In this document: positions 1 through 64,000 of the stretch, one piece after another
How the letters are laid out: the number at the start of each line of letters is the position of its first letter
How positions within the stretch are numbered: the first letter of the stretch is position 1
From: Proteiniphilum acetatigenes DSM 18083
GTDB lineage: Bacteria; Bacteroidota; Bacteroidia; Bacteroidales; Dysgonomonadaceae
DNA: 64,000 bases
NCBI RefSeq assembly: GCF_000380985.1
Contig: NZ_KB905700.1
Span: forward strand, 1 to 64,000
Direction: 5' to 3'
Program-made: the position numbers and the translations under genes
Notes under the pieces: generated by a model
The model's input: the letters and a program-made list of their open reading frames with translations, nothing else
What the model was told of the DNA's origin: nothing
The model's database searches: none

Positions 1-800
1 CCGTTGAATCCTCCGTCTATGGTGATGGTTGTCCCGGTCACAAAGGATGAGGCATCGCTCACTAAATAGTGGATTGCCCCGCACAGTTCCTCGGGTTTTC
101 CCATCCGTTTGAAGGGCGTCTGGCGTATGACATCCTCTCCCCGTTGGGTGTAACTACCATCGGGGTTTGTGAGCAAATCCCGGTTCTGTTCGGTGATAAA
201 GAAACCCGGTGCTATGGCATTTACCCGTATCCCCTCGCCAAATTTGGCAGCCACCTCATTGGCCAGGAACTGCGTGAAGTTGGTGACCCCCGCTTTTGCC
301 GCGGCATATCCGGCTACGCGTGTCATCGGACGGAAGGCGGCCATCGACGAGAAATTAATGATATTCCCCTTTTTTTGTTCCACCATGGGTTTGAGAAAAA
401 CCCTGGAAGGCAGCACGGTGCCGGTTAGGTTCAACCGGACCACCTTGTCGAATTCATCCAGATCCAGATCGAAAAAGGTTTGTGCGGGACTGATGTTGGC
501 TCCCGGCATATTCCCACCGGCTGCATTGAGCAATGCGTCGATACGCCCGTACCGTCCCAATATCTCTTCCCTGTTCCGTACCAGCACAGCTTCGTCCAGC
601 ACATCAGTTCTCAGGAACAGCGCTTCCTTGCCTTCCGATTTGATTTTGTCTACACTCCCCCTGCCTGCCTCTTCCCGGCGCCCCAGGATAACTATTCTGG
701 CGCCCTGGCCTGCCAGGTAGGATGCAATTACACTTCCCAACACGCCCGTACCGCCGGTAATGACGATCACCCTTTCCCGTATACTGAACAAATCTTCCAT
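1..800 (-). CDS. SDR family oxidoreductase, probable D-mannonate oxidoreductase (3' end cut by window)
   Basis: Partial gene; the last few codons lie outside the window. The start ATG is at 798-800 and the protein opens MEDLFSIRERVIVITGG. It is a classical short-chain dehydrogenase: the NAD(P)-binding TGGTGVLG motif is at residues 15-22, followed by an NAAG-type loop (LLNAAGGN), the catalytic Ser in NFSSMAA, the YAAAK pair (Tyr, Lys), and the C-terminal TGTTITIDGGF signature. It follows the mannonate dehydratase gene by 24 nt on the same strand. SDR enzymes in this position reduce fructuronate to mannonate, replacing UxuB, so together the two enzymes would link glucuronate to 2-keto-3-deoxygluconate. 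The family is certain; the substrate is inferred from the neighbour. Confidence 0.88.
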   Translation of the reverse strand, partial: MEDLFSIRERVIVITGGTGVLGSVIASYLAGQGARIVILGRREEAGRGSVDKIKSEGKEALFLRTDVLDEAVLVRNREEILGRYGRIDALLNAAGGNMPGANISPAQTFFDLDLDEFDKVVRLNLTGTVLPSRVFLKPMVEQKKGNIINFSSMAAFRPMTRVAGYAAAKAGVTNFTQFLANEVAAKFGEGIRVNAIAPGFFITEQNRDLLTNPDGSYTQRGEDVIRQTPFKRMGKPEELCGAIHYLVSDASSFVTGTTITIDGGFN

Positions 801-824
801 AACTAAACTATTTTATCAACTTTA

Positions 825-2006
825 TCAACATTTTCCTGATTCTATTTCATCTTGCACTACGGCCATTATTCCCTCCACCTGTGCCAGCGCGAACATCCTC
901 CCGTAGAAGGAGTATCCGGGATTATGGTTCTTTTCGACATCATCGAGCATCAACCTGCCGTGGTCGACCCGCATGGGGATATGAGGCCTCTGTTTTTCCA
1001 GAATACGGATCACTTCAATCAATGCTCCCTTTCCTTCCAGATGGGAAGCCTCTATGAAGTCGCCGCCGGGAAGCAATCCGGTACTCCTCAGGTGGGCAAA
1101 ACCTGTCCTGCCGGCAAATCTGCAGGCCAGGGCGGGCACGTCGTTATGGATGCCGGCACTCAAGGATCCGGTACAGAAAGCCAGCCCGTTCGCGGGACTG
1201 TCCACTGCATCCAGTATCCATTCGATATCTTCCTCCCCGGTTACGATCCGGGGTAATCCAAATACCGGAAAGGGTGGGTCGTCGGGATGGATGCAAAGGG
1301 TGATCCCATATTCTTCGGCTACGGGAATAACCCGTTCAAGGAAGTATTTTAAATTCACCCGGAGTTGGATCTTACTTACCCCCTTATAAAGTTGCAGGAG
1401 TTTTTTAAAAGCCTGTACAGGATCAGTCTTCCCATCAGATATACTCCGGTGGATAAACCCCTGGGTCTTTACGATAATGGTGTCGATCAGCACTGCTTTT
1501 TCATCTTCGGTCATCCTGTTGTAAAGCAATCTTACCTTTTCCAGTTCTTCGGTTGTATAATCTTTTTCCGCTCCCTCCCTTTGCAGTATCATACAGTCGA
1601 AACAGGCAAACCGGATCTTGTCGAAGTAGAGGGTATATGTGCCGTCCGGCAGTTTTCTATGCAGGTCGGTACGGACCCAGTCGATAGCGGGCATAAAATT
1701 GTAACAGATAGTTTTTATTCCCGCCTTCCCTAAATTGGACAGACTTGCTTTGTAGTTTTCGATCAGCCGGTCGCGTTCGGGTGCCCCGTATTTGATCTCC
1801 TCGGCAAGGGGAAGGCTTTCCACTACCGACCAATGCAGTCCAGCCTGCTCAATATGGTCTTTCAGACTGTAAATGGCTTCACTTGCCCACACCTCGCCGG
1901 GAGGCACATCATACAGGGCCGTAACAATGCCTTCCACCCCGATCTGACGGAGCATATCGAGCGTAATTATATCTTTTGCACCAAACCAGCGCCAGGTCTT
2001 TTCCAT
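825..2006 (-). CDS. uxuA: Mannonate dehydratase UxuA
   Basis: A 393-residue cytoplasmic TIM-barrel enzyme that dehydrates D-mannonate to 2-keto-3-deoxy-D-gluconate in hexuronate catabolism (EC 4.2.1.8). The N-terminal MEKTWRWFGAKD followed by an ALYDVPPGEVW stretch is the hallmark of the UxuA family, and the length matches the usual 390-400 residues. Metal-binding His, Cys and Asp residues are visible in ICYNFMPAIDW, LCIHPDDPPFPVFG and FAHLRSTG. It is followed after 24 nt by an SDR gene that probably supplies its substrate. It lies downstream of the SusCD genes but is separated from them by a terminator-like hairpin and has its own possible promoter at about 2038-2069. Confidence 0.96.
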   Translation of the reverse strand: MEKTWRWFGAKDIITLDMLRQIGVEGIVTALYDVPPGEVWASEAIYSLKDHIEQAGLHWSVVESLPLAEEIKYGAPERDRLIENYKASLSNLGKAGIKTICYNFMPAIDWVRTDLHRKLPDGTYTLYFDKIRFACFDCMILQREGAEKDYTTEELEKVRLLYNRMTEDEKAVLIDTIIVKTQGFIHRSISDGKTDPVQAFKKLLQLYKGVSKIQLRVNLKYFLERVIPVAEEYGITLCIHPDDPPFPVFGLPRIVTGEEDIEWILDAVDSPANGLAFCTGSLSAGIHNDVPALACRFAGRTGFAHLRSTGLLPGGDFIEASHLEGKGALIEVIRILEKQRPHIPMRVDHGRLMLDDVEKNHNPGYSFYGRMFALAQVEGIMAVVQDEIESGKC

Positions 2007-2037
2007 AATTTGTTTTTTCTTTTGTTCATTTAATTAG

Positions 2038-2069
2038 GCAAATATCGGTTCATTTGTTCTAATAAGCAA
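2038..2069 (-). promoter_or_regulatory. Possible promoter of uxuA
   Basis: On the minus strand a TTG (2067-2069) is followed 21 bp later by ATATTTGC (2038-2045), close to the Bacteroidota -33 TTG / -7 TAnnTTTG pattern. It lies 32 bp upstream of the uxuA start and after a terminator-like hairpin, so the uronate genes could be transcribed separately from susCD. The match is imperfect at the -7 box. Confidence 0.35.
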
Positions 2070-2084
2070 GATAAAATAATAACA

Positions 2085-2119
2085 CCAGCCCTACGTAACC
2101 ACAGAGCACGTGGGGCTGG
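2085..2119 (-). terminator. Hairpin terminator after susD
   Basis: A 12-nt inverted repeat with one mismatch (arms 2085-2096 and 2108-2119, CCAGCCC..ACGT type) lies 47 bp past the SusD stop. On the minus strand it is followed by a T-rich stretch (TGTTATTATTTTATC). This fits a rho-independent terminator or attenuator between susD and uxuA. Confidence 0.6.
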
Positions 2120-2165
2120 GTTAAAACATGATTCTATAAATATTTGAAATGCTACATTTAAAATT

Positions 2166-4061
2166 TTATTGAGGTCCTAACACTGTACCTTCCTTGGGTA
2201 CAATTAACGGTTCTACATTATTTTCAGCACCCGGGTAACCAATATTCTGATTAATGATCCCTCTTATATTTGTATTTATAGCATTTGCAGGAACGGGCCA
2301 TAAAACATGATGTACGCTCATTTTATATTCAGCCCATTTATGTATTACACCTTTGTTGTAGAAATTGGATTGTTTCATTATCCAATCATAATAAAAATTA
2401 ATTCCTTCCTGTTTTATATTTGCCCCTGTTCCTCCCGGACCAGAGAAATTATCCAGTCTATATACTCTGCCACCAAATACTTCGCAAGGTTTTCCGGTCT
2501 TCGCATAGGTGTATGCTACTCTTGTCAATTCGGATTTTCTGTTTTCTTCGTAATACAACTCCCTTGCTCTTTCGTCCAAAATAGCACCAATATTTATATC
2601 TGCAGCTGTTAAAGGATCGGCTCCTGCTCTTGTTCTTACTACGTTTAAAGCCTCAGCTGCCTGTGCGGGTTGATCTTTCCAGTAATAACATTCAGCAATC
2701 ATCAGATAGACTTCTGCAGAGCGATAAATGTACCATGGTGTTTCTCCCCCCTGCCATTGAGTTTGAAGCGGATCCGGGACAAAGAGTTTATAATGCGGCC
2801 AGGAAAACCAGCAACGGATTGTGTCTTCTACCGACATAGCAACCGGTTTGACTAAATTCTGACCGTACCACGGATTATTGTCTCTTTTAAGGTCGGGATG
2901 ATTATATTGTAAATCTTCGGGGCTTTTCCAACTGTCGCGATTATAAATTCCACGCAAATCGTTCTTTTCCTTGTCTGTCCATACTTTATTGGTATAATAA
3001 CTGGTGGGGCGCAAGCGTCCGATTCCTCTTCCGTAACTTTTATTCAAGTCCATCCAAGGATCTGTTTCGGTTGCATGGATACTTACACTGGTTCCGGTTT
3101 TTCCATCGGGCGTTCTTACGTTTCCACTATTCCAGAAAGGTACGCCATTACGCATGGTCTGAATCCTGTCGGAACCGTCGATTTCGGGATATGCCACTAC
3201 ATACATCAATCCTTCCGTATTGCTCCTGTCGAGTTTGGCTTCCACACTGTGAAGATCGTGCATCAGATTTGTCCCTGGTTTTGTCTGGTTTGCAGTAAAC
3301 CGTTGGGTCATTAACGGGTGTTTGGCAATAATTTCATTACCCACTTCAATAGCCCGGTCAAACTCTCCCAACGCCATGCAAACTTTCATCAACAGGACTC
3401 CGCAAGCTGCTTTAGATGTCCTCCCCCGGTCTACCTTTTCAGGAACCCATTGATATGCAAATTCAAGTTCGGGAAGCATTTTCTCCAAAATGGACCAGCG
3501 GTCATACGAATAGAAATCATATTTGGGTTCTACTATTTCCCAATCCAGATAAGGAACGTTGCCAAACTGATGAGTAAGTTTATAATAGCGGTACGCTCTG
3601 TGGAAATAGGCTGATCCCAATACTGCATTCCTTTCAGCTTCGTCTTTGTATTCAGCCTGATCGATCTTGGCAATAACGATATTGGCATATTTAACACCCT
3701 TATAGCCTTCATACCAGTACCAACCTACTCTTGTACGATCCACACTATTCAAGTTGGCATCCGGCAAAAGTGAAACATCCAGATCCATTTGGGGACCGGC
3801 TTTGTCGGTTGTTCCTTCTACAGCCATATCCGACAAAATAAATTCTGTAAGAATAGGTGATCCGTCTCCGAAATACTCGTGTCTCATATTGCGTTCACAT
3901 GTGGTTAACGCAGCATAAAACCCTTCTGCATCCACATAGGTATTTTCAGGCGTATAAAAAGATAGGGGTTTTGGCTCCAGCCAGCTGTCTGAACAACTCC
4001 ATGTTAAGATGAATACCAACAGGAGTGTTATTTTATTGTATTTTGATAATAACGTCTTCAT
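2166..4061 (-). CDS. SusD/RagB family nutrient-uptake outer membrane lipoprotein
   Basis: A surface lipoprotein of 631 residues that acts as the glycan-binding lid over its SusC partner. It has a lipoprotein signal peptide with the lipobox ending at Cys23 (LTWSC), then the LEPKPLSFYTPENTY segment typical of SusD N termini. The TPR-like region with AYFHRAYRYYKL is seen around residues 150-160, and the SusD C-terminal region includes RSAEVYLMIAECYYWKDQPAQA and ILDERARELYYEENRK. The gene starts 12 nt after the SusC stop, the usual order and spacing. The ligand cannot be read from sequence; the neighbouring uxuA suggests a uronic-acid-containing glycan or glycoside. Confidence 0.96.
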   Translation of the reverse strand: MKTLLSKYNKITLLLVFILTWSCSDSWLEPKPLSFYTPENTYVDAEGFYAALTTCERNMRHEYFGDGSPILTEFILSDMAVEGTTDKAGPQMDLDVSLLPDANLNSVDRTRVGWYWYEGYKGVKYANIVIAKIDQAEYKDEAERNAVLGSAYFHRAYRYYKLTHQFGNVPYLDWEIVEPKYDFYSYDRWSILEKMLPELEFAYQWVPEKVDRGRTSKAACGVLLMKVCMALGEFDRAIEVGNEIIAKHPLMTQRFTANQTKPGTNLMHDLHSVEAKLDRSNTEGLMYVVAYPEIDGSDRIQTMRNGVPFWNSGNVRTPDGKTGTSVSIHATETDPWMDLNKSYGRGIGRLRPTSYYTNKVWTDKEKNDLRGIYNRDSWKSPEDLQYNHPDLKRDNNPWYGQNLVKPVAMSVEDTIRCWFSWPHYKLFVPDPLQTQWQGGETPWYIYRSAEVYLMIAECYYWKDQPAQAAEALNVVRTRAGADPLTAADINIGAILDERARELYYEENRKSELTRVAYTYAKTGKPCEVFGGRVYRLDNFSGPGGTGANIKQEGINFYYDWIMKQSNFYNKGVIHKWAEYKMSVHHVLWPVPANAINTNIRGIINQNIGYPGAENNVEPLIVPKEGTVLGPQ

Positions 4062-4073
4062 ATTATTAAACTA

Positions 4074-7000
4074 TTAGAGGGTGAAGTTTAAACTAATATT
4101 ATAAGTGCGTGGAGTAGGTTCCATGCTATTGGGATTATCTGTATCCGGATTACGCCTTTCAGGATCCCAAAAGTTCCAGTGCGGAGAAAATACGGCTACA
4201 TTTCTCACGGAAAGCGATACGCGCATATCCTGAACAAATATTTTCTGAGTCAGAGTCTTGGGTACATTGTATGATAATGTGATATTTTCCCAACGAATAA
4301 ACGATTTTTGTTTGTAGTTATTTCCGGTATTTTTTGATCCGATCCGGGCATAGTCGTTTATCCTGTTCTCAGCTGTCCAATAGGGTTGTACATATTCCGA
4401 AGTTCTGTCGGGGAAATTAGAAACATTTGCCGCACGGTTAAATGTATCATACCACCCCCAATGGGAATAAAACATGGTTGAAAGAGAAAGATCTTTATAA
4501 AAGATAAATTCATTGCGGAATGTCCAGTTAAAGCGGGGAGTTTTATATCCCTGGAATATTTTATCGTCATCCGTCATTACTCCGTCTCCGTTCTGATCTT
4601 TGTATTTAAAATCACCCGGTTGTAAACCGTATATCTTAGCCTCTTCGGCTTCTTCTTTTTGCCAGACGCCAATGCGTTCATAATCCCATATACGGTCCGG
4701 ATCCTGACCGATAAACCATTTGTTCTTAATGTCGTCGGCTTCTCTTTGTCCGATTACGTTACCGTTCTCATCCTTTATATCGATCATGTCTCCGTAGAGA
4801 CTTACAATTTTTCTCCTGTTGAGCGAGAAATTGGCAGAAGCATTCCATTCAAACTTAGGACGTGAGATCATAGTTGCATTTACGGTTGCTTCGAATCCCC
4901 TGTTTTCCAATTTACCCAGGTTGGCCGCAACACTGTTATACCCGATAATTTCGGGGAGCGCCCGATCCACTAACAAATCGTTGGTAGTGGCGATATACCC
5001 TTCCAATGCGCCACTGATCCTGTTATGGAGAAATGAGAAGTCCAAACCTACATTCATAGAAGCGGTACGCTCCCATTTTAAATTCGGATTCGACATTCTG
5101 TCCACATATATCTGAGAGGTTATATATACATTTCCGTTTTGATCGATATAGGGATGTGGACCGGATACCATATTCGATAATGCCTCATATTGTCCGATAT
5201 CCCTGTTCCCGTTTTCCCCCCAGGATAAACGTAATTTCCCATAATCAAACCAACTGGTTATGGATTCTGCAAACTTTTCTTCAGTAAATGTCCATCCTAA
5301 AGCCACAGCCGGAAAAACTGCCCGGGGATTCCTCTGTCCGAAGGCGGAGTAGCCGTCTCTCCGGACGGATGTGGTAATCATATATCTGTCTTTTAAGGAG
5401 TAGAATAATCGTCCCATCAGTGCATCTCCTGTACGGTAGGTGTCATCGCTTTCATTCAAAGGAACTGTACCTGCCTGGATTCTGTGATATCCGAGTATGT
5501 CGTTGGGCGAGAACTGTGTTGACGTCATTTTTTGGCTCCAATACTGTCTTTGTTCAGCATTTACCAGTAAGGTGGCCTCAATATTGTGAATTTGGTTGAA
5601 CCTTTTTTTCCATCTCAATATATTGTCGACCTGCCAAGAATAGATTTTATGAGTTAAGCGTTCGGATTTTCCTCCGTTCGCTGCCCATGAGAAGTTTTTG
5701 GAAGATTCGTGATTGTAGTACTCTCTCCACTCGTAGTAGGGTATAAAATTAAATTGATATTCAATATCGAACGGAAGGCTCAGGATAGCATATAAATTTG
5801 CATTCAGAGTACTGTAGACATTCTTTCGGTCTCTGTATAAATTATCAAAGAAAGGGTTAACCGGAGTTACATCCGAAGTTGGGTATTTCCAGAGATATTC
5901 ATCCACTTCCGGATTGCCGATCTCATCAGCACCATAGGGAGATATTCTGACCATTTGTCCCCAATCAGCCCGTAAAAAACCTTCATTACGCGTACTAAAA
6001 CCTGAGTTAAGGCCGATCCTGAGAAAAGAGGTAATATTTGATTCCAGATTTAAACGTGTCCTTGCAGTGGTAAACCGGTCACCTACGATAATACCTTCTC
6101 TGTCGGAATATCCCAATGACCAGTAGTAAGAAACATCGTCGGTCTTGTTGGAGATGGCAACCTGATAATCCTGCTGTAATCCTGTCTGGAATACTTTCTT
6201 CGCCCAATCGGTTGTTCTGCCAAGAATAAAATTATCAATTTCAGGGGCTTTAAGTTCTAAGCGGGATGCCCAGGTTCTTAAAAGATCTTCTTCCGTGAAA
6301 TTTTCTATGGGTGTTTCTTTGTCATAGTTGAACCAATCCCGTTGATTTACATTTTGAAGTTTACGGGGATCTTCAAAAATTTCAGGATATTTTTGTAAAT
6401 ATTCATCACTGTTTTTACCAATTTCATATGCCCTCCGGTATTGGATAAAACCCTCGGCATCCAATAATTTGGGCTGATTGGCCGACTGCACCATACCAAC
6501 CGATGTATTGAAAGATACCATTGGTTTTCCGCCACGTCCGCCTTTTTGTGTCATGATAACAACTACCCCACTAGCGGCTTTGGCGCCGTAAACAGCAGCA
6601 GAGCTGGCATCCTTTAAAATATCTATTGAGGCCACATCCATCGGATTGATATCTGCCAGAGAACCTTCGTAAATCACTCCATCCAAGACGATCAGAGGAC
6701 TGGATCCTGCTTTTAAGGTGTTTTTTCCACGTAATTGTAGAGTAGCATCGCCCTTTGCTGTAGTGGCAAGACCAATGTTTACCCCGGATGAATTGGCTCG
6801 TAACAGATCCTGCACAGAGCGGGGGCTTTCTGCTTTGAGTGCTTCTGTTCTGATTGTAGATATGGCACCTGTCAGGTCTTTTTGTCTCATGGTTCCGTAC
6901 CCAACGACCACTACTTCATCCAGGAAGCTTGTTTCTTCTTCTAAAGTAATATTTATAACGGTTCTGTTTCCCACATTTACTGTTTGCGTCTCAAATCCGA

Positions 7001-7343
7001 TATAGGATATATTCAATATTGGATCTGATGTGGTGAGTTTTAATGTGTAATTCCCGTCTATATCGGTGATGGTTCCATTGCTTGTACCTGCTTCTACCAC
7101 ATTTACACCGATCAGGGGTTCACCTTTCGTGTCATTAATATGACCGCTTATGGTTCTTGTAACTTGCTGTTGTTCAATTGGTTGATTTGCGGGGGGGGGG
7201 GGGGGGTATTCACCTAAAGCTAAGGAGCTTACAGGGAAAGAGAAAAGTAAGGCCATAATAAAACCGGCGAGTGTCAGTTTCATGGTCCCATCTCCCACCT
7301 TCATTTTTCTTGGATTGAGAAAAAATTCATTCTTTTCTTTCAT
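4074..7343 (-). CDS. SusC/RagA family TonB-linked outer membrane transporter with a C16 tract
   Basis: A 22-strand barrel transporter of 1089 residues that imports oligosaccharides using TonB energy. A signal peptide covers about residues 20-43 and is followed by five prolines (47-51) encoded by a run of 16 C. A carboxypeptidase-regulatory-like domain follows (about 62-140, ISGHINDTKGEPLIGVNV), then the DEVVVVGYGT TonB-box region and the plug domain (LRGKNTLKAGSSPLIVLDGVIY; SIDILKDASSAAVYGAKAASGVVVI). The C terminus is barrel. It is paired with the SusD gene 12 nt downstream. The homopolymer makes the gene a candidate for phase variation: a change of one base either way gives a stop within about 20 codons. 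In the sequence given the frame is open. Confidence 0.97.
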   Translation of the reverse strand: MKEKNEFFLNPRKMKVGDGTMKLTLAGFIMALLFSFPVSSLALGEYPPPPPANQPIEQQQVTRTISGHINDTKGEPLIGVNVVEAGTSNGTITDIDGNYTLKLTTSDPILNISYIGFETQTVNVGNRTVINITLEEETSFLDEVVVVGYGTMRQKDLTGAISTIRTEALKAESPRSVQDLLRANSSGVNIGLATTAKGDATLQLRGKNTLKAGSSPLIVLDGVIYEGSLADINPMDVASIDILKDASSAAVYGAKAASGVVVIMTQKGGRGGKPMVSFNTSVGMVQSANQPKLLDAEGFIQYRRAYEIGKNSDEYLQKYPEIFEDPRKLQNVNQRDWFNYDKETPIENFTEEDLLRTWASRLELKAPEIDNFILGRTTDWAKKVFQTGLQQDYQVAISNKTDDVSYYWSLGYSDREGIIVGDRFTTARTRLNLESNITSFLRIGLNSGFSTRNEGFLRADWGQMVRISPYGADEIGNPEVDEYLWKYPTSDVTPVNPFFDNLYRDRKNVYSTLNANLYAILSLPFDIEYQFNFIPYYEWREYYNHESSKNFSWAANGGKSERLTHKIYSWQVDNILRWKKRFNQIHNIEATLLVNAEQRQYWSQKMTSTQFSPNDILGYHRIQAGTVPLNESDDTYRTGDALMGRLFYSLKDRYMITTSVRRDGYSAFGQRNPRAVFPAVALGWTFTEEKFAESITSWFDYGKLRLSWGENGNRDIGQYEALSNMVSGPHPYIDQNGNVYITSQIYVDRMSNPNLKWERTASMNVGLDFSFLHNRISGALEGYIATTNDLLVDRALPEIIGYNSVAANLGKLENRGFEATVNATMISRPKFEWNASANFSLNRRKIVSLYGDMIDIKDENGNVIGQREADDIKNKWFIGQDPDRIWDYERIGVWQKEEAEEAKIYGLQPGDFKYKDQNGDGVMTDDDKIFQGYKTPRFNWTFRNEFIFYKDLSLSTMFYSHWGWYDTFNRAANVSNFPDRTSEYVQPYWTAENRINDYARIGSKNTGNNYKQKSFIRWENITLSYNVPKTLTQKIFVQDMRVSLSVRNVAVFSPHWNFWDPERRNPDTDNPNSMEPTPRTYNISLNFTL
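7191..7206. repeat. Homopolymer of 16 G (C16 on the coding strand) inside the SusC gene
   Basis: Sixteen consecutive G on the plus strand, read as C16 in the gene, encode the end of a Tyr codon and five Pro codons just after the signal peptide. Tracts of this length are prone to slipped-strand mispairing. With C15 the frame reaches a TAA after about 15 further codons; with C17 it reaches a TGA after five further codons. Confidence 0.97.
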
Positions 7344-7377
7344 AATGATCTAATTAAAAAAATAAATAATAAATGGT

Positions 7378-8817
7378 TTAATTATTTTGAGAGTCGGAGG
7401 GATCAATATCTTTTGCCATTTCTAACGCGGTTGTCGTTATGTAATATTTTGCGATGGTGTTTGAAATTTCCCACTCCGGCATATCCCGGTTAACAAGATA
7501 CCCGAAATATTTTTCGGCTACCATTCCAAAATAGTCTTCATGTCCTTTTCTGAATTCCACAGGAGCAATGATTTGATACCTTCCTTCCTCGATTTTCTCT
7601 GCCGATACATAGGGATACGATGCTTGCAGATCTGTCACTGCTTTCACTATATTAGAATCAAAAGTTTGTTCATCAAAAGATTTCTCTTTTTGAATAAATA
7701 ATTCTTTGATATAGTTCACCGATTGATCCTGAACAATTTCAATAGACGCATTCGTTCCCCTGATAAGGCCATTGTAAGTATCACCACCTCCTTTGGGTGC
7801 TTCATAATTCCACAGAACGGTTACCGATACATTTTTTCCTTTTACCTGATAATTGATTTTCCCGTTGCCATAAACCTCCAATACTGAATTATTAATATAT
7901 TTCTGCAGGAAATCAGGGAAAGCGTTCAATTTTGTGGACTTAGAAAAATCCTGTAACGTCAATCTGGTGGGCCAATGACTTGCGGCTGTCATTTGTACAT
8001 CGTTGGTATAATCGATTATCTGGTCAGGAAAGCACTGCCAGTTGATCAGATCTATTAAATGTACCGACACATCTGCAATTCCTTCTCCCTGTTGTTCCAC
8101 ATCATAAAACCATACCGGACGAACCAGTGTATTTCCGGATACTTCCTTATAATAATGATGCACACTTTCCATGACTATTCCGGGATTATCCGGTGTTCCG
8201 GCTTGTAATTCTCCAAACAGTTCTTTCCTGTTCACAAGTTTACGGGTAAGTGTATTGATGATCTCGTTCCTTTCCGTCATAACATCCAACAAATAAGAGC
8301 CATGAGTATGAGCAGAATCAAAGGCTGCTTTCAACAAATTAAAATTCTCTTTGCTGATCGCCATCGGCTTGTCTGAAAGGATATTGAATCCGGCATTGAG
8401 CGACTGGAAAATATACTCAGTTTTTTTCCTGTTATTTCCAGCCAGAATCACTACATTTCCATTTTTCTCTTCAATCATCTTCCCGAGATAATCTTCCCCG
8501 GCATATAACACTATCTGCCAATTAGTCGGGTTTTCCGGGCGCTGGTTATAACTTTCAATACTTTCCAGATACTGATCAAGTTCGTTCCCCTCAGGCGCAT
8601 ATACGTGTACGGTGTCGTTGACCTGACGCTGTGGAAATTTCTGGAGCAGACTGGCATGAAAATGACCTGGATCCAATACCACTAATCTGATCTCTCCGTC
8701 CTGACCGGTAAACTGAGTCGACGCCTGTTCTTTTTCCGTGTCCTTCCGCATATTGCATGAAAAGAGTAAAAGGGCTCCAAGAATAATCACCGATTGATAA
8801 AGAATATTTCTCATCAT
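7378..8817 (-). CDS. Gfo/Idh/MocA-type oxidoreductase, lipoprotein
   Basis: A 479-residue lipoprotein (lipobox ending at Cys21, LLLFSC) with an oxidoreductase fold. The N-terminal Rossmann half has VVLDPGHFHASLLQ in place of a canonical GxGxxG loop, a VVILAGNN segment, and SDKPMAI at the position of the EKP motif of the family, keeping the Lys. The catalytic-type HLIDLINW segment follows. The C-terminal half resembles the putative oxidoreductase C-terminal domain found in Bacteroidota. Being a lipoprotein it should act in the periplasm or at the surface. It sits between another Gfo/Idh/MocA gene and susC, 34 nt before susC, so it is probably in the same transcript. The altered nucleotide-binding loop means redox activity is not assured. 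Confidence 0.85.
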   Translation of the reverse strand: MMRNILYQSVIILGALLLFSCNMRKDTEKEQASTQFTGQDGEIRLVVLDPGHFHASLLQKFPQRQVNDTVHVYAPEGNELDQYLESIESYNQRPENPTNWQIVLYAGEDYLGKMIEEKNGNVVILAGNNRKKTEYIFQSLNAGFNILSDKPMAISKENFNLLKAAFDSAHTHGSYLLDVMTERNEIINTLTRKLVNRKELFGELQAGTPDNPGIVMESVHHYYKEVSGNTLVRPVWFYDVEQQGEGIADVSVHLIDLINWQCFPDQIIDYTNDVQMTAASHWPTRLTLQDFSKSTKLNAFPDFLQKYINNSVLEVYGNGKINYQVKGKNVSVTVLWNYEAPKGGGDTYNGLIRGTNASIEIVQDQSVNYIKELFIQKEKSFDEQTFDSNIVKAVTDLQASYPYVSAEKIEEGRYQIIAPVEFRKGHEDYFGMVAEKYFGYLVNRDMPEWEISNTIAKYYITTTALEMAKDIDPSDSQNN

Positions 8818-8847
8818 TACAATTCTTTAAAGTTTCACTTAAGTTAG

Positions 8848-8912
8848 ACTATCTCTCGCTATGGCATAGCTCAAGCAAGCTTGGCTCTGCTCATTTAGCT
8901 TATCGAGATAGT
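8848..8912 (-). repeat. Structured stem-loop repeat, copy 1
   Basis: An 8-bp stem (8848-8855 with 8905-8912) encloses exactly 49 nt. Inside, GCT (8858-8860) pairs with AGC (8897-8899) around a 36-nt core (8861-8896) that is identical to 20127-20162. The right arm lies inside the last codons of the upstream Gfo/Idh/MocA gene (stop at 8900-8902), so the element forms the start of that gene's 3' untranslated region. The copy at 20114-20178 has different arm sequences that also pair. Confidence 0.85.
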
Positions 8913-10282
8913 TGAATATAATCTGTACCGTATGGGGCTCTCTGCGGCCTTTTTAACATAGAGTTTGCCAATTCACTGTTTTTGAATTTTTCGAGTTTCG
9001 GATCCCATTCCAGCCTACCCGGAATCTTCATTGCGATGTGGCTGATCAGGCAGACAGTACAGGCACGATGTCCGATTTCCACGGGTGATATAGGCTCTTT
9101 TCTCGATTCGATACAGTCAAGCCAGTTCCCGTGTTGATTGTCACTCTTATACAAATGAATCTCGTTTTCACCGATCTCTGAGGTCAAAATTTGGGGATCA
9201 CTGGCATCCAATGCTTTTGAATTATTTCCCTGTGTCACCGGATCACTTGATGATGCGACATAATTACCACGGGAAACGAAAATCCATCCATCGGTGCCTT
9301 CATATCTGATGCCGTTGGGATAACCTCCACTTGTGTACATGGTTATTCCGTTTTCATACTCCGCTTTTACCATAAAATCGCCGTGTACATCCCACAGCCC
9401 CGATTTGGGGAATTGTGCAATAGCCTCCACAGAAACAGGACCTGTGTATTCAGTGTCCATACCCCATGCAGCCGAATCAAAATGATGTTGTCCCCACCCG
9501 GTAATCATACCGGAACCAAATTGCTCACATCGCAACCATCCGGGACGTCCGTAATTGTTTTGGGGATGAACCCTGATTTCGGTATAATATACTTCAGGGG
9601 TTGATCCGAGCCACATGTCGTAATTCAAGTTCGTTGGAACAGGCATTTCATTTGCGTCCGGACCGGAAGGATCGCCGGGTAATCCTATTTTCACGGTATG
9701 AAGCTTGCCGATCCTTCCGTTTCTTACCAGTTCTGCCGCTATCCTGAATTGGGGGGACGAACGTTGCTGTGTTCCTACCTGAAGGATTACATTCTGACGG
9801 CGTACTACATCGCTTAGGAGCCGTCCTTCCTCTACTGTTAACGATGTGGGTTTTTGCAGATATATGTCCTTTTTAGCCAAAGCTGCGCGGATAGCAGGTT
9901 CTGCATGCCAATGATCCGGCGTACTGATAATTACGGCATCAATATCTTTGTCAGCCAGCATATCGATGTAATTTTCGTACATCTTTACGTTTGAATAGGA
10001 CTTTTTACCTGCTTTCTTAGCATAATATTCATCCACATACTTTTTTCCATCGGTCAGGCGTTTACTGTCTACATCGCAGACAGCTACAAATTGTGCTTTA
10101 TCATATTTTATGGTCTCTGCCATATCATGATCCCGGGCAATTCTGCCACAACCAATCTGTCCGATATGAATTTTATTGCTTGGTGCATTTTTGCCGAACA
10201 CCGATGAAGGGACAATGGTTGGAAAAACCGCTGTTCCCACTGCTGTTGCAGCAGCCTTTTTTATAAACATTCTTCTTTTCAT
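8900..10282 (-). CDS. Gfo/Idh/MocA family oxidoreductase with Tat-type signal
   Basis: A 460-residue NAD(P)-dependent sugar oxidoreductase homologue. The N terminus KRRMFIKKAAATAVG matches a twin-arginine signal, implying export in folded form with its cofactor. The Rossmann motif GQIGCGRIA follows at about residues 41-49. The family EKP motif appears as QKP (YLQKPTSLT), with the catalytic Lys kept, and a GWGQHHFDSAAWGM segment supplies the active-site His/Asp. Periplasmic members of this family oxidise or epimerise sugars and glycosides, for example at C3. It lies 82 nt upstream of a second, lipoprotein member of the family. The final codons form one arm of a structured repeat. Confidence 0.93.
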   Translation of the reverse strand: MKRRMFIKKAAATAVGTAVFPTIVPSSVFGKNAPSNKIHIGQIGCGRIARDHDMAETIKYDKAQFVAVCDVDSKRLTDGKKYVDEYYAKKAGKKSYSNVKMYENYIDMLADKDIDAVIISTPDHWHAEPAIRAALAKKDIYLQKPTSLTVEEGRLLSDVVRRQNVILQVGTQQRSSPQFRIAAELVRNGRIGKLHTVKIGLPGDPSGPDANEMPVPTNLNYDMWLGSTPEVYYTEIRVHPQNNYGRPGWLRCEQFGSGMITGWGQHHFDSAAWGMDTEYTGPVSVEAIAQFPKSGLWDVHGDFMVKAEYENGITMYTSGGYPNGIRYEGTDGWIFVSRGNYVASSSDPVTQGNNSKALDASDPQILTSEIGENEIHLYKSDNQHGNWLDCIESRKEPISPVEIGHRACTVCLISHIAMKIPGRLEWDPKLEKFKNSELANSMLKRPQRAPYGTDYIQLSR

Positions 10283-10299
10283 ATGATTAAATTTATATA

Positions 10300-10473
10300 A
10301 TTACCAGTTATCAGTTACTAATTACCAATTGTGATGTCAGAACCAAGAGTCAAGAACCAAGACTATAAAATTCAAGATTTAAGATTCAAGATTTTTAAAC
10401 TTCTTGATTTTGCGGACTTCTCCACTTCTAACTTCTCAATTAGTCTTATTGGCACATTAGTACATTAGTCTCA
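10300..10473. repeat. Low-complexity intergenic repeat stretch
   Basis: The 191-bp gap before the Gfo/Idh/MocA gene is filled with short recurring words: variants of TTACCAGTTATCAGTTACTA, AACCAAGAGTCAAGAACCAAG, TTCAAGATTTAAGATTCAAG and CTTCTCCACTTCTAACTTCTC. The same words recur at 24903-24980 and 63961-63984. No gene or clear promoter is visible in it. Confidence 0.7.
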
Positions 10474-11373
10474 TTAGTTCGTTTCCGATTTATACTTCTC
10501 AAATTCCCCTGCTATCCCGGCTTCAATATGATCACCGTTATGTACAAGTACCCTATATCTGAGTGTAATGATTTCTCCTTTTTTTAGTACCGTATTTTTA
10601 TCATTCTCCGGCCAATACATAGGGGTGGGAGAGAAGAACCCGTAATCGCGTGTAAACCAGGGAGCGGGATACCACTCATTGGAAGGATGCTGCATAATAG
10701 CCATTCCTTCCATTTTTCCCTGCCTTTTACCATGATAATCCATCCATGGTGAACGTTTGCCGAAAGTCGCTTTTTCTCCTTTTTCCCCTTCGGCATTGAT
10801 CATTGTTCCTCCGTTAGTCACTGCCAAATCGGGATCTATACGTCCACTGAACAAGGAATGGTTGGTTTTTTCTATTGTCACATCCATAAGCATTTCCATA
10901 GTGACATCGAAATCTATCTGGATTTTTTCCTTTGATGGGGCGGAAATAGTGATGATCCGTTTGTCCTTTATGGGAGCATCTGCACCGGGGCGTCGCCAGA
11001 TACATTCGTTTTCGATCACTGCTTTCTCATTCCCTGTCTCAATAATATCGGCTCTTAATGAAATGATTTGCCCCCTTTCTAAGCCTTCCTGCCAGTAATT
11101 GCCTCCATTTACTCTGTCACATCCGAAGAAAAGTGAACTATGGTGGGGGTAATCGGCATTGCGCATTGAAGTTACAGATGCGTTCGAAGGGCCATTTACA
11201 GGGTAGAAAAAGGGATATTTCTCATATTCCGAAATGATATAATTCGTAAACAGTTTTCCGTTTACTTTTATCTCGATTTTATCTCCTGCTTTTTCTGCCG
11301 TTACTTTTGATTGAGAAAAAGTAACATGGTGAATAAGCCCGCTAAAAAGAATAAATAATAGGATCTTTCTCAT
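10474..11373 (-). CDS. DUF6807 (PmoA-like) family secreted protein
   Basis: A 299-residue protein with an N-terminal signal peptide (MRKILLFILFSGLIHHVTFSQ). The body matches the DUF6807 / PmoA-like family: a YPFFYPVNGPSNASVTSMRNADYPHHSSLFFGCDRVNGGNYW block, then a central FGKRSPWMDYHGK segment, and the C-terminal ITLRYRVLVHNGD strand. These proteins are predicted beta-sandwiches, common in Bacteroidota and Planctomycetota sugar loci; their biochemical role is not established. The conserved HH dyad (DYPHHSSLFF) suggests an active or metal site. It is 11 nt downstream of a longer paralogue, and both precede the Gfo/Idh/MocA genes, which suggests joint action on an oxidised sugar. Confidence 0.85.
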   Translation of the reverse strand: MRKILLFILFSGLIHHVTFSQSKVTAEKAGDKIEIKVNGKLFTNYIISEYEKYPFFYPVNGPSNASVTSMRNADYPHHSSLFFGCDRVNGGNYWQEGLERGQIISLRADIIETGNEKAVIENECIWRRPGADAPIKDKRIITISAPSKEKIQIDFDVTMEMLMDVTIEKTNHSLFSGRIDPDLAVTNGGTMINAEGEKGEKATFGKRSPWMDYHGKRQGKMEGMAIMQHPSNEWYPAPWFTRDYGFFSPTPMYWPENDKNTVLKKGEIITLRYRVLVHNGDHIEAGIAGEFEKYKSETN

Positions 11374-11384
11374 GTTTTTATAGT

Positions 11385-12662
11385 TTATTTTTTTGAAATG
11401 ATTTTAATTTCAGCTTTTCCGGAAAAGCTGTTCCAATACATTTCGGCTGTTTCTTTGTTGATTTTTCCATCAAAGACGATCATCCTGTATTTAAGAACAT
11501 AGTTATTTCCTTTTTTAAGTTCCCATGACTTATGGCGGATAGGAGTAAACTCGAAGTACATATCGCCTCTACCTCCATTTGCATCTATCGGCCAGACACG
11601 CATAGGTTCAGGGTGTGCACGGTTTGAAGAATGGCTCAGGAATAAAATACCCGAGCGGCCTTCCTCTACTTCCGACTCTCCCTCTACAATACACCAACGG
11701 GCATTGCTTCCATCGGCATCTATTCTTGTTTTTCCTTCAGAAGTAAGCACTGTAGAGTTATCCTTTGTCCATTTCTCAGTTGCTCTGAAGCCAATACCTC
11801 CACCATATCGGTATGCGTCGAGCATGATACCGTCCGGTAATGGAGTATTTAGTATAGTGGTATAGTCAATGACCCTTACTTTGTCATTTATATTCCAGAC
11901 CCTCACATCCAAAGTTTCATTGATTGCTATCTGATCTTCACCCTTCGCGCCAAAATCAATATGTTGCTGCAGCACACGGAACCCGGAGAATATATCTCCG
12001 ACTGTTTCAGACAGGAAGCCTGCAAATTGAACGGTTCCCTCACCTTCATACAAATTCCAGAAATCGACTTTCCGGTCATTTATATGTGTCAATGTCCACG
12101 GTCCCCAGATGCCATAGTGATGATAATGATCCGGAGCCTGCACACGCGTTAATATTTCTCCGCCGGGAGACCATAAGGGATGGATAAATCCTGAACGCTT
12201 AAATAAAGGATTGACCCCTTCAGGAGGATACATTATGGCAAAGCGATAACTTAATACACCCTGCTCCTTTTGACGAAGAGTAAGGTTTTCCCCCGACTTG
12301 TATATGTGTATATCAGTATTTAATGTGTCGATAGGATTTTGTTCTTGAATTTTAAGAGAAAATTTTCTTGTGGAATTTTTTGCAGATAATCCTTCCAATA
12401 TAAACCAAAGGTGAGAGGAGTAATCTGATTCTACTTGGCAGTGTACTGATTTCTCTCCGGTTGAGATAATTTCATATAGTGCCAGGTTCTCTTGGTCTGT
12501 ATTTACATGACCTAATAATTCATCCAGCGGAATCGATACCGGCATATCAAGACAGGACTCTTTAGTAGTGACCGTGAAGTTTATCGTTTGACTGGTAACA
12601 CATAGAGAAAATATCCACATAAATGTGAGAAGAATTTCTTTTAATAGATTTGGAGCTTTCAT
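11385..12662 (-). CDS. DUF6807 (PmoA-like) family protein, long form
   Basis: A 425-residue secreted protein, apparently first gene of the minus-strand locus. After a signal peptide (about residues 1-24) there is a beta-rich N-terminal region of roughly 100 residues that its neighbour lacks, then a DUF6807-like domain: FKRSGFIHPLWSPGGEILTR, the HYHHYGIWGPWT block (matching the PHHSSLFFG block of the paralogue), DAYRYGGGIGFRATEKW, and the terminal LKYRMIVFDGK strand. The family function is unknown. The tandem of a long and a short form suggests two steps or a heteromer. Operator-like palindromes lie 160-200 bp upstream, facing the LacI gene. Confidence 0.85.
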   Translation of the reverse strand: MKAPNLLKEILLTFMWIFSLCVTSQTINFTVTTKESCLDMPVSIPLDELLGHVNTDQENLALYEIISTGEKSVHCQVESDYSSHLWFILEGLSAKNSTRKFSLKIQEQNPIDTLNTDIHIYKSGENLTLRQKEQGVLSYRFAIMYPPEGVNPLFKRSGFIHPLWSPGGEILTRVQAPDHYHHYGIWGPWTLTHINDRKVDFWNLYEGEGTVQFAGFLSETVGDIFSGFRVLQQHIDFGAKGEDQIAINETLDVRVWNINDKVRVIDYTTILNTPLPDGIMLDAYRYGGGIGFRATEKWTKDNSTVLTSEGKTRIDADGSNARWCIVEGESEVEEGRSGILFLSHSSNRAHPEPMRVWPIDANGGRGDMYFEFTPIRHKSWELKKGNNYVLKYRMIVFDGKINKETAEMYWNSFSGKAEIKIISKK

Positions 12663-12821
12663 TTCACTGATTTATTTAGATTTATGCAATATTGACGTAA
12701 GTTGTTACTTCTTATTTAAGAAATAGATCTTAATTGTTTATTATATATGTCTATTGTTTTATTAGAATCTATAACATTTTCATTATTAGTATATTAATTC
12801 ATTTCTAGCGAATTTTTAGTA

Positions 12822-12861
12822 TGTGCTCGTACACGGGATCTGTTGTTGTGTACGTACACAA
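12822..12861. promoter_or_regulatory. Paired operator-like palindromes
   Basis: A perfect 16-bp palindrome, TTGTGTACGTACACAA (12846-12861), follows an imperfect relative, TGTGCTCGTACACG (12822-12835); their centres are 25 bp apart. They lie in the divergent region controlled by an adjacent LacI-type regulator, a common place for its operator. ATACGTAT (12861-12868) abuts the second site. Confidence 0.55.
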
Positions 12862-13156
12862 TACGTATCGAAATCTTACTGAAACCCTCTTTTTATCAAA
12901 TTAAGAATGTAAATGATATCTTACTGCCTGGTTTACAATCTCTTTAGCCTTTTTGCAGGTGCATTAAAAACGTATTCTCCCATCACAGAATACAAAGATA
13001 TGTTATATTTTTCCAAACAAAATAATGAAAAACCTTAAAACATCATTGAAAATATATATAATGAAAATAAATTTTGTTTATATGCTTGTTTTAATTGATA
13101 TTTTTTTATAGTTTTCTTTGTGAGGAGTAAATATCTAAATCGTTTTACTAATAATA

Positions 13157-13188
13157 TTGCCGGATTTGAAAATATATCTTTACTTTGC
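13157..13188 (+). promoter_or_regulatory. Probable promoter of the LacI-type regulator
   Basis: TTG (13157-13159) is followed 21 bp later by TACTTTGC (13181-13188), near the Bacteroidota -33/-7 consensus. It ends 60 bp before the ATG at 13249. Confidence 0.5.
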
Positions 13189-13248
13189 ACATTTATTTAT
13201 CTGTTTACAATTCGTCATTATTCCAAACAGGTGTAAAATTAGCCCAAT

Positions 13249-14316
13249 ATGCAACGAAAGATTCGCATAAAAGATATTGCGGAAATGGCCGGAGTTTCGG
13301 CAGGTACGGTAGACCGGATACTCCATAATAGAGGAAATGTTTCAGAATCAGCGCGTATAGCTGTTGAGGAGGTGTTGAAAAAAGTACACTACAAGCCGAA
13401 TATCCATATTTCCGGATTGTCATTAAAAAGAAAATACAAGGTAGCGATTACTACCCCCAATGTAATGGAAGGAGAATATTGGGAGAGTATTCATTCAGGT
13501 ATCAGCCATGCATTGGAAGAGTTTGAGAATATCCGGATACAATGTTTGGTATACACCTATAATCAATATGATATTTATTCTTGTAGGGAGGTATATGATC
13601 AGATAGCACAACTCGATGCTGATGCCATCATTATCGGTACTACTTTTAAGGAAGAAACCGTTCGCCTGTCGAGACGATTGGATGAAAGGGAGATACCCTA
13701 TGTTTTTGTTGACTCTACCCTGGAAAATACAGCACCGTTGGCCTTTTTTACTTCCGATCATTATATCTGTGGCTATCTGGTGGCTAAACTGATCACTTCC
13801 ATTATTCCTTCGGGAAGTGATATTGGGATGTTACAGGCAGTGAGGATAGGGGATGAGAGTGCCAATACGAGTATATTGAGAAAGCAGGGTTTTAATGACT
13901 ATCTTACTGAAAAGAGCATCACCAATAGTGTGCAGAAAATACCTTTTACTGCCATGGAACCGGAAAGATTTGATGAACAGCTGGCTCACTTCTTTCAGAC
14001 ACATCATAATATTGGAGGAATAGTAGTACTCAATTCGAGAGGAGGGATCGTTGCCGATTATTTTGCCAGAAACGAGATTAATGATATCAGGTTGGTTTGT
14101 CTGGATCTCACGGCACCCAATGTAAGAGGGTTGAAAAACGGGTATATTGATTTTCTGATCGGCCAGGAGCCGGAACATCAGGGATTTCTGGCGATGAAGA
14201 CATTGATCGAGTACCTGATATACCGCAAACCGGTAAAAGTGGAGAACTATACACAGCTCGATATCCTGACCAGGGAGACTATCGGTTATTACAACCAGTT
14301 CAACTTTATGTCATGA
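13249..14316 (+). CDS. LacI family transcriptional regulator
   Basis: A 355-residue DNA-binding regulator. The N-terminal helix-turn-helix is IKDIAEMAGVSAGTVDRIL at residues 6-24, followed by the hinge (ARIAVEEVLKKVHYKPN) and a periplasmic-binding-protein-like ligand domain from about residue 62 (YKVAITTPNVMEGEYWESIHSGI). The recognition helix carries TVDRILHNRG where LacI has TVSRVL, a form frequent in Bacteroidota. It is divergent from the uronate/SusCD locus and is its likely regulator, acting through the palindromes at 12822-12861. Its last codons overlap the next gene by 4 nt (ATGA), so the two are translationally coupled. Confidence 0.93.
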   Translation: MQRKIRIKDIAEMAGVSAGTVDRILHNRGNVSESARIAVEEVLKKVHYKPNIHISGLSLKRKYKVAITTPNVMEGEYWESIHSGISHALEEFENIRIQCLVYTYNQYDIYSCREVYDQIAQLDADAIIIGTTFKEETVRLSRRLDEREIPYVFVDSTLENTAPLAFFTSDHYICGYLVAKLITSIIPSGSDIGMLQAVRIGDESANTSILRKQGFNDYLTEKSITNSVQKIPFTAMEPERFDEQLAHFFQTHHNIGGIVVLNSRGGIVADYFARNEINDIRLVCLDLTAPNVRGLKNGYIDFLIGQEPEHQGFLAMKTLIEYLIYRKPVKVENYTQLDILTRETIGYYNQFNFMS

Positions 14317-15041
14317 ACATCATCCTGTCTCACTCTACTTTACCTTCGTTTAACTTAGCTGCAGAAGAACATTTTTTCTCAAAAACGGGAGAAGATTTCT
14401 TGCTGTTGTATGTCAATGAACCGAGCGTTATCATCGGATCTAATCAGGCGGTATTGAATGAGGTAGACCAGGATTTTTGTATAGAACACAATATCCGGAT
14501 TATACGGCGGTTGTCGGGCGGAGGAGCGGTATATCATGATACCGGAAACCTGAACTACAGCTTTATCCATGGGAAAACCGGAGAGCCGTTGAGTGCCCGT
14601 TTTCTCGATCCGGTGGTGGAGGCGCTTCGGGCATTGGATATCCCTGTTGAAATAAGAAAACGGAAAGATCTTTGGCTGGAGGGATACAAAATATCGGGTA
14701 CCGCATCACATCTTTCCAAGGGGCGGGAGATACATCATGGTACATTGCTTTATGATACCGATCTGCAGATGCTTTCGAAGGCATTAAATCCTGAGCAGAG
14801 GGATTTAGTAAGGAAGGCAACCGCTTCGATACCCAGTCCTGTGAAAAATATCCGGTCATATTTAAAAAAAATAAAGGGGATCAATCCCGAACCGGAACAG
14901 TTCTTCCGGCAGTTTGCCCGGCAGATAGGCTTGATATTGGGAACAAACCATATCGGTACTTTTGGTAACCATGATAAAGAGGAGATAGAGAAGTTGCAAA
15001 GAGACAAATACGTACAAAGAAGCTGGAACTATAGAATGTAA
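14313..15041 (+). CDS. Lipoate-protein ligase A family protein
   Basis: A 242-residue cofactor ligase of the biotin/lipoate A/B family that attaches lipoate (or octanoate) to E2 and GcvH domains. The signature RRLSGGGAVYHDTGNLNYSF is at about residues 67-86, and the lysine-bearing GYKISGTASHLSKGR segment that contacts lipoyl-AMP follows at about 127-141. It is shorter than E. coli LplA (337 residues), lacking most of the accessory C-terminal domain. It overlaps the stop of the LacI gene by 4 nt, an odd partnership, and ends 53 nt from a convergent gene. Confidence 0.92.
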   Translation: MNIILSHSTLPSFNLAAEEHFFSKTGEDFLLLYVNEPSVIIGSNQAVLNEVDQDFCIEHNIRIIRRLSGGGAVYHDTGNLNYSFIHGKTGEPLSARFLDPVVEALRALDIPVEIRKRKDLWLEGYKISGTASHLSKGREIHHGTLLYDTDLQMLSKALNPEQRDLVRKATASIPSPVKNIRSYLKKIKGINPEPEQFFRQFARQIGLILGTNHIGTFGNHDKEEIEKLQRDKYVQRSWNYRM

Positions 15042-15094
15042 CAGCTGCCTCGTTGAGGTGATACCAGGGCTTTACGTAAAAGAATCAGATATCC

Positions 15095-16075
15095 TTATGA
15101 TTGTCTGTACAATCGCCCTTGCCAGGTTTCTCTTTCCCGGAAACGTTTCACTATTTTTTCTCTCACCACATAATTCTTCTGATCCCAGGCGGGAGCAATC
15201 AATAATTTTCTAGGAGATTGGGAGGTAAATCGTTCGATGTAAATCTCCGGCTTTAGCCGTTCCGCAAAATCGACACACAGATCGATATATTCATCCAGCC
15301 CGAAGAGGTGGAACGATTCGGGTAATAGCCGGAATTCTTTTGCCATAGCAGTTCCTCTGATAATCTGTAGCTGATGCAGTTTCAATGTTGTCAGGGGGAG
15401 TCGCGAAAGTGTACCTGCATGAGAAAGTATCTCTTCTATGCTTTCCCCCGGCAATCCCAGGATCATATGTGCACCTGTCACAATGTTTCGTCCGGCGGTT
15501 TCCCGGATCATCTCCGCCGATTCTTCGTAACTATGCTGCCGGTTCACCCTCTCCAATGTTTTATTCAGTGTCGATTCTACCCCGTATTCCACCATGACAA
15601 ATGTTTTTTTGCTGAGCTCTTCAAAATAGTCAAGTAGTTCGTTGGGCATGCAGTCCGGGCGGGTACCCACGATCAGTCCCACTACGTTGGGGTAGGAGAG
15701 CGCCTCTTCATATTTAGAGATAAGCGAGTCGAGACTGTCATAGGTATTGGTATAGGACTGGAAATAGGCCAGGTATTTCATCTCAGGATACTTATGAGAG
15801 AAGAAGGTGATACCGTCACTCAACTGTTTCGAAATAGTTCTGGTCGGTTTGCCATAACCTGGGCTAAAACTCTGGTTGTTGCAATAGGTACATCCGCCAC
15901 GCCCTTTATTGCCGTCACGGTTGGGACAGGTGAAGCCGGCATTGACGGAAATTTTTTGTACTTTATAGGGAAATTTTGCTGAAAGGAATTCGGCAAAATC
16001 GCGATATGGTTTGTCGTTTGAAAACACGCGTGTTATATTTATTTTATGAATCAATGGCAGAAGCCGCCAACACAA
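15095..16075 (-). CDS. Radical SAM protein, TIGR01212 / YhcC family
   Basis: A 326-residue radical SAM protein related to E. coli YhcC. The iron-sulfur cysteines are in NAGFTCPNRDG and GGCTYCNNQSF (about residues 49-68), spaced as in this family instead of the classical CxxxCxxC. Also visible are VGLIVGTRPDC, the VEYGVES strand, and GAHMILGLPGES. The function of the family is not settled. The chosen ATG gives a slightly long N terminus (MCWRLLPLIHKINITRVF); the conserved part begins near INITRVF and no later ATG fits. The gene is convergent with the lipoate ligase gene and stands alone. Confidence 0.9.
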   Translation of the reverse strand: MCWRLLPLIHKINITRVFSNDKPYRDFAEFLSAKFPYKVQKISVNAGFTCPNRDGNKGRGGCTYCNNQSFSPGYGKPTRTISKQLSDGITFFSHKYPEMKYLAYFQSYTNTYDSLDSLISKYEEALSYPNVVGLIVGTRPDCMPNELLDYFEELSKKTFVMVEYGVESTLNKTLERVNRQHSYEESAEMIRETAGRNIVTGAHMILGLPGESIEEILSHAGTLSRLPLTTLKLHQLQIIRGTAMAKEFRLLPESFHLFGLDEYIDLCVDFAERLKPEIYIERFTSQSPRKLLIAPAWDQKNYVVREKIVKRFRERETWQGRLYRQS

Positions 16076-16185
16076 AGAATCCTGTTGTTATTAAGACTAC
16101 AGGAATGCTGATTATAACTCCTAATCTTAAACAAATGTAGGAATAAAATGTTTTCGATAAAGGAGTATTGAGATAAAAATGAAAT

Positions 16186-16217
16186 AACGGGAATATGGCT
16201 CACGCTATATCCCCGTT
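16186..16217 (-). terminator. Hairpin terminator after the sigma-factor operon
   Basis: Arms AACGGGAATAT (16186-16196) and ATATCCCCGTT (16207-16217) give an 11-bp stem with one G-U pair in the minus-strand RNA, followed by a T-rich ATTTCATTTTTAT. It begins 42 bp after the stop of the last gene of the operon. Confidence 0.65.
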
Positions 16218-16258
16218 CAAGCATTTATATTAAAAAAGTAGAGTTAATTATTAACCGG

Positions 16259-16723
16259 TTATTTTTTCCTGATCGTGTATAATTCCCATTTCAGAACGAC
16301 ATTTCCACTACCGTTTTCGATAACCCGCACTTCTTCCATCTTATCGGATGATTTGCGTATATATTCCGATACACGATTGTCTTTACCATTGCGGACATAG
16401 GAAGTGTTTTCAAATTTATCACTCTCCAACGCTTTATTCACTTCGGCCATAAAACTCTTCTGAAAACTTTCATTGGCTGAATTCAGAATAAGCATTTTCT
16501 CATTTTCCTTGTTCCGATCCGATTTAAACCGGATATTAAATGCATCTGTTTTCAGATTTTCCAGGTCTGTTCTATCCAACACAGAGCCGGCACTTCCTTT
16601 TCTATATATATAATTGAAGCGTTCATCTTCCATATATTTATCGAATAACTTCTCTACCTGTTGTGCTGATGCTACTGCTGAAAATACCAGCGTTATAAGC
16701 ATAATTGAAAATAATTTCTTCAT
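16259..16723 (-). CDS. Small secreted protein, DUF4252/DUF6108-like
   Basis: A 154-residue protein with a clear signal peptide (MKKLFSIMLITLVFSAVASAQ). The mature part starts QVEKLFDKYMEDERFNYI, a form seen in small secreted Bacteroidales proteins of the DUF4252/DUF6108 type; the exact family assignment is from memory and uncertain. It is charged, without membrane segments or cysteines. It is last in a three-gene operon with an ECF sigma factor and a one-pass membrane protein, which suggests it takes part in, or is the output of, an envelope signal. Confidence 0.65.
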   Translation of the reverse strand: MKKLFSIMLITLVFSAVASAQQVEKLFDKYMEDERFNYIYRKGSAGSVLDRTDLENLKTDAFNIRFKSDRNKENEKMLILNSANESFQKSFMAEVNKALESDKFENTSYVRNGKDNRVSEYIRKSSDKMEEVRVIENGSGNVVLKWELYTIRKK

Positions 16724-16736
16724 AATGTGTTGGATT

Positions 16737-17258
16737 TTATTGTTTATAATTTGTTTTTATACATTCTATTTTTTGATCTGTTTCTTTTAATATCTTTTCG
16801 GCATTAAGATCTTGATTTATAGTGGCCGCTTCACGGAAAAGCTGATAGGAGTTCTCTATGATCTTGTCCGTTTCCGAAAACATGTGCTCGGCGTATTGCT
16901 GTGCTTTATGCTGATTGACGACCTGCTTTCCGTTTACAATAACCATATATTCAGGATGTTGTGAGCGTGCGTACTGTAGGTTAGAGAATGTGACAGCCAG
17001 TAGTCCTATAGCAGCTGATCCTGCCAGTAGAATAATTATACGTCGTGTAATCGCAGGTCTCCTCGTTTTCTTTTCAGGGAAGGTCATCACCGGTGCCTTT
17101 ATCTGTTTTTCCGTGTTGAAAGCAGCGAAAACCGATCTGTATATTTCGTGTTCGGGAAGTATCCCTCTTCCCTCGAAATAGTTCTTCAGCCTTTTCTCTT
17201 CTTCGGTCGATGACACGCCGTTGAAGTATTTCTCAAGCAGATTATCTATATCGTTCAT
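16737..17258 (-). CDS. Single-pass membrane protein, probable anti-sigma factor
   Basis: A 173-residue protein with a cytoplasmic N-terminal half (MNDIDNLLEKYFNGVSSTEEEKRLKNYFE), one membrane segment at about residues 73-91 (IIILLAGSAAIGLLAVTF), and a periplasmic C-terminal half rich in Gln, Asn and Lys. Its start overlaps the end of the ECF sigma gene by 17 nt, the arrangement of sigma/anti-sigma pairs. The N-terminal segment resembles the short helical sigma-binding region of such proteins in Bacteroidota. No FecR domain is present. Anti-sigma activity is inferred from context and topology. Confidence 0.7.
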   Translation of the reverse strand: MNDIDNLLEKYFNGVSSTEEEKRLKNYFEGRGILPEHEIYRSVFAAFNTEKQIKAPVMTFPEKKTRRPAITRRIIILLAGSAAIGLLAVTFSNLQYARSQHPEYMVIVNGKQVVNQHKAQQYAEHMFSETDKIIENSYQLFREAATINQDLNAEKILKETDQKIECIKTNYKQ

Positions 17259-17763
17259 ATACTTTATTCTCCTTTTTTCGGTTGTTTGTAATCATATCGC
17301 GAAGTTTTTTGCGCGCCCGGGAGAGGTTTACGGTGACGGCATTTTCCGTCATCGACATTATCTGGGCGATCTCCTCCAATTCCATCTCTTCCACATCTTT
17401 CATGCGGAGAATAGTTCGTTGCATTTCGGGCAGTGTATCGATCATACTACCGATGTGATTTATCATATCAGCTTGTTCCGTTTGTTGATGCGGATTGGGA
17501 GCGTTGTATTCAGTGTCGGCCGGAATTTCATGTGTGTGAATTGACTTCCGGATCATATCGAGGCACAGATTACGCATGGATGTGAGTACAAATGCCTGAT
17601 AATTGGCAATGGCATCCAATTGCTCGCGCTTTTCCCACAGGCGCATCATAAGTTCCTGCAATGCATCCTTTGCACTGCTTTCATCTTTTAGGATCGATAG
17701 TGCCATCCGATACGATTTATCGGAGAGGCAAAGGATCTGATATTGGAACTGCCGGACATTCAT
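17242..17763 (-). CDS. ECF (sigma-70 family) RNA polymerase sigma factor
   Basis: A 173-residue ECF sigma factor. Region 2 (about residues 8-75) contains YRMALSILKDESSAKDALQELMMRLW, where the DALQE helix is typical. Region 4 (about 108-160) contains LPEMQRTILRMKDVEEMELEEIAQIMSMTENAVTVNLSRARKKL, with a standard helix-turn-helix. It heads an operon with a one-pass membrane protein (17-nt overlap) and a small secreted protein, so it probably answers an envelope cue. Upstream is the bidirectional-looking terminator shared with rpsA. Confidence 0.94.
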   Translation of the reverse strand: MNVRQFQYQILCLSDKSYRMALSILKDESSAKDALQELMMRLWEKREQLDAIANYQAFVLTSMRNLCLDMIRKSIHTHEIPADTEYNAPNPHQQTEQADMINHIGSMIDTLPEMQRTILRMKDVEEMELEEIAQIMSMTENAVTVNLSRARKKLRDMITNNRKKENKVYERYR

Positions 17764-17833
17764 ATACTATATAGACGAATATAATGGGAAATTCTTACAT
17801 AACCCGGTCGATTTTTTTATAAAATAAATCCAT

Positions 17834-17867
17834 AAAAAAAAACTGCCCGGATTTCCGGGCAGTTTTT
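17834..17867 (-). terminator. Rho-independent terminator of rpsA
   Basis: A perfect 8-bp stem (CTGCCCGG 17843-17850, CCGGGCAG 17855-17862) with loop ATTT is flanked by A9 and T5, so it can work in both directions. It lies 23 bp after the rpsA stop and 70 bp upstream of the sigma-factor start. Confidence 0.92.
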
Positions 17868-17889
17868 ACATTATGTAGATAAAGAATGA

Positions 17890-19902
17890 TTATTCTTTCT
17901 CTGTTTCGGATTCTTCAATTTCAGCTTTGTTTTCTGCTTTCGGCTCTTCCGAAGCAGTTTCTTCCGCTTTCACTTCTGCCTTAGTTTCGGCAACTTCAGG
18001 AGTTTCTGCTTTGACCTCTTCGGTTTCAGCTTTTACTTCTTCTGCTTTTGCTTCCGCAGCTTTAGCCTCTTTGGCAGCTTCTTCCTGTTTTACCTTTTTA
18101 TTGAGTGCTTCTATTTTTTGGCTATCGAGTTTTTCCTTCAATGCAGCCAACTCTTCGATATCACCCAGGGTGGTTCTTTCCATTGCCGGGATAGCCGCAG
18201 CGGCTTCGTTTCCGCCTTCTTTTCTACCACCGGTACGCTTATTCCCTTTCTTCCTGGAATCATCTGCCAGATCTTCATGGATACGGCTGTGAGAGACAAT
18301 GATACGTTTTGCATCTTTATTGAACTCAATTACTTTGAATTCCAGTTTCTCATCCAACTGTGCCTGAGAGTTATCCTCTTTCACAAGGTGTTTGGGTGTT
18401 GCGAATCCTTCCACGCCATAAGGCAGAGAAACAACTGCCCCCTTGTCGAGCATTTCGATAATAGTACCTTCGTGGATGGACCCTACAGTGAAAATGGTTT
18501 CAAATACATCCCATGGATTTTCTTCCAATTGTTTGTGGCCAAGGCTCAAACGACGGTTCTCCTTGTCGATGTCGAGTACCTGTACTTCTATAGGAGCACC
18601 GATCTCTGTCACTTCGCTCGGATGTTTGATCTTCTTCGTCCATGAGAGGTCGGAGATATGGATCAATCCTTCTACGCCGTCTTCAATCTCCACAAAAGCA
18701 CCGAAGTTGGTGAAATTGCGTACTGTAGCAGTGTGTGTGCTGCCAACAGGATATTTCTGTTCGATATCTTCCCATGGATCGGGTTTGAGTTGTTTAATAC
18801 CGAGAGACATCTTGCGTTCGTCGCGATCGAGTGTAAGGATGACTGCTTCCACTTCTTCGCCTACGTTCATGAAATCCTGAGCACTGTGCAGATGCTGTGT
18901 CCAGCTCATTTCCGAAACGTGGATCAAACCTTCTACACCCGGCGCTATTTCCACAAATGCACCGTAATCGGCAATCACAACTACCTTACCTTTAACGATG
19001 TCACCCACTTTCAGATTTTCACTCAAGGAATCCCATGGGTGCGGAGTCAATTGTTTCAGACCAAGGGCGATGCGTTTTTTCTCGTTGTCGAAGTCGAGGA
19101 TTACCACGTTGATCTTGTCATCCAGCTTCACTACTTCATCCGGATGTTGAATGCGTCCCCATGAAAGGTCGGTAATATGCACAAGACCGTCTACACCGCC
19201 AAGGTCGACGAATACACCGTAGGAAGTGATGTTCTTCACGACACCTTCGAGTACTTGTCCTTTTTCGAGTTTTGAAATGATCTCTTTTTTCTGCTGTTCA
19301 AGCTCTTCCTCAATCAGAGCTTTGTGCGATACTACTACATTCTTGTATTCAGGGTTGATTTTTACCACCTTGAATTCCATTGTCTTATCGACAAAGATGT
19401 CGTAATCACGGATAGGCTTCACATCAATCTGTGAACCCGGGAGGAATGCTTCGATACCGAATACATCCACGATCATACCACCTTTTGTACGGCATTTGAT
19501 GTATCCGTTAATAACTTCGTTGTTTTCGAGCGCGGCATTGACCCGATCCCAGGAACGGGAAGCACGTGCTTTTTTGTGAGAAAGGATCAACTGTCCTTTT
19601 TTATCTTCCTGGCTTTCGATGTACACTTCTACTTCGTCGCCAACTTTCAGATTGGGGTTGTAACGGAATTCATTCATTGATACCACACCATCGGATTTGT
19701 AACCGATATTTACAACCACTTCGCGTTTGTTCATGGAGGTCACGATACCGGTTACTACTTCCTTGTCGTTGATCTTGTTCAAGGTGTTATCGTAGCTCTC
19801 GGTAAGCTTTTCTTTGCTTTCTTTGCTGTAGGAGTCCCCTTCAGCATAGGCGGCCCAGTCGAAATTTTCTATTGGAGCCACATTGTTTAAATTTTCTGTC
19901 AT
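17890..19902 (-). CDS. rpsA: 30S ribosomal protein S1
   Basis: A 670-residue ribosomal protein that binds mRNA on the small subunit. Six S1 RNA-binding repeats are visible, the later ones nearly regular: GQVLEGVVKNITSYGVFVDLGGVDGLVHITDLSWG (about 215-250), then repeats with GDIVKGKVVVIADYGAFVEI, GSTHTATVRNFTNFGAFVEI and GSIHEGTIIEMLDKGAVVSL. After about residue 550 comes a basic linker (RKKGNKRTGGRKEGG) and then an Ala/Lys/Glu-rich tail of about 100 residues built from AEEVKAETEEVKAE-like units. The repeats and length fit Bacteroidota S1 plus this tail. S1 matters greatly in this phylum, where Shine-Dalgarno pairing is rare. Its promoter and terminator are both clear. Confidence 0.97.
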   Translation of the reverse strand: MTENLNNVAPIENFDWAAYAEGDSYSKESKEKLTESYDNTLNKINDKEVVTGIVTSMNKREVVVNIGYKSDGVVSMNEFRYNPNLKVGDEVEVYIESQEDKKGQLILSHKKARASRSWDRVNAALENNEVINGYIKCRTKGGMIVDVFGIEAFLPGSQIDVKPIRDYDIFVDKTMEFKVVKINPEYKNVVVSHKALIEEELEQQKKEIISKLEKGQVLEGVVKNITSYGVFVDLGGVDGLVHITDLSWGRIQHPDEVVKLDDKINVVILDFDNEKKRIALGLKQLTPHPWDSLSENLKVGDIVKGKVVVIADYGAFVEIAPGVEGLIHVSEMSWTQHLHSAQDFMNVGEEVEAVILTLDRDERKMSLGIKQLKPDPWEDIEQKYPVGSTHTATVRNFTNFGAFVEIEDGVEGLIHISDLSWTKKIKHPSEVTEIGAPIEVQVLDIDKENRRLSLGHKQLEENPWDVFETIFTVGSIHEGTIIEMLDKGAVVSLPYGVEGFATPKHLVKEDNSQAQLDEKLEFKVIEFNKDAKRIIVSHSRIHEDLADDSRKKGNKRTGGRKEGGNEAAAAIPAMERTTLGDIEELAALKEKLDSQKIEALNKKVKQEEAAKEAKAAEAKAEEVKAETEEVKAETPEVAETKAEVKAEETASEEPKAENKAEIEESETEKE

Positions 19903-19960
19903 TTGTTGTGAGTAATAATTTTCAATTAAATAAGTGAGACATTATATTAATATAAAAAAC

Positions 19961-20006
19961 GGTGCAAAGGTAGTTGTTTCTTTGTTAAAAGACAACTATT
20001 TGCACC
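19961..20006. repeat. Inverted repeat overlapping the rpsA promoter
   Basis: GGTGCAAA-GG-TAGTTGT (19961-19977) and ACAACTATTTGCACC (19992-20006) form a 15-bp inverted repeat with a 2-nt bulge and a 14-nt spacer. The -7 box is in one arm and the -33 box in the other, so a bound protein or a cruciform would block or shape rpsA transcription. Confidence 0.75.
19965..19996 (-). promoter_or_regulatory. rpsA: Promoter of rpsA
   Basis: On the minus strand GTTG (19993-19996) is followed 20 bp later by TACCTTTG (19965-19972), an exact match to the Bacteroidota -7 TAnnTTTG box. It leaves a leader of roughly 55 nt before the ATG at 19902. Both boxes lie in the arms of an inverted repeat. Confidence 0.85.
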
Positions 20007-20024
20007 ATTATTTATGGTCATTTG

Positions 20025-20058
20025 TTCAAGTTTCGGAAGTCGTGTGATTGCAACTAAA
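20025..20058. repeat. 34-bp dispersed repeat, copy A
   Basis: It matches 63824-63857 at 31 of 34 positions in the same orientation (starts TTCAAGTTTCG, ends CAACTAAA). Both copies are intergenic. Confidence 0.8.
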
Positions 20059-20113
20059 TCCTTCGATTGACGATATTTCGTGACCCATAATAGTTCTTAT
20101 TCACTAAAGTTAG

Positions 20114-20178
20114 ATATTTGCTCGCCATGGCATAGCTCAAGCAAGCTTGGCTCTGCTCATTTGGCTTAACGCAAATAT
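20114..20178 (-). repeat. Structured stem-loop repeat, copy 2
   Basis: Arms ATATTTGC (20114-20121) and GCAAATAT (20171-20178) enclose exactly 49 nt. Inside, GCC (20124-20126) pairs with GGC (20163-20165) around a 36-nt core identical to copy 1 at 8861-8896. Copy 1 has GCT/AGC and different outer arms, so both helices vary with pairing kept. It lies downstream of the DJ-1 gene on the minus strand, as copy 1 lies downstream of its gene. Confidence 0.85.
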
Positions 20179-20183
20179 TCACT

Positions 20184-20220
20184 AAAAGAGTAGAAGTCGC
20201 TTCGCTTGACTACTCTTTTT
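20184..20220. terminator. Hairpin with A/T-rich flanks, terminator-like
   Basis: AAAAGAGTAG (20184-20193) pairs with CTACTCTTTT (20210-20219) around a 16-nt loop; T runs follow on the plus strand and, through the A run, on the minus strand. It is 70-105 bp downstream of the DJ-1 gene and could end its transcript. Confidence 0.55.
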
Positions 20221-20287
20221 GTGCTCACTTCGAACTATGGGTTCCAACAAAATATCTAAATATCTCGTCTTTAGTTATATTCAGTGC

Positions 20288-20833
20288 TCAGAGTAACAGA
20301 CCGTTTTGGACTTCCTGACGCGTTTTGAGGCCGGCAATCTGCTCTACCAGCCTTAATGCAAAGTCGAATACCAGTCCGGGACCTCTCCCTGTGGTGATAT
20401 TGTCGTCGACTACTACATTTTCACCTGTTGTTTGTGCACCTGTCAATTCGGCTTCAAATCCGGGATAGCAGGTAGCCCGTTTATCTTTAAGCAGGCCGAG
20501 TCCTCCCAAGACTATGGGGGCGGCACATATAGCAGCGATTAGCTTTCCTTCGGCATCGAACTTTGTGATCAGTTCTTTCAATGCTTCGTGTTCATTGAGA
20601 TTTTTGGCACCCGGCATTCCGCCTGGCAAAACCAGCACCTCTACTCCAGAAAAATCGGCTTCCTGAAAGGTTTTATCTGCTATGACCGGTATATTATGTG
20701 CGCCGGTCACGGTTTTTTCATCCGAAATGGATATGGTTTCAACAGCTATCTGCGCTCTTCTCAAAATGTCTACGGTGGCAAGCGCTTCAATTTCTTCAAA
20801 ACCGTTTGCTAAAAAGAGGGCTACTTTCTTCAT
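20288..20833 (-). CDS. DJ-1/PfpI family protein
   Basis: A 181-residue cytoplasmic protein of the DJ-1 subgroup (YajL/DJ-1-like). It has the family's Glu near the N terminus (FEEIEA), the VLPGG strand, and the nucleophile elbow AAICAAP with Cys103, the residue matching human DJ-1 Cys106. The length is typical. Members act in defence against reactive carbonyls and oxidative stress; glyoxalase or deglycase activity has been proposed and disputed. It starts 12 nt after the TonB-like gene, in the same direction, so it is probably the last gene of the TonB/Exb operon. Confidence 0.93.
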   Translation of the reverse strand: MKKVALFLANGFEEIEALATVDILRRAQIAVETISISDEKTVTGAHNIPVIADKTFQEADFSGVEVLVLPGGMPGAKNLNEHEALKELITKFDAEGKLIAAICAAPIVLGGLGLLKDKRATCYPGFEAELTGAQTTGENVVVDDNITTGRGPGLVFDFALRLVEQIAGLKTRQEVQNGLLL

Positions 20834-20845
20834 GATTGTAGTTTT

Positions 20846-21628
20846 TTAGTTGAGATTGAATCGATAAGTAATGGTTCCCTGCTGGTTGTTAGCAGAGTTA
20901 ATCGCATTGAATTTGGTCCTTCTTGCGGCCCGCAATGCTTCCTCACGGAGAGTGGCACTGGGAGTATTTGTCCCTCGCCCGATCTCTGCATGGATTACAT
21001 TGCCGGCAGGATCTACTGTGATATTAACAACAACAGTGCCGTAATCGTTCACGGTGTAATTGGGTTGGCCCAATCCTCCGCTTCCGAGACTACGCCCACC
21101 CAAGTCGTAGGAACCGATTCCACCGGTCCCGGTAGGTGAGCCTTGCGTAGCGTTTCCGGTGGAAACTCCCTGTGTACCTTCGCCTTCCGTATTGCCACGG
21201 CTTCCCGAACTTTCTCCGAAGAGTCCCGACATCTGCCGGTTGATTTCCCGTTTGCGCGCTTCCTCTTCTCTCCTGCGTCGCTCGGCCTCTTCCTGTGCCC
21301 TGCGTTCCGCCGCCAATTGTTCCTTACGTCGTTCTTCTTCCCGTTCCGCTTCCACGTCAATAGTCGGCTCCGTTGTTTGGGTAATCAACGGTTCGGTCGG
21401 AGAATAGGGTGGAATCTCAGGTGATGGGGTGGGTGTAGGTGTCACTTCCGTTATAGGTGGTTCAGCGATACCGAAGGCATCTTCGGTGGTTCCGAACATT
21501 ACCGGTATCCCTTCCAGTTCCTCAGGCGGAAATGATAATGTGAAAACAGAGAATAACAAGATGAGGAAAAGCAATATCGTAAAAATTACCGTTCCTATTA
21601 TTCCTCCTATTTTTTCTCTTGTGATCAT
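20846..21628 (-). CDS. TonB family energy transducer
   Basis: A 260-residue inner-membrane protein. One membrane anchor lies at about residues 9-31; then a Pro/Thr/Glu-rich periplasmic linker (TPTPTPSPEIPPYSPTEP), a long charged coiled-coil stretch of Glu/Arg (about 95-130), a Gly/Ser-rich region, and a C-terminal TonB domain (YGTVVVNITVDPAGNVIHAEI, to residue 260). It transmits proton-motive force from ExbB/ExbD to outer-membrane receptors such as the SusC proteins. The exbD and exbB genes are upstream in the same direction, with a TIM-barrel gene between. Confidence 0.92.
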   Translation of the reverse strand: MITREKIGGIIGTVIFTILLFLILLFSVFTLSFPPEELEGIPVMFGTTEDAFGIAEPPITEVTPTPTPSPEIPPYSPTEPLITQTTEPTIDVEAEREEERRKEQLAAERRAQEEAERRRREEEARKREINRQMSGLFGESSGSRGNTEGEGTQGVSTGNATQGSPTGTGGIGSYDLGGRSLGSGGLGQPNYTVNDYGTVVVNITVDPAGNVIHAEIGRGTNTPSATLREEALRAARRTKFNAINSANNQQGTITYRFNLN

Positions 21629-21670
21629 ATTTTCTGATAACTGAATTTATGTATACTTAATCGGGACATT

Positions 21671-22330
21671 TTATTCGCTTCGGTAGCGTAGCATTATTTC
21701 CTTGAACAATTCGGCTGTTGTGGGCGGCGTATAGGAAACCGCATTGGCACCGGCTTCAATTACCTGCCTGATGGTCTCATCTGTCTTTCCGCCTGTGGCA
21801 ATAATGGGAATATCATCATTTATATCCCTGATCTTTTTTACGATGTCCGCCGTTTTATCCGCTCCTGAAACGTTGAAGATATCTATCCCCGCCTTGATAC
21901 GTTCTCTGATATCGTCTTTTCCCGATACGATGGTAATGATGATAGGAATATCTATCTTATTTTTCATCTTCTCAATCGTCTCGTTCTGGGTGGGTTTATT
22001 CAATATGACACCCAGGGCACCCTGGAATTCTGCATCGAGTGCAAGCTCTATGCTTCTTTCTCCGGAGGTGATACCTCCGCCAACACCACAGAATATCGGT
22101 TTATCGGCAGCAAGGATAAGTGCATGCGATATCAGAGGCTGAGGTGTGAACGGATAAACGGCTATAATCGCATCGGCATTGGTATTGCGGATGATGGCGA
22201 CATCGGTACTGAACAAGAAAGACTTTAACGACTGCCCGAAAATGTTGATCCCCGAGCAGGTGTCGATGATTTCAGGAACCTTTACTATATTTTTCCTGAG
22301 TCGACCGGGATATGATGGAGCCTTTCTCAT
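21671..22330 (-). CDS. TIM-barrel protein of unknown function between exbD and tonB
   Basis: A 219-residue soluble protein with repeated beta/alpha units: ADAIIAVYPF, KPIFCGVGGGI, GALGVILNKP, IPIIITIVSG, GIDIFNVSGAD, IPIIATGGKTDETIRQVIEAGANAVSYTPP. The GG near the end and the IATGGK segment resemble the phosphate-binding loops of ribulose-phosphate-binding TIM barrels. I do not recognise a specific enzyme. It is 10 nt after exbD and 42 nt before the TonB gene, so it is cotranscribed with the energy module for no obvious reason. A metabolic role unrelated to TonB is possible. Confidence 0.75.
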   Translation of the reverse strand: MRKAPSYPGRLRKNIVKVPEIIDTCSGINIFGQSLKSFLFSTDVAIIRNTNADAIIAVYPFTPQPLISHALILAADKPIFCGVGGGITSGERSIELALDAEFQGALGVILNKPTQNETIEKMKNKIDIPIIITIVSGKDDIRERIKAGIDIFNVSGADKTADIVKKIRDINDDIPIIATGGKTDETIRQVIEAGANAVSYTPPTTAELFKEIMLRYRSE

Positions 22331-22340
22331 TTCTTATTTT

Positions 22341-22748
22341 TTAATTCGGTCGCGTCATCAGTACCATTTTGAATTGGTTCTGATTGGCAATATCCAGCAC
22401 ACGGACAATTTCCCGGTAGGGGACGGTCTCATCTGCATAAAGTGCGACGAATATACTGGGATCGGCCGAATAGACCGATTGCAGGAAAGGTGTGATATCT
22501 TCGAAAGATACCTGCCGTTCCGTTTCATTGGCATTTGCCACGTAATAATTAAGATCCTTGTCTATCGTTACCCGTGTAATAGGTTTTGCTTGGGTCTGTT
22601 GCTGAGACCTTGGCAATAACACCTGTATGGAATTAGGTACGACAAAGGTAGAGGTGATCATAAAGAAAATAAGCAGCAGGAAGATCACATCTGTCATGGA
22701 TGCCATGCTGAAATTAGTCTCTATTGTAAACCGTTGTTTTAAAGCCAT
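22341..22748 (-). CDS. exbD: ExbD/TolR family protein
   Basis: A 135-residue proton-channel subunit: short cytoplasmic N terminus (MALKQRFTIETNFSMASMTDVIF), one membrane helix at about residues 18-38 carrying the conserved Asp (MTDVIFLLLIFFMITSTFV), and a periplasmic domain. It works with ExbB to energise TonB. It lies 87 nt after exbB, and the gap contains a low-complexity GATTTGTTGATTT repeat. Confidence 0.95.
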   Translation of the reverse strand: MALKQRFTIETNFSMASMTDVIFLLLIFFMITSTFVVPNSIQVLLPRSQQQTQAKPITRVTIDKDLNYYVANANETERQVSFEDITPFLQSVYSADPSIFVALYADETVPYREIVRVLDIANQNQFKMVLMTRPN

Positions 22749-22835
22749 TTTATTGATTTGTTGATTTGTTGATTTATTGATTTGATGATTGGGTAGTTTG
22801 GTGATTTGATGATAATCAACACATCATCACATCAA
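22749..22835. repeat. GATTTGTTGATTTG-type low-complexity repeat
   Basis: The exbB-exbD gap consists of variants of TTGATTTGTTGATTTG and TGATGATTTG, ending in CATCATCACATCAA, which could pair back on the first part. The same words fill 39950-40020. Confidence 0.75.
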
Positions 22836-23549
22836 TTAAGCTGCCGGTTCATTGAGAATATCCATGAACTCCATGATTCTCATCTCTAATCTATTTACAA
22901 TTCCCTTGATCCGAGTGGTGAGATAGTTGTAAGCAAATAGTGCAATAATCCCCACAATAAGCCCGGCAACGGTAGTCACCAATGCTTCGTAAATACCGGC
23001 GGAAAGGGTGGTTATACTCACGTTAGCCCCTGCGTTTGCCATACTCATAAAAGCACTCACCATTCCTGTCACGGTACCAAGGAACCCAACCATAGGAGCA
23101 CCCGATGCAGAAGTAGCCAGTACCTGTAATCCCTTTTCCAACTTAGAAATCTCAATATTTCCCTGGTTTTCAATGGCAGACATCACATCCGCTGTGGGTC
23201 TCCCTAAACGGGAAATACCTTTTTCCACCATACGGGCTGAAGGAGTGTCGGTATTGCGGCAGAGTGCAACCGCAGCGTCGATTTTACCGTCGTGGATATA
23301 ATCTTTGATGCGATTCATAAATGAATTGTCCTCTTTGCTTTCTTTGTTGATAACTAATGTTCTCTCAATAAGAACATAAATAGTCATCAGCAGAAGGATG
23401 AGCAGAACGATCATCAACCAACCGCCTTTCAGGGCAAGATCGAAAGCATTCATTGTGACAGCTTCGGTCTCGGCAGTCGCTACTTGCTGCATGGTGTCAT
23501 AAATTGCCTGGGCTGTATCTCCCGGCACCGGTATTTGCAATAAATTCAT
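22836..23549 (-). CDS. exbB: ExbB/TolQ/MotA family proton channel protein
   Basis: A 237-residue inner-membrane protein with three helices: about residues 42-64 (WLMIVLLILLLMTIYVLIE), and a pair near 150-215 (GFLGTVTGMVSAFMSMA; LVTTVAGLIVGIIALFAYNYL). The ISRLGRPTADVMSAIENQGNIEISKLEKGLQVLATSASGAPMVGFLGTVTGM region is the family signature. It forms the motor with ExbD and powers the TonB protein encoded downstream. The 64-bp gap to pdxJ is too short to decide whether the two are one transcript. Confidence 0.95.
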   Translation of the reverse strand: MNLLQIPVPGDTAQAIYDTMQQVATAETEAVTMNAFDLALKGGWLMIVLLILLLMTIYVLIERTLVINKESKEDNSFMNRIKDYIHDGKIDAAVALCRNTDTPSARMVEKGISRLGRPTADVMSAIENQGNIEISKLEKGLQVLATSASGAPMVGFLGTVTGMVSAFMSMANAGANVSITTLSAGIYEALVTTVAGLIVGIIALFAYNYLTTRIKGIVNRLEMRIMEFMDILNEPAA

Positions 23550-23613
23550 TTCACGCGATTATTATATTTACATTCTGATTTGTTTTGCGGATAAAGATAG
23601 TCAATTTGGATAG

Positions 23614-24345
23614 TCAAACCTCTTCTGGAGACTCTTTTAAACAATTTTTATACGCTTTTATTGTTTCTTTCAACCCCATGTAGAGAGCATCGCTAATGAG
23701 CGAATGACCTATTGATACTTCTTTTAGCCAGGGGATATTCTGGTAAAGGTAAGCGAGGTTCTCCAGATTCAGATCGTGCCCTGCATTTACGCCTAATCCG
23801 AGGTTTTTCGCCAGAGTGGCAGCTTCAATAAAGGGTGCTATCGCCTTTTCCCTGTCTGCCCGGTATGCTTCGGCGTAAGGACCCGTATAGAGTTCAACTC
23901 GGTCAGTACCGATTTGCGACGCCATCCGTACCATTTCCGGATTGGCATTGATGAAAATGGAGGTGCGTACCCCCATTGCCTGAAACTCATTGACAACATC
24001 GGTCAGAAAATCTTTATGTGTAACGGTATCCCATCCCGCGTCTGAGGTGATAGCATCATGGGAGTCGGGTACAAGCGTTACCTGTGTGGGTCTGATTTTT
24101 CTGATCAGAGAGATGAATTCCGGCGTAGGATTCCCCTCGATATTGAATTCCGTATATACTTTTGCCTGTAAATCAAATACATCGGTATAGCGGATGTGGC
24201 GCTGATCGGGACGGGGATGTACCGTAATGCCTTCTGCTCCGAAAAGCTGGCAATCGATAACCACCTGCACCAGATCGGGGATATTTCCACCGCGCGCATT
24301 TCTCAAAGTAGCTACTTTGTTTACATTTACACTGAGTTTGGTCAT
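23614..24345 (-). CDS. pdxJ: Pyridoxine 5'-phosphate synthase
   Basis: The final enzyme of the DXP-dependent vitamin B6 pathway, condensing 3-amino-2-oxopropyl phosphate with deoxyxylulose 5-phosphate. I chose the ATG at 24343-24345, giving MTKLSVNVNKVATLRNARGG, the conserved family N terminus; an ATG 36 nt further upstream only adds a hydrophobic, non-conserved MKVPTGFYFFLF. Visible motifs: GAEGITVHPRPDQRHI, FNIEGNPTPEF, TLVPDSHDAITSDAGWD, NAGHDLNLENL and the terminal SIGHSLISDALYMGL. It is divergent from a small ACT-like gene and shares with it a 14-bp palindrome. Confidence 0.96.
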   Translation of the reverse strand: MTKLSVNVNKVATLRNARGGNIPDLVQVVIDCQLFGAEGITVHPRPDQRHIRYTDVFDLQAKVYTEFNIEGNPTPEFISLIRKIRPTQVTLVPDSHDAITSDAGWDTVTHKDFLTDVVNEFQAMGVRTSIFINANPEMVRMASQIGTDRVELYTGPYAEAYRADREKAIAPFIEAATLAKNLGLGVNAGHDLNLENLAYLYQNIPWLKEVSIGHSLISDALYMGLKETIKAYKNCLKESPEEV

Positions 24346-24384
24346 AAAAAGAAAAAAATAAAAACCCGTAGGAACTTTCAAATA

Positions 24385-24398
24385 GGCAAAATTTTGCC
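24385..24398. promoter_or_regulatory. Perfect palindrome between pdxJ and the divergent small gene
   Basis: GGCAAAATTTTGCC is self-complementary and lies 40 bp from the pdxJ start and 50 bp from the start of the plus-strand gene. CATCTTTG follows on the plus strand and TATTTG on the minus strand, both -7-like, so it could be an operator acting in both directions. Confidence 0.4.
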
Positions 24399-24447
24399 AT
24401 CTTTGTAAATCAGATACAAAAGTAATACGAAATAACCGTTTTGCGCA

Positions 24448-24825
24448 ATGTCGACTAAAGAATTTATCAAAGAACAGGTGGAAAAATTCAGTTCATCGTT
24501 TACTCCAGAACAGTTTACGGAACTTTCCAAGATGGAAAATTCCCTTATTATTCTGGAAGTTCCGTTGAAAGATTATACGCTTACTGAGATAACCCGGATT
24601 GTGGAAAGTAATAATGCACATATAACAGCTCTCAACGTCATACCTATTTCAGGAGGAGAATTTCTTTTGGTCTCTTTAAAACTCGATACGGATGATGTGA
24701 CCGTACTTTTAAGAAGCTTTGAACGATTTAATTATAATGTGGTGTATTATTTCATGAAGGAAGGAGAAGTAACCGATAAGCAAAAAGAACGGTTAGATGA
24801 ACTGATGTACTATTTGAATATGTAA
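24448..24825 (+). CDS. Small conserved-looking protein, ACT-like regulatory domain
   Basis: A 125-residue soluble protein. Residues 30-105 have an ACT-like beta-alpha-beta pattern: SLIILEVPLKDYTLTEITRIVESNNAHITALNVIPISGGEFLLVSLKLDTDDVTVLLRSFERFNYNVVYYF in outline. In related Bacteroidales a CBS-domain protein occupies the slot between pdxJ and nadK; this protein may correspond to its C-terminal part without the CBS pair, but I could not compare sequences. Codons and composition look like those of a real gene, and the start follows a -7-like box. Function unknown. Confidence 0.7.
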   Translation: MSTKEFIKEQVEKFSSSFTPEQFTELSKMENSLIILEVPLKDYTLTEITRIVESNNAHITALNVIPISGGEFLLVSLKLDTDDVTVLLRSFERFNYNVVYYFMKEGEVTDKQKERLDELMYYLNM

Positions 24826-24986
24826 TAAATAAGGTGGAAAAGTGGAAAAGTGATTTAAGTGAAAAGTGAAAAATTAAAAGTGAAAAATGAAATTTTTTTG
24901 AGACTGCTAATTGGTAATTGGTAATTGATAATTAGTAATTCTCCACTTCTTAACTTCAGACTTCTAAACTTCTAAAAATAAACGAG
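24826..24986. repeat. Low-complexity repeat stretch upstream of nadK
   Basis: The gap is made of GTGAAAAGTGAAAAATTAAAAGTG, TTGGTAATTGGTAATTGATAATTAG and CTTCTAAACTTCTAA words (each a run of short near-repeats). The last two families also occur at 10303-10440. No gene is visible. Confidence 0.7.
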
Positions 24987-25883
24987 ATGAAATTTGCTTT
25001 ATTCGGGAGTATGTTCCCCGACAGGACTGCTAAAGCCGAAGAGCAGATATGCGGGGTATGTGAAGCTATCAGGCGAAACGGGGGTGAGTTATGTCTACCT
25101 GTGAATTTTTTTTATAGCCTGCCGGCCCCTCTCCGCCAGCGGATCGCTCCGCTCTGCACACTCGAGGAGAAATTACCTCCGGTAGATATGGTGGTGAGTG
25201 TGGGAGGGGATGGTACTTTCCTGAGAACGGCCGGCACCGTAGGTGATTCGGGTATTCCTATTTTGGGTATCAATACGGGGCGGTTGGGTTTCTTGGCAGC
25301 TATTAATTATGCCGATATGGAAGAGACCCTACAAGAGGTAATGGAAGGTTCATATAAAGTAGAAGAGCGTACATTACTGAAGTTGTCGACCGATGAAGCC
25401 TTTCCTCCGGAACATTTCAATGTGCATGCTCTCAACGAAGTGGCCATCCTGAAACAGGATACAGCCTCTATGCTCTCGATCCATGCTTATATCAACAATG
25501 ATTATCTGACTTCTTACCAGGCGGACGGATTGGTGATATCGACACCAACAGGATCTACTGCCTATTCATTGAGTATTGGCGGTTCTATTTTATCACCCAC
25601 TACACCCAGCATTATCCTTTCAGCCATTGCTCCTCACAATCTTACATCCAGATCGTTAGTGGTAGACGACAGCAGTATCATCTCATTGAAAGTGGAAAGT
25701 CGTAGCCATATGTTTCTTGTCTCAGTGGATGGAGAATCGCGTGTATTGGACGAATCGGTAAGTATCCAGGTGAGAAAGGATGATTACACGCTCCGTGTGG
25801 TGAAACGGATTGGCCATACCTTCTATGAAACACTGCGGGACAAACTGATGTGGGGAGCAGATGTAAGGAAGCAACAAAAATGA
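24987..25883 (+). CDS. nadK: NAD kinase
   Basis: A 298-residue cytosolic enzyme that phosphorylates NAD to NADP. Diagnostic motifs: VVSVGGDGTFLRTAG (about residues 69-83, the GGDGT phosphate-binding loop), GINTGRLGFLA, NEVAIL, and SYQADGLVISTPTGSTAYSLSIGGSILSP outlining the second NAD-binding site. The length matches the usual 290-300 residues. It ends in a convergent arrangement with the decarboxylase operon, separated by an 82-bp repeat-rich gap. Confidence 0.97.
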   Translation: MKFALFGSMFPDRTAKAEEQICGVCEAIRRNGGELCLPVNFFYSLPAPLRQRIAPLCTLEEKLPPVDMVVSVGGDGTFLRTAGTVGDSGIPILGINTGRLGFLAAINYADMEETLQEVMEGSYKVEERTLLKLSTDEAFPPEHFNVHALNEVAILKQDTASMLSIHAYINNDYLTSYQADGLVISTPTGSTAYSLSIGGSILSPTTPSIILSAIAPHNLTSRSLVVDDSSIISLKVESRSHMFLVSVDGESRVLDESVSIQVRKDDYTLRVVKRIGHTFYETLRDKLMWGADVRKQQK

Positions 25884-25965
25884 CGTACCATTTCCCGGTG
25901 CTGTCCTTCACCTTTCACTCCCCCTCTTCATTATTAACGGCTCAAAGGCTCTAATTCTTCATTCT

Positions 25966-26148
25966 TCATTCTTCACTTTCCTCCTCTTCGGATATCTCTT
26001 CAATAAACTCTTCCACAGGCTTTTCTTCCTGGTAGGGCAGGTATTTGTCGAGCGCAAGAATGATCAGGTAGAAGAAGGACATAAAAACAAAAATCCCTGC
26101 CAATCCTACCACGGCGATGAACAATGCTGTTTGTATTGTCGGTGTCAT
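25966..26148 (-). CDS. Short OadG-like gamma subunit of a Na+-pumping decarboxylase
   Basis: A 60-residue membrane protein with one helix at about residues 7-31 (TALFIAVVGLAGIFVFMSFFYLIILAL) and an acidic tail (EEKPVEEFIEEISEEEESEE). This shape matches OadG/MmdD subunits that anchor the complex. It starts 12 nt after the second OadB gene, supporting the assignment. It lacks the lamin-tail extension of the other OadG-type protein of the same operon (29058-29969). Confidence 0.75.
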   Translation of the reverse strand: MTPTIQTALFIAVVGLAGIFVFMSFFYLIILALDKYLPYQEEKPVEEFIEEISEEEESEE

Positions 26149-26160
26149 GTTGGTTGTTTT

Positions 26161-27318
26161 TTAAGCGAGTAATGGAACTAATGTCAATATAATACCCCCT
26201 GCCACTACCGAGCCTATCTGGCCGCCAACATTGGCACTGATAGCCGGCATAAGCAGATAGTTGTAGGGATCTTCTTTCTGTCCCATCTGATGGATCACAC
26301 GGGCCGACATCGGGAATGCCGAAATACCACAGGCGCCTATCATCGGATTGATTTTATTACCCTCTTTACGGAACAGGTTCAGGAATTTTGCGAAGATCAC
26401 CCCGCCAAAAGTATCGAAAATAAAGGCGAAAAGCCCGAGGGCGATAATAATCAACGTATCCGTACGGATAAATCTATCAGCCGTCATTGTGCTGGCAATA
26501 GTTATACCAAGCAGTATGGTAACCAGGCTCGACAGTTCGTTCTGTGCCGATTGAGATAACTTATTCAATACACCGCACTCACGAATCAGGTTACCGAACA
26601 TCAGGAAGCCGATCAACGACAGGGAAGAGGGAGCGATGATACCTGCTGCAATGGTAATTACAATAGGGAAGGCAATAAGCGCTTTTTTCGATATTCTCTT
26701 ATTATTGTGGTTGGCAGATGACATTCTTATAAGCCGTTCCTTGCGTGAGGTCAGCAAGCGGATGACCGGCGGTTGAATAATAGGTACGAGCGCCATATAG
26801 GAATAAGCTGCCACAGAGATGGGCCCCAGCAGGTTGGGTGCAAAACGTGAAGCCACCACGATGGAGGTAGGTCCGTCGGCTGCACCTATAATACCAATGG
26901 ATGCTGCTTCGCGGATATCATAGCCCAGTAATGTGGCAAACATCATTGTGAGGAAGATACCGAATTGTGCAGCCGCACCGAACAGTAGTAGCGATGGATT
27001 TCTGAATAGCGGTGAGAAATCGATCATAGCCCCGATGGCGATAAATATCAGTAATGGGAAGATCTCGGTAGCAATACCGGCATCGAAGAAGACATTGAGA
27101 ACACCTTCTACGGCCTGTCCTGTAGCGGGATCGATTTGTGTGAGCGCCGAAGAGAGGGGAATATTCACTAAAATAGCGCCAAACCCCATCGGCAGTAATA
27201 GTGTTGGTTCGTAATTCTTGGCAATAGCGAGATAAATAAGGATAAGTCCCACGCCAATCATCACCAGATGTTGCCAGGTCATACCGGCTATTGCCGGTAA
27301 CAGTTCTTCTAAGCCCAT
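26161..27318 (-). CDS. Na+-translocating decarboxylase beta subunit, second copy (OadB/MmdB family)
   Basis: A 385-residue membrane protein with about 9-11 helices that couples carboxybiotin decarboxylation to Na+ export. The functional motifs are intact: GIIGAADGPTSIV (the Asp matching Klebsiella OadB Asp203) and INPMIGACGIS (matching Asn373, Gly377 and Ser382). It is clearly a paralogue of the beta subunit just upstream, sharing SYMALVPIIQPP, but has GACGISAFPMSAR where the other has GNSGVSAVPDSAR. It is separated from that gene by 101 bp with a strong hairpin, and followed after 12 nt by a short OadG-like gene, so the two may form an alternative membrane module. Confidence 0.93.
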   Translation of the reverse strand: MGLEELLPAIAGMTWQHLVMIGVGLILIYLAIAKNYEPTLLLPMGFGAILVNIPLSSALTQIDPATGQAVEGVLNVFFDAGIATEIFPLLIFIAIGAMIDFSPLFRNPSLLLFGAAAQFGIFLTMMFATLLGYDIREAASIGIIGAADGPTSIVVASRFAPNLLGPISVAAYSYMALVPIIQPPVIRLLTSRKERLIRMSSANHNNKRISKKALIAFPIVITIAAGIIAPSSLSLIGFLMFGNLIRECGVLNKLSQSAQNELSSLVTILLGITIASTMTADRFIRTDTLIIIALGLFAFIFDTFGGVIFAKFLNLFRKEGNKINPMIGACGISAFPMSARVIHQMGQKEDPYNYLLMPAISANVGGQIGSVVAGGIILTLVPLLA

Positions 27319-27362
27319 AAAATAGTAATCTTTTAAATTCAGTTTTGTATGCGCTACTTCGT

Positions 27363-27406
27363 GTTATGTAAAGAGGCGAGGCTACTGCCCCACCTCTTTA
27401 CATAAC
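27363..27406. repeat. Perfect 14-bp hairpin between the two OadB genes
   Basis: GTTATGTAAAGAGG (27363-27376) and CCTCTTTACATAAC (27393-27406) pair perfectly around a 16-nt loop. On the minus strand it stands between the first and second OadB genes and is not followed by a T run, so it may set relative expression by RNA processing or stability, or act as a weak terminator. Confidence 0.8.
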
Positions 27407-27419
27407 GTATAATCTTTTC

Positions 27420-28583
27420 TTAATAGAGGAATCCCAACAGGATACCGGCCGCTACTGCCGATCCGATCACGCCGGCCACATTGGGACCCATAGCATGCAT
27501 CAACAAGTAGTTGCTGGGATCATATTCCATCCCAACATGTTGAGAGATACGGGCGGAGTCGGGTACGGCAGAAACCCCTGAGTTTCCGATCAACGGATTG
27601 ATCTTTTTATCTTTCCCTAAAAAGAGGTTCATAAACTTCACGAAGAGAATTCCTGCACAGGTAGCGATAATAAATGAAAGTGCCCCGATAGCAAATACTT
27701 TTAGAGACTCCCACCGTATGAAAGTAGTGGCTTGTGTCGAGGCACCTACGGTGAGTCCCAGGAGAATGGTTATGGTGTCGATTAGCGGGCCACGGGCTGT
27801 TTCAGCAAGACGACGGGTTACCCCCGATTCTTTCAACAGGTTACCGAAGAATAGCATCCCTAACAGCGGAAGTCCGGATGGTACCAGAAACGCAGTCAGC
27901 AATAATCCCATAATGGGAAACAGTACTTTTTCGGTTTGTGAAACCACACGAGGTGTTTTCATTTTGATAACCCGTTCTTTTTTTGTTGTCAGCATCCGCA
28001 TAAAGGGTGGTTGTATTACCGGTACCAATGCCATATAGGAGTATGCCGAGATAGCTACCGCTCCCAACAGGTGTGGGGCCAGTTTGGATGTGGTAAAGAT
28101 GGCTGTAGGGCCGTCTGCACCACCAATGATACCGATTGCTCCTGCTTCATTGGGTGCAAATCCCAGTTGCAAAGCTATTATATAAGCTCCGAAAATCCCG
28201 AATTGAGCGGCTGCTCCAATGAGGATCAACTTAGGGTTGGCTATCAAAGAAGAGAAGTCTGTCATGGCCCCGATACCGAGAAATATCAATGGTGGGTACC
28301 ATCCTTGTACTACTCCCTGATATAGTATGTTGAATACAGAACCTTCTTCATAAATTCCCACTTGCAGGTTGGCAGCTTCATTGAATGGAATATTTCCGAT
28401 AAGGATACCAAATCCGATAGGGATCAGTAGCAGGGGTTCGTACTCTTTCTTTACGGCAAGGTAGATAAAGAACAACCCCACGAGGATCATTACAATATGG
28501 CCCGTTTCGGCATTCGCAAATCCGGTGTAGCCCCAGAACGTTCGTAGATTGTCTGTTAATGATAATAATGTGTTCATAATCAA
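27420..28583 (-). CDS. Na+-translocating decarboxylase beta subunit, first copy (MmdB/OadB family)
   Basis: A 387-residue integral membrane Na+ pump subunit. Motifs: GIIGGADGPTAIFTTSKLAPHLLGA (Asp of the Na+ site), AYSYMALVPVIQPP, and INPLIGNSGVSAVPDSAR. It follows the biotin carrier gene by 9 nt and is the copy most likely to belong to the methylmalonyl-CoA decarboxylase made by this operon. The complex decarboxylates (S)-methylmalonyl-CoA to propionyl-CoA and exports Na+. Confidence 0.95.
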   Translation of the reverse strand: MIMNTLLSLTDNLRTFWGYTGFANAETGHIVMILVGLFFIYLAVKKEYEPLLLIPIGFGILIGNIPFNEAANLQVGIYEEGSVFNILYQGVVQGWYPPLIFLGIGAMTDFSSLIANPKLILIGAAAQFGIFGAYIIALQLGFAPNEAGAIGIIGGADGPTAIFTTSKLAPHLLGAVAISAYSYMALVPVIQPPFMRMLTTKKERVIKMKTPRVVSQTEKVLFPIMGLLLTAFLVPSGLPLLGMLFFGNLLKESGVTRRLAETARGPLIDTITILLGLTVGASTQATTFIRWESLKVFAIGALSFIIATCAGILFVKFMNLFLGKDKKINPLIGNSGVSAVPDSARISQHVGMEYDPSNYLLMHAMGPNVAGVIGSAVAAGILLGFLY

Positions 28584-28592
28584 TCCTTGATT

Positions 28593-29030
28593 TTATTCAA
28601 TGACTACGAGATCAGCTCCTTCGAGAACTGAATCTCCTTTCTGGATAAGAATTTCCGTTACTTTTCCATTTCCGTTGGCAAGGATATTGTTTTCCATCTT
28701 CATTGCCTCAAGGATCATCAGGGTTTGTCCTTTTTTTACCGTATCACCCACCTTGCAGCGAATATCCAGTATGACACCGGGAAGTGGGGATTGAATGGTA
28801 TTCTTACCGGCAGGCCCGGCTGGTTTTGTTACAAGATGACTAGTTGAACTCTGTGCTGGTGTTGCGGGCGTACTATGGCGCTGCACGACAGCTTTTGGTT
28901 TTTTGGCTTTTGGTGTTATTTCAACCGTGTAGGGTGTACCGTTCACTTCAAGCTCCACTAAATCAGTGTCTGATTTGTTAACCACTACCCTGTAGGGGGC
29001 ACCGTTGATTTTATAATTGAACTCTTTCAT
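28593..29030 (-). CDS. Biotin carrier subunit of methylmalonyl-CoA decarboxylase
   Basis: A 145-residue biotinyl protein. The N-terminal 45 residues form a small beta domain (FNYKINGAPYRVVVNKSDTDLVELEVNGTPYTVEI), followed by a Pro/Ala/Thr-rich flexible linker (about 50-75) and a C-terminal biotinyl domain with the biotinylation site EAMKMEN, Lys111. It swings carboxybiotin between the carboxyltransferase (alpha subunit, gene at 29976) and the beta membrane subunit, whose gene follows after 9 nt. Confidence 0.95.
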   Translation of the reverse strand: MKEFNYKINGAPYRVVVNKSDTDLVELEVNGTPYTVEITPKAKKPKAVVQRHSTPATPAQSSTSHLVTKPAGPAGKNTIQSPLPGVILDIRCKVGDTVKKGQTLMILEAMKMENNILANGNGKVTEILIQKGDSVLEGADLVVIE

Positions 29031-29057
29031 ATTATTATTTTATCTTTATTCTTTGTT

Positions 29058-29969
29058 TTATTTCGGTAACTGCCTTAGTGACTGAAGCTTGGAACTCCAT
29101 GGTGAATAATTCCTCTTCACATGTTGGATGGTGAGGATTGTGGATTCCAGATCATGCTCATCTTCTCTCATCTCGTGAATGGCGGCAGAGATAGCAGCCA
29201 ATACCTCACCCGACAGATGAGTATGGCTTCTCACAGCAGAGAGCGTACCACTTTGGGCCACTTTCCTTTCCGACATTCTCTTGGCTATATTCCCCGATGA
29301 TTTGAAGAAGAGATACAAAGCAATCAGAGCGAAAAATACCACTAACATGGAGGTGATGGTAAGCATGCCACCCCATGCATCGGTTTCCTGAAGACTTACC
29401 ACTTTGGGATTTTCTTCCAGAATGGCGTTATTGCTGCTGGGAGTTACCCTTTCAAGACGGGTAGCGAGAATGTTACCTTCCTCGTCGTATTTTATACCAT
29501 CCTGAGTATAGCCATAGGTCTGATCCGCGAGTATCCCGGCCGGGATCACGATTTCGTCCAGCAATGTCTTCCCGTCGTTATCATAGAGTGCGATATAGTT
29601 CTCTTTTGTAGGGTCGAGTTTGAAACTCACGTGGAACGTTCCGTTAAAAGGTTCGTTGTCCGCCCAGAAAAGAGCATGCTGATGAGGAGGTATCCTGGTG
29701 AGGACGTCCCCTCTGGGGATCGGATACTTTTTCGGATTATTGCGGTCGTTGGTGAGGTATCGCCCTCCCAAGTCCTGCGTTCTTGCCGTATTGTTGTATA
29801 TCTCAATCCATCCGTTCCGTTGTCCATAATCATCCATATAGCTGCTCTCGTTGAGAACCATGACCTCGTTGATGACCCAGGCCGGATTTTTCAGTTTGGC
29901 ACTACATCCGGAGAACAACAGCGCTGCGGTGAAAAGAAATAATATTATTGTATAATTTCTCATATTCAA
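29058..29969 (-). CDS. OadG family subunit with an extracytoplasmic lamin-tail domain
   Basis: A 303-residue lipoprotein-like membrane protein (lipobox ending at Cys22, LLFSGC). Residues about 30-150 look like a lamin-tail domain: INEVMVLNESSYMDDYGQRNGWIEIYNN, LGGRYLTNDRNNPKKYPIP and HVSFKLDPTKENYIALYDNDG. One transmembrane helix follows at about 203-225 (MLTITSMLVVFFALIALYLFF), then a cytoplasmic tail. The OadG part matches the gamma-type anchor of Na+ decarboxylases; the operon position (7 nt before the alpha subunit stop, 27 nt before the biotin carrier) supports this. The outside domain may tie the pump to cell wall or another complex. Confidence 0.85.
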   Translation of the reverse strand: MNMRNYTIILFLFTAALLFSGCSAKLKNPAWVINEVMVLNESSYMDDYGQRNGWIEIYNNTARTQDLGGRYLTNDRNNPKKYPIPRGDVLTRIPPHQHALFWADNEPFNGTFHVSFKLDPTKENYIALYDNDGKTLLDEIVIPAGILADQTYGYTQDGIKYDEEGNILATRLERVTPSSNNAILEENPKVVSLQETDAWGGMLTITSMLVVFFALIALYLFFKSSGNIAKRMSERKVAQSGTLSAVRSHTHLSGEVLAAISAAIHEMREDEHDLESTILTIQHVKRNYSPWSSKLQSLRQLPK

Positions 29970-29975
29970 CTGCTT

Positions 29976-31538
29976 TTAAAGAGGTAGATTGTCGTGCTTC
30001 TTGGGCGGATTCTGCAATTTTTTTGTCTGCAGTTGTTGCAATGCACGAATGACACGGAAACGGGTGTTCCGCGGCTCAATCACATCGTCAATATATCCGT
30101 AACGTGCAGCTACATAGGGGTTCGTAAAAAGATCATTGTATTCTTTCTTCTTCTCCTCTTTTACTGCTGTCATCTTTTCAGGATCTTTCTCAGCTGCAAT
30201 CTCCTTGCTGTAAAGCACTTCCACGGCCCCATCTGCTCCCATAACAGCAATTTCAGCCGTGGGCCATGCGTAGTTGATATCACCACGGAGTTGTTTACAA
30301 CTCATCACGATATGTGCTCCACCGTAAGATTTGCGTAACGTAACGGTTACTTTTGGCACAGTCGCTTCGCCATAAGCGTAGAGCAATTTAGCGCCGTGGG
30401 TGATTACTCCTCCATATTCCTGTCCTGTTCCGGGAAGGAAACCGGGTACATCTACCAATGAAACGATAGGTATGTTGAAAGCGTCGCAGAAACGGACAAA
30501 ACGGGCTGCTTTACGCGAAGCATTGATATCGAGCACACCGGCAAGGAATTTAGGCTGGTTGGCTACAATCCCGACCGATTGACCGTTGAAACGGGCAAAA
30601 CCTACAATGATGTTTTTTGCATAATCGGCATGTACTTCCAGGAACTCTCCCTTATCAATGATAGCACCAATCACTTCATACATATCATATGGTTTGTTGG
30701 GGCTGTCGGGGATAATATCGTTGAGTGCGTCATCCAGCCTGTCGATTGGATCATCGTTAGGCTGCAAAGGTGCTTCTTCCAGATTGTTCTGCGGAATAAA
30801 GCTGAGCAGTTGACGGATCAGTTTCAATCCGTCCTCTTCGGTTTGTACCTGGAATTGGGAAACTCCTGATTTGGAAGAGTGAACTGAAGCACCTCCCAGT
30901 TGTTCTTGGGTCACATCTTCACCCGTTACGGTTTTTACTACTTTCGGCCCGGTGAGGAACATATAAGAAGTTCCCTGGGTCATGATGATAAAGTCGGTAA
31001 GGGCAGGGGAGTAAACTGCACCTCCGGCACAAGGCCCGAAGATCCCTGAAATCTGGGGGATCACACCCGAGGCGAGGATGTTACGTTGGAATATCTCGGC
31101 ATAACCTCCCAACGCATTGATACCTTCCTGAATACGTGCACCCCCTGAGTCATTGATGCCAATAACAGGAGCACCCATTTTCAGCGCCTGATCCATTACT
31201 TTACAAATCTTTTGTGCATGCATCTCTGACAGGGATCCTCCGGATACAGTGAAATCCTGTGCGAAAACATACACCAGACGTCCGTAAATGGTTCCATAAC
31301 CTGTTACCACCCCGTCTCCCAGGAATTTGGTTTTTTCCATTCCGAAGTTGTGGCAACGATGTTCCACGAACATGTCGAATTCCTCAAAACTTCCTTCATC
31401 CAGAAGCATGTCGAGTCTTTCGCGTGCCGTGTATTTTCCTTTGAGGTGTTGCGCTTCGATTCTTTTTTCGCCACCCCCTAAACGAGCTTTTTCACGCAGT
31501 TGGATAAGCTCTTTGACTTTTTCGAGTTGGTTGCTCAT
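29976..31538 (-). CDS. mmdA: Methylmalonyl-CoA decarboxylase alpha subunit (carboxyltransferase)
   Basis: A carboxyltransferase of 520 residues, moving the carboxyl group of methylmalonyl-CoA to biotin. I chose the ATG at 31536-31538 ([23 protein letters not shown]), the family N terminus; an ATG 63 nt upstream adds unrelated residues. Crotonase-fold halves are clear: [61 protein letters not shown], and in the C-terminal half [49 protein letters not shown] in outline. Related propionyl-CoA carboxylase beta subunits look alike; the operon with OadB, OadG and methylmalonyl-CoA epimerase identifies the decarboxylase. Confidence 0.94.
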
Positions 31539-31750
31539 ATAAAAATGTTTATTTAAAACGAAATAGGTTTTTGCAACGGCTTTTACTTCACCAAAATTCA
31601 AACAAGTTTGTTTTTTGTTTCAGTTCATAATCAACTGCTCTTTGTTGTTGAGAACAAATGACTAATATCTTTTGAGACCTGTTGCTTTACTATATTGTTT
31701 GGTGTAAGAATTTTTCTAGATGATAGTGTTGGAAAAGAAGTTTCTCCGGA

Positions 31751-32158
31751 TTATTCGGGATGTTCGCATAGTTCGGTGAGAACGCCACCGGTAGATTTGG
31801 GATGTAAGAATGCGATACGCAACCCTTCAGCACCTCCACGTGCTTCCCGGTCTATCAATCGTACGCCTTTGTCTTCCATTTCTTTCAATGCCTCGTTTAC
31901 ATTTTCCGTGGCATAGGCAATATGATGTATCCCTTCACCTTTTTTTTCAATAAATTTAGCGATAGTACTTTCTTCATCGGTCGGTTCCAGTAATTCAATC
32001 TTGGTTTGTCCCACCATGAAAAATGCAGTTTTTACTTTTTGATCTTCTACAGTCTCAATGTTATAGCATTTCAGGCCCAAAATCCCTTCATAATAAGGGA
32101 GTTGCTCTTCAATACTCTTTACGGCTATCCCGATGTGCTCGATGTGTGTAATCTTCAT
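31751..32158 (-). CDS. mce: Methylmalonyl-CoA epimerase
   Basis: A 135-residue VOC-fold enzyme that interconverts (R)- and (S)-methylmalonyl-CoA. Motifs: HIEHIGIAVKSIEEQLPYYEGILGL at the N terminus (first metal His), KIELLEPTDEESTIAKFIEKKGEGIHHIAYA (Glu and His of the metal site), and FLHPKSTGGVLTELCE (final Glu). It precedes the decarboxylase alpha subunit by 212 nt in the same direction and supplies its substrate, in the succinate-propionate route. Confidence 0.96.
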   Translation of the reverse strand: MKITHIEHIGIAVKSIEEQLPYYEGILGLKCYNIETVEDQKVKTAFFMVGQTKIELLEPTDEESTIAKFIEKKGEGIHHIAYATENVNEALKEMEDKGVRLIDREARGGAEGLRIAFLHPKSTGGVLTELCEHPE

Positions 32159-32272
32159 ATTATTATAATCTTATGATATTTCAGAGTTTGACTGCAAATG
32201 TACGTCTTTCAATCATAAAATAGAATAAAAAACGCATATTTATTTTGGAAGAAAGGTAGAAAGGCGTAATCG

Positions 32273-33256
32273 TCAGATAGAGGAGATACGTAATACCTCC
32301 AACATTTCCCTGCTGATTTCCCTATCTTTCTTTATCGCTCTTTTAAACGGAACATATACGATCTCATTCTCCCGGATACCGATCATTACGTTACGTTGAT
32401 ATTCCATTAATGCCTGTATGGCTGCAACCCCCATACGGCTTGCAAGGATACGGTCCTGCGCGGTGGGCGAACCGCCCCGCTGCAGGTGTCCGAGTATGGA
32501 AACGCGAACATCGTATTGGGGATACTCTGTTTTTACCCGTTCCGCTAATTTGATGGCTCCACCGGTCACTTCACTTTCGGTGACAAGCACCATGCTGCTG
32601 TTTTTTGATTTGCGGAAACCCTGCTCAATGAGTTCTGCCAACTGGTCTTTTTCTATACTTATTTCGGGGATAATCGCTGCTTCGGCTCCAGAGGCAATAG
32701 CACTGTTGAGCGCCAGGTAACCGCAATTACGCCCCATCACCTCTATGAAGAACAGACGCTCATGTGAAGTGGCTGTATCCCGTATTTTGTCCATCGATTG
32801 CATGATGGTGTTCAGTGCTGTATCGTATCCGATAGTTGTGTCGGTACCGTTCAGGTCATTATCAATAGTGCCGGGAAGCCCTACCACCGGTATGTTATAT
32901 TCATTGGCGAAAATAGCGGCACCCGTGAGAGAACCGTCACCTCCAATCACAACTAACGCCTCGATGCCATGTTTCTGCATGTTTTCGTATGCCATCCTTC
33001 GCCCCTCTTGAGTCATAAAATCTGCCGAGCGGGCTGTTTTCAGCATGGTACCTCCCTGCTGTATGATATTACTTACACTATTGGTTTTGAACTCCACAAT
33101 CTCGTCTGAGATCAATCCTCTATATCCTCTGTAAATTCCATACACTTTCATGTTATTGAATATCCCGGCACGTGTTACCGCACGAATGGCTGCATTCATG
33201 CCGGGTGCATCTCCTCCCGAAGTGAGGACGCCGACACTTTTTATATTAGAGTCCAT
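32273..33256 (-). CDS. pfkA: ATP-dependent 6-phosphofructokinase
   Basis: A 327-residue glycolytic enzyme. Motifs: [40 protein letters not shown] (ATP site), [22 protein letters not shown] (catalytic Asp in TIDND), MGRNCGYLA and [18 protein letters not shown]. The GGDGS motif with Gly indicates the ATP-dependent type, in contrast to the Asp of PPi-dependent forms. It stands alone, 119 nt before the ispH terminator region on the same strand. Confidence 0.97.
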
Positions 33257-33362
33257 AATTGAAATGTTAGTCTTTGAAGATTTGGCCGTTATTTATGTGA
33301 ACTTCTTGAAAAATCCTTTTAAATAACGAAGCGCAAAGATAGATTTTTTTAATGATGCATAC

Positions 33363-33392
33363 AAAAAAAAGCTGCTTAAAAAGCAGCTTTTT
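33363..33392 (-). terminator. Terminator overlapping the end of ispH
   Basis: GCTGCTT (33371-33377) and AAGCAGC (33381-33387) pair around AAA and are bordered by A8 and T5. The stem begins within the last codons of ispH (stop at 33376-33378), so the terminator overlaps coding sequence. Confidence 0.9.
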
Positions 33393-34269
33393 CGACTTGC
33401 ATCTGGGGTTGTAGTTTTGCGATGTTCTCAGCTACAGCCTCCATTTGCCACATAGGCGTGGAGGTCGCTCCGCAAATACCTATCCTGATATCTTCTTTCA
33501 AAAGAGATGGGTCGATCTCATCCGGATGGTGAATCAGGTATGAGTTGGGATTCTTTTTCTTACATTCGGCAAACAGTACTTTGCCGTTGGAACTCTTCTC
33601 TCCGGCAATAAAGAAGATGAGATCATGATTTTCTGCAAACTCCTGTATATTGGGAACCCTGTTCGATACCTGCCGGCAGATGGTGTCGTAGAATTCAAAT
33701 TTAGCGTCGCCCTGCATACGTGATTTAATCAGTTCTCCTACTTCACGAAAACCTTCAAGCGATTTGGTTGTTTGAGAAAAGAGGCTGATATCTTTTGTAA
33801 AGTCTAATTTGTCTATCTCCTCTTTGCTCTCAATTACAATGGCTGATTCATCCGTCTGTCCAAGCAGTCCGTTTACCTCCGCATGTCCCTTTTTACCGAA
33901 AATAACAACCTGGGCATCGTCGCTTTCTGCATGTGTGTATTTTTTCTTGATCCGTTTTTGTAATCCCAGCACCACCGGGCAGGAAGCATCAATCAATTCT
34001 ATATTGTTCTGTTTCGCTATTTCGTAGGTGCTGGGCGGTTCGCCGTGTGCACGAAGTAATACCTTTACATTCTTCAGTTGCTTGAACTGCTCATGGTTGA
34101 TAGTGATCATCCCCATCTTTTCCAGACGTTCTACTTCTATGTTATTGTGTACGATGTCACCCAGGCAATAGAGGGTGCCTCCTTTTTTCAGCTCCTCTTC
34201 CGCCCTGATAATAGCTTTCTCCACCCCGAAACAGCAACCGGACTGCCTGTCTATTTCAATTTTGCTCAT
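33376..34269 (-). CDS. ispH: 4-hydroxy-3-methylbut-2-enyl diphosphate reductase
   Basis: The last enzyme of the MEP isoprenoid pathway, an iron-sulfur protein of 297 residues. The three cluster cysteines are in SGCCFGVEKAI (about residue 12-13), DASCPVV (about 96) and DTICRQVSNR (about 197). RAHGEPP and IGICGATSTPMWQMEAV are family motifs. It overlaps the cmk gene upstream by 14 nt, so the two are cotranscribed and probably coupled. Confidence 0.97.
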   Translation of the reverse strand: MSKIEIDRQSGCCFGVEKAIIRAEEELKKGGTLYCLGDIVHNNIEVERLEKMGMITINHEQFKQLKNVKVLLRAHGEPPSTYEIAKQNNIELIDASCPVVLGLQKRIKKKYTHAESDDAQVVIFGKKGHAEVNGLLGQTDESAIVIESKEEIDKLDFTKDISLFSQTTKSLEGFREVGELIKSRMQGDAKFEFYDTICRQVSNRVPNIQEFAENHDLIFFIAGEKSSNGKVLFAECKKKNPNSYLIHHPDEIDPSLLKEDIRIGICGATSTPMWQMEAVAENIAKLQPQMQVEKAAF

Positions 34270-34969
34270 TTTTTGCTATGATTCTGTTAAACATATCCAA
34301 TGCCCATTGCAGTTGTCCCTCGATATCTACGTACGTATTGTCGAGTTCAATTGCATCATCGGCTTTACGTAGCGGACTCTCGGCCCGCGTAGTGTCACGC
34401 AGGTCGCGTTCCTTTACATTCGCCAATATATCTTCATAAGCCGGTGGGTTGATCCCTTTGGCTTTCATCTCATCAAAACGACGTTGTGCCCGTATTGCTG
34501 GTGGGGCAGTGACGAAGAGTTTTAATTCGGCATCCGGAAGAACAACCGTACCTATATCGCGGCCATCCATCACCACCCCCTTCTCTTTCCCCATCTCCTG
34601 CTGCTGCCGTACTAATTCTTTCCGTACAAAACCGAGCGTGCTTACCCGACTGGCACCATTAGCCACTTCTAAAGTACGGATATCATCTTCCACATTTTCT
34701 CCGTTCAGGTAAGTATCCTGGTTGCCCTGTGCATTAGGAGCAAATGTTATCTTTATCTCCGAAACATGCTTGCGAAGGGCTTCTTCGTCCATCGTTGTTC
34801 CCGTGATCCACCCTTTCCTGATGGCGTACAGGGCAACAGCGCGATACATGGCTCCACTGTCGATATAGGTATAACCCAATTTTCTGGCCAGGTCTTTGGC
34901 CATTGTACTTTTGCCGCACGAGGAAAAACCGTCGATGGCAATATTAATCTTTTTTGCGTGCATATCCAA
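34256..34969 (-). CDS. cmk: Cytidylate kinase
   Basis: A 237-residue kinase phosphorylating CMP and dCMP. The P-loop GFSSCGKST is at about residues 14-22, followed by YIDSGAMYRAVALYAIRKGWI, GRDIGTVVLPDAELKLFVTA and RDTTRAESPLRKADDAIELDNT, all standard for Cmk. The pairing with ispH is common in Bacteroidota, and the genes overlap by 14 nt. An ATG six nt downstream (MHAKK) is an equally possible start. Confidence 0.96.
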   Translation of the reverse strand: MDMHAKKINIAIDGFSSCGKSTMAKDLARKLGYTYIDSGAMYRAVALYAIRKGWITGTTMDEEALRKHVSEIKITFAPNAQGNQDTYLNGENVEDDIRTLEVANGASRVSTLGFVRKELVRQQQEMGKEKGVVMDGRDIGTVVLPDAELKLFVTAPPAIRAQRRFDEMKAKGINPPAYEDILANVKERDLRDTTRAESPLRKADDAIELDNTYVDIEGQLQWALDMFNRIIAKNEQN

Positions 34970-35155
34970 ATGATCAATCTCTTTATCCGTTGTTTCCCCG
35001 CGATAACCTGCAATGGGTAAATATCCTGAATGAAATAAACAAAGTACAAAGATAGAATGTTTTTGTGAAATAGTTATTTAACAGATATTCCGACAGGTTG
35101 GTACAGGAGCCGGAAAAGTGGAGCGACCGAGTCACGTCAACATCCCGTTGCGATC

Positions 35156-35848
35156 TTATTCCCCGAATGCCAGCAGGTATTTGTCGATATAGAACTGTTT
35201 CTCTTTCGACTTGTATTGCTGGATATAACGCGGATGCTCCAATATTGTCATCCTGTCGAAAAGTTTCTCCTCTTTGTTCAGTTTTGCAATGAAATCGGCA
35301 TTCTTTTTCCCGAGGATATATACTTCAGAAGTATCGAGTCCTGTCTCGATATGTTTTTTGAGCGATGCAATCATAAACCCTTTTACCGTTTCAAACAGTT
35401 CTTTATCATCATAGTAGTTGGCGTTAAGCCAGTTGCCGTCTTTTGTTTGGCGGATGATTGCCAGCGGGAAGGGTGAGTTGATGTAAAAGTGGCTGTAAAA
35501 TTCATCCGCACCGCCGTAAGCCGCGATCATATCATACATGAACACGGAAGAAACCTCGTGGGTATGGGCTGAATGCATGGTGATCCCACAGACACTTTCC
35601 AGTCGTTTGGTATCGGTGAAGGGGACACCCGTTACTCCCGCTCCGTGGCGGCTTGGATTAATACCGATGATGAATTTACGCCGGTTCGTGTCGTTATAAT
35701 ATTTACGGTAAAATGCCTGCATGGCCGGCATCGTTTCGGGATTTTCCAGAAAGGGGTTCAATACCTGGAATCCTTCGGGCAGCTCTCCGGAATAGTGCAA
35801 TTCCCGATTGAAAGCAATAATTTTATCTGCCAAATTTTCTATTTCCAT
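35156..35848 (-). CDS. SMUG2-type uracil-DNA glycosylase family protein
   Basis: A 230-residue protein of the uracil-DNA glycosylase superfamily. The active-site-like block FIIGINPSRHGAGVTGVPFTDTKRLESVCGI is at about residues 59-89, and the late motif LEHPRYIQQY at about 207-216 supplies the conserved His-Pro of the DNA-intercalating loop. Members remove damaged bases in repair. It stands alone, transcribed away from the DUF6994-like gene, with 186 bp of non-coding sequence after it. Confidence 0.88.
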   Translation of the reverse strand: MEIENLADKIIAFNRELHYSGELPEGFQVLNPFLENPETMPAMQAFYRKYYNDTNRRKFIIGINPSRHGAGVTGVPFTDTKRLESVCGITMHSAHTHEVSSVFMYDMIAAYGGADEFYSHFYINSPFPLAIIRQTKDGNWLNANYYDDKELFETVKGFMIASLKKHIETGLDTSEVYILGKKNADFIAKLNKEEKLFDRMTILEHPRYIQQYKSKEKQFYIDKYLLAFGE

Positions 35849-35920
35849 GCCATGTTATCCAAATAAAGAAGAAACAGGTACATTTGTTGTGTTGCCATAA
35901 TGTTTGTAGGGCGCGTTAGT

Positions 35921-35975
35921 AATGGCTCTAAGACACTATTAACAATGGCTCTAAGGCACCTTTCTTAAGAGCCGG
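35921..35975. repeat. Short direct repeat and hairpin
   Basis: AATGGCTCTAAG occurs at 35921-35932 and 35944-35955. The second copy can also pair with CTTAAGAGCC (35966-35975) to make a 9-bp stem with a bulge. This lies downstream of the DUF6994-like gene (minus strand) and may end its transcript. Confidence 0.5.
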
Positions 35976-36021
35976 GTAAATTTTACTCAAAGGTTGTCTA
36001 TATTTTATAGGTTTTGCCATT

Positions 36022-36738
36022 CTATGTAGGCTTTAAATGTTGGACATAATCTTTTATTCGTTTGTTCCTTTGCCTTATAAAATTCATCACTCCTTTTTTA
36101 TATAATAGATATTCATCAGTATTGGAAAATGCTGGTGGGTTTTTGAAATCATCAAAGGGCAAATAGAACTTGATTTTTAGGCTTTCATCGATTAGATCTT
36201 GCAATAAAAAGAAATGAATATAACCGGTAAAATTGTCAAACAAATCGAAGAAATTCTTGTATCTCAATAAAGTCTCATAAAGCGGACTTGTTTGCCCTGA
36301 ATAAAACCGCCGGATACATTCTAAGGTTAAGTCGAATCGATCATCAATTAAACCATTCACTCCGCGTGCTTGGTTAATTGTGTGATTGCCGGCAATTCCG
36401 TTATTTGGAAAGATAATGTACGCCCCAATGGTGGAACCGGTATCAAAAAGTTCGTCTACTTCTCCCGGAATTTGTTTTGTAAGCCACTGCTTGTGTTTGT
36501 GGTTTCTGTATGAATGTGTAATGGCATCGCTTCCCAAAAAGAATTCCCCGAGCTGTGATTTGTGATATAAATAAATGTTGTCTTGGTTATCCGACAATTC
36601 AAAATTTTCACCATTAGGCAGGGGCTTACTCCATAATATTTTGTGGTATCTCCGGAGTGTTGGACTGGTGCTGTCGGGATCTCCGCCTTCCGCGTCAGTG
36701 TAAAAATTATAATATATATCAATTGTTGGATCTTTCAT
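36022..36738 (-). CDS. Hypothetical protein, DUF6994-like
   Basis: A 238-residue soluble protein rich in aromatic residues, with no signal or membrane segment. Recognisable parts are YNFYTDAEGGDPDSTSPTLRRYHKILWSKPLPNG at the N terminus, TGSTIGAYIIFPNN in the middle, and IKFYLPFDDF toward the end, followed by FIRQRNKRI. I associate this pattern with DUF6994, seen in scattered bacteria including phage and defence contexts, but that is from memory. Coding composition is more AT-rich than its neighbours, and it sits between two housekeeping genes, so horizontal gain is possible. Function unknown. Confidence 0.7.
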   Translation of the reverse strand: MKDPTIDIYYNFYTDAEGGDPDSTSPTLRRYHKILWSKPLPNGENFELSDNQDNIYLYHKSQLGEFFLGSDAITHSYRNHKHKQWLTKQIPGEVDELFDTGSTIGAYIIFPNNGIAGNHTINQARGVNGLIDDRFDLTLECIRRFYSGQTSPLYETLLRYKNFFDLFDNFTGYIHFFLLQDLIDESLKIKFYLPFDDFKNPPAFSNTDEYLLYKKGVMNFIRQRNKRIKDYVQHLKPT

Positions 36739-36800
36739 GGCATATTAACATGCAATTCGTTGATTCGACCCTTGTCTCGGAAAAATCATTATATATAGAG

Positions 36801-36831
36801 GCTATCCCGCCTTTATCTGGAGCGGGATAGC
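36801..36831 (-). terminator. Hairpin after pruA
   Basis: A perfect 10-bp stem (GCTATCCCGC 36801-36810, GCGGGATAGC 36822-36831) with an 11-nt loop begins 10 bp past the pruA stop. It has no T run, so it may protect the RNA end after rho-dependent or other termination. Confidence 0.6.
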
Positions 36832-36840
36832 TCTCTGTAA

Positions 36841-38472
36841 TTACTCCTCCAGGAAGTTCGGATACATAAAGTCCGTTGCGGGAACGAACGTTTCCTTGAT
36901 ACATTGCGGGGATACCCAACGGAGCAGGTTGAATACCGAGCCGGCCTTGTCATTGGTTCCCGAAGCACGTCCGCCGCCGAACGGCTGCTGGTCGACCACG
37001 GCACCGGTGGGCTTGTCGTTGATATAGAAATTCCCGGCGGTATGCGTCAACCGGGCAGTCATCTTTTCGATATTGGCCCTGTCGGCAGAGAAGATCGCGC
37101 CTGTAAGCGCATAGTCTGTAGTTGTATCGAGGATATCCAGCGTCTTGTCGAGGTCTGCCGGTTCGTACAGATATACAGTGAGTATCGGCCCGAAAAGCTC
37201 TTCTTTCATTGTGATATAATCAGGTTTTTTCGCCAGAATAACAGTGGGATGGATGAAATAACCTTCCGATTTGTCGTAGGTGCCGCCACAGACGATCTCT
37301 GCATCGGGTGACGCTTTGGCGTCGTCGATAGCCTTTGCCAGTTTATCAAACGAATCTTCGTCGATCACTGCATTCACGAAATTGGAGAAATCTTCCACCA
37401 CACCGGTTTTTATTTTAGCGAGATCATCACTTACAAACTTCTTTACATCCTCCCAGAGAGTGGTGGGGATATAGGCGCGGGAAGCAGCCGAACATTTCTG
37501 TCCCTGGTATTCAAATGCGCCTCGGGTAAGTGCTGTAGCCACCTGTTTTGCATTGGCTGTCGCATCGGCAAAGACATAGTCTTTTCCTCCCGTTTCTCCC
37601 ACGATACGGGGATAGGATTTATATTTCGACATATTTCCGGCAATAGTGCGCCACATGCTGTTGAATACTCCGGTGGAACCGGTAAAGTGCAGGCCGGCAA
37701 AGTCACGGTGGTTGAAGATCACATCGGCGGCATCCCTTCCATCGGCATAGACGAGGTTGATCACACCATCAGGTAGTCCGGCTTCCTGTAACACTTTCAT
37801 AATAAGGTGTGCAGAGTAAATAGCCGTCTTTGAAGGTTTCCATACCACGGTATTTCCCATCAACGCAGGGGCACCGGGCAGGTTTCCTGCAATGGAGGTG
37901 AAATTAAATGGTGTAAGTGCGAAGATGAATCCTTCGAGTGGACGCCATATCATGCGGTTCCAGATGCCGGGAGAAGAGTTGGGCTGCATCCGGTATATCT
38001 CATCCATATTCTTCACGTTATAGCGGTAGAAATCTATTAATTCGCATACCGCATCTATTTCGGATTGATAAGCATTCTTTGATTGACCTATCATGGTAAC
38101 GGCATTGAAATCGTAACGATAAGGGCCGGCAATCAGTTCGGCTGCCTTCAGGAAGATGGCTGCACGGCTTTCCCAACGCATTGCTTCCCATCCCGGTTTA
38201 GCCTTTAGTGCTGCATCGATGGCCGCCTGCACATGTGTTTTGTCGCCCTGGTGGTAATATCCCAGAAGATGGCCGTGGTTGTGGGGAGGACGGATATCCT
38301 TCAGGTTGCCGGTACGTACTTCTTTTCCTCCGATGGTCATCGGCAGGTCAAGCCCTCCCTGGTTAAGCTCGGCCAGTTTCTGTTTTAATGCTGCTCTTTC
38401 GGGCGTCCCCGGAGCATAGCTCCTGACAGGTTCATTTTTTACTTCGGGTAATTGAAAGACTCCTTTAGACAT
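36841..38472 (-). CDS. pruA: L-glutamate gamma-semialdehyde dehydrogenase
   Basis: A 543-residue aldehyde dehydrogenase that oxidises glutamate semialdehyde (P5C) to glutamate, the second step of proline catabolism. Motifs: FALTPFNFTSIAGNLPGAPALMGNTVVWKPS, the catalytic Glu in RIVGETGGKDYVF, and the nucleophile Cys in FEYQGQKCSAASRAYIP. Length and the C-terminal QQPFGGGRASGTNDKAG match the Bacteroidota/eukaryotic PruA type. It is divergent from the proline dehydrogenase gene; both presumably share a control region (38473-38764). Confidence 0.97.
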   Translation of the reverse strand: MSKGVFQLPEVKNEPVRSYAPGTPERAALKQKLAELNQGGLDLPMTIGGKEVRTGNLKDIRPPHNHGHLLGYYHQGDKTHVQAAIDAALKAKPGWEAMRWESRAAIFLKAAELIAGPYRYDFNAVTMIGQSKNAYQSEIDAVCELIDFYRYNVKNMDEIYRMQPNSSPGIWNRMIWRPLEGFIFALTPFNFTSIAGNLPGAPALMGNTVVWKPSKTAIYSAHLIMKVLQEAGLPDGVINLVYADGRDAADVIFNHRDFAGLHFTGSTGVFNSMWRTIAGNMSKYKSYPRIVGETGGKDYVFADATANAKQVATALTRGAFEYQGQKCSAASRAYIPTTLWEDVKKFVSDDLAKIKTGVVEDFSNFVNAVIDEDSFDKLAKAIDDAKASPDAEIVCGGTYDKSEGYFIHPTVILAKKPDYITMKEELFGPILTVYLYEPADLDKTLDILDTTTDYALTGAIFSADRANIEKMTARLTHTAGNFYINDKPTGAVVDQQPFGGGRASGTNDKAGSVFNLLRWVSPQCIKETFVPATDFMYPNFLEE

Positions 38473-38601
38473 AAGTTAATCTGTTTAATGAGGTTTTTAC
38501 TAATTGAATGTGACAAATTTACCAAAAAAAATTTGATGAAGCTGTCTCACCGGAAAGTTTTCATACGATTATTTATCAAATCGGCACATCGCCACTACCT
38601 G

Positions 38602-38617
38602 TCCCGATTTATCGGGA
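38602..38617. promoter_or_regulatory. Operator-like palindrome between pruA and proline dehydrogenase
   Basis: TCCCGATTTATCGGGA: 7-bp arms with a 2-bp centre, in the 292-bp divergent region. It is well placed for a shared proline-responsive regulator, though nothing else identifies it. Confidence 0.35.
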
Positions 38618-38712
38618 TCATCAAATCGACTTATATGCTCGTTTCATTAAAAAAAATGTAATTGACGAAAATAAGATTTTTTTCCGCTGACAAAAGAATA
38701 AAATCTTTTTGT

Positions 38713-38720
38713 TACTTTTG
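38713..38720 (+). promoter_or_regulatory. Probable -7 box of the proline dehydrogenase gene
   Basis: TACTTTTG matches TAnnTTTG and lies 44 bp before the ATG at 38765. The upstream -33 element is weak. Confidence 0.55.
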
Positions 38721-38764
38721 TGGACCTTTACAATACTCTTATATAACACTCTTACAGATAACAC

Positions 38765-39949
38765 ATGCAATCGAAGGAAACGCTACCGGTCAATTTTGAA
38801 AATACGGAAATCGCCTTTCGCGATCTATCCAATGCAAGTTTAAAACAAGCGTATCAGCTCTTCAGGGTGATGAATAGCCGTATGCTGGTAAATATAGGCA
38901 AACATCTGGTTAATTTTGCGTTTACCGTCCATTTTCCTGTGGAAGGTATTATCCGCAATACTATTTACAGGCATTTTGTAGGAGGAGTGTCTATTGAAGA
39001 TTGTAGCAAGACGATTGCCCGTCTTGCCCGGTGCAATGTGGATTCTATTCTCGATTATGCGCAGGAGGGAGAGGAATCGGATGATGCCTTCGATGCTACG
39101 TGCCGGGAAGTAATACGTACCGTTGAGTTTGCCGGCAACCATAAGAATGTGCCATTCAGCGTGTTCAAGATCACGGGGGTGGCACGCTTCGATTTGCTTG
39201 CCAAAGTGAGTGAGCAACAGCCTCTGGCCGACGAGGAAAAAGATGAATTCCGGCGTGTGGAGGAGCGTGTGGATGCTATCTTCAGACGGGGATTTGAACT
39301 GGATGTACCGGTGCTGATCGATGCCGAAGAGACGTGGATACAGCCGGTACTGGATGAGATGGTGATGAATCTCATGTCACGCTATAACAAAGAGAAGGCT
39401 ATTGTGCAAAACACCTACCAGATGTATCGTCACGATAGTATAGAGCGGATCAAACAGCATCACCGTATGGCGTTGGAGGGAGGATTTAAATTCGGACTGA
39501 AGATCGTGCGGGGCGCCTATATGGAGAAAGAGCGTAACCGCGCTGCTGAACGAGGGTATCCATCACCTATCCAACCAGATAAACCAGCTACGGATCGCGA
39601 TTTTAATGATATTACCCGTTATTTTATGGAGCATCTGGATACCATTGACTTTATGGTTGCCACGCACAATGAAGAAAGTTCGTTATTGCTGGCCCGTCTG
39701 ATCGATGAGTACAATCTGCCGAGAAACCATCGGGGAATCTATTTTTCGCAACTGTATGGCATGAGCGACCATATCACCTATAATCTTGCCGGGAAAGGAT
39801 ACAATGTTGCAAAATACGTTCCTTACGGAGCAGTAAAGACCATGATGCCCTATCTGTTCCGTCGTGCCGAAGAGAATTCATCAGTCAAGGGACAGACGAA
39901 CCGCGAACTGAAGATGATCCGGACAGAAATAAAACGGAGACGTAATTGA
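38765..39949 (+). CDS. Proline dehydrogenase
   Basis: A 394-residue monofunctional flavoenzyme (no fused P5C dehydrogenase) oxidising proline to P5C. The TIM-barrel motifs are present: VDAIFRRGFELDVPVLIDAEETWIQP, FKFGLKIVRGAYMEKERNRAAERGYPSPI in outline, DFMVATHNEESS, FSQLYGMSDHITYNLA and the terminal YVPYGAVKTMMPYLFRRAEEN (FAD and substrate contacts, Arg-Arg). It is divergent from pruA, which takes the next step. Electrons would pass to the quinone pool. Confidence 0.95.
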   Translation: MQSKETLPVNFENTEIAFRDLSNASLKQAYQLFRVMNSRMLVNIGKHLVNFAFTVHFPVEGIIRNTIYRHFVGGVSIEDCSKTIARLARCNVDSILDYAQEGEESDDAFDATCREVIRTVEFAGNHKNVPFSVFKITGVARFDLLAKVSEQQPLADEEKDEFRRVEERVDAIFRRGFELDVPVLIDAEETWIQPVLDEMVMNLMSRYNKEKAIVQNTYQMYRHDSIERIKQHHRMALEGGFKFGLKIVRGAYMEKERNRAAERGYPSPIQPDKPATDRDFNDITRYFMEHLDTIDFMVATHNEESSLLLARLIDEYNLPRNHRGIYFSQLYGMSDHITYNLAGKGYNVAKYVPYGAVKTMMPYLFRRAEENSSVKGQTNRELKMIRTEIKRRRN

Positions 39950-40018
39950 TTAGTTGATTTACTGATTTAATGATATGATGATTCAATCTGCTAATCAGTA
40001 AATCATCACATCATCACA
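39950..40018. repeat. GATTTACTGATTTAATGAT-type low-complexity repeat
   Basis: The 69-bp convergent gap contains TTGATTTACTGATTTAATGA words and CATCACATCATCACATCA at its end, like the exbB-exbD gap (22749-22835). The two halves are partly complementary and may form a hairpin serving both transcripts. Confidence 0.7.
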
Positions 40019-41068
40019 TCATTTAACCTCCCATATATTGGACGAGTTCAGCAGGAATTCCGTGAATGACCTTTTTGGCGTCATCATTTGTATTTCTTCG
40101 ATCTGTTTTTCGTATTCTTTTTCGTATGTAGGTTCTTTCACGCTGCGGATCACTCCCAGTGCCACGGGGAGTCCATCGGCAATATCCATCAATGCCAGTT
40201 TCATATGTAAAGTATTATCCCTGGTGGTGGCATCGTGTACCAGTACGTCGTCTATTGTGTAGCCGTCCTCTCCAATGGTTACCGCTTTGAGGTTCCACCC
40301 ATCGAGTACAATTCCCCTGTTCTCCTCCTTACCGAAGATCATTTTCTCTCCATGTCTCAGTATCAAGGTATTATCTGCTTTCCAGTTACGGTCACTCGTT
40401 TTATTATGGATACCATCATTGAAGATCACGCAGTTCTGTAACACTTCCACTACCGAAGTCCCTTTATGTTTAGCAGCTTCAGACATTACTTCCGTCTGGT
40501 TCTTGATGTCCACGTCGATAGCCCGGGCGAAGAAAGTACCCCGTGCTCCGAAAGTCAGTTCTGCCGGACGGAAAGGCTCTTCTATCGTCCCGAACGGGGA
40601 AGATTTGGAAACAAACCCTCTGTCGGAGGTGGGAGAGTATTGTCCTTTTGTCAGACCGTATATCTTGTTATTGAAAAGTAAAATATTTATATCTACATTC
40701 CGTCGGATCGCATGAATAAAATGATTTCCGCCGATTGCCAGTGAGTCGCCGTCACCGGTGGCTACCCATACGCTCAGTTCGGGATTAGCCACCTTCACTC
40801 CTGTGGCGATGGCTGCCGCGCGGCCGTGGATGCTGTGAAAACCATAGGTGTTCATGTAATAGGGCAGACGCGATGAACATCCGATTCCGGAGATGACTGC
40901 TATCTTATGAGGATCAATATTCAACTCAGCCATCGCTTTTTGAAGGCTGGTTAGAATGGCATAATCGCCACAACCCGGACACCAGCGAATGGCATTTTCG
41001 CTTTTGTAGTCTTTCGGCAGATGTTTTTGATATCTCAGTTCTTTTGCTGCTATTTCTGTTACTTCCAT
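40019..41068 (-). CDS. korB: 2-oxoglutarate:ferredoxin oxidoreductase, beta subunit
   Basis: A 349-residue TPP-binding subunit. The first cluster cysteines are in RWCPGCGDY and GIGCSSR; the TPP/Mg motif is GDGDSLAIGGNHFIHAIRRNVDINILLFNNKIYGLTKGQYSP in outline. It pairs with the alpha subunit gene 1 nt upstream. The complex oxidatively decarboxylates 2-oxoglutarate to succinyl-CoA with ferredoxin, or runs in reverse; it fits the anaerobic lifestyle. The pyruvate-type enzymes are longer or differently organised, so 2-oxoglutarate is favoured but other 2-oxoacids are possible. Confidence 0.92.
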   Translation of the reverse strand: MEVTEIAAKELRYQKHLPKDYKSENAIRWCPGCGDYAILTSLQKAMAELNIDPHKIAVISGIGCSSRLPYYMNTYGFHSIHGRAAAIATGVKVANPELSVWVATGDGDSLAIGGNHFIHAIRRNVDINILLFNNKIYGLTKGQYSPTSDRGFVSKSSPFGTIEEPFRPAELTFGARGTFFARAIDVDIKNQTEVMSEAAKHKGTSVVEVLQNCVIFNDGIHNKTSDRNWKADNTLILRHGEKMIFGKEENRGIVLDGWNLKAVTIGEDGYTIDDVLVHDATTRDNTLHMKLALMDIADGLPVALGVIRSVKEPTYEKEYEKQIEEIQMMTPKRSFTEFLLNSSNIWEVK

Positions 41069-41069
41069 A

Positions 41070-42935
41070 TTACTTTTCCTCCATGATTTTCGTAAACTCC
41101 TCGATCAATGTACTTACCTTGAACGGTTGTCCTTCCACCCTGTTGTATTTATGAATATTATCCAGATCCTGGAACTTGCCGCTCAGGTAAGCGGCAAACT
41201 GTCCGTCGTTCTGTTCTGCCACGATCACTTTTTTATATTTCTTCAGCAGTTCATGGGTGTTTCGGGGAAGGGGACAGATATGCCTGAAGTGAGTGTAGGC
41301 TACTTTCTTTCCGTTTGCCATGAGGCGTAATGAAGTTTCCAGCAGATGGCCGTATGTGCCGCCCCATCCCACGATCAGCGTATCGGCATCTTTATCGCCG
41401 GTTACCTTCTGTTCAGGGATAAAATCGGCTATTTTTTCGATCTTCGCCTTACGGATATTTACCATCAACTGATGGTTGTCGGGATTCGACGAGATCACAC
41501 CGGTAAGACGGTCTTTTTCCAATCCGCCAATGCGGTGCATGTATTCCGGAGTACCCGGTACACCCCAATACCTGACGAGTGTCTCTTCGTCACGGAAATA
41601 AGGCTTCCATTCTTCTGCGTTTCCGTTATATTTATTCTGTACATAGGGAGGTTTAATATCCGGATAGTCATTCATCTCGGGAATTCTCCATGCCGATGAA
41701 CCGTTGGCGATATAACCGTCGGTAAGCAGAATAACGGGCGTCATATGTTCCAATGCTATCTTTGAAGCCTCAAAAGCGCTTTCAAAGCAGTCGGTAGGCG
41801 ATGCTGCCGCCATCACTACCAGCGGGCTCTCGCCGTTACGTCCGTAAAGTGCCTGGTTGAGGTCACTCTGTTCGCTCTTGGTAGGCATTCCTGTGGAAGG
41901 GCCACTGCGTTGCACGTCAATCACCACCAGAGGGAGTTCGGTCATCACGGCCAGACCCAATGCCTCGCTTTTGAGCGACAATCCCGGACCGGATGTGGAA
42001 GTGGCTGCCAGGCAACCCGCAAAACTTGCACCGATGGATGAGGTGATCCCGGCAATTTCGTCTTCCATTTGCAGAGCCTTCACCCCAAAATCCTTCCGTT
42101 TGGAAAGTTCCTGCAGGATGTCGGTCGCAGGGGTAATAGGATAGGAGCCGAGGAAGAGTTCCACGCCCGCCTTTTCGGAAGCGGCAATCAACCCGTATGC
42201 CGTTGCAGTGTTTCCATTAATATCAGTATAGAAACCTTTGGTCGACTCAATGGGTTCGATCCGATAAGTGGAAGCGGTCATGTCGGTGTTGTTCCCGTAG
42301 TTGTAGCCGTCGGTGAGCGCTTTTATATTGGCCTTTACCAATAATGGTTTTTTTGAAAACTTCTGTTCGAGCAGCTTATCGGCTATTTCCAACGGACGGT
42401 TGAAAAGCCAGCATACAATACCCAGCGCAAACATATTCTTGCTGCGGAGTATCTCTTTATTTTCCAGTCCTGAGTCTTCCAGCGAAGCTTTTGTCAGAGT
42501 GGTGATATTCACCCCGATCGGTTGCACGTAATCCAGATTGAGTTCTGCAAACGGATCTAATGTTTGGAAAAGTGCCTTGTCGAGGTCTCTTTTTTGGAAT
42601 GAATCGGTGTCAAACAGCACAATAGACCCCCTTTTCAAAAATGGAGCGTTCACTTTAAGTGCAGCAGGATTCATGGCGACCAGTACATCGGTCTTGTCGC
42701 CTGAATTATATACATCTTTGGCGCCAATCCGCACCTGAAATCCCGAAACGCCATGCAATGAACCTTGCGGGGCGCGAATTTCAGCGGGAAAATCGGGGAA
42801 TGTGGCAATTTCATTCCCGAAAATAGCCGATAACGTAGAGAACAATGTCCCTGAAAGTTGCATACCATCACCGGAATCGCCTGAAAAACGAATGGTTACT
42901 TGTTTAATGTCGGTCACGACCGGATTCGTTGGCAT
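41070..42935 (-). CDS. korA: 2-oxoglutarate:ferredoxin oxidoreductase, alpha subunit with fused gamma domain
   Basis: A 621-residue protein with the gamma domain at the N terminus (about residues 1-190: FSGDSGDGMQLSGTLFSTLSAI, GVSGFQVRIGAKDVYNSGDKTDVLVAMN) and the alpha domain from about 220, with the FLGSYPITPATDILQELSK motif and EDEIAGITSSIGASFAGCLAATSTSGPGLSLKSEALGLA in outline. Gamma-alpha fusion is typical of Bacteroidota KorA. It overlaps the intercistronic boundary with korB by a 1-nt spacing. Confidence 0.94.
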   Translation of the reverse strand: MPTNPVVTDIKQVTIRFSGDSGDGMQLSGTLFSTLSAIFGNEIATFPDFPAEIRAPQGSLHGVSGFQVRIGAKDVYNSGDKTDVLVAMNPAALKVNAPFLKRGSIVLFDTDSFQKRDLDKALFQTLDPFAELNLDYVQPIGVNITTLTKASLEDSGLENKEILRSKNMFALGIVCWLFNRPLEIADKLLEQKFSKKPLLVKANIKALTDGYNYGNNTDMTASTYRIEPIESTKGFYTDINGNTATAYGLIAASEKAGVELFLGSYPITPATDILQELSKRKDFGVKALQMEDEIAGITSSIGASFAGCLAATSTSGPGLSLKSEALGLAVMTELPLVVIDVQRSGPSTGMPTKSEQSDLNQALYGRNGESPLVVMAAASPTDCFESAFEASKIALEHMTPVILLTDGYIANGSSAWRIPEMNDYPDIKPPYVQNKYNGNAEEWKPYFRDEETLVRYWGVPGTPEYMHRIGGLEKDRLTGVISSNPDNHQLMVNIRKAKIEKIADFIPEQKVTGDKDADTLIVGWGGTYGHLLETSLRLMANGKKVAYTHFRHICPLPRNTHELLKKYKKVIVAEQNDGQFAAYLSGKFQDLDNIHKYNRVEGQPFKVSTLIEEFTKIMEEK

Positions 42936-42978
42936 AATTTTATGTGGTTGTTGAATAAATTATAATGCAATATTACAA

Positions 42979-43007
42979 CTCCGCAAAGCAAAATCATATT
43001 TGCGGAG
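42979..43007. repeat. Hairpin in the korA upstream region
   Basis: CTCCGCAAA (42979-42987) and TTTGCGGAG (42999-43007) pair perfectly around 11 nt. It lies 44 bp upstream of the korA start and about 190 bp after the preceding gene, so it could be an operator or a leader structure. Confidence 0.5.
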
Positions 43008-43194
43008 GCTCTTACCAGATTATCGCTTTCTTGTGCTAAAAACCCATCTGCTCCGCTCTAATCAATGGAGTTAGATCATGGGTACATAATTTTGCAGATA
43101 ATCATATTAAAATTATTTGCAAAGTAATAAAAGACTTGCCGAAAAAGCAAATATTTTCGATGGAAAGGCTGAATCTATTTTTCAGGTATGTTTT

Positions 43195-43968
43195 TTATTG
43201 GAATAATTTGCCGAAACGCTTTTCGTGTATGAGAAGGGAATACAATTCGTATGCTTTAGCGTAGCTTTGGGCATGAAGGGCTGCACCACTGCTGATACGC
43301 TTTACACCTATTTGTTTTAGTTTGGAAAACGAGGGCGTTTCGGGCTGTAAATACACATTGAAGGGCAATTTTGTACTTTGTACCACCTTAGTTATTTCTT
43401 TATCATTCGAAAGCAGTGGCACAAATATGCCGTCGGCACCGGCCTCTTCGAAAAGCCTGACGCGTTTCAATGTTTCTTCCAGCGGGTCGGGTTGTTTGGT
43501 TACGTATGTATCGATACGGACATTGACAAAAAGTTTCGATTTCTGTCCCGACAAAAACATACGGATACCATCTATGATTTTAGCGAATTTCCCGGTTTCC
43601 ACCAGGATTCGTTTTTCGTCTTTTACTACAGAGTCTTCAATATTAATACCTGCCGCACCCATTTTTACGAGCTGACCAATATGTTCGTTCACTTTGCCTA
43701 TGCTCCTGCCATATCCGCCGTCGATATCCACTGAAACGGGAATAGAAACCGATTTGATGATTCTGTCCACAACGAACAACAATTCGTTGAAACTCATATC
43801 TTCGCCGTCCCGGTAGCCGAGATTTTCTGCAATGGCGTGCCCGGAGATGCCGACCGCTTTATAACCTGCTTTTTCTGCCAATTGTGCACTTTTGGCGTCC
43901 CATACGTTCCCGAGGAGAAATGGTTCGTCACCGGAATGGAGTCTTCTGAAATCGTTGATCTTCGACAT
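43195..43968 (-). CDS. Isocitrate lyase/PEP mutase family protein
   Basis: A 257-residue TIM-barrel protein of the PEP mutase/isocitrate lyase superfamily. Visible motifs are FLLGNVWDAKSAQLAEKAGYKAVGISGHAIA, VSVDIDGGYG (metal-binding Asp), AAGINIEDSV (Glu) and a long FVPLLSN loop. The family splits and forms C-C or P-C bonds next to carboxylates; members in this short group include 2-methylisocitrate lyase-like and oxaloacetate hydrolase-like enzymes. The specific reaction cannot be read. It lies alone between murA and korA. Confidence 0.85.
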   Translation of the reverse strand: MSKINDFRRLHSGDEPFLLGNVWDAKSAQLAEKAGYKAVGISGHAIAENLGYRDGEDMSFNELLFVVDRIIKSVSIPVSVDIDGGYGRSIGKVNEHIGQLVKMGAAGINIEDSVVKDEKRILVETGKFAKIIDGIRMFLSGQKSKLFVNVRIDTYVTKQPDPLEETLKRVRLFEEAGADGIFVPLLSNDKEITKVVQSTKLPFNVYLQPETPSFSKLKQIGVKRISSGAALHAQSYAKAYELYSLLIHEKRFGKLFQ

Positions 43969-44069
43969 ATTGGGTGATTTTTAGATATTGCCTGATGATT
44001 AAACGCAAAATAAAGGTGTATGGTTCAGTCGGTATCCCAAATGTTCCGGCTCTAACGCAATACCGCCCT

Positions 44070-45374
44070 TTATTTTCTTTCAATCCTTGCTCCCAATGCG
44101 TTCAAACGTCGGTCAATATCCTGATATCCCCTATCGATCTGGTCGATATTATGGATAGTACTCATGCCTTCCGCACTCATGGCAGCGATTAACAGTGAGA
44201 TACCGGCACGTATATCTGGGGATGTCATCGTCATACCTCTGAGCCGGAATCGTTTACCCATACCGATCACAGTCGCCCGGTGGGGATCACAGAGGATGAT
44301 CTGTGCTCCCATATCTATCAGTTTATCCACGAAAAAGAGTCGGCTTTCGAACATTTTCTGGTGGATCAGGACGCATCCTTCCGCTTTGGTGGCGACTACC
44401 AGCATCACGCTGAGGAGATCGGGCGTAAGTCCCGGCCAGGGTGCATCGGCAATAGTGAGAATGGATCCGTCGATAAATGATTCTATGGTATAATTATCTT
44501 GTTGTGGAATATGGAGATCGTCACCCCGTTGTTCCACAATAATACCTAAGCGGCGAAAACTTTCGGGGATAATACCGAGATGGGTCACTGAAGTATCTTT
44601 TATGGTAAGTTCCGAGGCGGTCATGGCTGCCATGCCGATAAAGCTGCCGATCTCGATCATATCGGGCAGCAAACGGTGACGGCAACCGGAAAGGGAGGAG
44701 ACACCATGTATTGTCAGTCTGTTGGAGCCAATTCCTTCGATTTTTGCTCCCATGCGTACCAGCATCCGGCTCAGCTGTTCCACATAAGGTTCACAGGCTG
44801 CGTTGTAAATGACCGTTTCCCCTTCGGCAAGGACAGCGGCCATCAATAGGTTGGCAGTGCCGGTAACGGAAGCCTCATCGAGCAGGATATATTGACCGGC
44901 CAGTTTTTTGGCAGAAAGAGTGAAGAGTTGTTTTTGCTCATTAAAAATCAGCTCAGCACCTAATTTCATGATGCCGTTGAAGTGGGTATCCAGCCTCCGC
45001 CGTCCTATTTTATCGCCTCCCGGTTTGGGTACGACCGCTTCACCGAATCGTGCCAGAAGGGGACCGACAATCATGATGGAACCCCGCATCGCAGCGCTCT
45101 TTTGCATGAAGTCTTTCGATTGGGTATAGGAGAGGTTTATCTTTTCCGCTTTGAAAGAGTAGTTCTCCCTGCTCAGTTTCTTTACCTCTACTCCCATATC
45201 GGAGAGCAGTGCGATGAGATTGTTTACATCCAGTATATCGGGTACGTTCTCTATGATCACTTCCTCTTGAGTGAGCAGGGTCGCACAAATTACCTGCAGG
45301 GCTTCGTTCTTGGCTCCCTGTGGTGTGATTTCCCCCTTGAGGCTGCATCCGCCTTCAATGATAAATGATGACAT
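44070..45374 (-). CDS. murA: UDP-N-acetylglucosamine 1-carboxyvinyltransferase with Asp at the active site
   Basis: The first committed enzyme of peptidoglycan synthesis, 434 residues. The start KNEALQVICA and RLDTHF segment are standard. In the active-site loop the sequence reads VVPKPGGDKIGRRRLD, with Asp121 (codon at 45012-45014) at the position of E. coli Cys115. Mycobacterium and Chlamydia MurA also have Asp here and are insensitive to fosfomycin, which attacks that Cys. The gene is 18 nt after murB, so the two early cell-wall steps are cotranscribed. Confidence 0.97.
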   Translation of the reverse strand: MSSFIIEGGCSLKGEITPQGAKNEALQVICATLLTQEEVIIENVPDILDVNNLIALLSDMGVEVKKLSRENYSFKAEKINLSYTQSKDFMQKSAAMRGSIMIVGPLLARFGEAVVPKPGGDKIGRRRLDTHFNGIMKLGAELIFNEQKQLFTLSAKKLAGQYILLDEASVTGTANLLMAAVLAEGETVIYNAACEPYVEQLSRMLVRMGAKIEGIGSNRLTIHGVSSLSGCRHRLLPDMIEIGSFIGMAAMTASELTIKDTSVTHLGIIPESFRRLGIIVEQRGDDLHIPQQDNYTIESFIDGSILTIADAPWPGLTPDLLSVMLVVATKAEGCVLIHQKMFESRLFFVDKLIDMGAQIILCDPHRATVIGMGKRFRLRGMTMTSPDIRAGISLLIAAMSAEGMSTIHNIDQIDRGYQDIDRRLNALGARIERK

Positions 45375-45392
45375 GTTGACCGCTTTTTATAG

Positions 45393-46391
45393 TTAATAAA
45401 TACGCACCTCTGGTTCAAGCATTATACCGAACTGTTTCTGCACTTCCTGTTGTATTTCGTGCATAAAGTCCACAATTTCCTGCCCGTTTTCGGTACCATA
45501 ATTCACAATGATAAGTGAATGGCGGGTATAGGTACCTACCATTCCGTGCCGCTTCCCTTTATATCCTGCCTTATCTATCAGAAATGCCGCCGACGTTTTG
45601 AATTGTCCTTCTCCTACGTTGTAGATAGGGACATCCGGTAGTTTCTGTTGTAACTGATCTTTTTCCTCTTCCGTAAGCACAGGATTTTTAAAAAAACTTC
45701 CGGCATTCGGTAGTATTTTATAATCGGGTAATTTCCGGTTGCGGATACGGATAATAGCATTGCGAACCTGGGTAAGGGTAGGAGAGGAAATACCTTCCAA
45801 CTCACGGCTTAAGTCGATATATTTCTCTTTATATTGAAACGACTTTTCCAATTTGAAAACCACGGAAGTGATTACATAGAGTCCGGAGCGTTTAAAGATG
45901 CTGTCACGGTATCCGAATCCGCACTCCTCGCCGGAGAGTTTTTTGTAATTCCCTGTCTGAAGTTCCACCGTTTTCACCTTGGTGATCACATCCATCGCCT
46001 CCGTACCGTACGCACCGATATTCTGAACCGGACTTGCACCTACCGAACCGGGAATAAGCGACAAATTCTCGATACCGGCGTAACTATTCTCCACGCAATA
46101 AGCAACAAACTGATCCCAATCTTCTGCCGCACCGACTTCAATTTCTACACACCGATCAGTTTCCGTCAGGATATGGATACCCCGTATGGCAGGTTTAATA
46201 ACCAATCCTTCGAAATCTTTGGTGAAAAACAAATTGAAACCATTCCCAAGCACCAGTTTCTGTTTATCGGAAAAAGTGTGGATGATTTCCGAAAGTTCCT
46301 CAGCCGATTGCGGTTCACAGAATATTTTTGCCGACGCTTTCGTACGGAAAGAGTTGTGTAGTTTCAGTTGTGCGTTATATCTGATGATCAT
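45393..46391 (-). CDS. murB: UDP-N-acetylmuramate dehydrogenase
   Basis: The flavoenzyme reducing UDP-GlcNAc-enolpyruvate to UDP-MurNAc. I chose the ATG at 46389-46391 (MIIRYNAQLKLHNSFRTKASA), the usual type I MurB N terminus; an ATG 102 nt upstream adds a non-conserved, hydrophobic stretch. Motifs: GNGFNLFFTKDFEGLVIKP (FAD site), GIENLSLIPGSVGASPVQNIGAYG, the catalytic Ser in PNAGSFFKNP, and the terminal EPEVRIY with Glu. It is followed by murA after 18 nt. Confidence 0.95.
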   Translation of the reverse strand: MIIRYNAQLKLHNSFRTKASAKIFCEPQSAEELSEIIHTFSDKQKLVLGNGFNLFFTKDFEGLVIKPAIRGIHILTETDRCVEIEVGAAEDWDQFVAYCVENSYAGIENLSLIPGSVGASPVQNIGAYGTEAMDVITKVKTVELQTGNYKKLSGEECGFGYRDSIFKRSGLYVITSVVFKLEKSFQYKEKYIDLSRELEGISSPTLTQVRNAIIRIRNRKLPDYKILPNAGSFFKNPVLTEEEKDQLQQKLPDVPIYNVGEGQFKTSAAFLIDKAGYKGKRHGMVGTYTRHSLIIVNYGTENGQEIVDFMHEIQQEVQKQFGIMLEPEVRIY

Positions 46392-46554
46392 TACGGAAAA
46401 GATGTATAATTTAACTATTCTTTTCTGAAATAGCCTGATGTATTTGAACTGCAAATGTAGGCAAAAAGTTTCGACGCGCCATATGATGGACAAAGGATAA
46501 ATTTAGTCGACTATAGTATTAATATGTTCGAAAAAATCAGAATATTTTGATTGA

Positions 46555-47136
46555 TTAGATCTCATGCTCTTTCATTCGCCCTTTAGCCTTTAATATTTCC
46601 GGATAGTGTGTTTTTATATATTTTCTGATGATCGCTAATGATTGCGAAAATTTGTTGTGAACTGTTTGTGTGGTTACCCCAAGTTCGTTAGCCACTTCTT
46701 TGGCCGGAATACTTTCCACTCTCATCCAAAAGCTGTTTTTTGTCAACGATGAACTGTTTTTCAATGCGTTGTATACAATTCCTTTTAATTCTTCTTTTTC
46801 CATATTGTTATAGACGGTTGTGTCGGCCAATAATTCGGCATCTTCAACCGGAATTGTTTCGGGAACAGCAATACGGTATACATCATAGATACGGAAACGC
46901 AAATATTGCAATAGAAAAACTTTCACACATCCCTCTTTATTTGCACGGATGATACGGGGATTCTCCCAAAAAGCAACCCAGAAATTTTGTATGATTTCTT
47001 TGGCAATTTCTTTATTGTGGACTTTTGACAATACAAAACAAAGAATGGTACTGCCGTACCTTTCGTAAAATCGGGAAAAAGCCTTTTCATCTTTTTCCTC
47101 AATGGCTTTTAATAATATTTCGTCTGTGGTTTGCAA
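46555..47136 (-). CDS. ECF RNA polymerase sigma factor, FecI-like
   Basis: A 193-residue ECF sigma factor. Region 2 is at about residues 17-75 (FSRFYERYGSTILCFVLSKVHNKEIAKEIIQNFWVAFW), region 4 at about 130-178 with PAKEVANELGVTTQTVHNKFSQSLAIIRKYI. It lies divergent from a FecR-type anti-sigma gene and a FecA-type receptor, a cell-surface signalling set in which ligand binding outside releases the sigma factor. Usually these genes are co-directional; here the start codons face each other about 124 bp apart. Confidence 0.92.
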   Translation of the reverse strand: MQTTDEILLKAIEEKDEKAFSRFYERYGSTILCFVLSKVHNKEIAKEIIQNFWVAFWENPRIIRANKEGCVKVFLLQYLRFRIYDVYRIAVPETIPVEDAELLADTTVYNNMEKEELKGIVYNALKNSSSLTKNSFWMRVESIPAKEVANELGVTTQTVHNKFSQSLAIIRKYIKTHYPEILKAKGRMKEHEI

Positions 47137-47260
47137 TTCGTAACAAAAATAAGAAAAATCTTTGAATCTTCAGGTTCGGCCAACTTTTAACTATATACCC
47201 CCGTTGATTCACAAAAAAATAGTAATTTTATCCATTAAAATGATTATCGGCGGTAAAAGA

Positions 47261-48307
47261 ATGACAGAGAAGAAAGAAAATTTACGGGATAGTTTGTCGG
47301 CACAAGAAAAAGCCGCAATTACCCGCAATTTGTTCGAAAGATACCGTAGAGGTAATACCACTCCGGAAGAGAACGACATTGTTGAATCTCTTGAAAAAGA
47401 GGTTATTCCGGAGAAGGAGTTTGAAATAACGGATGATCTGATGCAGGAACTGGAGAATGAAACGAAAGATTTTGTTTTCCGGCAAACAGGGGTAAAGATT
47501 GGAAACGCAGCATCCTCTGTGGAAAAGCGTATCATCTCTCCGGCTTTCATCGGTTCAATTGCGGGTATCCTCTTACTCCTTATCGGGATCTTTGTTTTTT
47601 ATCAGAAACACAATCAGCCGGAATCGTTGAAGTCCGACCCTGATACAGCGCCCATCTTCCAACAATATATTTCGGGAAACGATATCGAGCATATCACGTT
47701 GCCGGACGGTTCCCAACTCTCTCTGAATACCGGTAGCACGCTGAGTCTACGTGAAGGTAGCATGGATGGTACTATGCGTGAGATATGGCTCGATGAAGGT
47801 GAAGTTTTTTTTGATGTGAGAGAGGATAAGGCGAAACCATTTATGGTGCATCTCCGTGAAGGGTTAACAGTGCAGGTACTTGGTACAAGTTTTACTATTC
47901 AGAGTTATAAAGAGTTGCCATTTCAGGAAATCTGTGTTTTGAGCGGAAAAGTGAGTATAGGGACTTCGAAGGGTGAAAATATAGAGTTGAATCCCGACCA
48001 AAAAGTAACATACGATGAATCGGAGAAAAGACTTACCCTCGAGAGTGTAAACAGCGCACAAAAAGCGGGATGGCGTACAGGAACGATTGTTCTGGAGAAT
48101 GCTTCATTGGAAGAACTTCGTTTCCGGGTGCGGCAGTTCTATGGAAAAGAAATGATCTTTCAGCATACCCCCGGAATAATGTCTGTCAATATCATGTTCG
48201 ATGGGAGTACTTCTCCTGATGAAATTACAACCGAAATAGCCGCACTTTACGATTTATCCTACCGGATCACGGCCGATCAGATTATTTTCTTTCCGAAAGG
48301 TTCTTAA
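47261..48307 (+). CDS. FecR family anti-sigma factor
   Basis: A membrane anti-sigma protein; I chose the ATG at 47261 (MTEKKENLRDSLS), giving 348 residues; an ATG at 47240 or one at 47162 would add residues of no known type. It has a charged cytoplasmic N-terminal region (FERYRRGNTTPEENDIVESLEKE), one membrane helix at about residues 93-115 (FIGSIAGILLLLIGIFVFY), and a periplasmic FecR domain (ITLPDGSQLSLNTGSTLSL, EIWLDEGEVFFDVREDKAKPFMV, VQVLGTSFTIQSY) followed by a C-terminal DUF4974-like part (LENASLEELRFRVRQFYGKEMIF). It precedes its receptor gene by 12 nt. Confidence 0.93.
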   Translation: MTEKKENLRDSLSAQEKAAITRNLFERYRRGNTTPEENDIVESLEKEVIPEKEFEITDDLMQELENETKDFVFRQTGVKIGNAASSVEKRIISPAFIGSIAGILLLLIGIFVFYQKHNQPESLKSDPDTAPIFQQYISGNDIEHITLPDGSQLSLNTGSTLSLREGSMDGTMREIWLDEGEVFFDVREDKAKPFMVHLREGLTVQVLGTSFTIQSYKELPFQEICVLSGKVSIGTSKGENIELNPDQKVTYDESEKRLTLESVNSAQKAGWRTGTIVLENASLEELRFRVRQFYGKEMIFQHTPGIMSVNIMFDGSTSPDEITTEIAALYDLSYRITADQIIFFPKGS

Positions 48308-48319
48308 AGCGGAACGCCA

Positions 48320-51300
48320 ATGAGCCGGTATTTATCCGACATACAGTATATAATCATATTGATTGTTATTTTTGCTGGAAACAGCTTCCGTTTACCGGCT
48401 CAGACCATTTCCTTTCCACAGGAGCCGATGCTTTTGAGAATGGAGAAGATAGCCAATGCCGGCAAAGAAAACGGACAATTTGTTACGTATGAAAGCCGTT
48501 TTTTGGAAGGGATTACCGCCCCGGCATTCACAAGCGAATCCGCAGATGTGGAAGAGTGGATACGCCGTTCACTCGAAAACACGCCGCTCTCCTACCGTAA
48601 AGTGAACGCCAACCGTTTCGTTATTGTCCGCCGCCCTGTTGAAAAACCGGCTACAGGCTATCTGTCCGGAAAAATAACCGATGGGTTCGGCGTAGCGCTA
48701 CCCGGCGCAACTGTTCGGGTACAAGCCCTGCAAAGAGGTACAATAACGGGAATGAACGGTGATTATTCACTGGCGTTGCCTCCCGGAAGTTATCTCGTTC
48801 AGGTCGGTTTTATGGGTTATGAACCGGTGCAGATCCAACATACCGAAGTAGGAGAAAACCGGACGACCCGTTTGGATATAGTGCTGAAAGAGAACGATAT
48901 CCGTCTGGATGAGGTGGTGGTTACTTATACGCAACCCGAAAGCACCCTTGCAGGTGCGTTACGCGCACAACGAAACACGCCTTATATCAGTTCCGTTCTC
49001 GGCAGTCAACAAATAAACCGGTCTGCCGGAACAACCGTGCAGGATGCAATGGCGCTTCTGCCGGGTATCAGCTTTGATGAAAACTATTCACAGATCATTC
49101 GGGGCACAGGCGGCAGGTGGAATGAAATACTTCTGGACGGTATCCCGTTGCCGAATTATGACCCCTCCTACAAAATCTTTTCTTTCGATCTGATCTCTGT
49201 CGCTTTGGTAGATAATATCCGCCTTCTCAAATCGTCTACTCCCGATATTCCCGTCGGTTTTGCCGGGGGGATTACCGAAATCATCACCAAAGATATTCCC
49301 GAACAAAATTATGTCCAGTTAAAAGCCTCTTATGAGTTTAATACGCTGAATACGTTCAAAACCTTCCGTGGGAGAAGGAAAGGAAACTTCGATTTCATAG
49401 GGCTTGACGACCACAGCCGTGAAGTGCCGGAACCGCTTCTCTCTGTAGTTTCGGGAAATCCGGGGAGAATGCCCGGAAATACAACCTTGTTTCCTGCGGA
49501 ACACTTCAGAATTTCTGAGGGGAGATCACTTCCCTCGCAACATTATAATGTTGCCATCGGCAGAACACGCGCTTTAAAGAAAACGGGCGACCGTTTAGGA
49601 TTCGTTCTCTCACTCTCTTATCAGAACAGGTCACAACAGTCCGTCATCAATCATACCCAGCGGGGAAGATGGAACTACATAGGCGGATATACGGGCAATT
49701 TTAATAGCGAAAGAAACAAGGGCCATACCTATTATTATAACACGGTAACCGGTGGCATGCTGAATGCCGGGTGGCAGTTCGGGAAAAACAGGATCAGTAT
49801 CCGGAATGTTTTTACCCGGAGTTTCGATAACGACCTGACGGAAGTCACAGCACGTTTGGAGGATATCTCAGGAGTTGAAAGCAATCTCAGCTATCAGTTT
49901 TTCAACTATCCCACATTTTCCGACCTGTATCAGAGTAAACTGGAAGGGCAACACCTTGTCAGTGGAGTTTTACTGGGATGGAACATGTCGCATACATTCG
50001 TTCAACGCGAACGGAAAGATGCCGCTTTCTCGGAAATGTACAAACCGTTGAAAGATGACTCTCTTTTGTATTTTCTGCATCAGCATCCCGAATTGCGGGC
50101 TGTCTATCCGGCCTCAAGCGGCTGGTACACGAACCGGGAACGGGATTTTCACATGGGGTTATCGGCAAGTTACTCATTTCAACAGAATAAGACACTTAAT
50201 AAAATAATATTCGGTTACAACGGAAATTATAAGCATCTCCGTTTTACATCGAATGAAGCCCTTTACAGCTACGATAACCAGACTGATATTCCGGATCCCT
50301 CCTCACACGTCTATCAGATCCTTGAGCGAAATGATTTCAGTGGAAGCATGATACAACATTTTCCTTTCGTGATGTTCGAACATCGCTGGAAAGATAACAT
50401 GCGCTTTATATGGGGTATCCGGGGCGATTATGAGGATTACAGGACAATTACCGCCAATGAACAAACCGTACCTGGTGAAAGCCGGAAATGGTATGCCGCA
50501 CCTTCGGCCAACATCGTCTATATGCCGGTGAAGAACCTGAATGTACGACTGAGTTTTCAACGTTCTGCGGTTCGTCCGGAATTGACAGACTATATTCCTT
50601 ATCCCGTTTACGACACATATCTTCTCGGTACCTCTGTAAATCGTGCTGTATCTTCCTCTACCGTTCAGGCCACTGATCTTCATATTGAAAAATATATCGG
50701 TTCGCAGGATATCGTTTCTGCAGGACTGTTTTACAGGCATATCGACCGCCCCATAGAACGGACAACCTATCTGTACAGACCGGAAGAACGTATGTATGTG
50801 CTGCAAAATTCAGACAAAGCGTACAGTTACGGATTTGAAGTGGAAATTCGAAAACATTTGGATTTTGTAGGAAATCCCGATTTTTTGAGGAATGTCCAAT
50901 TCTCCGCGGGATTCGTTTTGACACGATCATCGGTGAAAGGTAAAAGAGTTATAGTGATTCCGGAGAGAGAAGGAGAAACCCAATTTGTCGAAACCGAGAG
51001 TACTCAAAAACGGCCGCTTTCAGGACAGACTCCTTATCAGTTGAGGGCGGGGATCAGTTATACCGATAAAAGCCTGCATGCGAATATACTGTTTAACCGC
51101 AGCGGACGCCAACTTTTCTTACTGGGTGAAAATGCATATCAGCATGAATACCGTGCACCCTTTAATTCGGTAGAGGCGAGTATCAGCTACCGATTCCCTA
51201 AGAGCGGGATTTGGCTGAAGTTGAGCGGCAGTAATCTGCTCAATGTTACTCAAATTTTTTATACGAATACGCCGGATGATTATGTTCGTGGTGAATATGG

Positions 51301-51421
51301 TCTTCCGACGGAAAGGCTCATTCCGGGTAAAACCGAAAACTACGATGAAGGGCATGATCCGATTATTCATGAAGTAAAAAACGGACAAAGCTTTATGATC
51401 TCTTTGAGTCGTACTTTTTAA
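48320..51421 (+). CDS. FecA-like TonB-dependent receptor with signalling (STN) domain
   Basis: A 1033-residue outer-membrane receptor. After a signal peptide (about 1-28) residues 30-105 form an STN-like secretin/TonB short N-terminal domain (VEEWIRRSLENTPLSYRKVNANRFVIVRRP), which in FecA-type receptors contacts the anti-sigma protein. Then a carboxypeptidase-regulatory domain (about 114-196, LSGKITDGFGVALPGATVRV), the plug (AMALLPGISFDENYSQIIRGTGGRWNEILLDGIPLPNY) and the barrel, ending in SLSRTF with a C-terminal Phe. No SusD partner follows, so it is an iron- or other-ligand-type receptor, probably sensing its own substrate through the FecR protein. Confidence 0.93.
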   Translation: MSRYLSDIQYIIILIVIFAGNSFRLPAQTISFPQEPMLLRMEKIANAGKENGQFVTYESRFLEGITAPAFTSESADVEEWIRRSLENTPLSYRKVNANRFVIVRRPVEKPATGYLSGKITDGFGVALPGATVRVQALQRGTITGMNGDYSLALPPGSYLVQVGFMGYEPVQIQHTEVGENRTTRLDIVLKENDIRLDEVVVTYTQPESTLAGALRAQRNTPYISSVLGSQQINRSAGTTVQDAMALLPGISFDENYSQIIRGTGGRWNEILLDGIPLPNYDPSYKIFSFDLISVALVDNIRLLKSSTPDIPVGFAGGITEIITKDIPEQNYVQLKASYEFNTLNTFKTFRGRRKGNFDFIGLDDHSREVPEPLLSVVSGNPGRMPGNTTLFPAEHFRISEGRSLPSQHYNVAIGRTRALKKTGDRLGFVLSLSYQNRSQQSVINHTQRGRWNYIGGYTGNFNSERNKGHTYYYNTVTGGMLNAGWQFGKNRISIRNVFTRSFDNDLTEVTARLEDISGVESNLSYQFFNYPTFSDLYQSKLEGQHLVSGVLLGWNMSHTFVQRERKDAAFSEMYKPLKDDSLLYFLHQHPELRAVYPASSGWYTNRERDFHMGLSASYSFQQNKTLNKIIFGYNGNYKHLRFTSNEALYSYDNQTDIPDPSSHVYQILERNDFSGSMIQHFPFVMFEHRWKDNMRFIWGIRGDYEDYRTITANEQTVPGESRKWYAAPSANIVYMPVKNLNVRLSFQRSAVRPELTDYIPYPVYDTYLLGTSVNRAVSSSTVQATDLHIEKYIGSQDIVSAGLFYRHIDRPIERTTYLYRPEERMYVLQNSDKAYSYGFEVEIRKHLDFVGNPDFLRNVQFSAGFVLTRSSVKGKRVIVIPEREGETQFVETESTQKRPLSGQTPYQLRAGISYTDKSLHANILFNRSGRQLFLLGENAYQHEYRAPFNSVEASISYRFPKSGIWLKLSGSNLLNVTQIFYTNTPDDYVRGEYGLPTERLIPGKTENYDEGHDPIIHEVKNGQSFMISLSRTF

Positions 51422-51615
51422 TAATAGTCTCCAATCTTTTAATCCTCAGCATAATTCCTTTGCCTGACAGTCCGATTTTTTCTCTCCTCTCCTCTTTCCC
51501 GCTCTCTCCCTTTCATGTTTTTTAACTAAATAACCGGTTAGGTTTTTTCCGAATTCCACGTAATGTAAAAACAATGTACATAAACTGTTCGTATGCCATT
51601 TAGGGCTTGGTGGAT

Positions 51616-52356
51616 ATGATTAAAGATAAAAAAGTAGTTATTGTAATGCCGGCTTATAATGCCGAACAAACATTGGAAAGAACCTATAGTGAAATACCTT
51701 TTGATATCGTGGATGAAGTGATTTTGACAGACGACGGCAGTAACGATAATACCCTAAAGGTAGCTGAGGAATTAGGTATCCGTGACATCCAGATACATGT
51801 CCGGAACAGAGGATACGGAGGTAATCAGAAAACCTGCTATAATCGCGCATTGGAATTGAATGCCGATATCATTATTATGCTTCACCCTGATTATCAATAT
51901 ACGCCTAAACTTATTGCCTCTATGGCGTATCTCATCGCCAATGGGGTTTATCCGGTGGTCTTCGCATCCCGTATCCTGGGGAAAGGAGCCATTAAAGGCG
52001 GAATGCCTTTGATAAAATACATCGCCAACCGGGTGTTGACTTTCTTCCAGAACATATTATTAAATCAGAAACTATCTGAGTATCATACCGGCTACCGGGC
52101 TTTCTCGGCTGAGGTGCTTCGGAATATCAATTTCAATGCTAATTCCGATGATTTTATATTTGATAATGAAATAATTTCCCAAATTTTTTATCAAGGCTAC
52201 GAAATAGCGGAGATCACCTGTCCTACCCGGTATTTCAAAGAAGCGTCTTCCATCAACTTCAGGCGCAGTATTATCTACGGGATGGGTGTACTAAGGGTTT
52301 CCATGATGTATCCGTTCTGTAAATGGGGATGGATAAAGTCGGGATTATATCAATAG
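51616..52356 (+). CDS. Family 2 glycosyltransferase
   Basis: A cytoplasmic glycosyltransferase with GT-A fold; I chose the ATG at 51616 (MIKDKKVVIVMPAYNAEQTL), with an alternative 9 nt upstream. The nucleotide-sugar motifs are VIVMPAYNAEQTLERT, EVILTDDGSNDNT (DDGS), RNRGYGGNQKTCYNRAL and MLHPDYQY, the last being the metal-binding acidic pair equivalent. The C-terminal TCPTRYFKEASSINFRRSIIYG resembles polyprenol-phosphate glycosyltransferases of the DPM1/GtrB type. The next gene, 10 nt later, is a multi-pass membrane glycosyltransferase that could use the lipid-linked sugar. Confidence 0.9.
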   Translation: MIKDKKVVIVMPAYNAEQTLERTYSEIPFDIVDEVILTDDGSNDNTLKVAEELGIRDIQIHVRNRGYGGNQKTCYNRALELNADIIIMLHPDYQYTPKLIASMAYLIANGVYPVVFASRILGKGAIKGGMPLIKYIANRVLTFFQNILLNQKLSEYHTGYRAFSAEVLRNINFNANSDDFIFDNEIISQIFYQGYEIAEITCPTRYFKEASSINFRRSIIYGMGVLRVSMMYPFCKWGWIKSGLYQ

Positions 52357-52366
52357 TTTTATACAT

Positions 52367-53923
52367 ATGCGAAATAACCGGATTTACATACTGATTTTAG
52401 GTGTATTGTTTGCCGTAATTTACTCGATGATATTCGATGTGAAACTGGATTTGAATGGCGACAATGTGCATTATCTTACTTTGGCGAAAAATATCTCTGA
52501 TGGATTGGGATATTCCAATGTGACGCCAAACGGCACCGTGCCGGCAAGCCATTTTCCACCCGGCTATTCTGCTTTTTTATCTGTTTTTATGCTTTTGGGT
52601 ATCCGGAGCCTTGTATTTTTCAAGATATTGAACGGAATCTTATTTTTTGTAAGCCTGATGGGGATATTCTACTTACTATGGAAAATAACAGATAATAGGG
52701 TATTGGCTTTTGTCTGTGCTTTATTGGCTGTTTTTTCTCCCCACACGCTACAGTTTTCCAGTATGGTGATGTCTGAAATGCTATTCTTCTTTTGCTCGGT
52801 TGTTTGTTTTTATGCGCTTTATAAGTACAGCGCTATTGAAGGAGGAACAAGTCGTTTTCGTACATTGTTATGGTTGTTCGTCATAATTATTTTTGCTGCT
52901 TATGCTTACTACGTACGTGCGGCGGGAATCGCACTGATTTTTGCCATTGTGATTTTCTTTTTGTTTCGCGGGCAGTGGCTTCGGGGGATAGCAGCTCTTG
53001 GGGGAATCCTGTTATTGCTGTTGCCCTGGTGGATCAGGAATCGCACACTCGGCATTGAATCCCGTTATTTTGGTACAATGATGACCGTGAATCCCTGGCG
53101 GCCGGAAGAAGGAAGTATTTCGTCTGTCGGTGAGTTTATCCGTAAAATGATAACAAATTTTGATGAAACTGTAATAAAAGGTTTTAGAGAGATCATTTTT
53201 CCGTTTATTCCTGTAAATTATGAAGTGAATTCCTCTGTTTTTCAAATTGTGACAGGACTTTTTATTTTGGGCATTATATTGTACGGAGCCTGGAATCTGA
53301 AGCTGCTAAAATGGGCATTTATTGCCTACTTATTGGGTCAGATAGGTTTGTTTATGCTTTGGCATGGTGGTAATGAAAGCCGTTATGTAATACCTATTGC
53401 CCCTTTTATTATTGTTTGTTTTTATAACGGATTATACTGTCTGCTTATATCCAGGGTAAAAAACAGTTCGAAAACAACCCTTTACTCACCTTATGCATTT
53501 CTTATCCTGATTTTTGCATTATGGCCTACTGTAAAAGCGATCTCGGTAAAGGCAAAAGAACCTTATCCCCCTGCATTTGAGAATTATTTTACCATCGCGA
53601 AGCAGATGCAGAAGCAATTACCGAAGAATACGGTTTGTTGTCGAAAACCGGAATTCTTTACCTATTTTGCCCCCGACTTATATGCCATCAACTATTTATA
53701 TAGTACGGAACCGGGAGAAGTGATAAAGGATATGATCGAAAAAAATGTAGACTATGTCGTACTGGAGCAATTAGGGTATGCGTCTACTGTACGATATTTG
53801 TATCCTGCCATTTTAGCCAATGAAGATTTATTTGAGTTAATGTGGACACTACCCAATCCGGATACCTATTTATTGAAATTTAACCGGGAACGGGCAATTG
53901 AGAAGCTTGAAAAAAATAATTGA
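52367..53923 (+). CDS. Multi-pass membrane glycosyltransferase, GT39/ArnT-like
   Basis: A 518-residue membrane protein with about 11-12 helices, beginning with a first helix (ILILGVLFAVIYSMIF) and an extracellular loop carrying LDLNGDNVHYLTLAKNISDGLGYS, the acidic Asp of the GT-C active site. Then FPPGYSAFLSVFMLLG, a feature of ArnT/PMT-like dolichyl or polyprenyl-phosphate sugar transferases. The C-terminal third is a periplasmic domain. Together with the GT2 gene it may glycosylate a surface polymer or lipid A. Acceptor and sugar unknown. Confidence 0.82.
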   Translation: MRNNRIYILILGVLFAVIYSMIFDVKLDLNGDNVHYLTLAKNISDGLGYSNVTPNGTVPASHFPPGYSAFLSVFMLLGIRSLVFFKILNGILFFVSLMGIFYLLWKITDNRVLAFVCALLAVFSPHTLQFSSMVMSEMLFFFCSVVCFYALYKYSAIEGGTSRFRTLLWLFVIIIFAAYAYYVRAAGIALIFAIVIFFLFRGQWLRGIAALGGILLLLLPWWIRNRTLGIESRYFGTMMTVNPWRPEEGSISSVGEFIRKMITNFDETVIKGFREIIFPFIPVNYEVNSSVFQIVTGLFILGIILYGAWNLKLLKWAFIAYLLGQIGLFMLWHGGNESRYVIPIAPFIIVCFYNGLYCLLISRVKNSSKTTLYSPYAFLILIFALWPTVKAISVKAKEPYPPAFENYFTIAKQMQKQLPKNTVCCRKPEFFTYFAPDLYAINYLYSTEPGEVIKDMIEKNVDYVVLEQLGYASTVRYLYPAILANEDLFELMWTLPNPDTYLLKFNRERAIEKLEKNN

Positions 53924-53948
53924 TTTTCAGGCGTGTTTCACAACAATA

Positions 53949-54659
53949 TCACCCTTTATAAATCAGGAAAACAGTCGGTTTTTTATGCATATCCGGCAGT
54001 TTGCCTTTCCATGCCTTTACCCTTCGTGTTACAATGAATTCATCTTCGCAGGAGATGTTCATGGCAATACATAACCGGGTTTGCGGTTTACAGTGTTGCA
54101 GTATGTCTTCCGCCAGTTTCAGGTTACGGTAGGGTGTTTCAATAAAAAGTTGAGTCTGGTCTTCGTTGTACGCCCTTGCTTCAAGCTGTTTGAGTTTCTT
54201 TGCCCGCTCGCCCGCGTCGATCGGCAGGTAACCGTGGAAGGCGAAACTCTGTCCGTTGAAGCCGGAGGCCATGACGGCCATCAGGATAGAAGAGGGACCT
54301 ACCAGCGGAACAACCCTGTAGCCTTCCTGTTGAGCAATAGCCACTACATCTGCGCCGGGATCGGCTACGGCAGGACAACCGGCTTCGGAGATTATCCCCA
54401 TATTTTCTCCCGATTTCATGGGTGACAAATAACTTGCGATCTGGTTGGGGTCGGTATGTTTGTTCAGTTCATAAAAGGTGAGTGTGTCGATATCGATATC
54501 GGGATTGCTTTTTTTTAGAAAACGGCGTGCCGAACGTACATTCTCTACAATAAAATATTTCAGATCAGATGCCACCGTTGTGTTGAAGGAAGGAATTACC
54601 TTCTCAACAGGTGTATCACCCAATGTGACGGGAATTAAATAAAGTACCGGATTCTTCAT
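53949..54659 (-). CDS. RsmI-like SAM-dependent methyltransferase (tetrapyrrole methylase fold)
   Basis: A 236-residue tetrapyrrole-methylase-fold protein. The N terminus is LYLIPVTLGDTP, and the SAM-binding features are GIISEAGCPAVADPGADVVAIAQQEGYRVVPLVGPSSILMAVMASGFNGQSFAFHGYLP in outline. RsmI methylates 16S rRNA C1402 and is usually 270-290 residues; this protein is shorter and has GCPAVADPG where RsmI has DAGTPLISDPG, so it may be a paralogue with another target. It lies convergent with the glycosyltransferase gene. Confidence 0.85.
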   Translation of the reverse strand: MKNPVLYLIPVTLGDTPVEKVIPSFNTTVASDLKYFIVENVRSARRFLKKSNPDIDIDTLTFYELNKHTDPNQIASYLSPMKSGENMGIISEAGCPAVADPGADVVAIAQQEGYRVVPLVGPSSILMAVMASGFNGQSFAFHGYLPIDAGERAKKLKQLEARAYNEDQTQLFIETPYRNLKLAEDILQHCKPQTRLCIAMNISCEDEFIVTRRVKAWKGKLPDMHKKPTVFLIYKG

Positions 54660-54872
54660 TTCTCGTTTGCAGACCTTTTAATCTCTTAGGGTTTAATTCT
54701 CTCCTCTAAGATACCCCGCCCGCTTGCGGCGAGGAGATTCATTTGCAAAAATAGATAAAATAGGGTAAAGAAGGGATGCTTTCCGGTATATATATCAAAA
54801 ATGTTTGGTTTTAAGGAGGGATTAATCTGATCAAAATGGCTACTTTTGCAAAATTAATTCTTATTCACAATT

Positions 54873-56402
54873 ATGGCTGCAACAACCGTCAAACACCCTA
54901 AAGGGCTCTACTTCGTGTTTTCCATTTCTATTGCCGAACGTTTCGGCTATTATGGCATGCGTGCGCTCTTTGTACTCTATATGATCAATGCGTTGATGAT
55001 GGACAAGGATCTTTCCGCGCTTATCTATGGGAATTACACCGGATTGGTTTACCTTACACCCCTTATCGGCGGCTATGTAGCCGACAAATATTGGGGGATG
55101 CGGCGTTCCACTTTTTGGGGGACTGTCCTGATGGTGATCGGACAACTACTGATGTTTTTCAGTGCCCTCTATTTCCAATATCCCGGACCGGCAAGATGGT
55201 TGATGTATCTGGGGTTGGGTGCCCTGATTTTCGGGAACGGTTTCTTCAAACCTAATGTATCCACTTTCGTCGGTCAATTGTATGAACCGGGTGACAGAAG
55301 GCTTGACTCTGCCTATACCATCTTCTATATGGGAGTAAATCTTGGGGCATTTGTCGCACCTCTTATTTGCGGATTTTTGGGTGATACGGGCGATCCGGCC
55401 GATTTCAAATGGGGATTTCTCGTGGCAGCAATGGTTTCTTTGTTGTGTCTTATCCTTTATGTGCTGCGAAAAGACAAGTATCTGGTCGATCCCGCCGGAA
55501 ATCCTATCGGAATTGAAGCGGCTGCAAGAAAAAAGAGGGAGGCAACCGGTACAACTCCATCTGTAAAGTACACATTCAAAGAAATAGTGTTGTGGATTGT
55601 TGTGTCCGGTGGTCTGTTCGCACTCTTTATGCATCTGTTCAAGGGTGATCTGATCGGAGCTTTTATCTATACTGCCGCATTGGTTGTTCCTGCTTTTGTA
55701 ATATCTGACAAATCGCTGACTAAAATTGAGCGTCAGCGTATCTGGGTAATCTATATCATTGCCTTTTTCGTTATCTTCTTCTGGTCTGCTTTTGAGCAAG
55801 CAGGAATATCATTGACCTATTTTGCGGCTGAACAGACCAACCGTGATATTCTGGGATGGACCATGCCTACCAGTTGGTTTCAGTCGTTCAATTCTGTATT
55901 CGTTATTCTTCTGGCGCCGCTGTTTGCACAGTTGTGGCTTGCCTTGGGAGCCAGGAACAGGGAACCCTCTTCACCAGTGAAACAGGCAATCGGACTGCTG
56001 TTGTTATCATTGGGTTACCTCCTGATCGCTATCGGTGTACAGGGGGTGGAGCCGGGTGTGAAGGTGAGCATTATGTGGCTTGTGGGACTCTACTTTATTC
56101 ATACTATGGGTGAACTTTGCCTGTCGCCTATTGGCCTGTCGATGGTGAATAAGTTGTCTCCCGTACGTTTTGCATCACTGTTGATGGGGGTGTGGTACCT
56201 CTCTATGGCTACCGCTAATAAGCTGGCCGGTACACTGAGTTCCCTTTATCCCGAAGAGGGAAAAATGAAACACCTTTTCGGAATTGAAATTGCAAACCTG
56301 TTTGATTTCTTCATGGTATTTGTTGTGATGGCTGCTGTTGCTTCTCTCATCCTCTTTCTTCTTTCGAAAAAATTGCAAAAGCTGATGCACGGAGTACGGT
56401 GA
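54873..56402 (+). CDS. POT/PTR2 family peptide transporter
   Basis: A 509-residue MFS transporter of the proton-coupled oligopeptide family, with about 14 helices. The N-terminal motif reads FSISIAERFGYYGMRALFVLYM, the ExxERFxYYG signature with the first Glu replaced by Ser19; Glu22 and Arg23 are kept. The PTR2 features include FFKPNVSTFVGQLYEPGDRRLDSAYTIFYMGVNLGAFVAPL and the late LGELCLSPIGLSMV (as MGELCLSPIGLSMVNKLSP). It should import di- and tripeptides, fitting a protein-fermenting organism. Confidence 0.94.
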   Translation: MAATTVKHPKGLYFVFSISIAERFGYYGMRALFVLYMINALMMDKDLSALIYGNYTGLVYLTPLIGGYVADKYWGMRRSTFWGTVLMVIGQLLMFFSALYFQYPGPARWLMYLGLGALIFGNGFFKPNVSTFVGQLYEPGDRRLDSAYTIFYMGVNLGAFVAPLICGFLGDTGDPADFKWGFLVAAMVSLLCLILYVLRKDKYLVDPAGNPIGIEAAARKKREATGTTPSVKYTFKEIVLWIVVSGGLFALFMHLFKGDLIGAFIYTAALVVPAFVISDKSLTKIERQRIWVIYIIAFFVIFFWSAFEQAGISLTYFAAEQTNRDILGWTMPTSWFQSFNSVFVILLAPLFAQLWLALGARNREPSSPVKQAIGLLLLSLGYLLIAIGVQGVEPGVKVSIMWLVGLYFIHTMGELCLSPIGLSMVNKLSPVRFASLLMGVWYLSMATANKLAGTLSSLYPEEGKMKHLFGIEIANLFDFFMVFVVMAAVASLILFLLSKKLQKLMHGVR

Positions 56403-56410
56403 AAAAGCAT

Positions 56411-56980
56411 CTATTTGTCATATAATGCCATATATTTCCATAGTGGAGCTGCCATGGTGGCCTGGACAACGTTACCGCTTTCAAGAAGTTCTTTCAATTC
56501 TTCAAAAGAAAGCAGATGAACCGTCAATTCTTCCGATTCGTCCAGAGCCTGATCTCCCAGTTTTTCAACATTCTCGGCAATAAAACAATAAGAATAATTA
56601 TTTGCAGCACTGGCATTAGGGGCAACACACATGAACTCACTCCATGTCCCGCCACCATAACCGGTCTCTTCCATTAATTCGCGCTGCGCCGAGACAAGCG
56701 GCGATGCATCTTCTTTCTCACATACGCCAGCACAAAGTTCGAGACAAGTCTTTTCAATCCCCGGTCTGTATTGTTTTACCAGAATAAATTTTCTTTCTTG
56801 GGTGATGGCAATGATATTCACCCAGTTGGGGTATTCCAGTACATAATATTCAGGGACAACAGTACCGTCGGGCATTTGTAATGATTCCCGACGAACCGTC
56901 AACCATGGGCGCCTGTGAAGATATTCGCTTTCAATTACTTCCCAACGCATATTGTCATTTTTGTGATCCATAATTACCAT
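56411..56980 (-). CDS. Nudix hydrolase, ADP-ribose pyrophosphatase-like
   Basis: A 189-residue hydrolase. The Nudix box is AGVCEKEDASPLVSAQRELMEETGYGG, with the RELMEET core intact but one residue longer before it than the GX5EX7REUXEEXGU pattern. The preceding ILVKQYRPGIEKTCLELCAG and the N-terminal WEVIESEYLHRRPWLTVRRE resemble ADP-ribose/nucleoside-diphosphate-sugar pyrophosphatases. It is convergent with the POT transporter, ending 8 nt from it. Confidence 0.9.
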   Translation of the reverse strand: MVIMDHKNDNMRWEVIESEYLHRRPWLTVRRESLQMPDGTVVPEYYVLEYPNWVNIIAITQERKFILVKQYRPGIEKTCLELCAGVCEKEDASPLVSAQRELMEETGYGGGTWSEFMCVAPNASAANNYSYCFIAENVEKLGDQALDESEELTVHLLSFEELKELLESGNVVQATMAAPLWKYMALYDK

Positions 56981-57044
56981 TTTAGTTCAAATGAACTCTA
57001 TCTTTTTTAAAGAGCGAGGCAAAGGTACGTTATCCCCGTGAATT

Positions 57045-57085
57045 AAAAAAGGGGAAGTCCCGTATCGTCGGATCCATCCCCTCTT
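57045..57085 (-). terminator. Probable terminator after the sugar isomerase-like gene
   Basis: AGGGGA (57050-57055) pairs with TCCCCT (57077-57082) around a 21-nt loop; on the minus strand the stem is followed by TTTTTT. It lies 29 bp past the gene's stop. Confidence 0.5.
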
Positions 57086-57110
57086 GATTCTTAATTTTTT
57101 ATCTGCTATC

Positions 57111-57944
57111 TCATAGTTTTTCTTTTGTGGCGGCAATTACTCCTCTGAAATAACCGATGGATTCGGCGATCCCCAGGAACGGGTCTTTCATATTACGTTC
57201 GTGTTCCAGGCTGCAGACGCCTTCGTATCCTACCTGACGGAGCATTTTTACAAATGCCGGAATATCGATGATCCCACGTCCGATCTCCACTGAGTATCCG
57301 GCCTTGGTAGGCCCTGTAACATCTTTAATATGAATGTCGAACACGCGGGAGTGGTATTTCTCCAGATCTTTGACAGGATCTTTGCCATTGCGGGTGTCGT
57401 GGCCGATGTCAAGGCACATGCCGATACGGGGATCCATATCTTTCACATTTTCCCACACATCATCCGCATCAGGATACAATGGCATATCAGGCCCATGCAG
57501 GTGGATGGCATAATGGAAATCATACTCCTTCACTTTCCGGTCTATATAAGGCAGCAAATCATAATTGGGAACTCCCACAATCAGTTTCACGCCTACGCGT
57601 TTTGCATACTCGAATGCATCGTCAATTTCTTTCTCCGAGCGCATATAAATAGGGCCGACAGCATAACCTGTTACGCCTTTGGACTTCAACTTGGCATGGA
57701 AATCGGCTATTTCCTGATCGGTACTGTTGAAGGGGAGATGGAAATCTTTAATGCAGAGATATTTCACATCGCATTTTTCCATGGTTTCCAGTGTTTTGTC
57801 GAGATCGAAGTTGACAAACGTGTAGCCTGCCATACCCACGTTGAACTTTTCGAAGGTGTCAGGGGCCGGTTGCGGATCAGGACGATCTTGCGCAACGATT
57901 GAAAGGGATAACAATAATCCCGCGAAAATCAGAATTTTGTTCAT
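57111..57944 (-). CDS. Exported sugar phosphate isomerase/epimerase-like TIM-barrel protein
   Basis: A xylose-isomerase-like TIM-barrel protein (AP endonuclease 2 superfamily). I chose the ATG at 57942-57944 (MNKILIFAGLLLSLSIVAQDRPDP), giving 277 residues with a clear signal peptide; an ATG 33 nt upstream adds residues that do not fit. Metal-site residues are suggested by HYAIHLHGPDMPLYP, MCLDIGHDTRNGKDP, VFDIHIKDVTG and GVCSLEHERNM. Secreted members work in Bacteroidota sugar loci with Gfo/Idh/MocA oxidoreductases. Here it stands alone, far from the Gfo/Idh/MocA genes at 7378-10282. Confidence 0.87.
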   Translation of the reverse strand: MNKILIFAGLLLSLSIVAQDRPDPQPAPDTFEKFNVGMAGYTFVNFDLDKTLETMEKCDVKYLCIKDFHLPFNSTDQEIADFHAKLKSKGVTGYAVGPIYMRSEKEIDDAFEYAKRVGVKLIVGVPNYDLLPYIDRKVKEYDFHYAIHLHGPDMPLYPDADDVWENVKDMDPRIGMCLDIGHDTRNGKDPVKDLEKYHSRVFDIHIKDVTGPTKAGYSVEIGRGIIDIPAFVKMLRQVGYEGVCSLEHERNMKDPFLGIAESIGYFRGVIAATKEKL

Positions 57945-58072
57945 TTTTATCGTTTTTTTATGATAGTGTTTCGTCACAAAGATACTGTTTTTATTAAGAG
58001 TTTAAAACGAGTATGAGAATTAATTTGATAAGCCGAAAAACCTTTTATCTTTGTATTTAAAATAGTAGACAG

Positions 58073-59482
58073 ATGGATTTTCCCATAGATTTTACATTAT
58101 CTATTCGGCCGTTACTTGGGAACGAGGCGGAACCGTTCTTATCAGCACTGGCCGGGGATGCTTCAGTCAGCCTTCGCCTGAATCCTTCCAAGGCGGCTCG
58201 TAATCCGATGAAACTGGTGATCCCTTTGCAACGGGTGCCCTGGTCTCAATGGGGTTTTTATCTGGAAGAGCGACCTTCTTTTACCTTCGATCCTCTTTTT
58301 CATACCGGATATTATTATGTACAGGAAGCTTCTTCGATGTTTGTAGAGCATGTGGTTAACAAATTGGTAGCAGAAGTGGCCGAACCTATGGTATGCCTCG
58401 ATCTGTGTGCTGCCCCCGGTGGGAAATCGATTTCCCTGCTTTCCGCTCTTCCGGAAGGAAGCTTGTTGGTGAGCAACGAACTGGTTCGCCAGCGAGCTCA
58501 TGTCTTGTCGGAGACGATATCGAAATTCGGCCATCCCAACGTAATAGTCACAAATAATATGGCAAAGGATTTCTCTGCCTTTCCCCGCCTTTTTGACCTG
58601 GTATTGGTAGACGCTCCCTGTTCGGGAGAAGGGATGTTTCGCAAAGATGAGACGGCGGTGGAAGAGTGGTCGACCCAAAATGTGGAGATGTGTGCGGTAC
58701 GGCAAAGAGATATACTGAATGACATTTGGGCGGCACTGAAACCTGGCGGATTGCTTATTTACAGTACCTGTACTTATAATACTGTTGAGAATGAGGAAAA
58801 TGCCTTTTGGGTCGCACGTGAATTGGGCGCAGAATTTGTATCGGTGGAAATAGATGAAAGGTGGGGTATCTCTCCTTCGTTTGATGACCGGGTGAACGGT
58901 TGTCGTTTTTTTCCACATAAGACCCAGGGGGAAGGGTTATTCGTAACAGTACTGAGAAAAGCAGAGGCAGAAGAAACAATTTCTGACCGGAGACGGATAA
59001 AAAATAAAAGAAAACCATCACCATTTGTGAAGGATCGTTCGGCTTACACTCATCTACTATTGCATCCTGACTCTTTTGATTTTATGGAGGACGGTAATCG
59101 TATTGTTGCACTCCCCGCGGATTATTCCGGAGATATTCTCACTCTGGATGAGCAGTTGAAAACAATCTCAATGGGTATAGAAATTGGTGAGAAAAAGGGA
59201 AAGGATTTTATCCCCTCCCACATATTGGCGATGAGCAGGGAGCTAAACCTCAAAGCATTCCCTATGTATGAGGTGACATATGAGGAGGCTATTTCCTATC
59301 TGCGGGGGGAGGCGGTTATTCTGCCGGGTGCGCCCAAAGGTTATCTGATTCTCACTTATAAGGGAGAACCGTTGGGTTTTGTGAAGAATCTCGGTAACCG
59401 GGCAAATAATTTATACCCCAATGAATGGCGTATCCGAAGCGGCTATCTACCTAAAAAAAAGACTGAAATATTCACTCTGTAG
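58073..59482 (+). CDS. RsmF/NOL1-NOP2-Sun family rRNA (cytosine-C5) methyltransferase
   Basis: A 469-residue methyltransferase. SAM-binding motifs: MVCLDLCAAPGGKSISLLSALPEGSLLVSNE, VDAPCSGEGMFRKDETAVEEW (first catalytic Cys, PCSGEGMFRKD), and GLLIYSTCTYNTVENE (second Cys, STCTYN). The C-terminal part with GAPKGYLILTYKGEPLGFVKNLGNRANNLYPNEWRIR in outline is the PUA-like RNA-binding module of RsmF-type enzymes. It modifies 16S or tRNA cytosine. It is followed, after 123 nt of repeat-rich DNA, by a histidine kinase gene. Confidence 0.95.
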   Translation: MDFPIDFTLSIRPLLGNEAEPFLSALAGDASVSLRLNPSKAARNPMKLVIPLQRVPWSQWGFYLEERPSFTFDPLFHTGYYYVQEASSMFVEHVVNKLVAEVAEPMVCLDLCAAPGGKSISLLSALPEGSLLVSNELVRQRAHVLSETISKFGHPNVIVTNNMAKDFSAFPRLFDLVLVDAPCSGEGMFRKDETAVEEWSTQNVEMCAVRQRDILNDIWAALKPGGLLIYSTCTYNTVENEENAFWVARELGAEFVSVEIDERWGISPSFDDRVNGCRFFPHKTQGEGLFVTVLRKAEAEETISDRRRIKNKRKPSPFVKDRSAYTHLLLHPDSFDFMEDGNRIVALPADYSGDILTLDEQLKTISMGIEIGEKKGKDFIPSHILAMSRELNLKAFPMYEVTYEEAISYLRGEAVILPGAPKGYLILTYKGEPLGFVKNLGNRANNLYPNEWRIRSGYLPKKKTEIFTL

Positions 59483-59605
59483 ATTTTCTGTCGTCACTCG
59501 GCATAATGCAAACAAGTTTGTTTCTGCCCTCGTTCCTAAGAAAATTCACTCACTTTTAATTTTTAGTCATTCACTTTCAACTTTCAATTTTCAACTTTCA
59601 CTTCC
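59483..59605. repeat. TTTCAACTTTCAATTTTC-type low-complexity repeat
   Basis: The gap upstream of the histidine kinase has TTTAATTTTTAGTCATTCACTTTCAACTTT-like words, each below 20 nt and repeated with small changes. It resembles the stretches at 24826 and 25884. No other feature is visible. Confidence 0.6.
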
Positions 59606-60733
59606 ATGCATCCCAGACAGTCTCTTACTTATCTCTTTGTAATTATGGCAATTGTTGTTGCCCTGCTGTCGCTATGGCTTTCGAACGGGCTAGTGAAGGA
59701 GTTGGCGGATGAGGAGCGCAGGAAGATGGAGATTTGGGCGATGGCGACCGAATCGATGGTAATGGATGAAGAGATGGATATGTCGTTAGTATTGCGGATT
59801 CTGGAAAGCAATACTACCATCCCCATCATATTGTACGACAGAAGTTCAGGGAAATTGACACCACGTAACGTCAAGTTCCCCGAAGAGGAGGCAGAATCCT
59901 ATTTACAAACAAAAATGGAAGAATTCGGCCGAAAGCACGACCCTATTGCACTGCATGAGATGAATCAACTGCTCTATTATGATGATTCATATACCCTGAA
60001 GATGTTGCACCTCTATCCCTATCTCCAACTGCTGGTGATCGCACTCTTTATCGGCCTCGCATTTTTTGCCCTGAGCCGTTCGCAACGGGCAGAACGGGAC
60101 AGAGTATGGGTGGGATTGTCTAAAGAGACCGCGCATCAGTTGGGTACTCCTATTTCATCGCTGATGGCATGGATGGAGTATATGAAGTTGAAGGAGGTTG
60201 ATCAGCAATTGTTGACTGAGATCGATAAGGATATCTTCCGCCTGCAAATGATCGCAGAGCGTTTCTCCAAGATTGGTTCTGCGCCTGCTTTGATACCTGT
60301 GGATCTGAGGGCGGTGGTAAGGCATTCGCTGGAATATCTGGAAAAACGGGTTTCGTCCGAAGTGGTGTTCCATACCCGGTTTCCGGAATATCCGGTAAAG
60401 GTCGAATTGAACGAGTCGCTTTTCGGATGGATTATTGAGAATCTTGTGAAAAATGGAGTCGATGCCATGCAGGGGCAGGGTGTCATTACTTTTGATATCT
60501 GCGAAAAGGATGAATGGGTCTGCCTTGATATTTCTGACACCGGTAGAGGGTTGCCAAAATCAAAATTCAAAACGATCTTTTCTCCCGGCTACACCACAAA
60601 GAAAAGAGGATGGGGACTTGGTTTGACGCTTGTGAAACGAATAGTGGAAGAGAATCACAAAGGAGAGATCTTTGTCAGGAAGTCGGAACCGGAAAAAGGG
60701 ACAACTTTCAGGATCCAACTGAAGAGAAGTTGA
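59606..60733 (+). CDS. Orphan sensor histidine kinase
   Basis: A 375-residue membrane histidine kinase. Two membrane helices at about residues 8-28 and 138-157 bracket a periplasmic sensor domain of about 110 residues. The H-box is KETAHQLGTPISSL with His177, followed by the ATPase domain: N-box IIENLVKNGVDAM, G1 DISDTGRGLP, and G2 KRGWGLGLTLVKRIVEE. No response regulator gene is visible nearby. Its last 26 nt overlap a convergent L,D-transpeptidase gene, which suggests but does not prove a role in the envelope. Confidence 0.92.
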   Translation: MHPRQSLTYLFVIMAIVVALLSLWLSNGLVKELADEERRKMEIWAMATESMVMDEEMDMSLVLRILESNTTIPIILYDRSSGKLTPRNVKFPEEEAESYLQTKMEEFGRKHDPIALHEMNQLLYYDDSYTLKMLHLYPYLQLLVIALFIGLAFFALSRSQRAERDRVWVGLSKETAHQLGTPISSLMAWMEYMKLKEVDQQLLTEIDKDIFRLQMIAERFSKIGSAPALIPVDLRAVVRHSLEYLEKRVSSEVVFHTRFPEYPVKVELNESLFGWIIENLVKNGVDAMQGQGVITFDICEKDEWVCLDISDTGRGLPKSKFKTIFSPGYTTKKRGWGLGLTLVKRIVEENHKGEIFVRKSEPEKGTTFRIQLKRS

Positions 60734-61481
60734 GAGGCTGGTTTGGAGTACTGTTGCGGGCACTCAATATGGTTTTCTTCATCAGGATTTGTTCTTGCTT
60801 CAACACTTCACTATTAGCCAGATATTCCGGCTGATCGGCATAAATGAACAGTAGTGATCCACCTTTTATGGTGTCGATAATAGGTTTTGTCAGTTCCCTG
60901 GGAAGGGCAGGACAACCGAAACTTCGTCCAAGACGTCCGGTAGATTTTATAACGCTTTCACTGCAATAGTCGGCTCCGTGAATGACGATAGCCCGTTGCA
61001 TGGCTTTATCGTTGATGCCTTTTTCCAATCCATCCAACCGCAGAGAATAGCCGTTTCCTCCATTATAGGTCCCGGCTGTACGGTAGAAACCCAAAGAACT
61101 TTGGTGTGAGCCGTCCCGGTTGGAGAACGATGTAGCGTAATTTTCCCCGCTATTACGCCCGTGAGATACGTAAGAGACAAAAAGGATTTCCTTTTTTGCC
61201 AGATCCAACACGTACATTCTTTTCTCAGTCGATGGCAGGCTGAAATCGACCAGGGTGAGTAAAGGGTTATTGCCTTTATTTAACTTCTTATAACCCGTGT
61301 ATGCCGATTTGAATGCATCCAATCGTACCAATCCATCCAGTTCCATCTGTTCAAACAGCCATTGACTCTCATCTTCAGGCAATGCTGCTTTTTCAAGTTC
61401 CACATTTCCCTCTTTCCCTCCCATAGGGCCGAAGAAGCTAAGAGAAAAAAGGAAGATAAAACAAATAATTATTTTAAGCAT
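60708..61481 (-). CDS. Murein L,D-transpeptidase catalytic domain protein (YkuD_2 type)
   Basis: An exported protein of 257 residues; I chose the ATG at 61479-61481 (MLKIIICFIFLFSLSFFG), with a signal peptide; an ATG 27 nt upstream is possible. The catalytic region has FYRTAGTYNGGNGYSLRLDGLEKGIND, AIVIHGADYC and the nucleophile in GRSFGCPALP, the YkuD_2 pattern. Such enzymes crosslink or anchor peptidoglycan. The 3' end overlaps the histidine kinase gene by 26 nt. A second L,D-transpeptidase gene lies upstream, across a 29-bp repeat array. Confidence 0.9.
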   Translation of the reverse strand: MLKIIICFIFLFSLSFFGPMGGKEGNVELEKAALPEDESQWLFEQMELDGLVRLDAFKSAYTGYKKLNKGNNPLLTLVDFSLPSTEKRMYVLDLAKKEILFVSYVSHGRNSGENYATSFSNRDGSHQSSLGFYRTAGTYNGGNGYSLRLDGLEKGINDKAMQRAIVIHGADYCSESVIKSTGRLGRSFGCPALPRELTKPIIDTIKGGSLLFIYADQPEYLANSEVLKQEQILMKKTILSARNSTPNQPLNFSSVGS

Positions 61482-61571
61482 AGCGTATATTCCGGAAATA
61501 ACGTCCAAATATACGAACTATTTCGTTAAGTGAGAATAAAACAAGTTTACTTGTTTTACCGAGCGCAGAAT

Positions 61572-61777
61572 TGAAAATCGAGGAGCAGAGGCGACTCAAT
61601 TAACAGTTGAGGAGTGGAGGCGACTCAATTAACAGTTGAGGAGCGGAGGCGACTCAATTAATAGTAGAGGAGCGAAGGCGACTCAATTAATAGTTAAGGA
61701 GCGAAGGCGACTCAATTAATAGTTAAGGAGCAAGCGACTCAATTGAAAATCGAGGAGCAAGCGACTCAAATAGTCTG
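61572..61777. repeat. 29-bp tandem repeat array (about seven units)
   Basis: Units begin at 61580, 61609, 61638, 61667, 61696, 61725 and 61752. The first five are 29 bp, the sixth 27 bp and the last partial. The consensus includes GAGGAGCGAAGGCGACTCAA, then TTAATAGTT. Both ends of the array carry TTGAAAATCGAGGAGC. It lies in the 325-bp gap between two L,D-transpeptidase genes, so on the minus strand it is the downstream region of the gene at 61807 and upstream of the gene at 60708. The units have no unique spacers, so it is not a CRISPR array. Confidence 0.95.
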
Positions 61778-61806
61778 ATGAAATCGAATTTCTCCAAAAA
61801 CAATTG

Positions 61807-62832
61807 TTAATCAATTACGATGACCACAGACTCTTTGACAGTTGCCCAGTCGAAGACGAATTTTGAGTGTGACGATGCATTTCTTACACACATATGGGAG
61901 CGGGGAGTGGTACCCAGGGTTGGACTGGATTCGATGATACTTTTATTGGGGTATTGTGTTGGTACGCCATGCACATATGCACCGTTGGTAAACCGGGTGG
62001 CATAGGGAGCGAAACCGGCAATTTCACTTGTTCCGTCCCTGAGGTAAAACATTTTCTCTTTTTTCTCCTGCACCGCGAAGATACCGGTGGGTGTTTCTTG
62101 TGCATAGGGCGGTTGATGAACACCAGTGGTAGCATGATTCATACTTAGTATCTGCCAGGTATCGTCATTTTTTTCCAGTGTGGCAATATTCTGATTTGTC
62201 ACATCAACAGCTATCACTTTATTGAAACGAACGCTGTCGCGCCACGATATGATGTAACGGTTCGGAACCAGGAATTCACCCTCAAACGAAACCCCTTTTA
62301 CCCTCACCATTTCAGTAGTGTCATTGTCCGGCAGTTTTACGATCCATCCGTCCCTTCCGTAACGTACCAATGTGGTATCTCCATCGACGGAATAGAGCGG
62401 GGCCGATTGATAGCGCTCCACACCGAACTGGTCCGAAACCCGCCTATACTCGTTTCTTACGAAATCAGCGACTGTAGGGGCCTCTTTATTCATATTCCTG
62501 TAATTGCTCAAGATACCCCAGTTGCCTTCTTCGGCTATCGCGTTCTCGATCACAGCGATCTGCTCCTGGATTTTCTCCCACTGAAAATGACGGATAGTGT
62601 CTTTATAAGGGTATTCATCGTCAAGCAGGTATTTGTCGTACCGGATATTTTTCTCTAACCGGATATCCTCCCCTGTCAGTTCTTTTTTTATTTCTTCCTG
62701 ATCATCGACGAAAGTGCTATCAGGGCTGGAACTAAGTTGATCGTCGCTTGATTGATCGGATTTACAGCCGACTGTGAAAAAAAATAATCCAATGAAAAAG
62801 ATAAAAAGAGATAATTTACCTGCTCGTCTCAT
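61807..62832 (-). CDS. L,D-transpeptidase lipoprotein (YkuD domain)
   Basis: A 341-residue lipoprotein (lipobox ending at Cys23, FFTVGC) followed by an acidic, Ser-rich linker and a long N-terminal region. The YkuD catalytic domain is C-terminal: TPTGIFAVQEKKEKMFYLRDG, AYVHGVP, and the catalytic Cys in SHMCVRNASS, a variant of the usual SHGCVR motif with Met for Gly. These enzymes make 3-3 crosslinks or attach lipoproteins to peptidoglycan. It is separated from a second transpeptidase gene by a 29-bp tandem array. Confidence 0.9.
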   Translation of the reverse strand: MRRAGKLSLFIFFIGLFFFTVGCKSDQSSDDQLSSSPDSTFVDDQEEIKKELTGEDIRLEKNIRYDKYLLDDEYPYKDTIRHFQWEKIQEQIAVIENAIAEEGNWGILSNYRNMNKEAPTVADFVRNEYRRVSDQFGVERYQSAPLYSVDGDTTLVRYGRDGWIVKLPDNDTTEMVRVKGVSFEGEFLVPNRYIISWRDSVRFNKVIAVDVTNQNIATLEKNDDTWQILSMNHATTGVHQPPYAQETPTGIFAVQEKKEKMFYLRDGTSEIAGFAPYATRFTNGAYVHGVPTQYPNKSIIESSPTLGTTPRSHMCVRNASSHSKFVFDWATVKESVVIVID

Positions 62833-62974
62833 AGAGGTTTTGGCGTTTATATTTCAGAAAGAGCCCTTTTGTTCTTATTAACCTTAGCTGGCCCCTTTTT
62901 TGTAAACTATAACGGTTTTTAAGGAGAGTTGTTCATTCCTGGTAATGGAAAAGAGATGAAACAGGAATAAAAGA

Positions 62975-63661
62975 TCAATACGGCGTTGTGGCACCGTTTA
63001 CATTCAATAATTCGATCTCTATCTCCCGGGCTTCGGCATATTTTTTCAATAACTCCACCGAATAATTGACCGCTTCCTGTAGGCCTTCCCTGCCGGAATA
63101 ACCGTTGATCAGCATCAGTACACGTGTTGTGCCGGAAGTGATCTTGGTGCGCTCTTCATCACTGGTGGGTGTCCCGATACCACCCGACTTATCGCGGTAA
63201 ACAGGTAACCCTTCAATGTTCAGCAATCCCCGCCCGATTGCTTCGAACTTCTCTCCGGCTTCACCTACCCCCAGTACCAGATCTCCCTGTATCTTTGCAT
63301 CGTCGAATCCTCCGATGGAATAGCCGGTTTTGAGAGAAATCAGGTTAATGAGATCGACCAGTGTATCGATGCGATAGAGTGGTTGCCCTTTCAGTATCCT
63401 GCGGCACAACGCTTCAGAAGAGGGACGATAACGATTGGGGTCTTTTCCCAGTTTTTTATATACTTGCCGTGTAGCATAAATGGCCGGACGCTGATTGATA
63501 TCTTCCATTTTATAGGTAGAGGCGAACCGGTTGTAAAAAGCGTCGATCTCCTGCCATAATCCGTTATTATAAGAGCTGTTCCTTACTTCGCATGCAATGG
63601 CGGCAACATGAAACCCGGGGCAGACTGCCGTGATCTGATCACTGATTGTTATATTCCTCAT
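62975..63661 (-). CDS. B3/B4 domain protein (phenylalanyl-tRNA synthetase beta-like)
   Basis: A 228-residue soluble protein with a B3/B4 domain, as in PheRS beta and stand-alone trans-editing-like proteins. Motifs: GFHVAAIACEVRNSS, AIYATRQVYKKLGKDPNRYRPSSEALCRRILKG, and IDTLVDLINLISLKTGYSIGGFDDAKI, then a GIGTPTSDEERTKITSGTTRVLMLINGYSG region. It may edit misacylated tRNA, but for this stand-alone form that is unproven. It stands alone, 142 bp after the L,D-transpeptidase start. Confidence 0.88.
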   Translation of the reverse strand: MRNITISDQITAVCPGFHVAAIACEVRNSSYNNGLWQEIDAFYNRFASTYKMEDINQRPAIYATRQVYKKLGKDPNRYRPSSEALCRRILKGQPLYRIDTLVDLINLISLKTGYSIGGFDDAKIQGDLVLGVGEAGEKFEAIGRGLLNIEGLPVYRDKSGGIGTPTSDEERTKITSGTTRVLMLINGYSGREGLQEAVNYSVELLKKYAEAREIEIELLNVNGATTPY

Positions 63662-64000
63662 TTTATCCTTCCTATCCCTTTATCTTTTATCGTGCAAACT
63701 ACACTATCCTTAATCTTCTATCCCAACCCCAAAGGTACAAAATCCCGGTCAAAATGCTATAAATCGGATTAATTGAGTGATACAGGTCTATCTCCCGATT
63801 TGACTACGTCGATTTTCAATTCATTCAAGTTTCGTAAGTCGAGTGATTACAACTAAAGGTCTTCGCTTTAGTTATATGGACTATCTAAGGATACATCTGA
63901 GAGTTCAATAATCCATGATTTGATAAATAATATGCCGAAATTCAAAAAACGTCTTGTATTTTGATTCTTGACTCTTGGTTCTGTAAAAATCGTTTGAAAT
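63662..64000. other. Intergenic region at the window end
   Basis: No gene is visible in the last 339 bp. It contains the second copy of the 34-bp dispersed repeat (63824-63857) and a stretch TTCTTGACTCTTGGTTCT (63964-63981), the reverse complement of words at 10350-10370. Confidence 0.7.
63824..63857. repeat. 34-bp dispersed repeat, copy B
   Basis: It matches 20025-20058 with 3 differences. Its right end AACTAAAG pairs with CTTTAGTT a few bases on (63867-63874), making a compact hairpin, whereas at copy A the partner TTTAGTT is about 210 bp away. Confidence 0.8.

Follow-up and report, generated by a model that had tools for sequence, protein, structure and literature searches.

Does the run of 16 cytosines in the coding strand of a SusC-family gene of Proteiniphilum acetatigenes serve to switch the transporter on and off, or is it a repeat of no consequence, or even an error of the assembly? 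An earlier note on the stretch of DNA analysed here (64 kb, below called the window) had proposed this homopolymer as a candidate phase-variation switch, and the proposal has gained support from the ortholog of a sister species, in which a tract occupies the same site in the OFF frame of an otherwise open gene under purifying selection. We consider it probable that replication slippage at the C16 tract toggles SusC translation, which would make the tract a translational contingency locus of the slipped-strand type, and the best reading of the data is that this SusC contingency locus is one of several in the host genome. The tract and its neighbors in the window are the following.

7191 to 7206, minus strand: C16 homopolymer, made up of five CCC proline codons (residues 47-51) and, before them, the third base of a Tyr codon; the proposed slippage switch
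4074 to 7343, minus strand: SusC/RagA-family TonB-linked outer-membrane transporter of 1089 aa, its gene standing in the full-length (ON) frame (TIGR04056, 738.6 bits, 1.5e-221)
7214 to 7283, minus strand: signal peptide directly before the tract, probable from visual inspection of the translation (residues from M21 on)
2166 to 4061, minus strand: SusD-family partner (PF07980, 1.3e-34), 12 nt downstream of SusC
825 to 2006, minus strand: UxuA-type mannonate dehydratase (PF03786, 3.8e-118), downstream of SusD
7378 to 12662, minus strand: two GFO/IDH/MocA-type oxidoreductases and two DUF6807 proteins, upstream of SusC, their order kept in the sister species
13249 to 14316, plus strand: divergent LacI-family regulator (PF00356, 3.5e-13)

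The gene was assigned to the SusC/RagA class on the basis of its TIGR04056 score, which exceeds the curated cut-off (738.6 vs. 368.25 bits), its carboxypeptidase-regulatory-like domain (CarbopepD_reg_2, PF13715, residues 65-146), its plug domain (Plug, PF07715, residues 154-260), and the SusD partner. The substrate is perhaps a sugar of the uronate type, and the product of the LacI-family gene is a possible regulator of the operon.

In the assembly the tract appears as G16 on the plus strand, with flanks c and tat, and on the coding strand it starts 137 nt into the open reading frame, with the last base of TAC followed by the 5 CCC codons. It lies between the probable signal peptide and the CarbopepD_reg_2 domain, in agreement with the earlier description of 16 C just after the signal-peptide codons. 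The neighboring frames had previously been checked by hand, with the conclusion that a change of one base in either direction truncates the protein early, and an in silico frame test gave the same result: C15 led to a stop after 64 aa and C17 to a stop after 56 aa. Tracts of C10, C13, C16, C19, and C22 all gave a full-length product of 1087-1091 aa, that is, single-unit length changes alternate between full-length and truncated SusC. The expectation that changes of three bases would be tolerated, the prolines being in a linker, is supported in that C16±3 remained full length and the tract precedes the first recognised domain. Among ATG, GTG, and TTG codons within 200 nt upstream, the only start in another frame from which the tract is reached without a stop is a GTG two codons before it; no other-frame ATG over this distance does so. 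All five tract prolines are encoded by CCC, compared with 77 of the 207 other proline codons in 10 genes (chance 0.007).

An invertible promoter for SusC was also considered and was rejected, as no strong inverted repeats were detected within 4 kb. Within positions 1-16000 of the window, 13 inverted pairs of at least 14 nt and at most 4000 nt apart were found, and the pair of which one arm directly precedes SusC (4712-4730 / 7362-7380) is 19 nt long, 84% complementary, and A/T-rich; inverted repeats surrounding a promoter or gene segment, as in invertase-type systems, were not seen in this region among pairs up to that distance.

The C16 tract is far beyond what chance would give. When about 131 kb of the host genome (4.78 Mb in 37 contigs) was used to train Markov models of order 1-3, these predicted 0.0004-0.008 G/C runs of at least 15 bases for the whole genome, and 5 were observed; for runs of at least 16 bases, 0.00007-0.002 were expected and again 5 observed, with lengths of 16, 16, 18, 18, and 19. 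When the threshold is lowered to 10 bases, the 11 runs of the host against 1.1-7.3 expected are, taken alone, only mildly beyond expectation. A/T runs of at least 10 bases number 6 in the host genome, although the window is A+T-richer. Within the 64-kb window, G16 at 7191-7206 is the sole C/G run of 7 or more bases, and the longest A/T run is one A9, the only one of at least 9. Of 198 sampled genomes from the order (completeness of at least 90), among which the host was the sole member of its genus, 15 had G/C runs of at least 15 bases, with 5 such runs in the host and 1 or 2 in each of the other 14. A scan of the genus found runs of at least 10 bases in 21 of 39 genomes; it yielded 65 runs, and at most 51 regions were inspected, comprising all 11 of the host and 40 others, while the remainder were mostly near contig ends.

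Relatives of the locus were found with the SusC protein in Proteiniphilum, Petrimonas, Fermentimonas, and Seramator, and further off in Parabacteroides and Tannerella. The genome of the sister species, taken to be Proteiniphilum saccharofermentans M3/6T, is a single contig of 4,414,963 bases; that of M3/6T is described as MiSeq-sequenced with its gaps closed (PMC5684752). Gene order at the locus is conserved in this species, with 82% identity over 944 nt, and at the site of the tract its SusC ortholog carries C12, preceded by an altered flank. The sister gene is one base out of frame, with a stop after 56 aa, and in tblastn the SusC protein is split between two frames at the tract. Past the tract it is open, with a stop-to-stop frame of 1036 aa that runs up to the same C-terminus; the alignment of this part with the window SusC contains 905 identical residues among 1038 and one 10-residue gap, and over 1028 codons dN is 0.071, dS 1.36, and dN/dS 0.052. 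Because the remainder is open to the same C-terminus and dN/dS is 0.052, the view of the sister copy as a decayed or old pseudogene was rejected. A constrained gene standing one base out of frame is what a phase-variable OFF state would look like, a miscalled base being possible. Tract length and ON/OFF state differ between the species, the window gene being ON with C16 and the sister gene OFF with C12 and an altered flank, in a comparison of two species with one genome each in which a single base decides the OFF call. The possibility that the locus has diverged unusually far from its counterpart in the sister species was considered as well and was rejected, since another window segment is 86-89% identical and the 82-91% of the operon is thus ordinary.

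The tract is missing from six more distant orthologs, which are 77-81% identical at the protein level, and in none of the 19 relative loci found with the SusC protein is there a C/G run of at least 7 bases in the SusC gene, one of them (L085) having runs upstream only. The idea of the tract as a common SusC feature was rejected on this ground; the tract is a local gain, given these tractless orthologs and loci, and the switch would not be general to this transporter, since the six distant orthologs do without it.

In the host genome as a whole, 3 of the 11 G/C runs of at least 10 bases, the window tract included, are in SusC genes (one of them a remnant), 1 is in an NVEALA gene, and 1 is placed between two other genes (L043). 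Another 3 lie upstream of a SusC start, by 224, 407, and 829 nt, and 3 precede same-strand gene rows that contain SusC and have as their first gene one for a TIG/NHL protein or for a nucleoside symporter; these rows are presumably operons. A SusC gene or an apparent SusC operon thus contains or follows 9 of the 11 tracts. The in-gene tracts outside the window are as follows.

G000:C2:460818-460830 (L042:4319-4331): second SusC gene (TIGR04056, 861.1 bits) with a C13 tract, out of frame
G000:C19:57601-57618 (L048:4102-4119): NVEALA-family gene (PF14055, 6.6e-9) with an in-frame G18 run in the part that probably encodes the signal peptide
Contig C15, L046:1182-1717: broken, paralogous SusC remnant with a C19 tract; dead, with a stop before the tract and an internal deletion

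In the second SusC gene, the C13 run lies inside a 994-aa stop-to-stop frame with 981 open codons past the tract, and the OFF call again depends on one base. Its post-tract part and that of the sister copy have a dN/dS of 0.054. The sister copy has a shorter interrupted run (ACCCCCCCGG) and is in frame, with 1054 aa; its CarbopepD_reg_2 domain is at residues 31-114, and the tract of the second SusC is therefore inside that domain. The region of the second SusC is 95-97% identical to the sister genome, more conserved than the window operon. As for the remnant, the first 739 bases of contig C15 are the reverse complement of window positions 739-1, so the C19 tract is probably located just beyond the start of the window, next to the window operon.

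The number of SusC genes in the host was only bounded, with 163 candidates, of which 56 were scored and 56 exceeded the cut-off, so association with SusC was calculated for 57, 100, and 163 assumed genes. For the 6 of 11 tracts in SusC or within 830 nt upstream of it, the post hoc p-values are 4.6e-6, 1.1e-4, and 0.0017, respectively. For the 3 of 11 tracts inside a SusC gene, they are 0.0073, 0.033, and 0.11 (also post hoc), and with 163 genes assumed this excess is not significant.

Five intergenic tracts of the host (L039, L040, L044, L045, and L047) adjoin a GTTAAC-like double motif, which in two cases is matched only loosely, and intergenic poly-C/G tracts with such a double motif also occur in relatives (L101, L105, L106, L108, L109, and L110); many of these motif-joined tracts are upstream of SusC genes. 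The strict pattern TTAAYNNNNRTTAACGGGGG had 13 matches in 5 of the 39 genus genomes, 3 of the matches being in the host, and its reversed form had 0 matches in the same 39 genomes. Orthologous-looking tract pairs differ in length between species, 16 vs. 11 (L047/L108), 13 vs. 10 (L044/L110), and 12 vs. 11 (L045/L105), and the flanks of these three pairs are 78-93% identical. Two further tracts, L120 (11 bases) and L147 (5 bases), lie before the same symporter-type gene as L045, with a flank identity of only about 52%. The motif-joined intergenic tracts may be promoter-type switches, which we offer as a lead and not as a result. A broader reading, somewhat less likely than not, is that the genome of this digester-type Bacteroidales holds a poly-G/C contingency set aimed at SusC and made up of two classes, one in genes (SusC and the NVEALA peptide) acting on translation, and one acting on transcription, whose tracts precede SusC operons and adjoin a TTAAY-N4-RTTAAC-type motif, so that the cells of one clone would display different glycan importers.

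Three other explanations of the window tract have to be weighed against slippage switching. The tract could be a neutral microsatellite that expanded by drift in a tolerant linker, mutating and leaving some lineages frameshifted with no selected reversible switch; its position outside recognised domains, the death of the paralogous C19 copy next door, the six distant orthologs without a tract, and G10-11 runs in housekeeping-type genes of other genus members, chance-like by eye among the matches listed, are all compatible with this. Drift is nevertheless unlikely to be the explanation, as a tract occurs in each of two separate species (locus identity 82%, with 86-89% in another window segment, and dS 1.36 in this gene), yet the out-of-frame copy retains a dN/dS of 0.052, and several tracts are located within surface-transporter genes or ahead of them.

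Assemblies can misjudge the length of a homopolymer, and if the true tracts were shorter or their lengths miscalled by sequencing or consensus building, the ON and OFF states would be meaningless. Outside the host genome, 14 of the 19 order-level runs of at least 15 bases are within 130 nt of a contig end (manual count), the sequence around ten of the 19 having been viewed, and a G90 run stands at a contig end in a genus member (G010, L107:4431-4520), so such G runs can be artefacts. The window tract, however, is separated from a contig end by 7 kb and keeps the frame of a long open reading frame, a tract occupies the same site in the independently sequenced MiSeq genome of the sister species, and the three intergenic tract pairs have the conserved flanks described above. 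An artefact is thus very improbable, and a length error of one or two bases in the tract is possible. Least probable of all is that RNA polymerase or ribosomes slip at the tract, in which case protein would be made from every tract length at a reduced level and the tract would be a tuner rather than a switch. Bacterial transcriptional slippage on A and T runs is known (PMC1088944), and an out-of-frame gene under purifying selection would also fit it, but a change in DNA length alone explains the length differences between species.

If the C16 tract is a replication-slippage switch of translation, the following steps can be proposed. The poly-C/poly-G run would slip at replication, with gain or loss of a single C. 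A length change by a multiple of three would keep the frame and alter only the number of prolines in the linker after the signal peptide, and at any other length translation would end about 5-14 codons past the tract, before any recognised domain, and therefore no transporter would be made. Reverse slippage would restore SusC, and with slippage in both directions the population would thus contain cells with and without this transporter on the surface. The benefit might lie in hedging bets on the substrate, or in evading phages or other SusC-using agents. Length switching within one strain is part of what we infer here, as are the slippage rate, its reversibility, the substrate, and the benefit.

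Comparable switches are known in other bacteria. In Neisseria meningitidis, poly-G tracts within the open reading frames of hmbR and hpuA are reported to switch TonB-dependent haemoglobin uptake systems (PMC3786947). According to the same source, the ON lengths are spaced by three, and substitutions in the flank make the "effective tract length" the proper measure (PMC3786947). The window gene resembles hmbR as a TonB-dependent receptor with a poly-G tract in the open reading frame (in HpuAB the tract is in the lipoprotein gene hpuA), and the changed flank of the sister-species SusC recalls the flank substitutions described in Neisseria; unlike hmbR/hpuA, it encodes a SusC-family receptor of the Bacteroidales and not the haem receptor of a human pathogen, and phase variation has been described there whereas it is inferred here. 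Within the same order, SusC/SusD phase variation by DNA inversion with a site-specific invertase was reported in Bacteroides fragilis (Nakayama-Imaohji 2009, as cited in PMC11868660 and PMC12632263), as the earlier note had stated for Bacteroides. Both cases concern on/off variation of SusC-family surface proteins, but here it would be a homopolymer within the coding sequence that varies. In the available text of a 2025 review of phase variation, inversion is named wherever a mechanism is given for Bacteroides (PMC11868660), and the words homopolymer and slipped are absent from that of a 2025 review on gut Bacteroidales (PMC12632263).

Homopolymer slippage has been put forward for Bacteroides before, since slippage at an extra C in a 4-C run was suggested for the polysaccharide acetyltransferase gene of a B. 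fragilis capsule (PMC3090145); in contrast to the window tract, that case is a four-base run in a biosynthesis gene, and it was offered as a suggestion only. Campylobacter and Helicobacter are described as having genomes with many homopolymeric tracts, both intergenic and intragenic in Campylobacter (PMC8355987, PMC2823697). They belong to another phylum, whereas in the present genome the majority of the 11 tracts are linked to SusC and several share the GTTAAC-type motif. Among the literature matches listed, in a search mostly without subscription journals, none described a SusC gene switched by a homopolymer. Surveys based on inverted repeats are blind to homopolymer switches. If the proposed switch is real, glycan uptake would be bet-hedged in environmental Bacteroidales as well, by the simplest mechanism, and annotations that call such SusC genes frameshifted pseudogenes would mislead.

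Two other genus members have a poly-C run followed by a flank similar to that of the window tract (CTGAAAATCAA..., L134:3928-3942 and L135:3865-3874), with no SusC frame seen around these runs by eye. In the genus member G010, poly-G runs are located near the ends of contigs C5, C9, C11, C13, C16, and C17 (positions 66-126), and the assembly probably breaks at these tracts.
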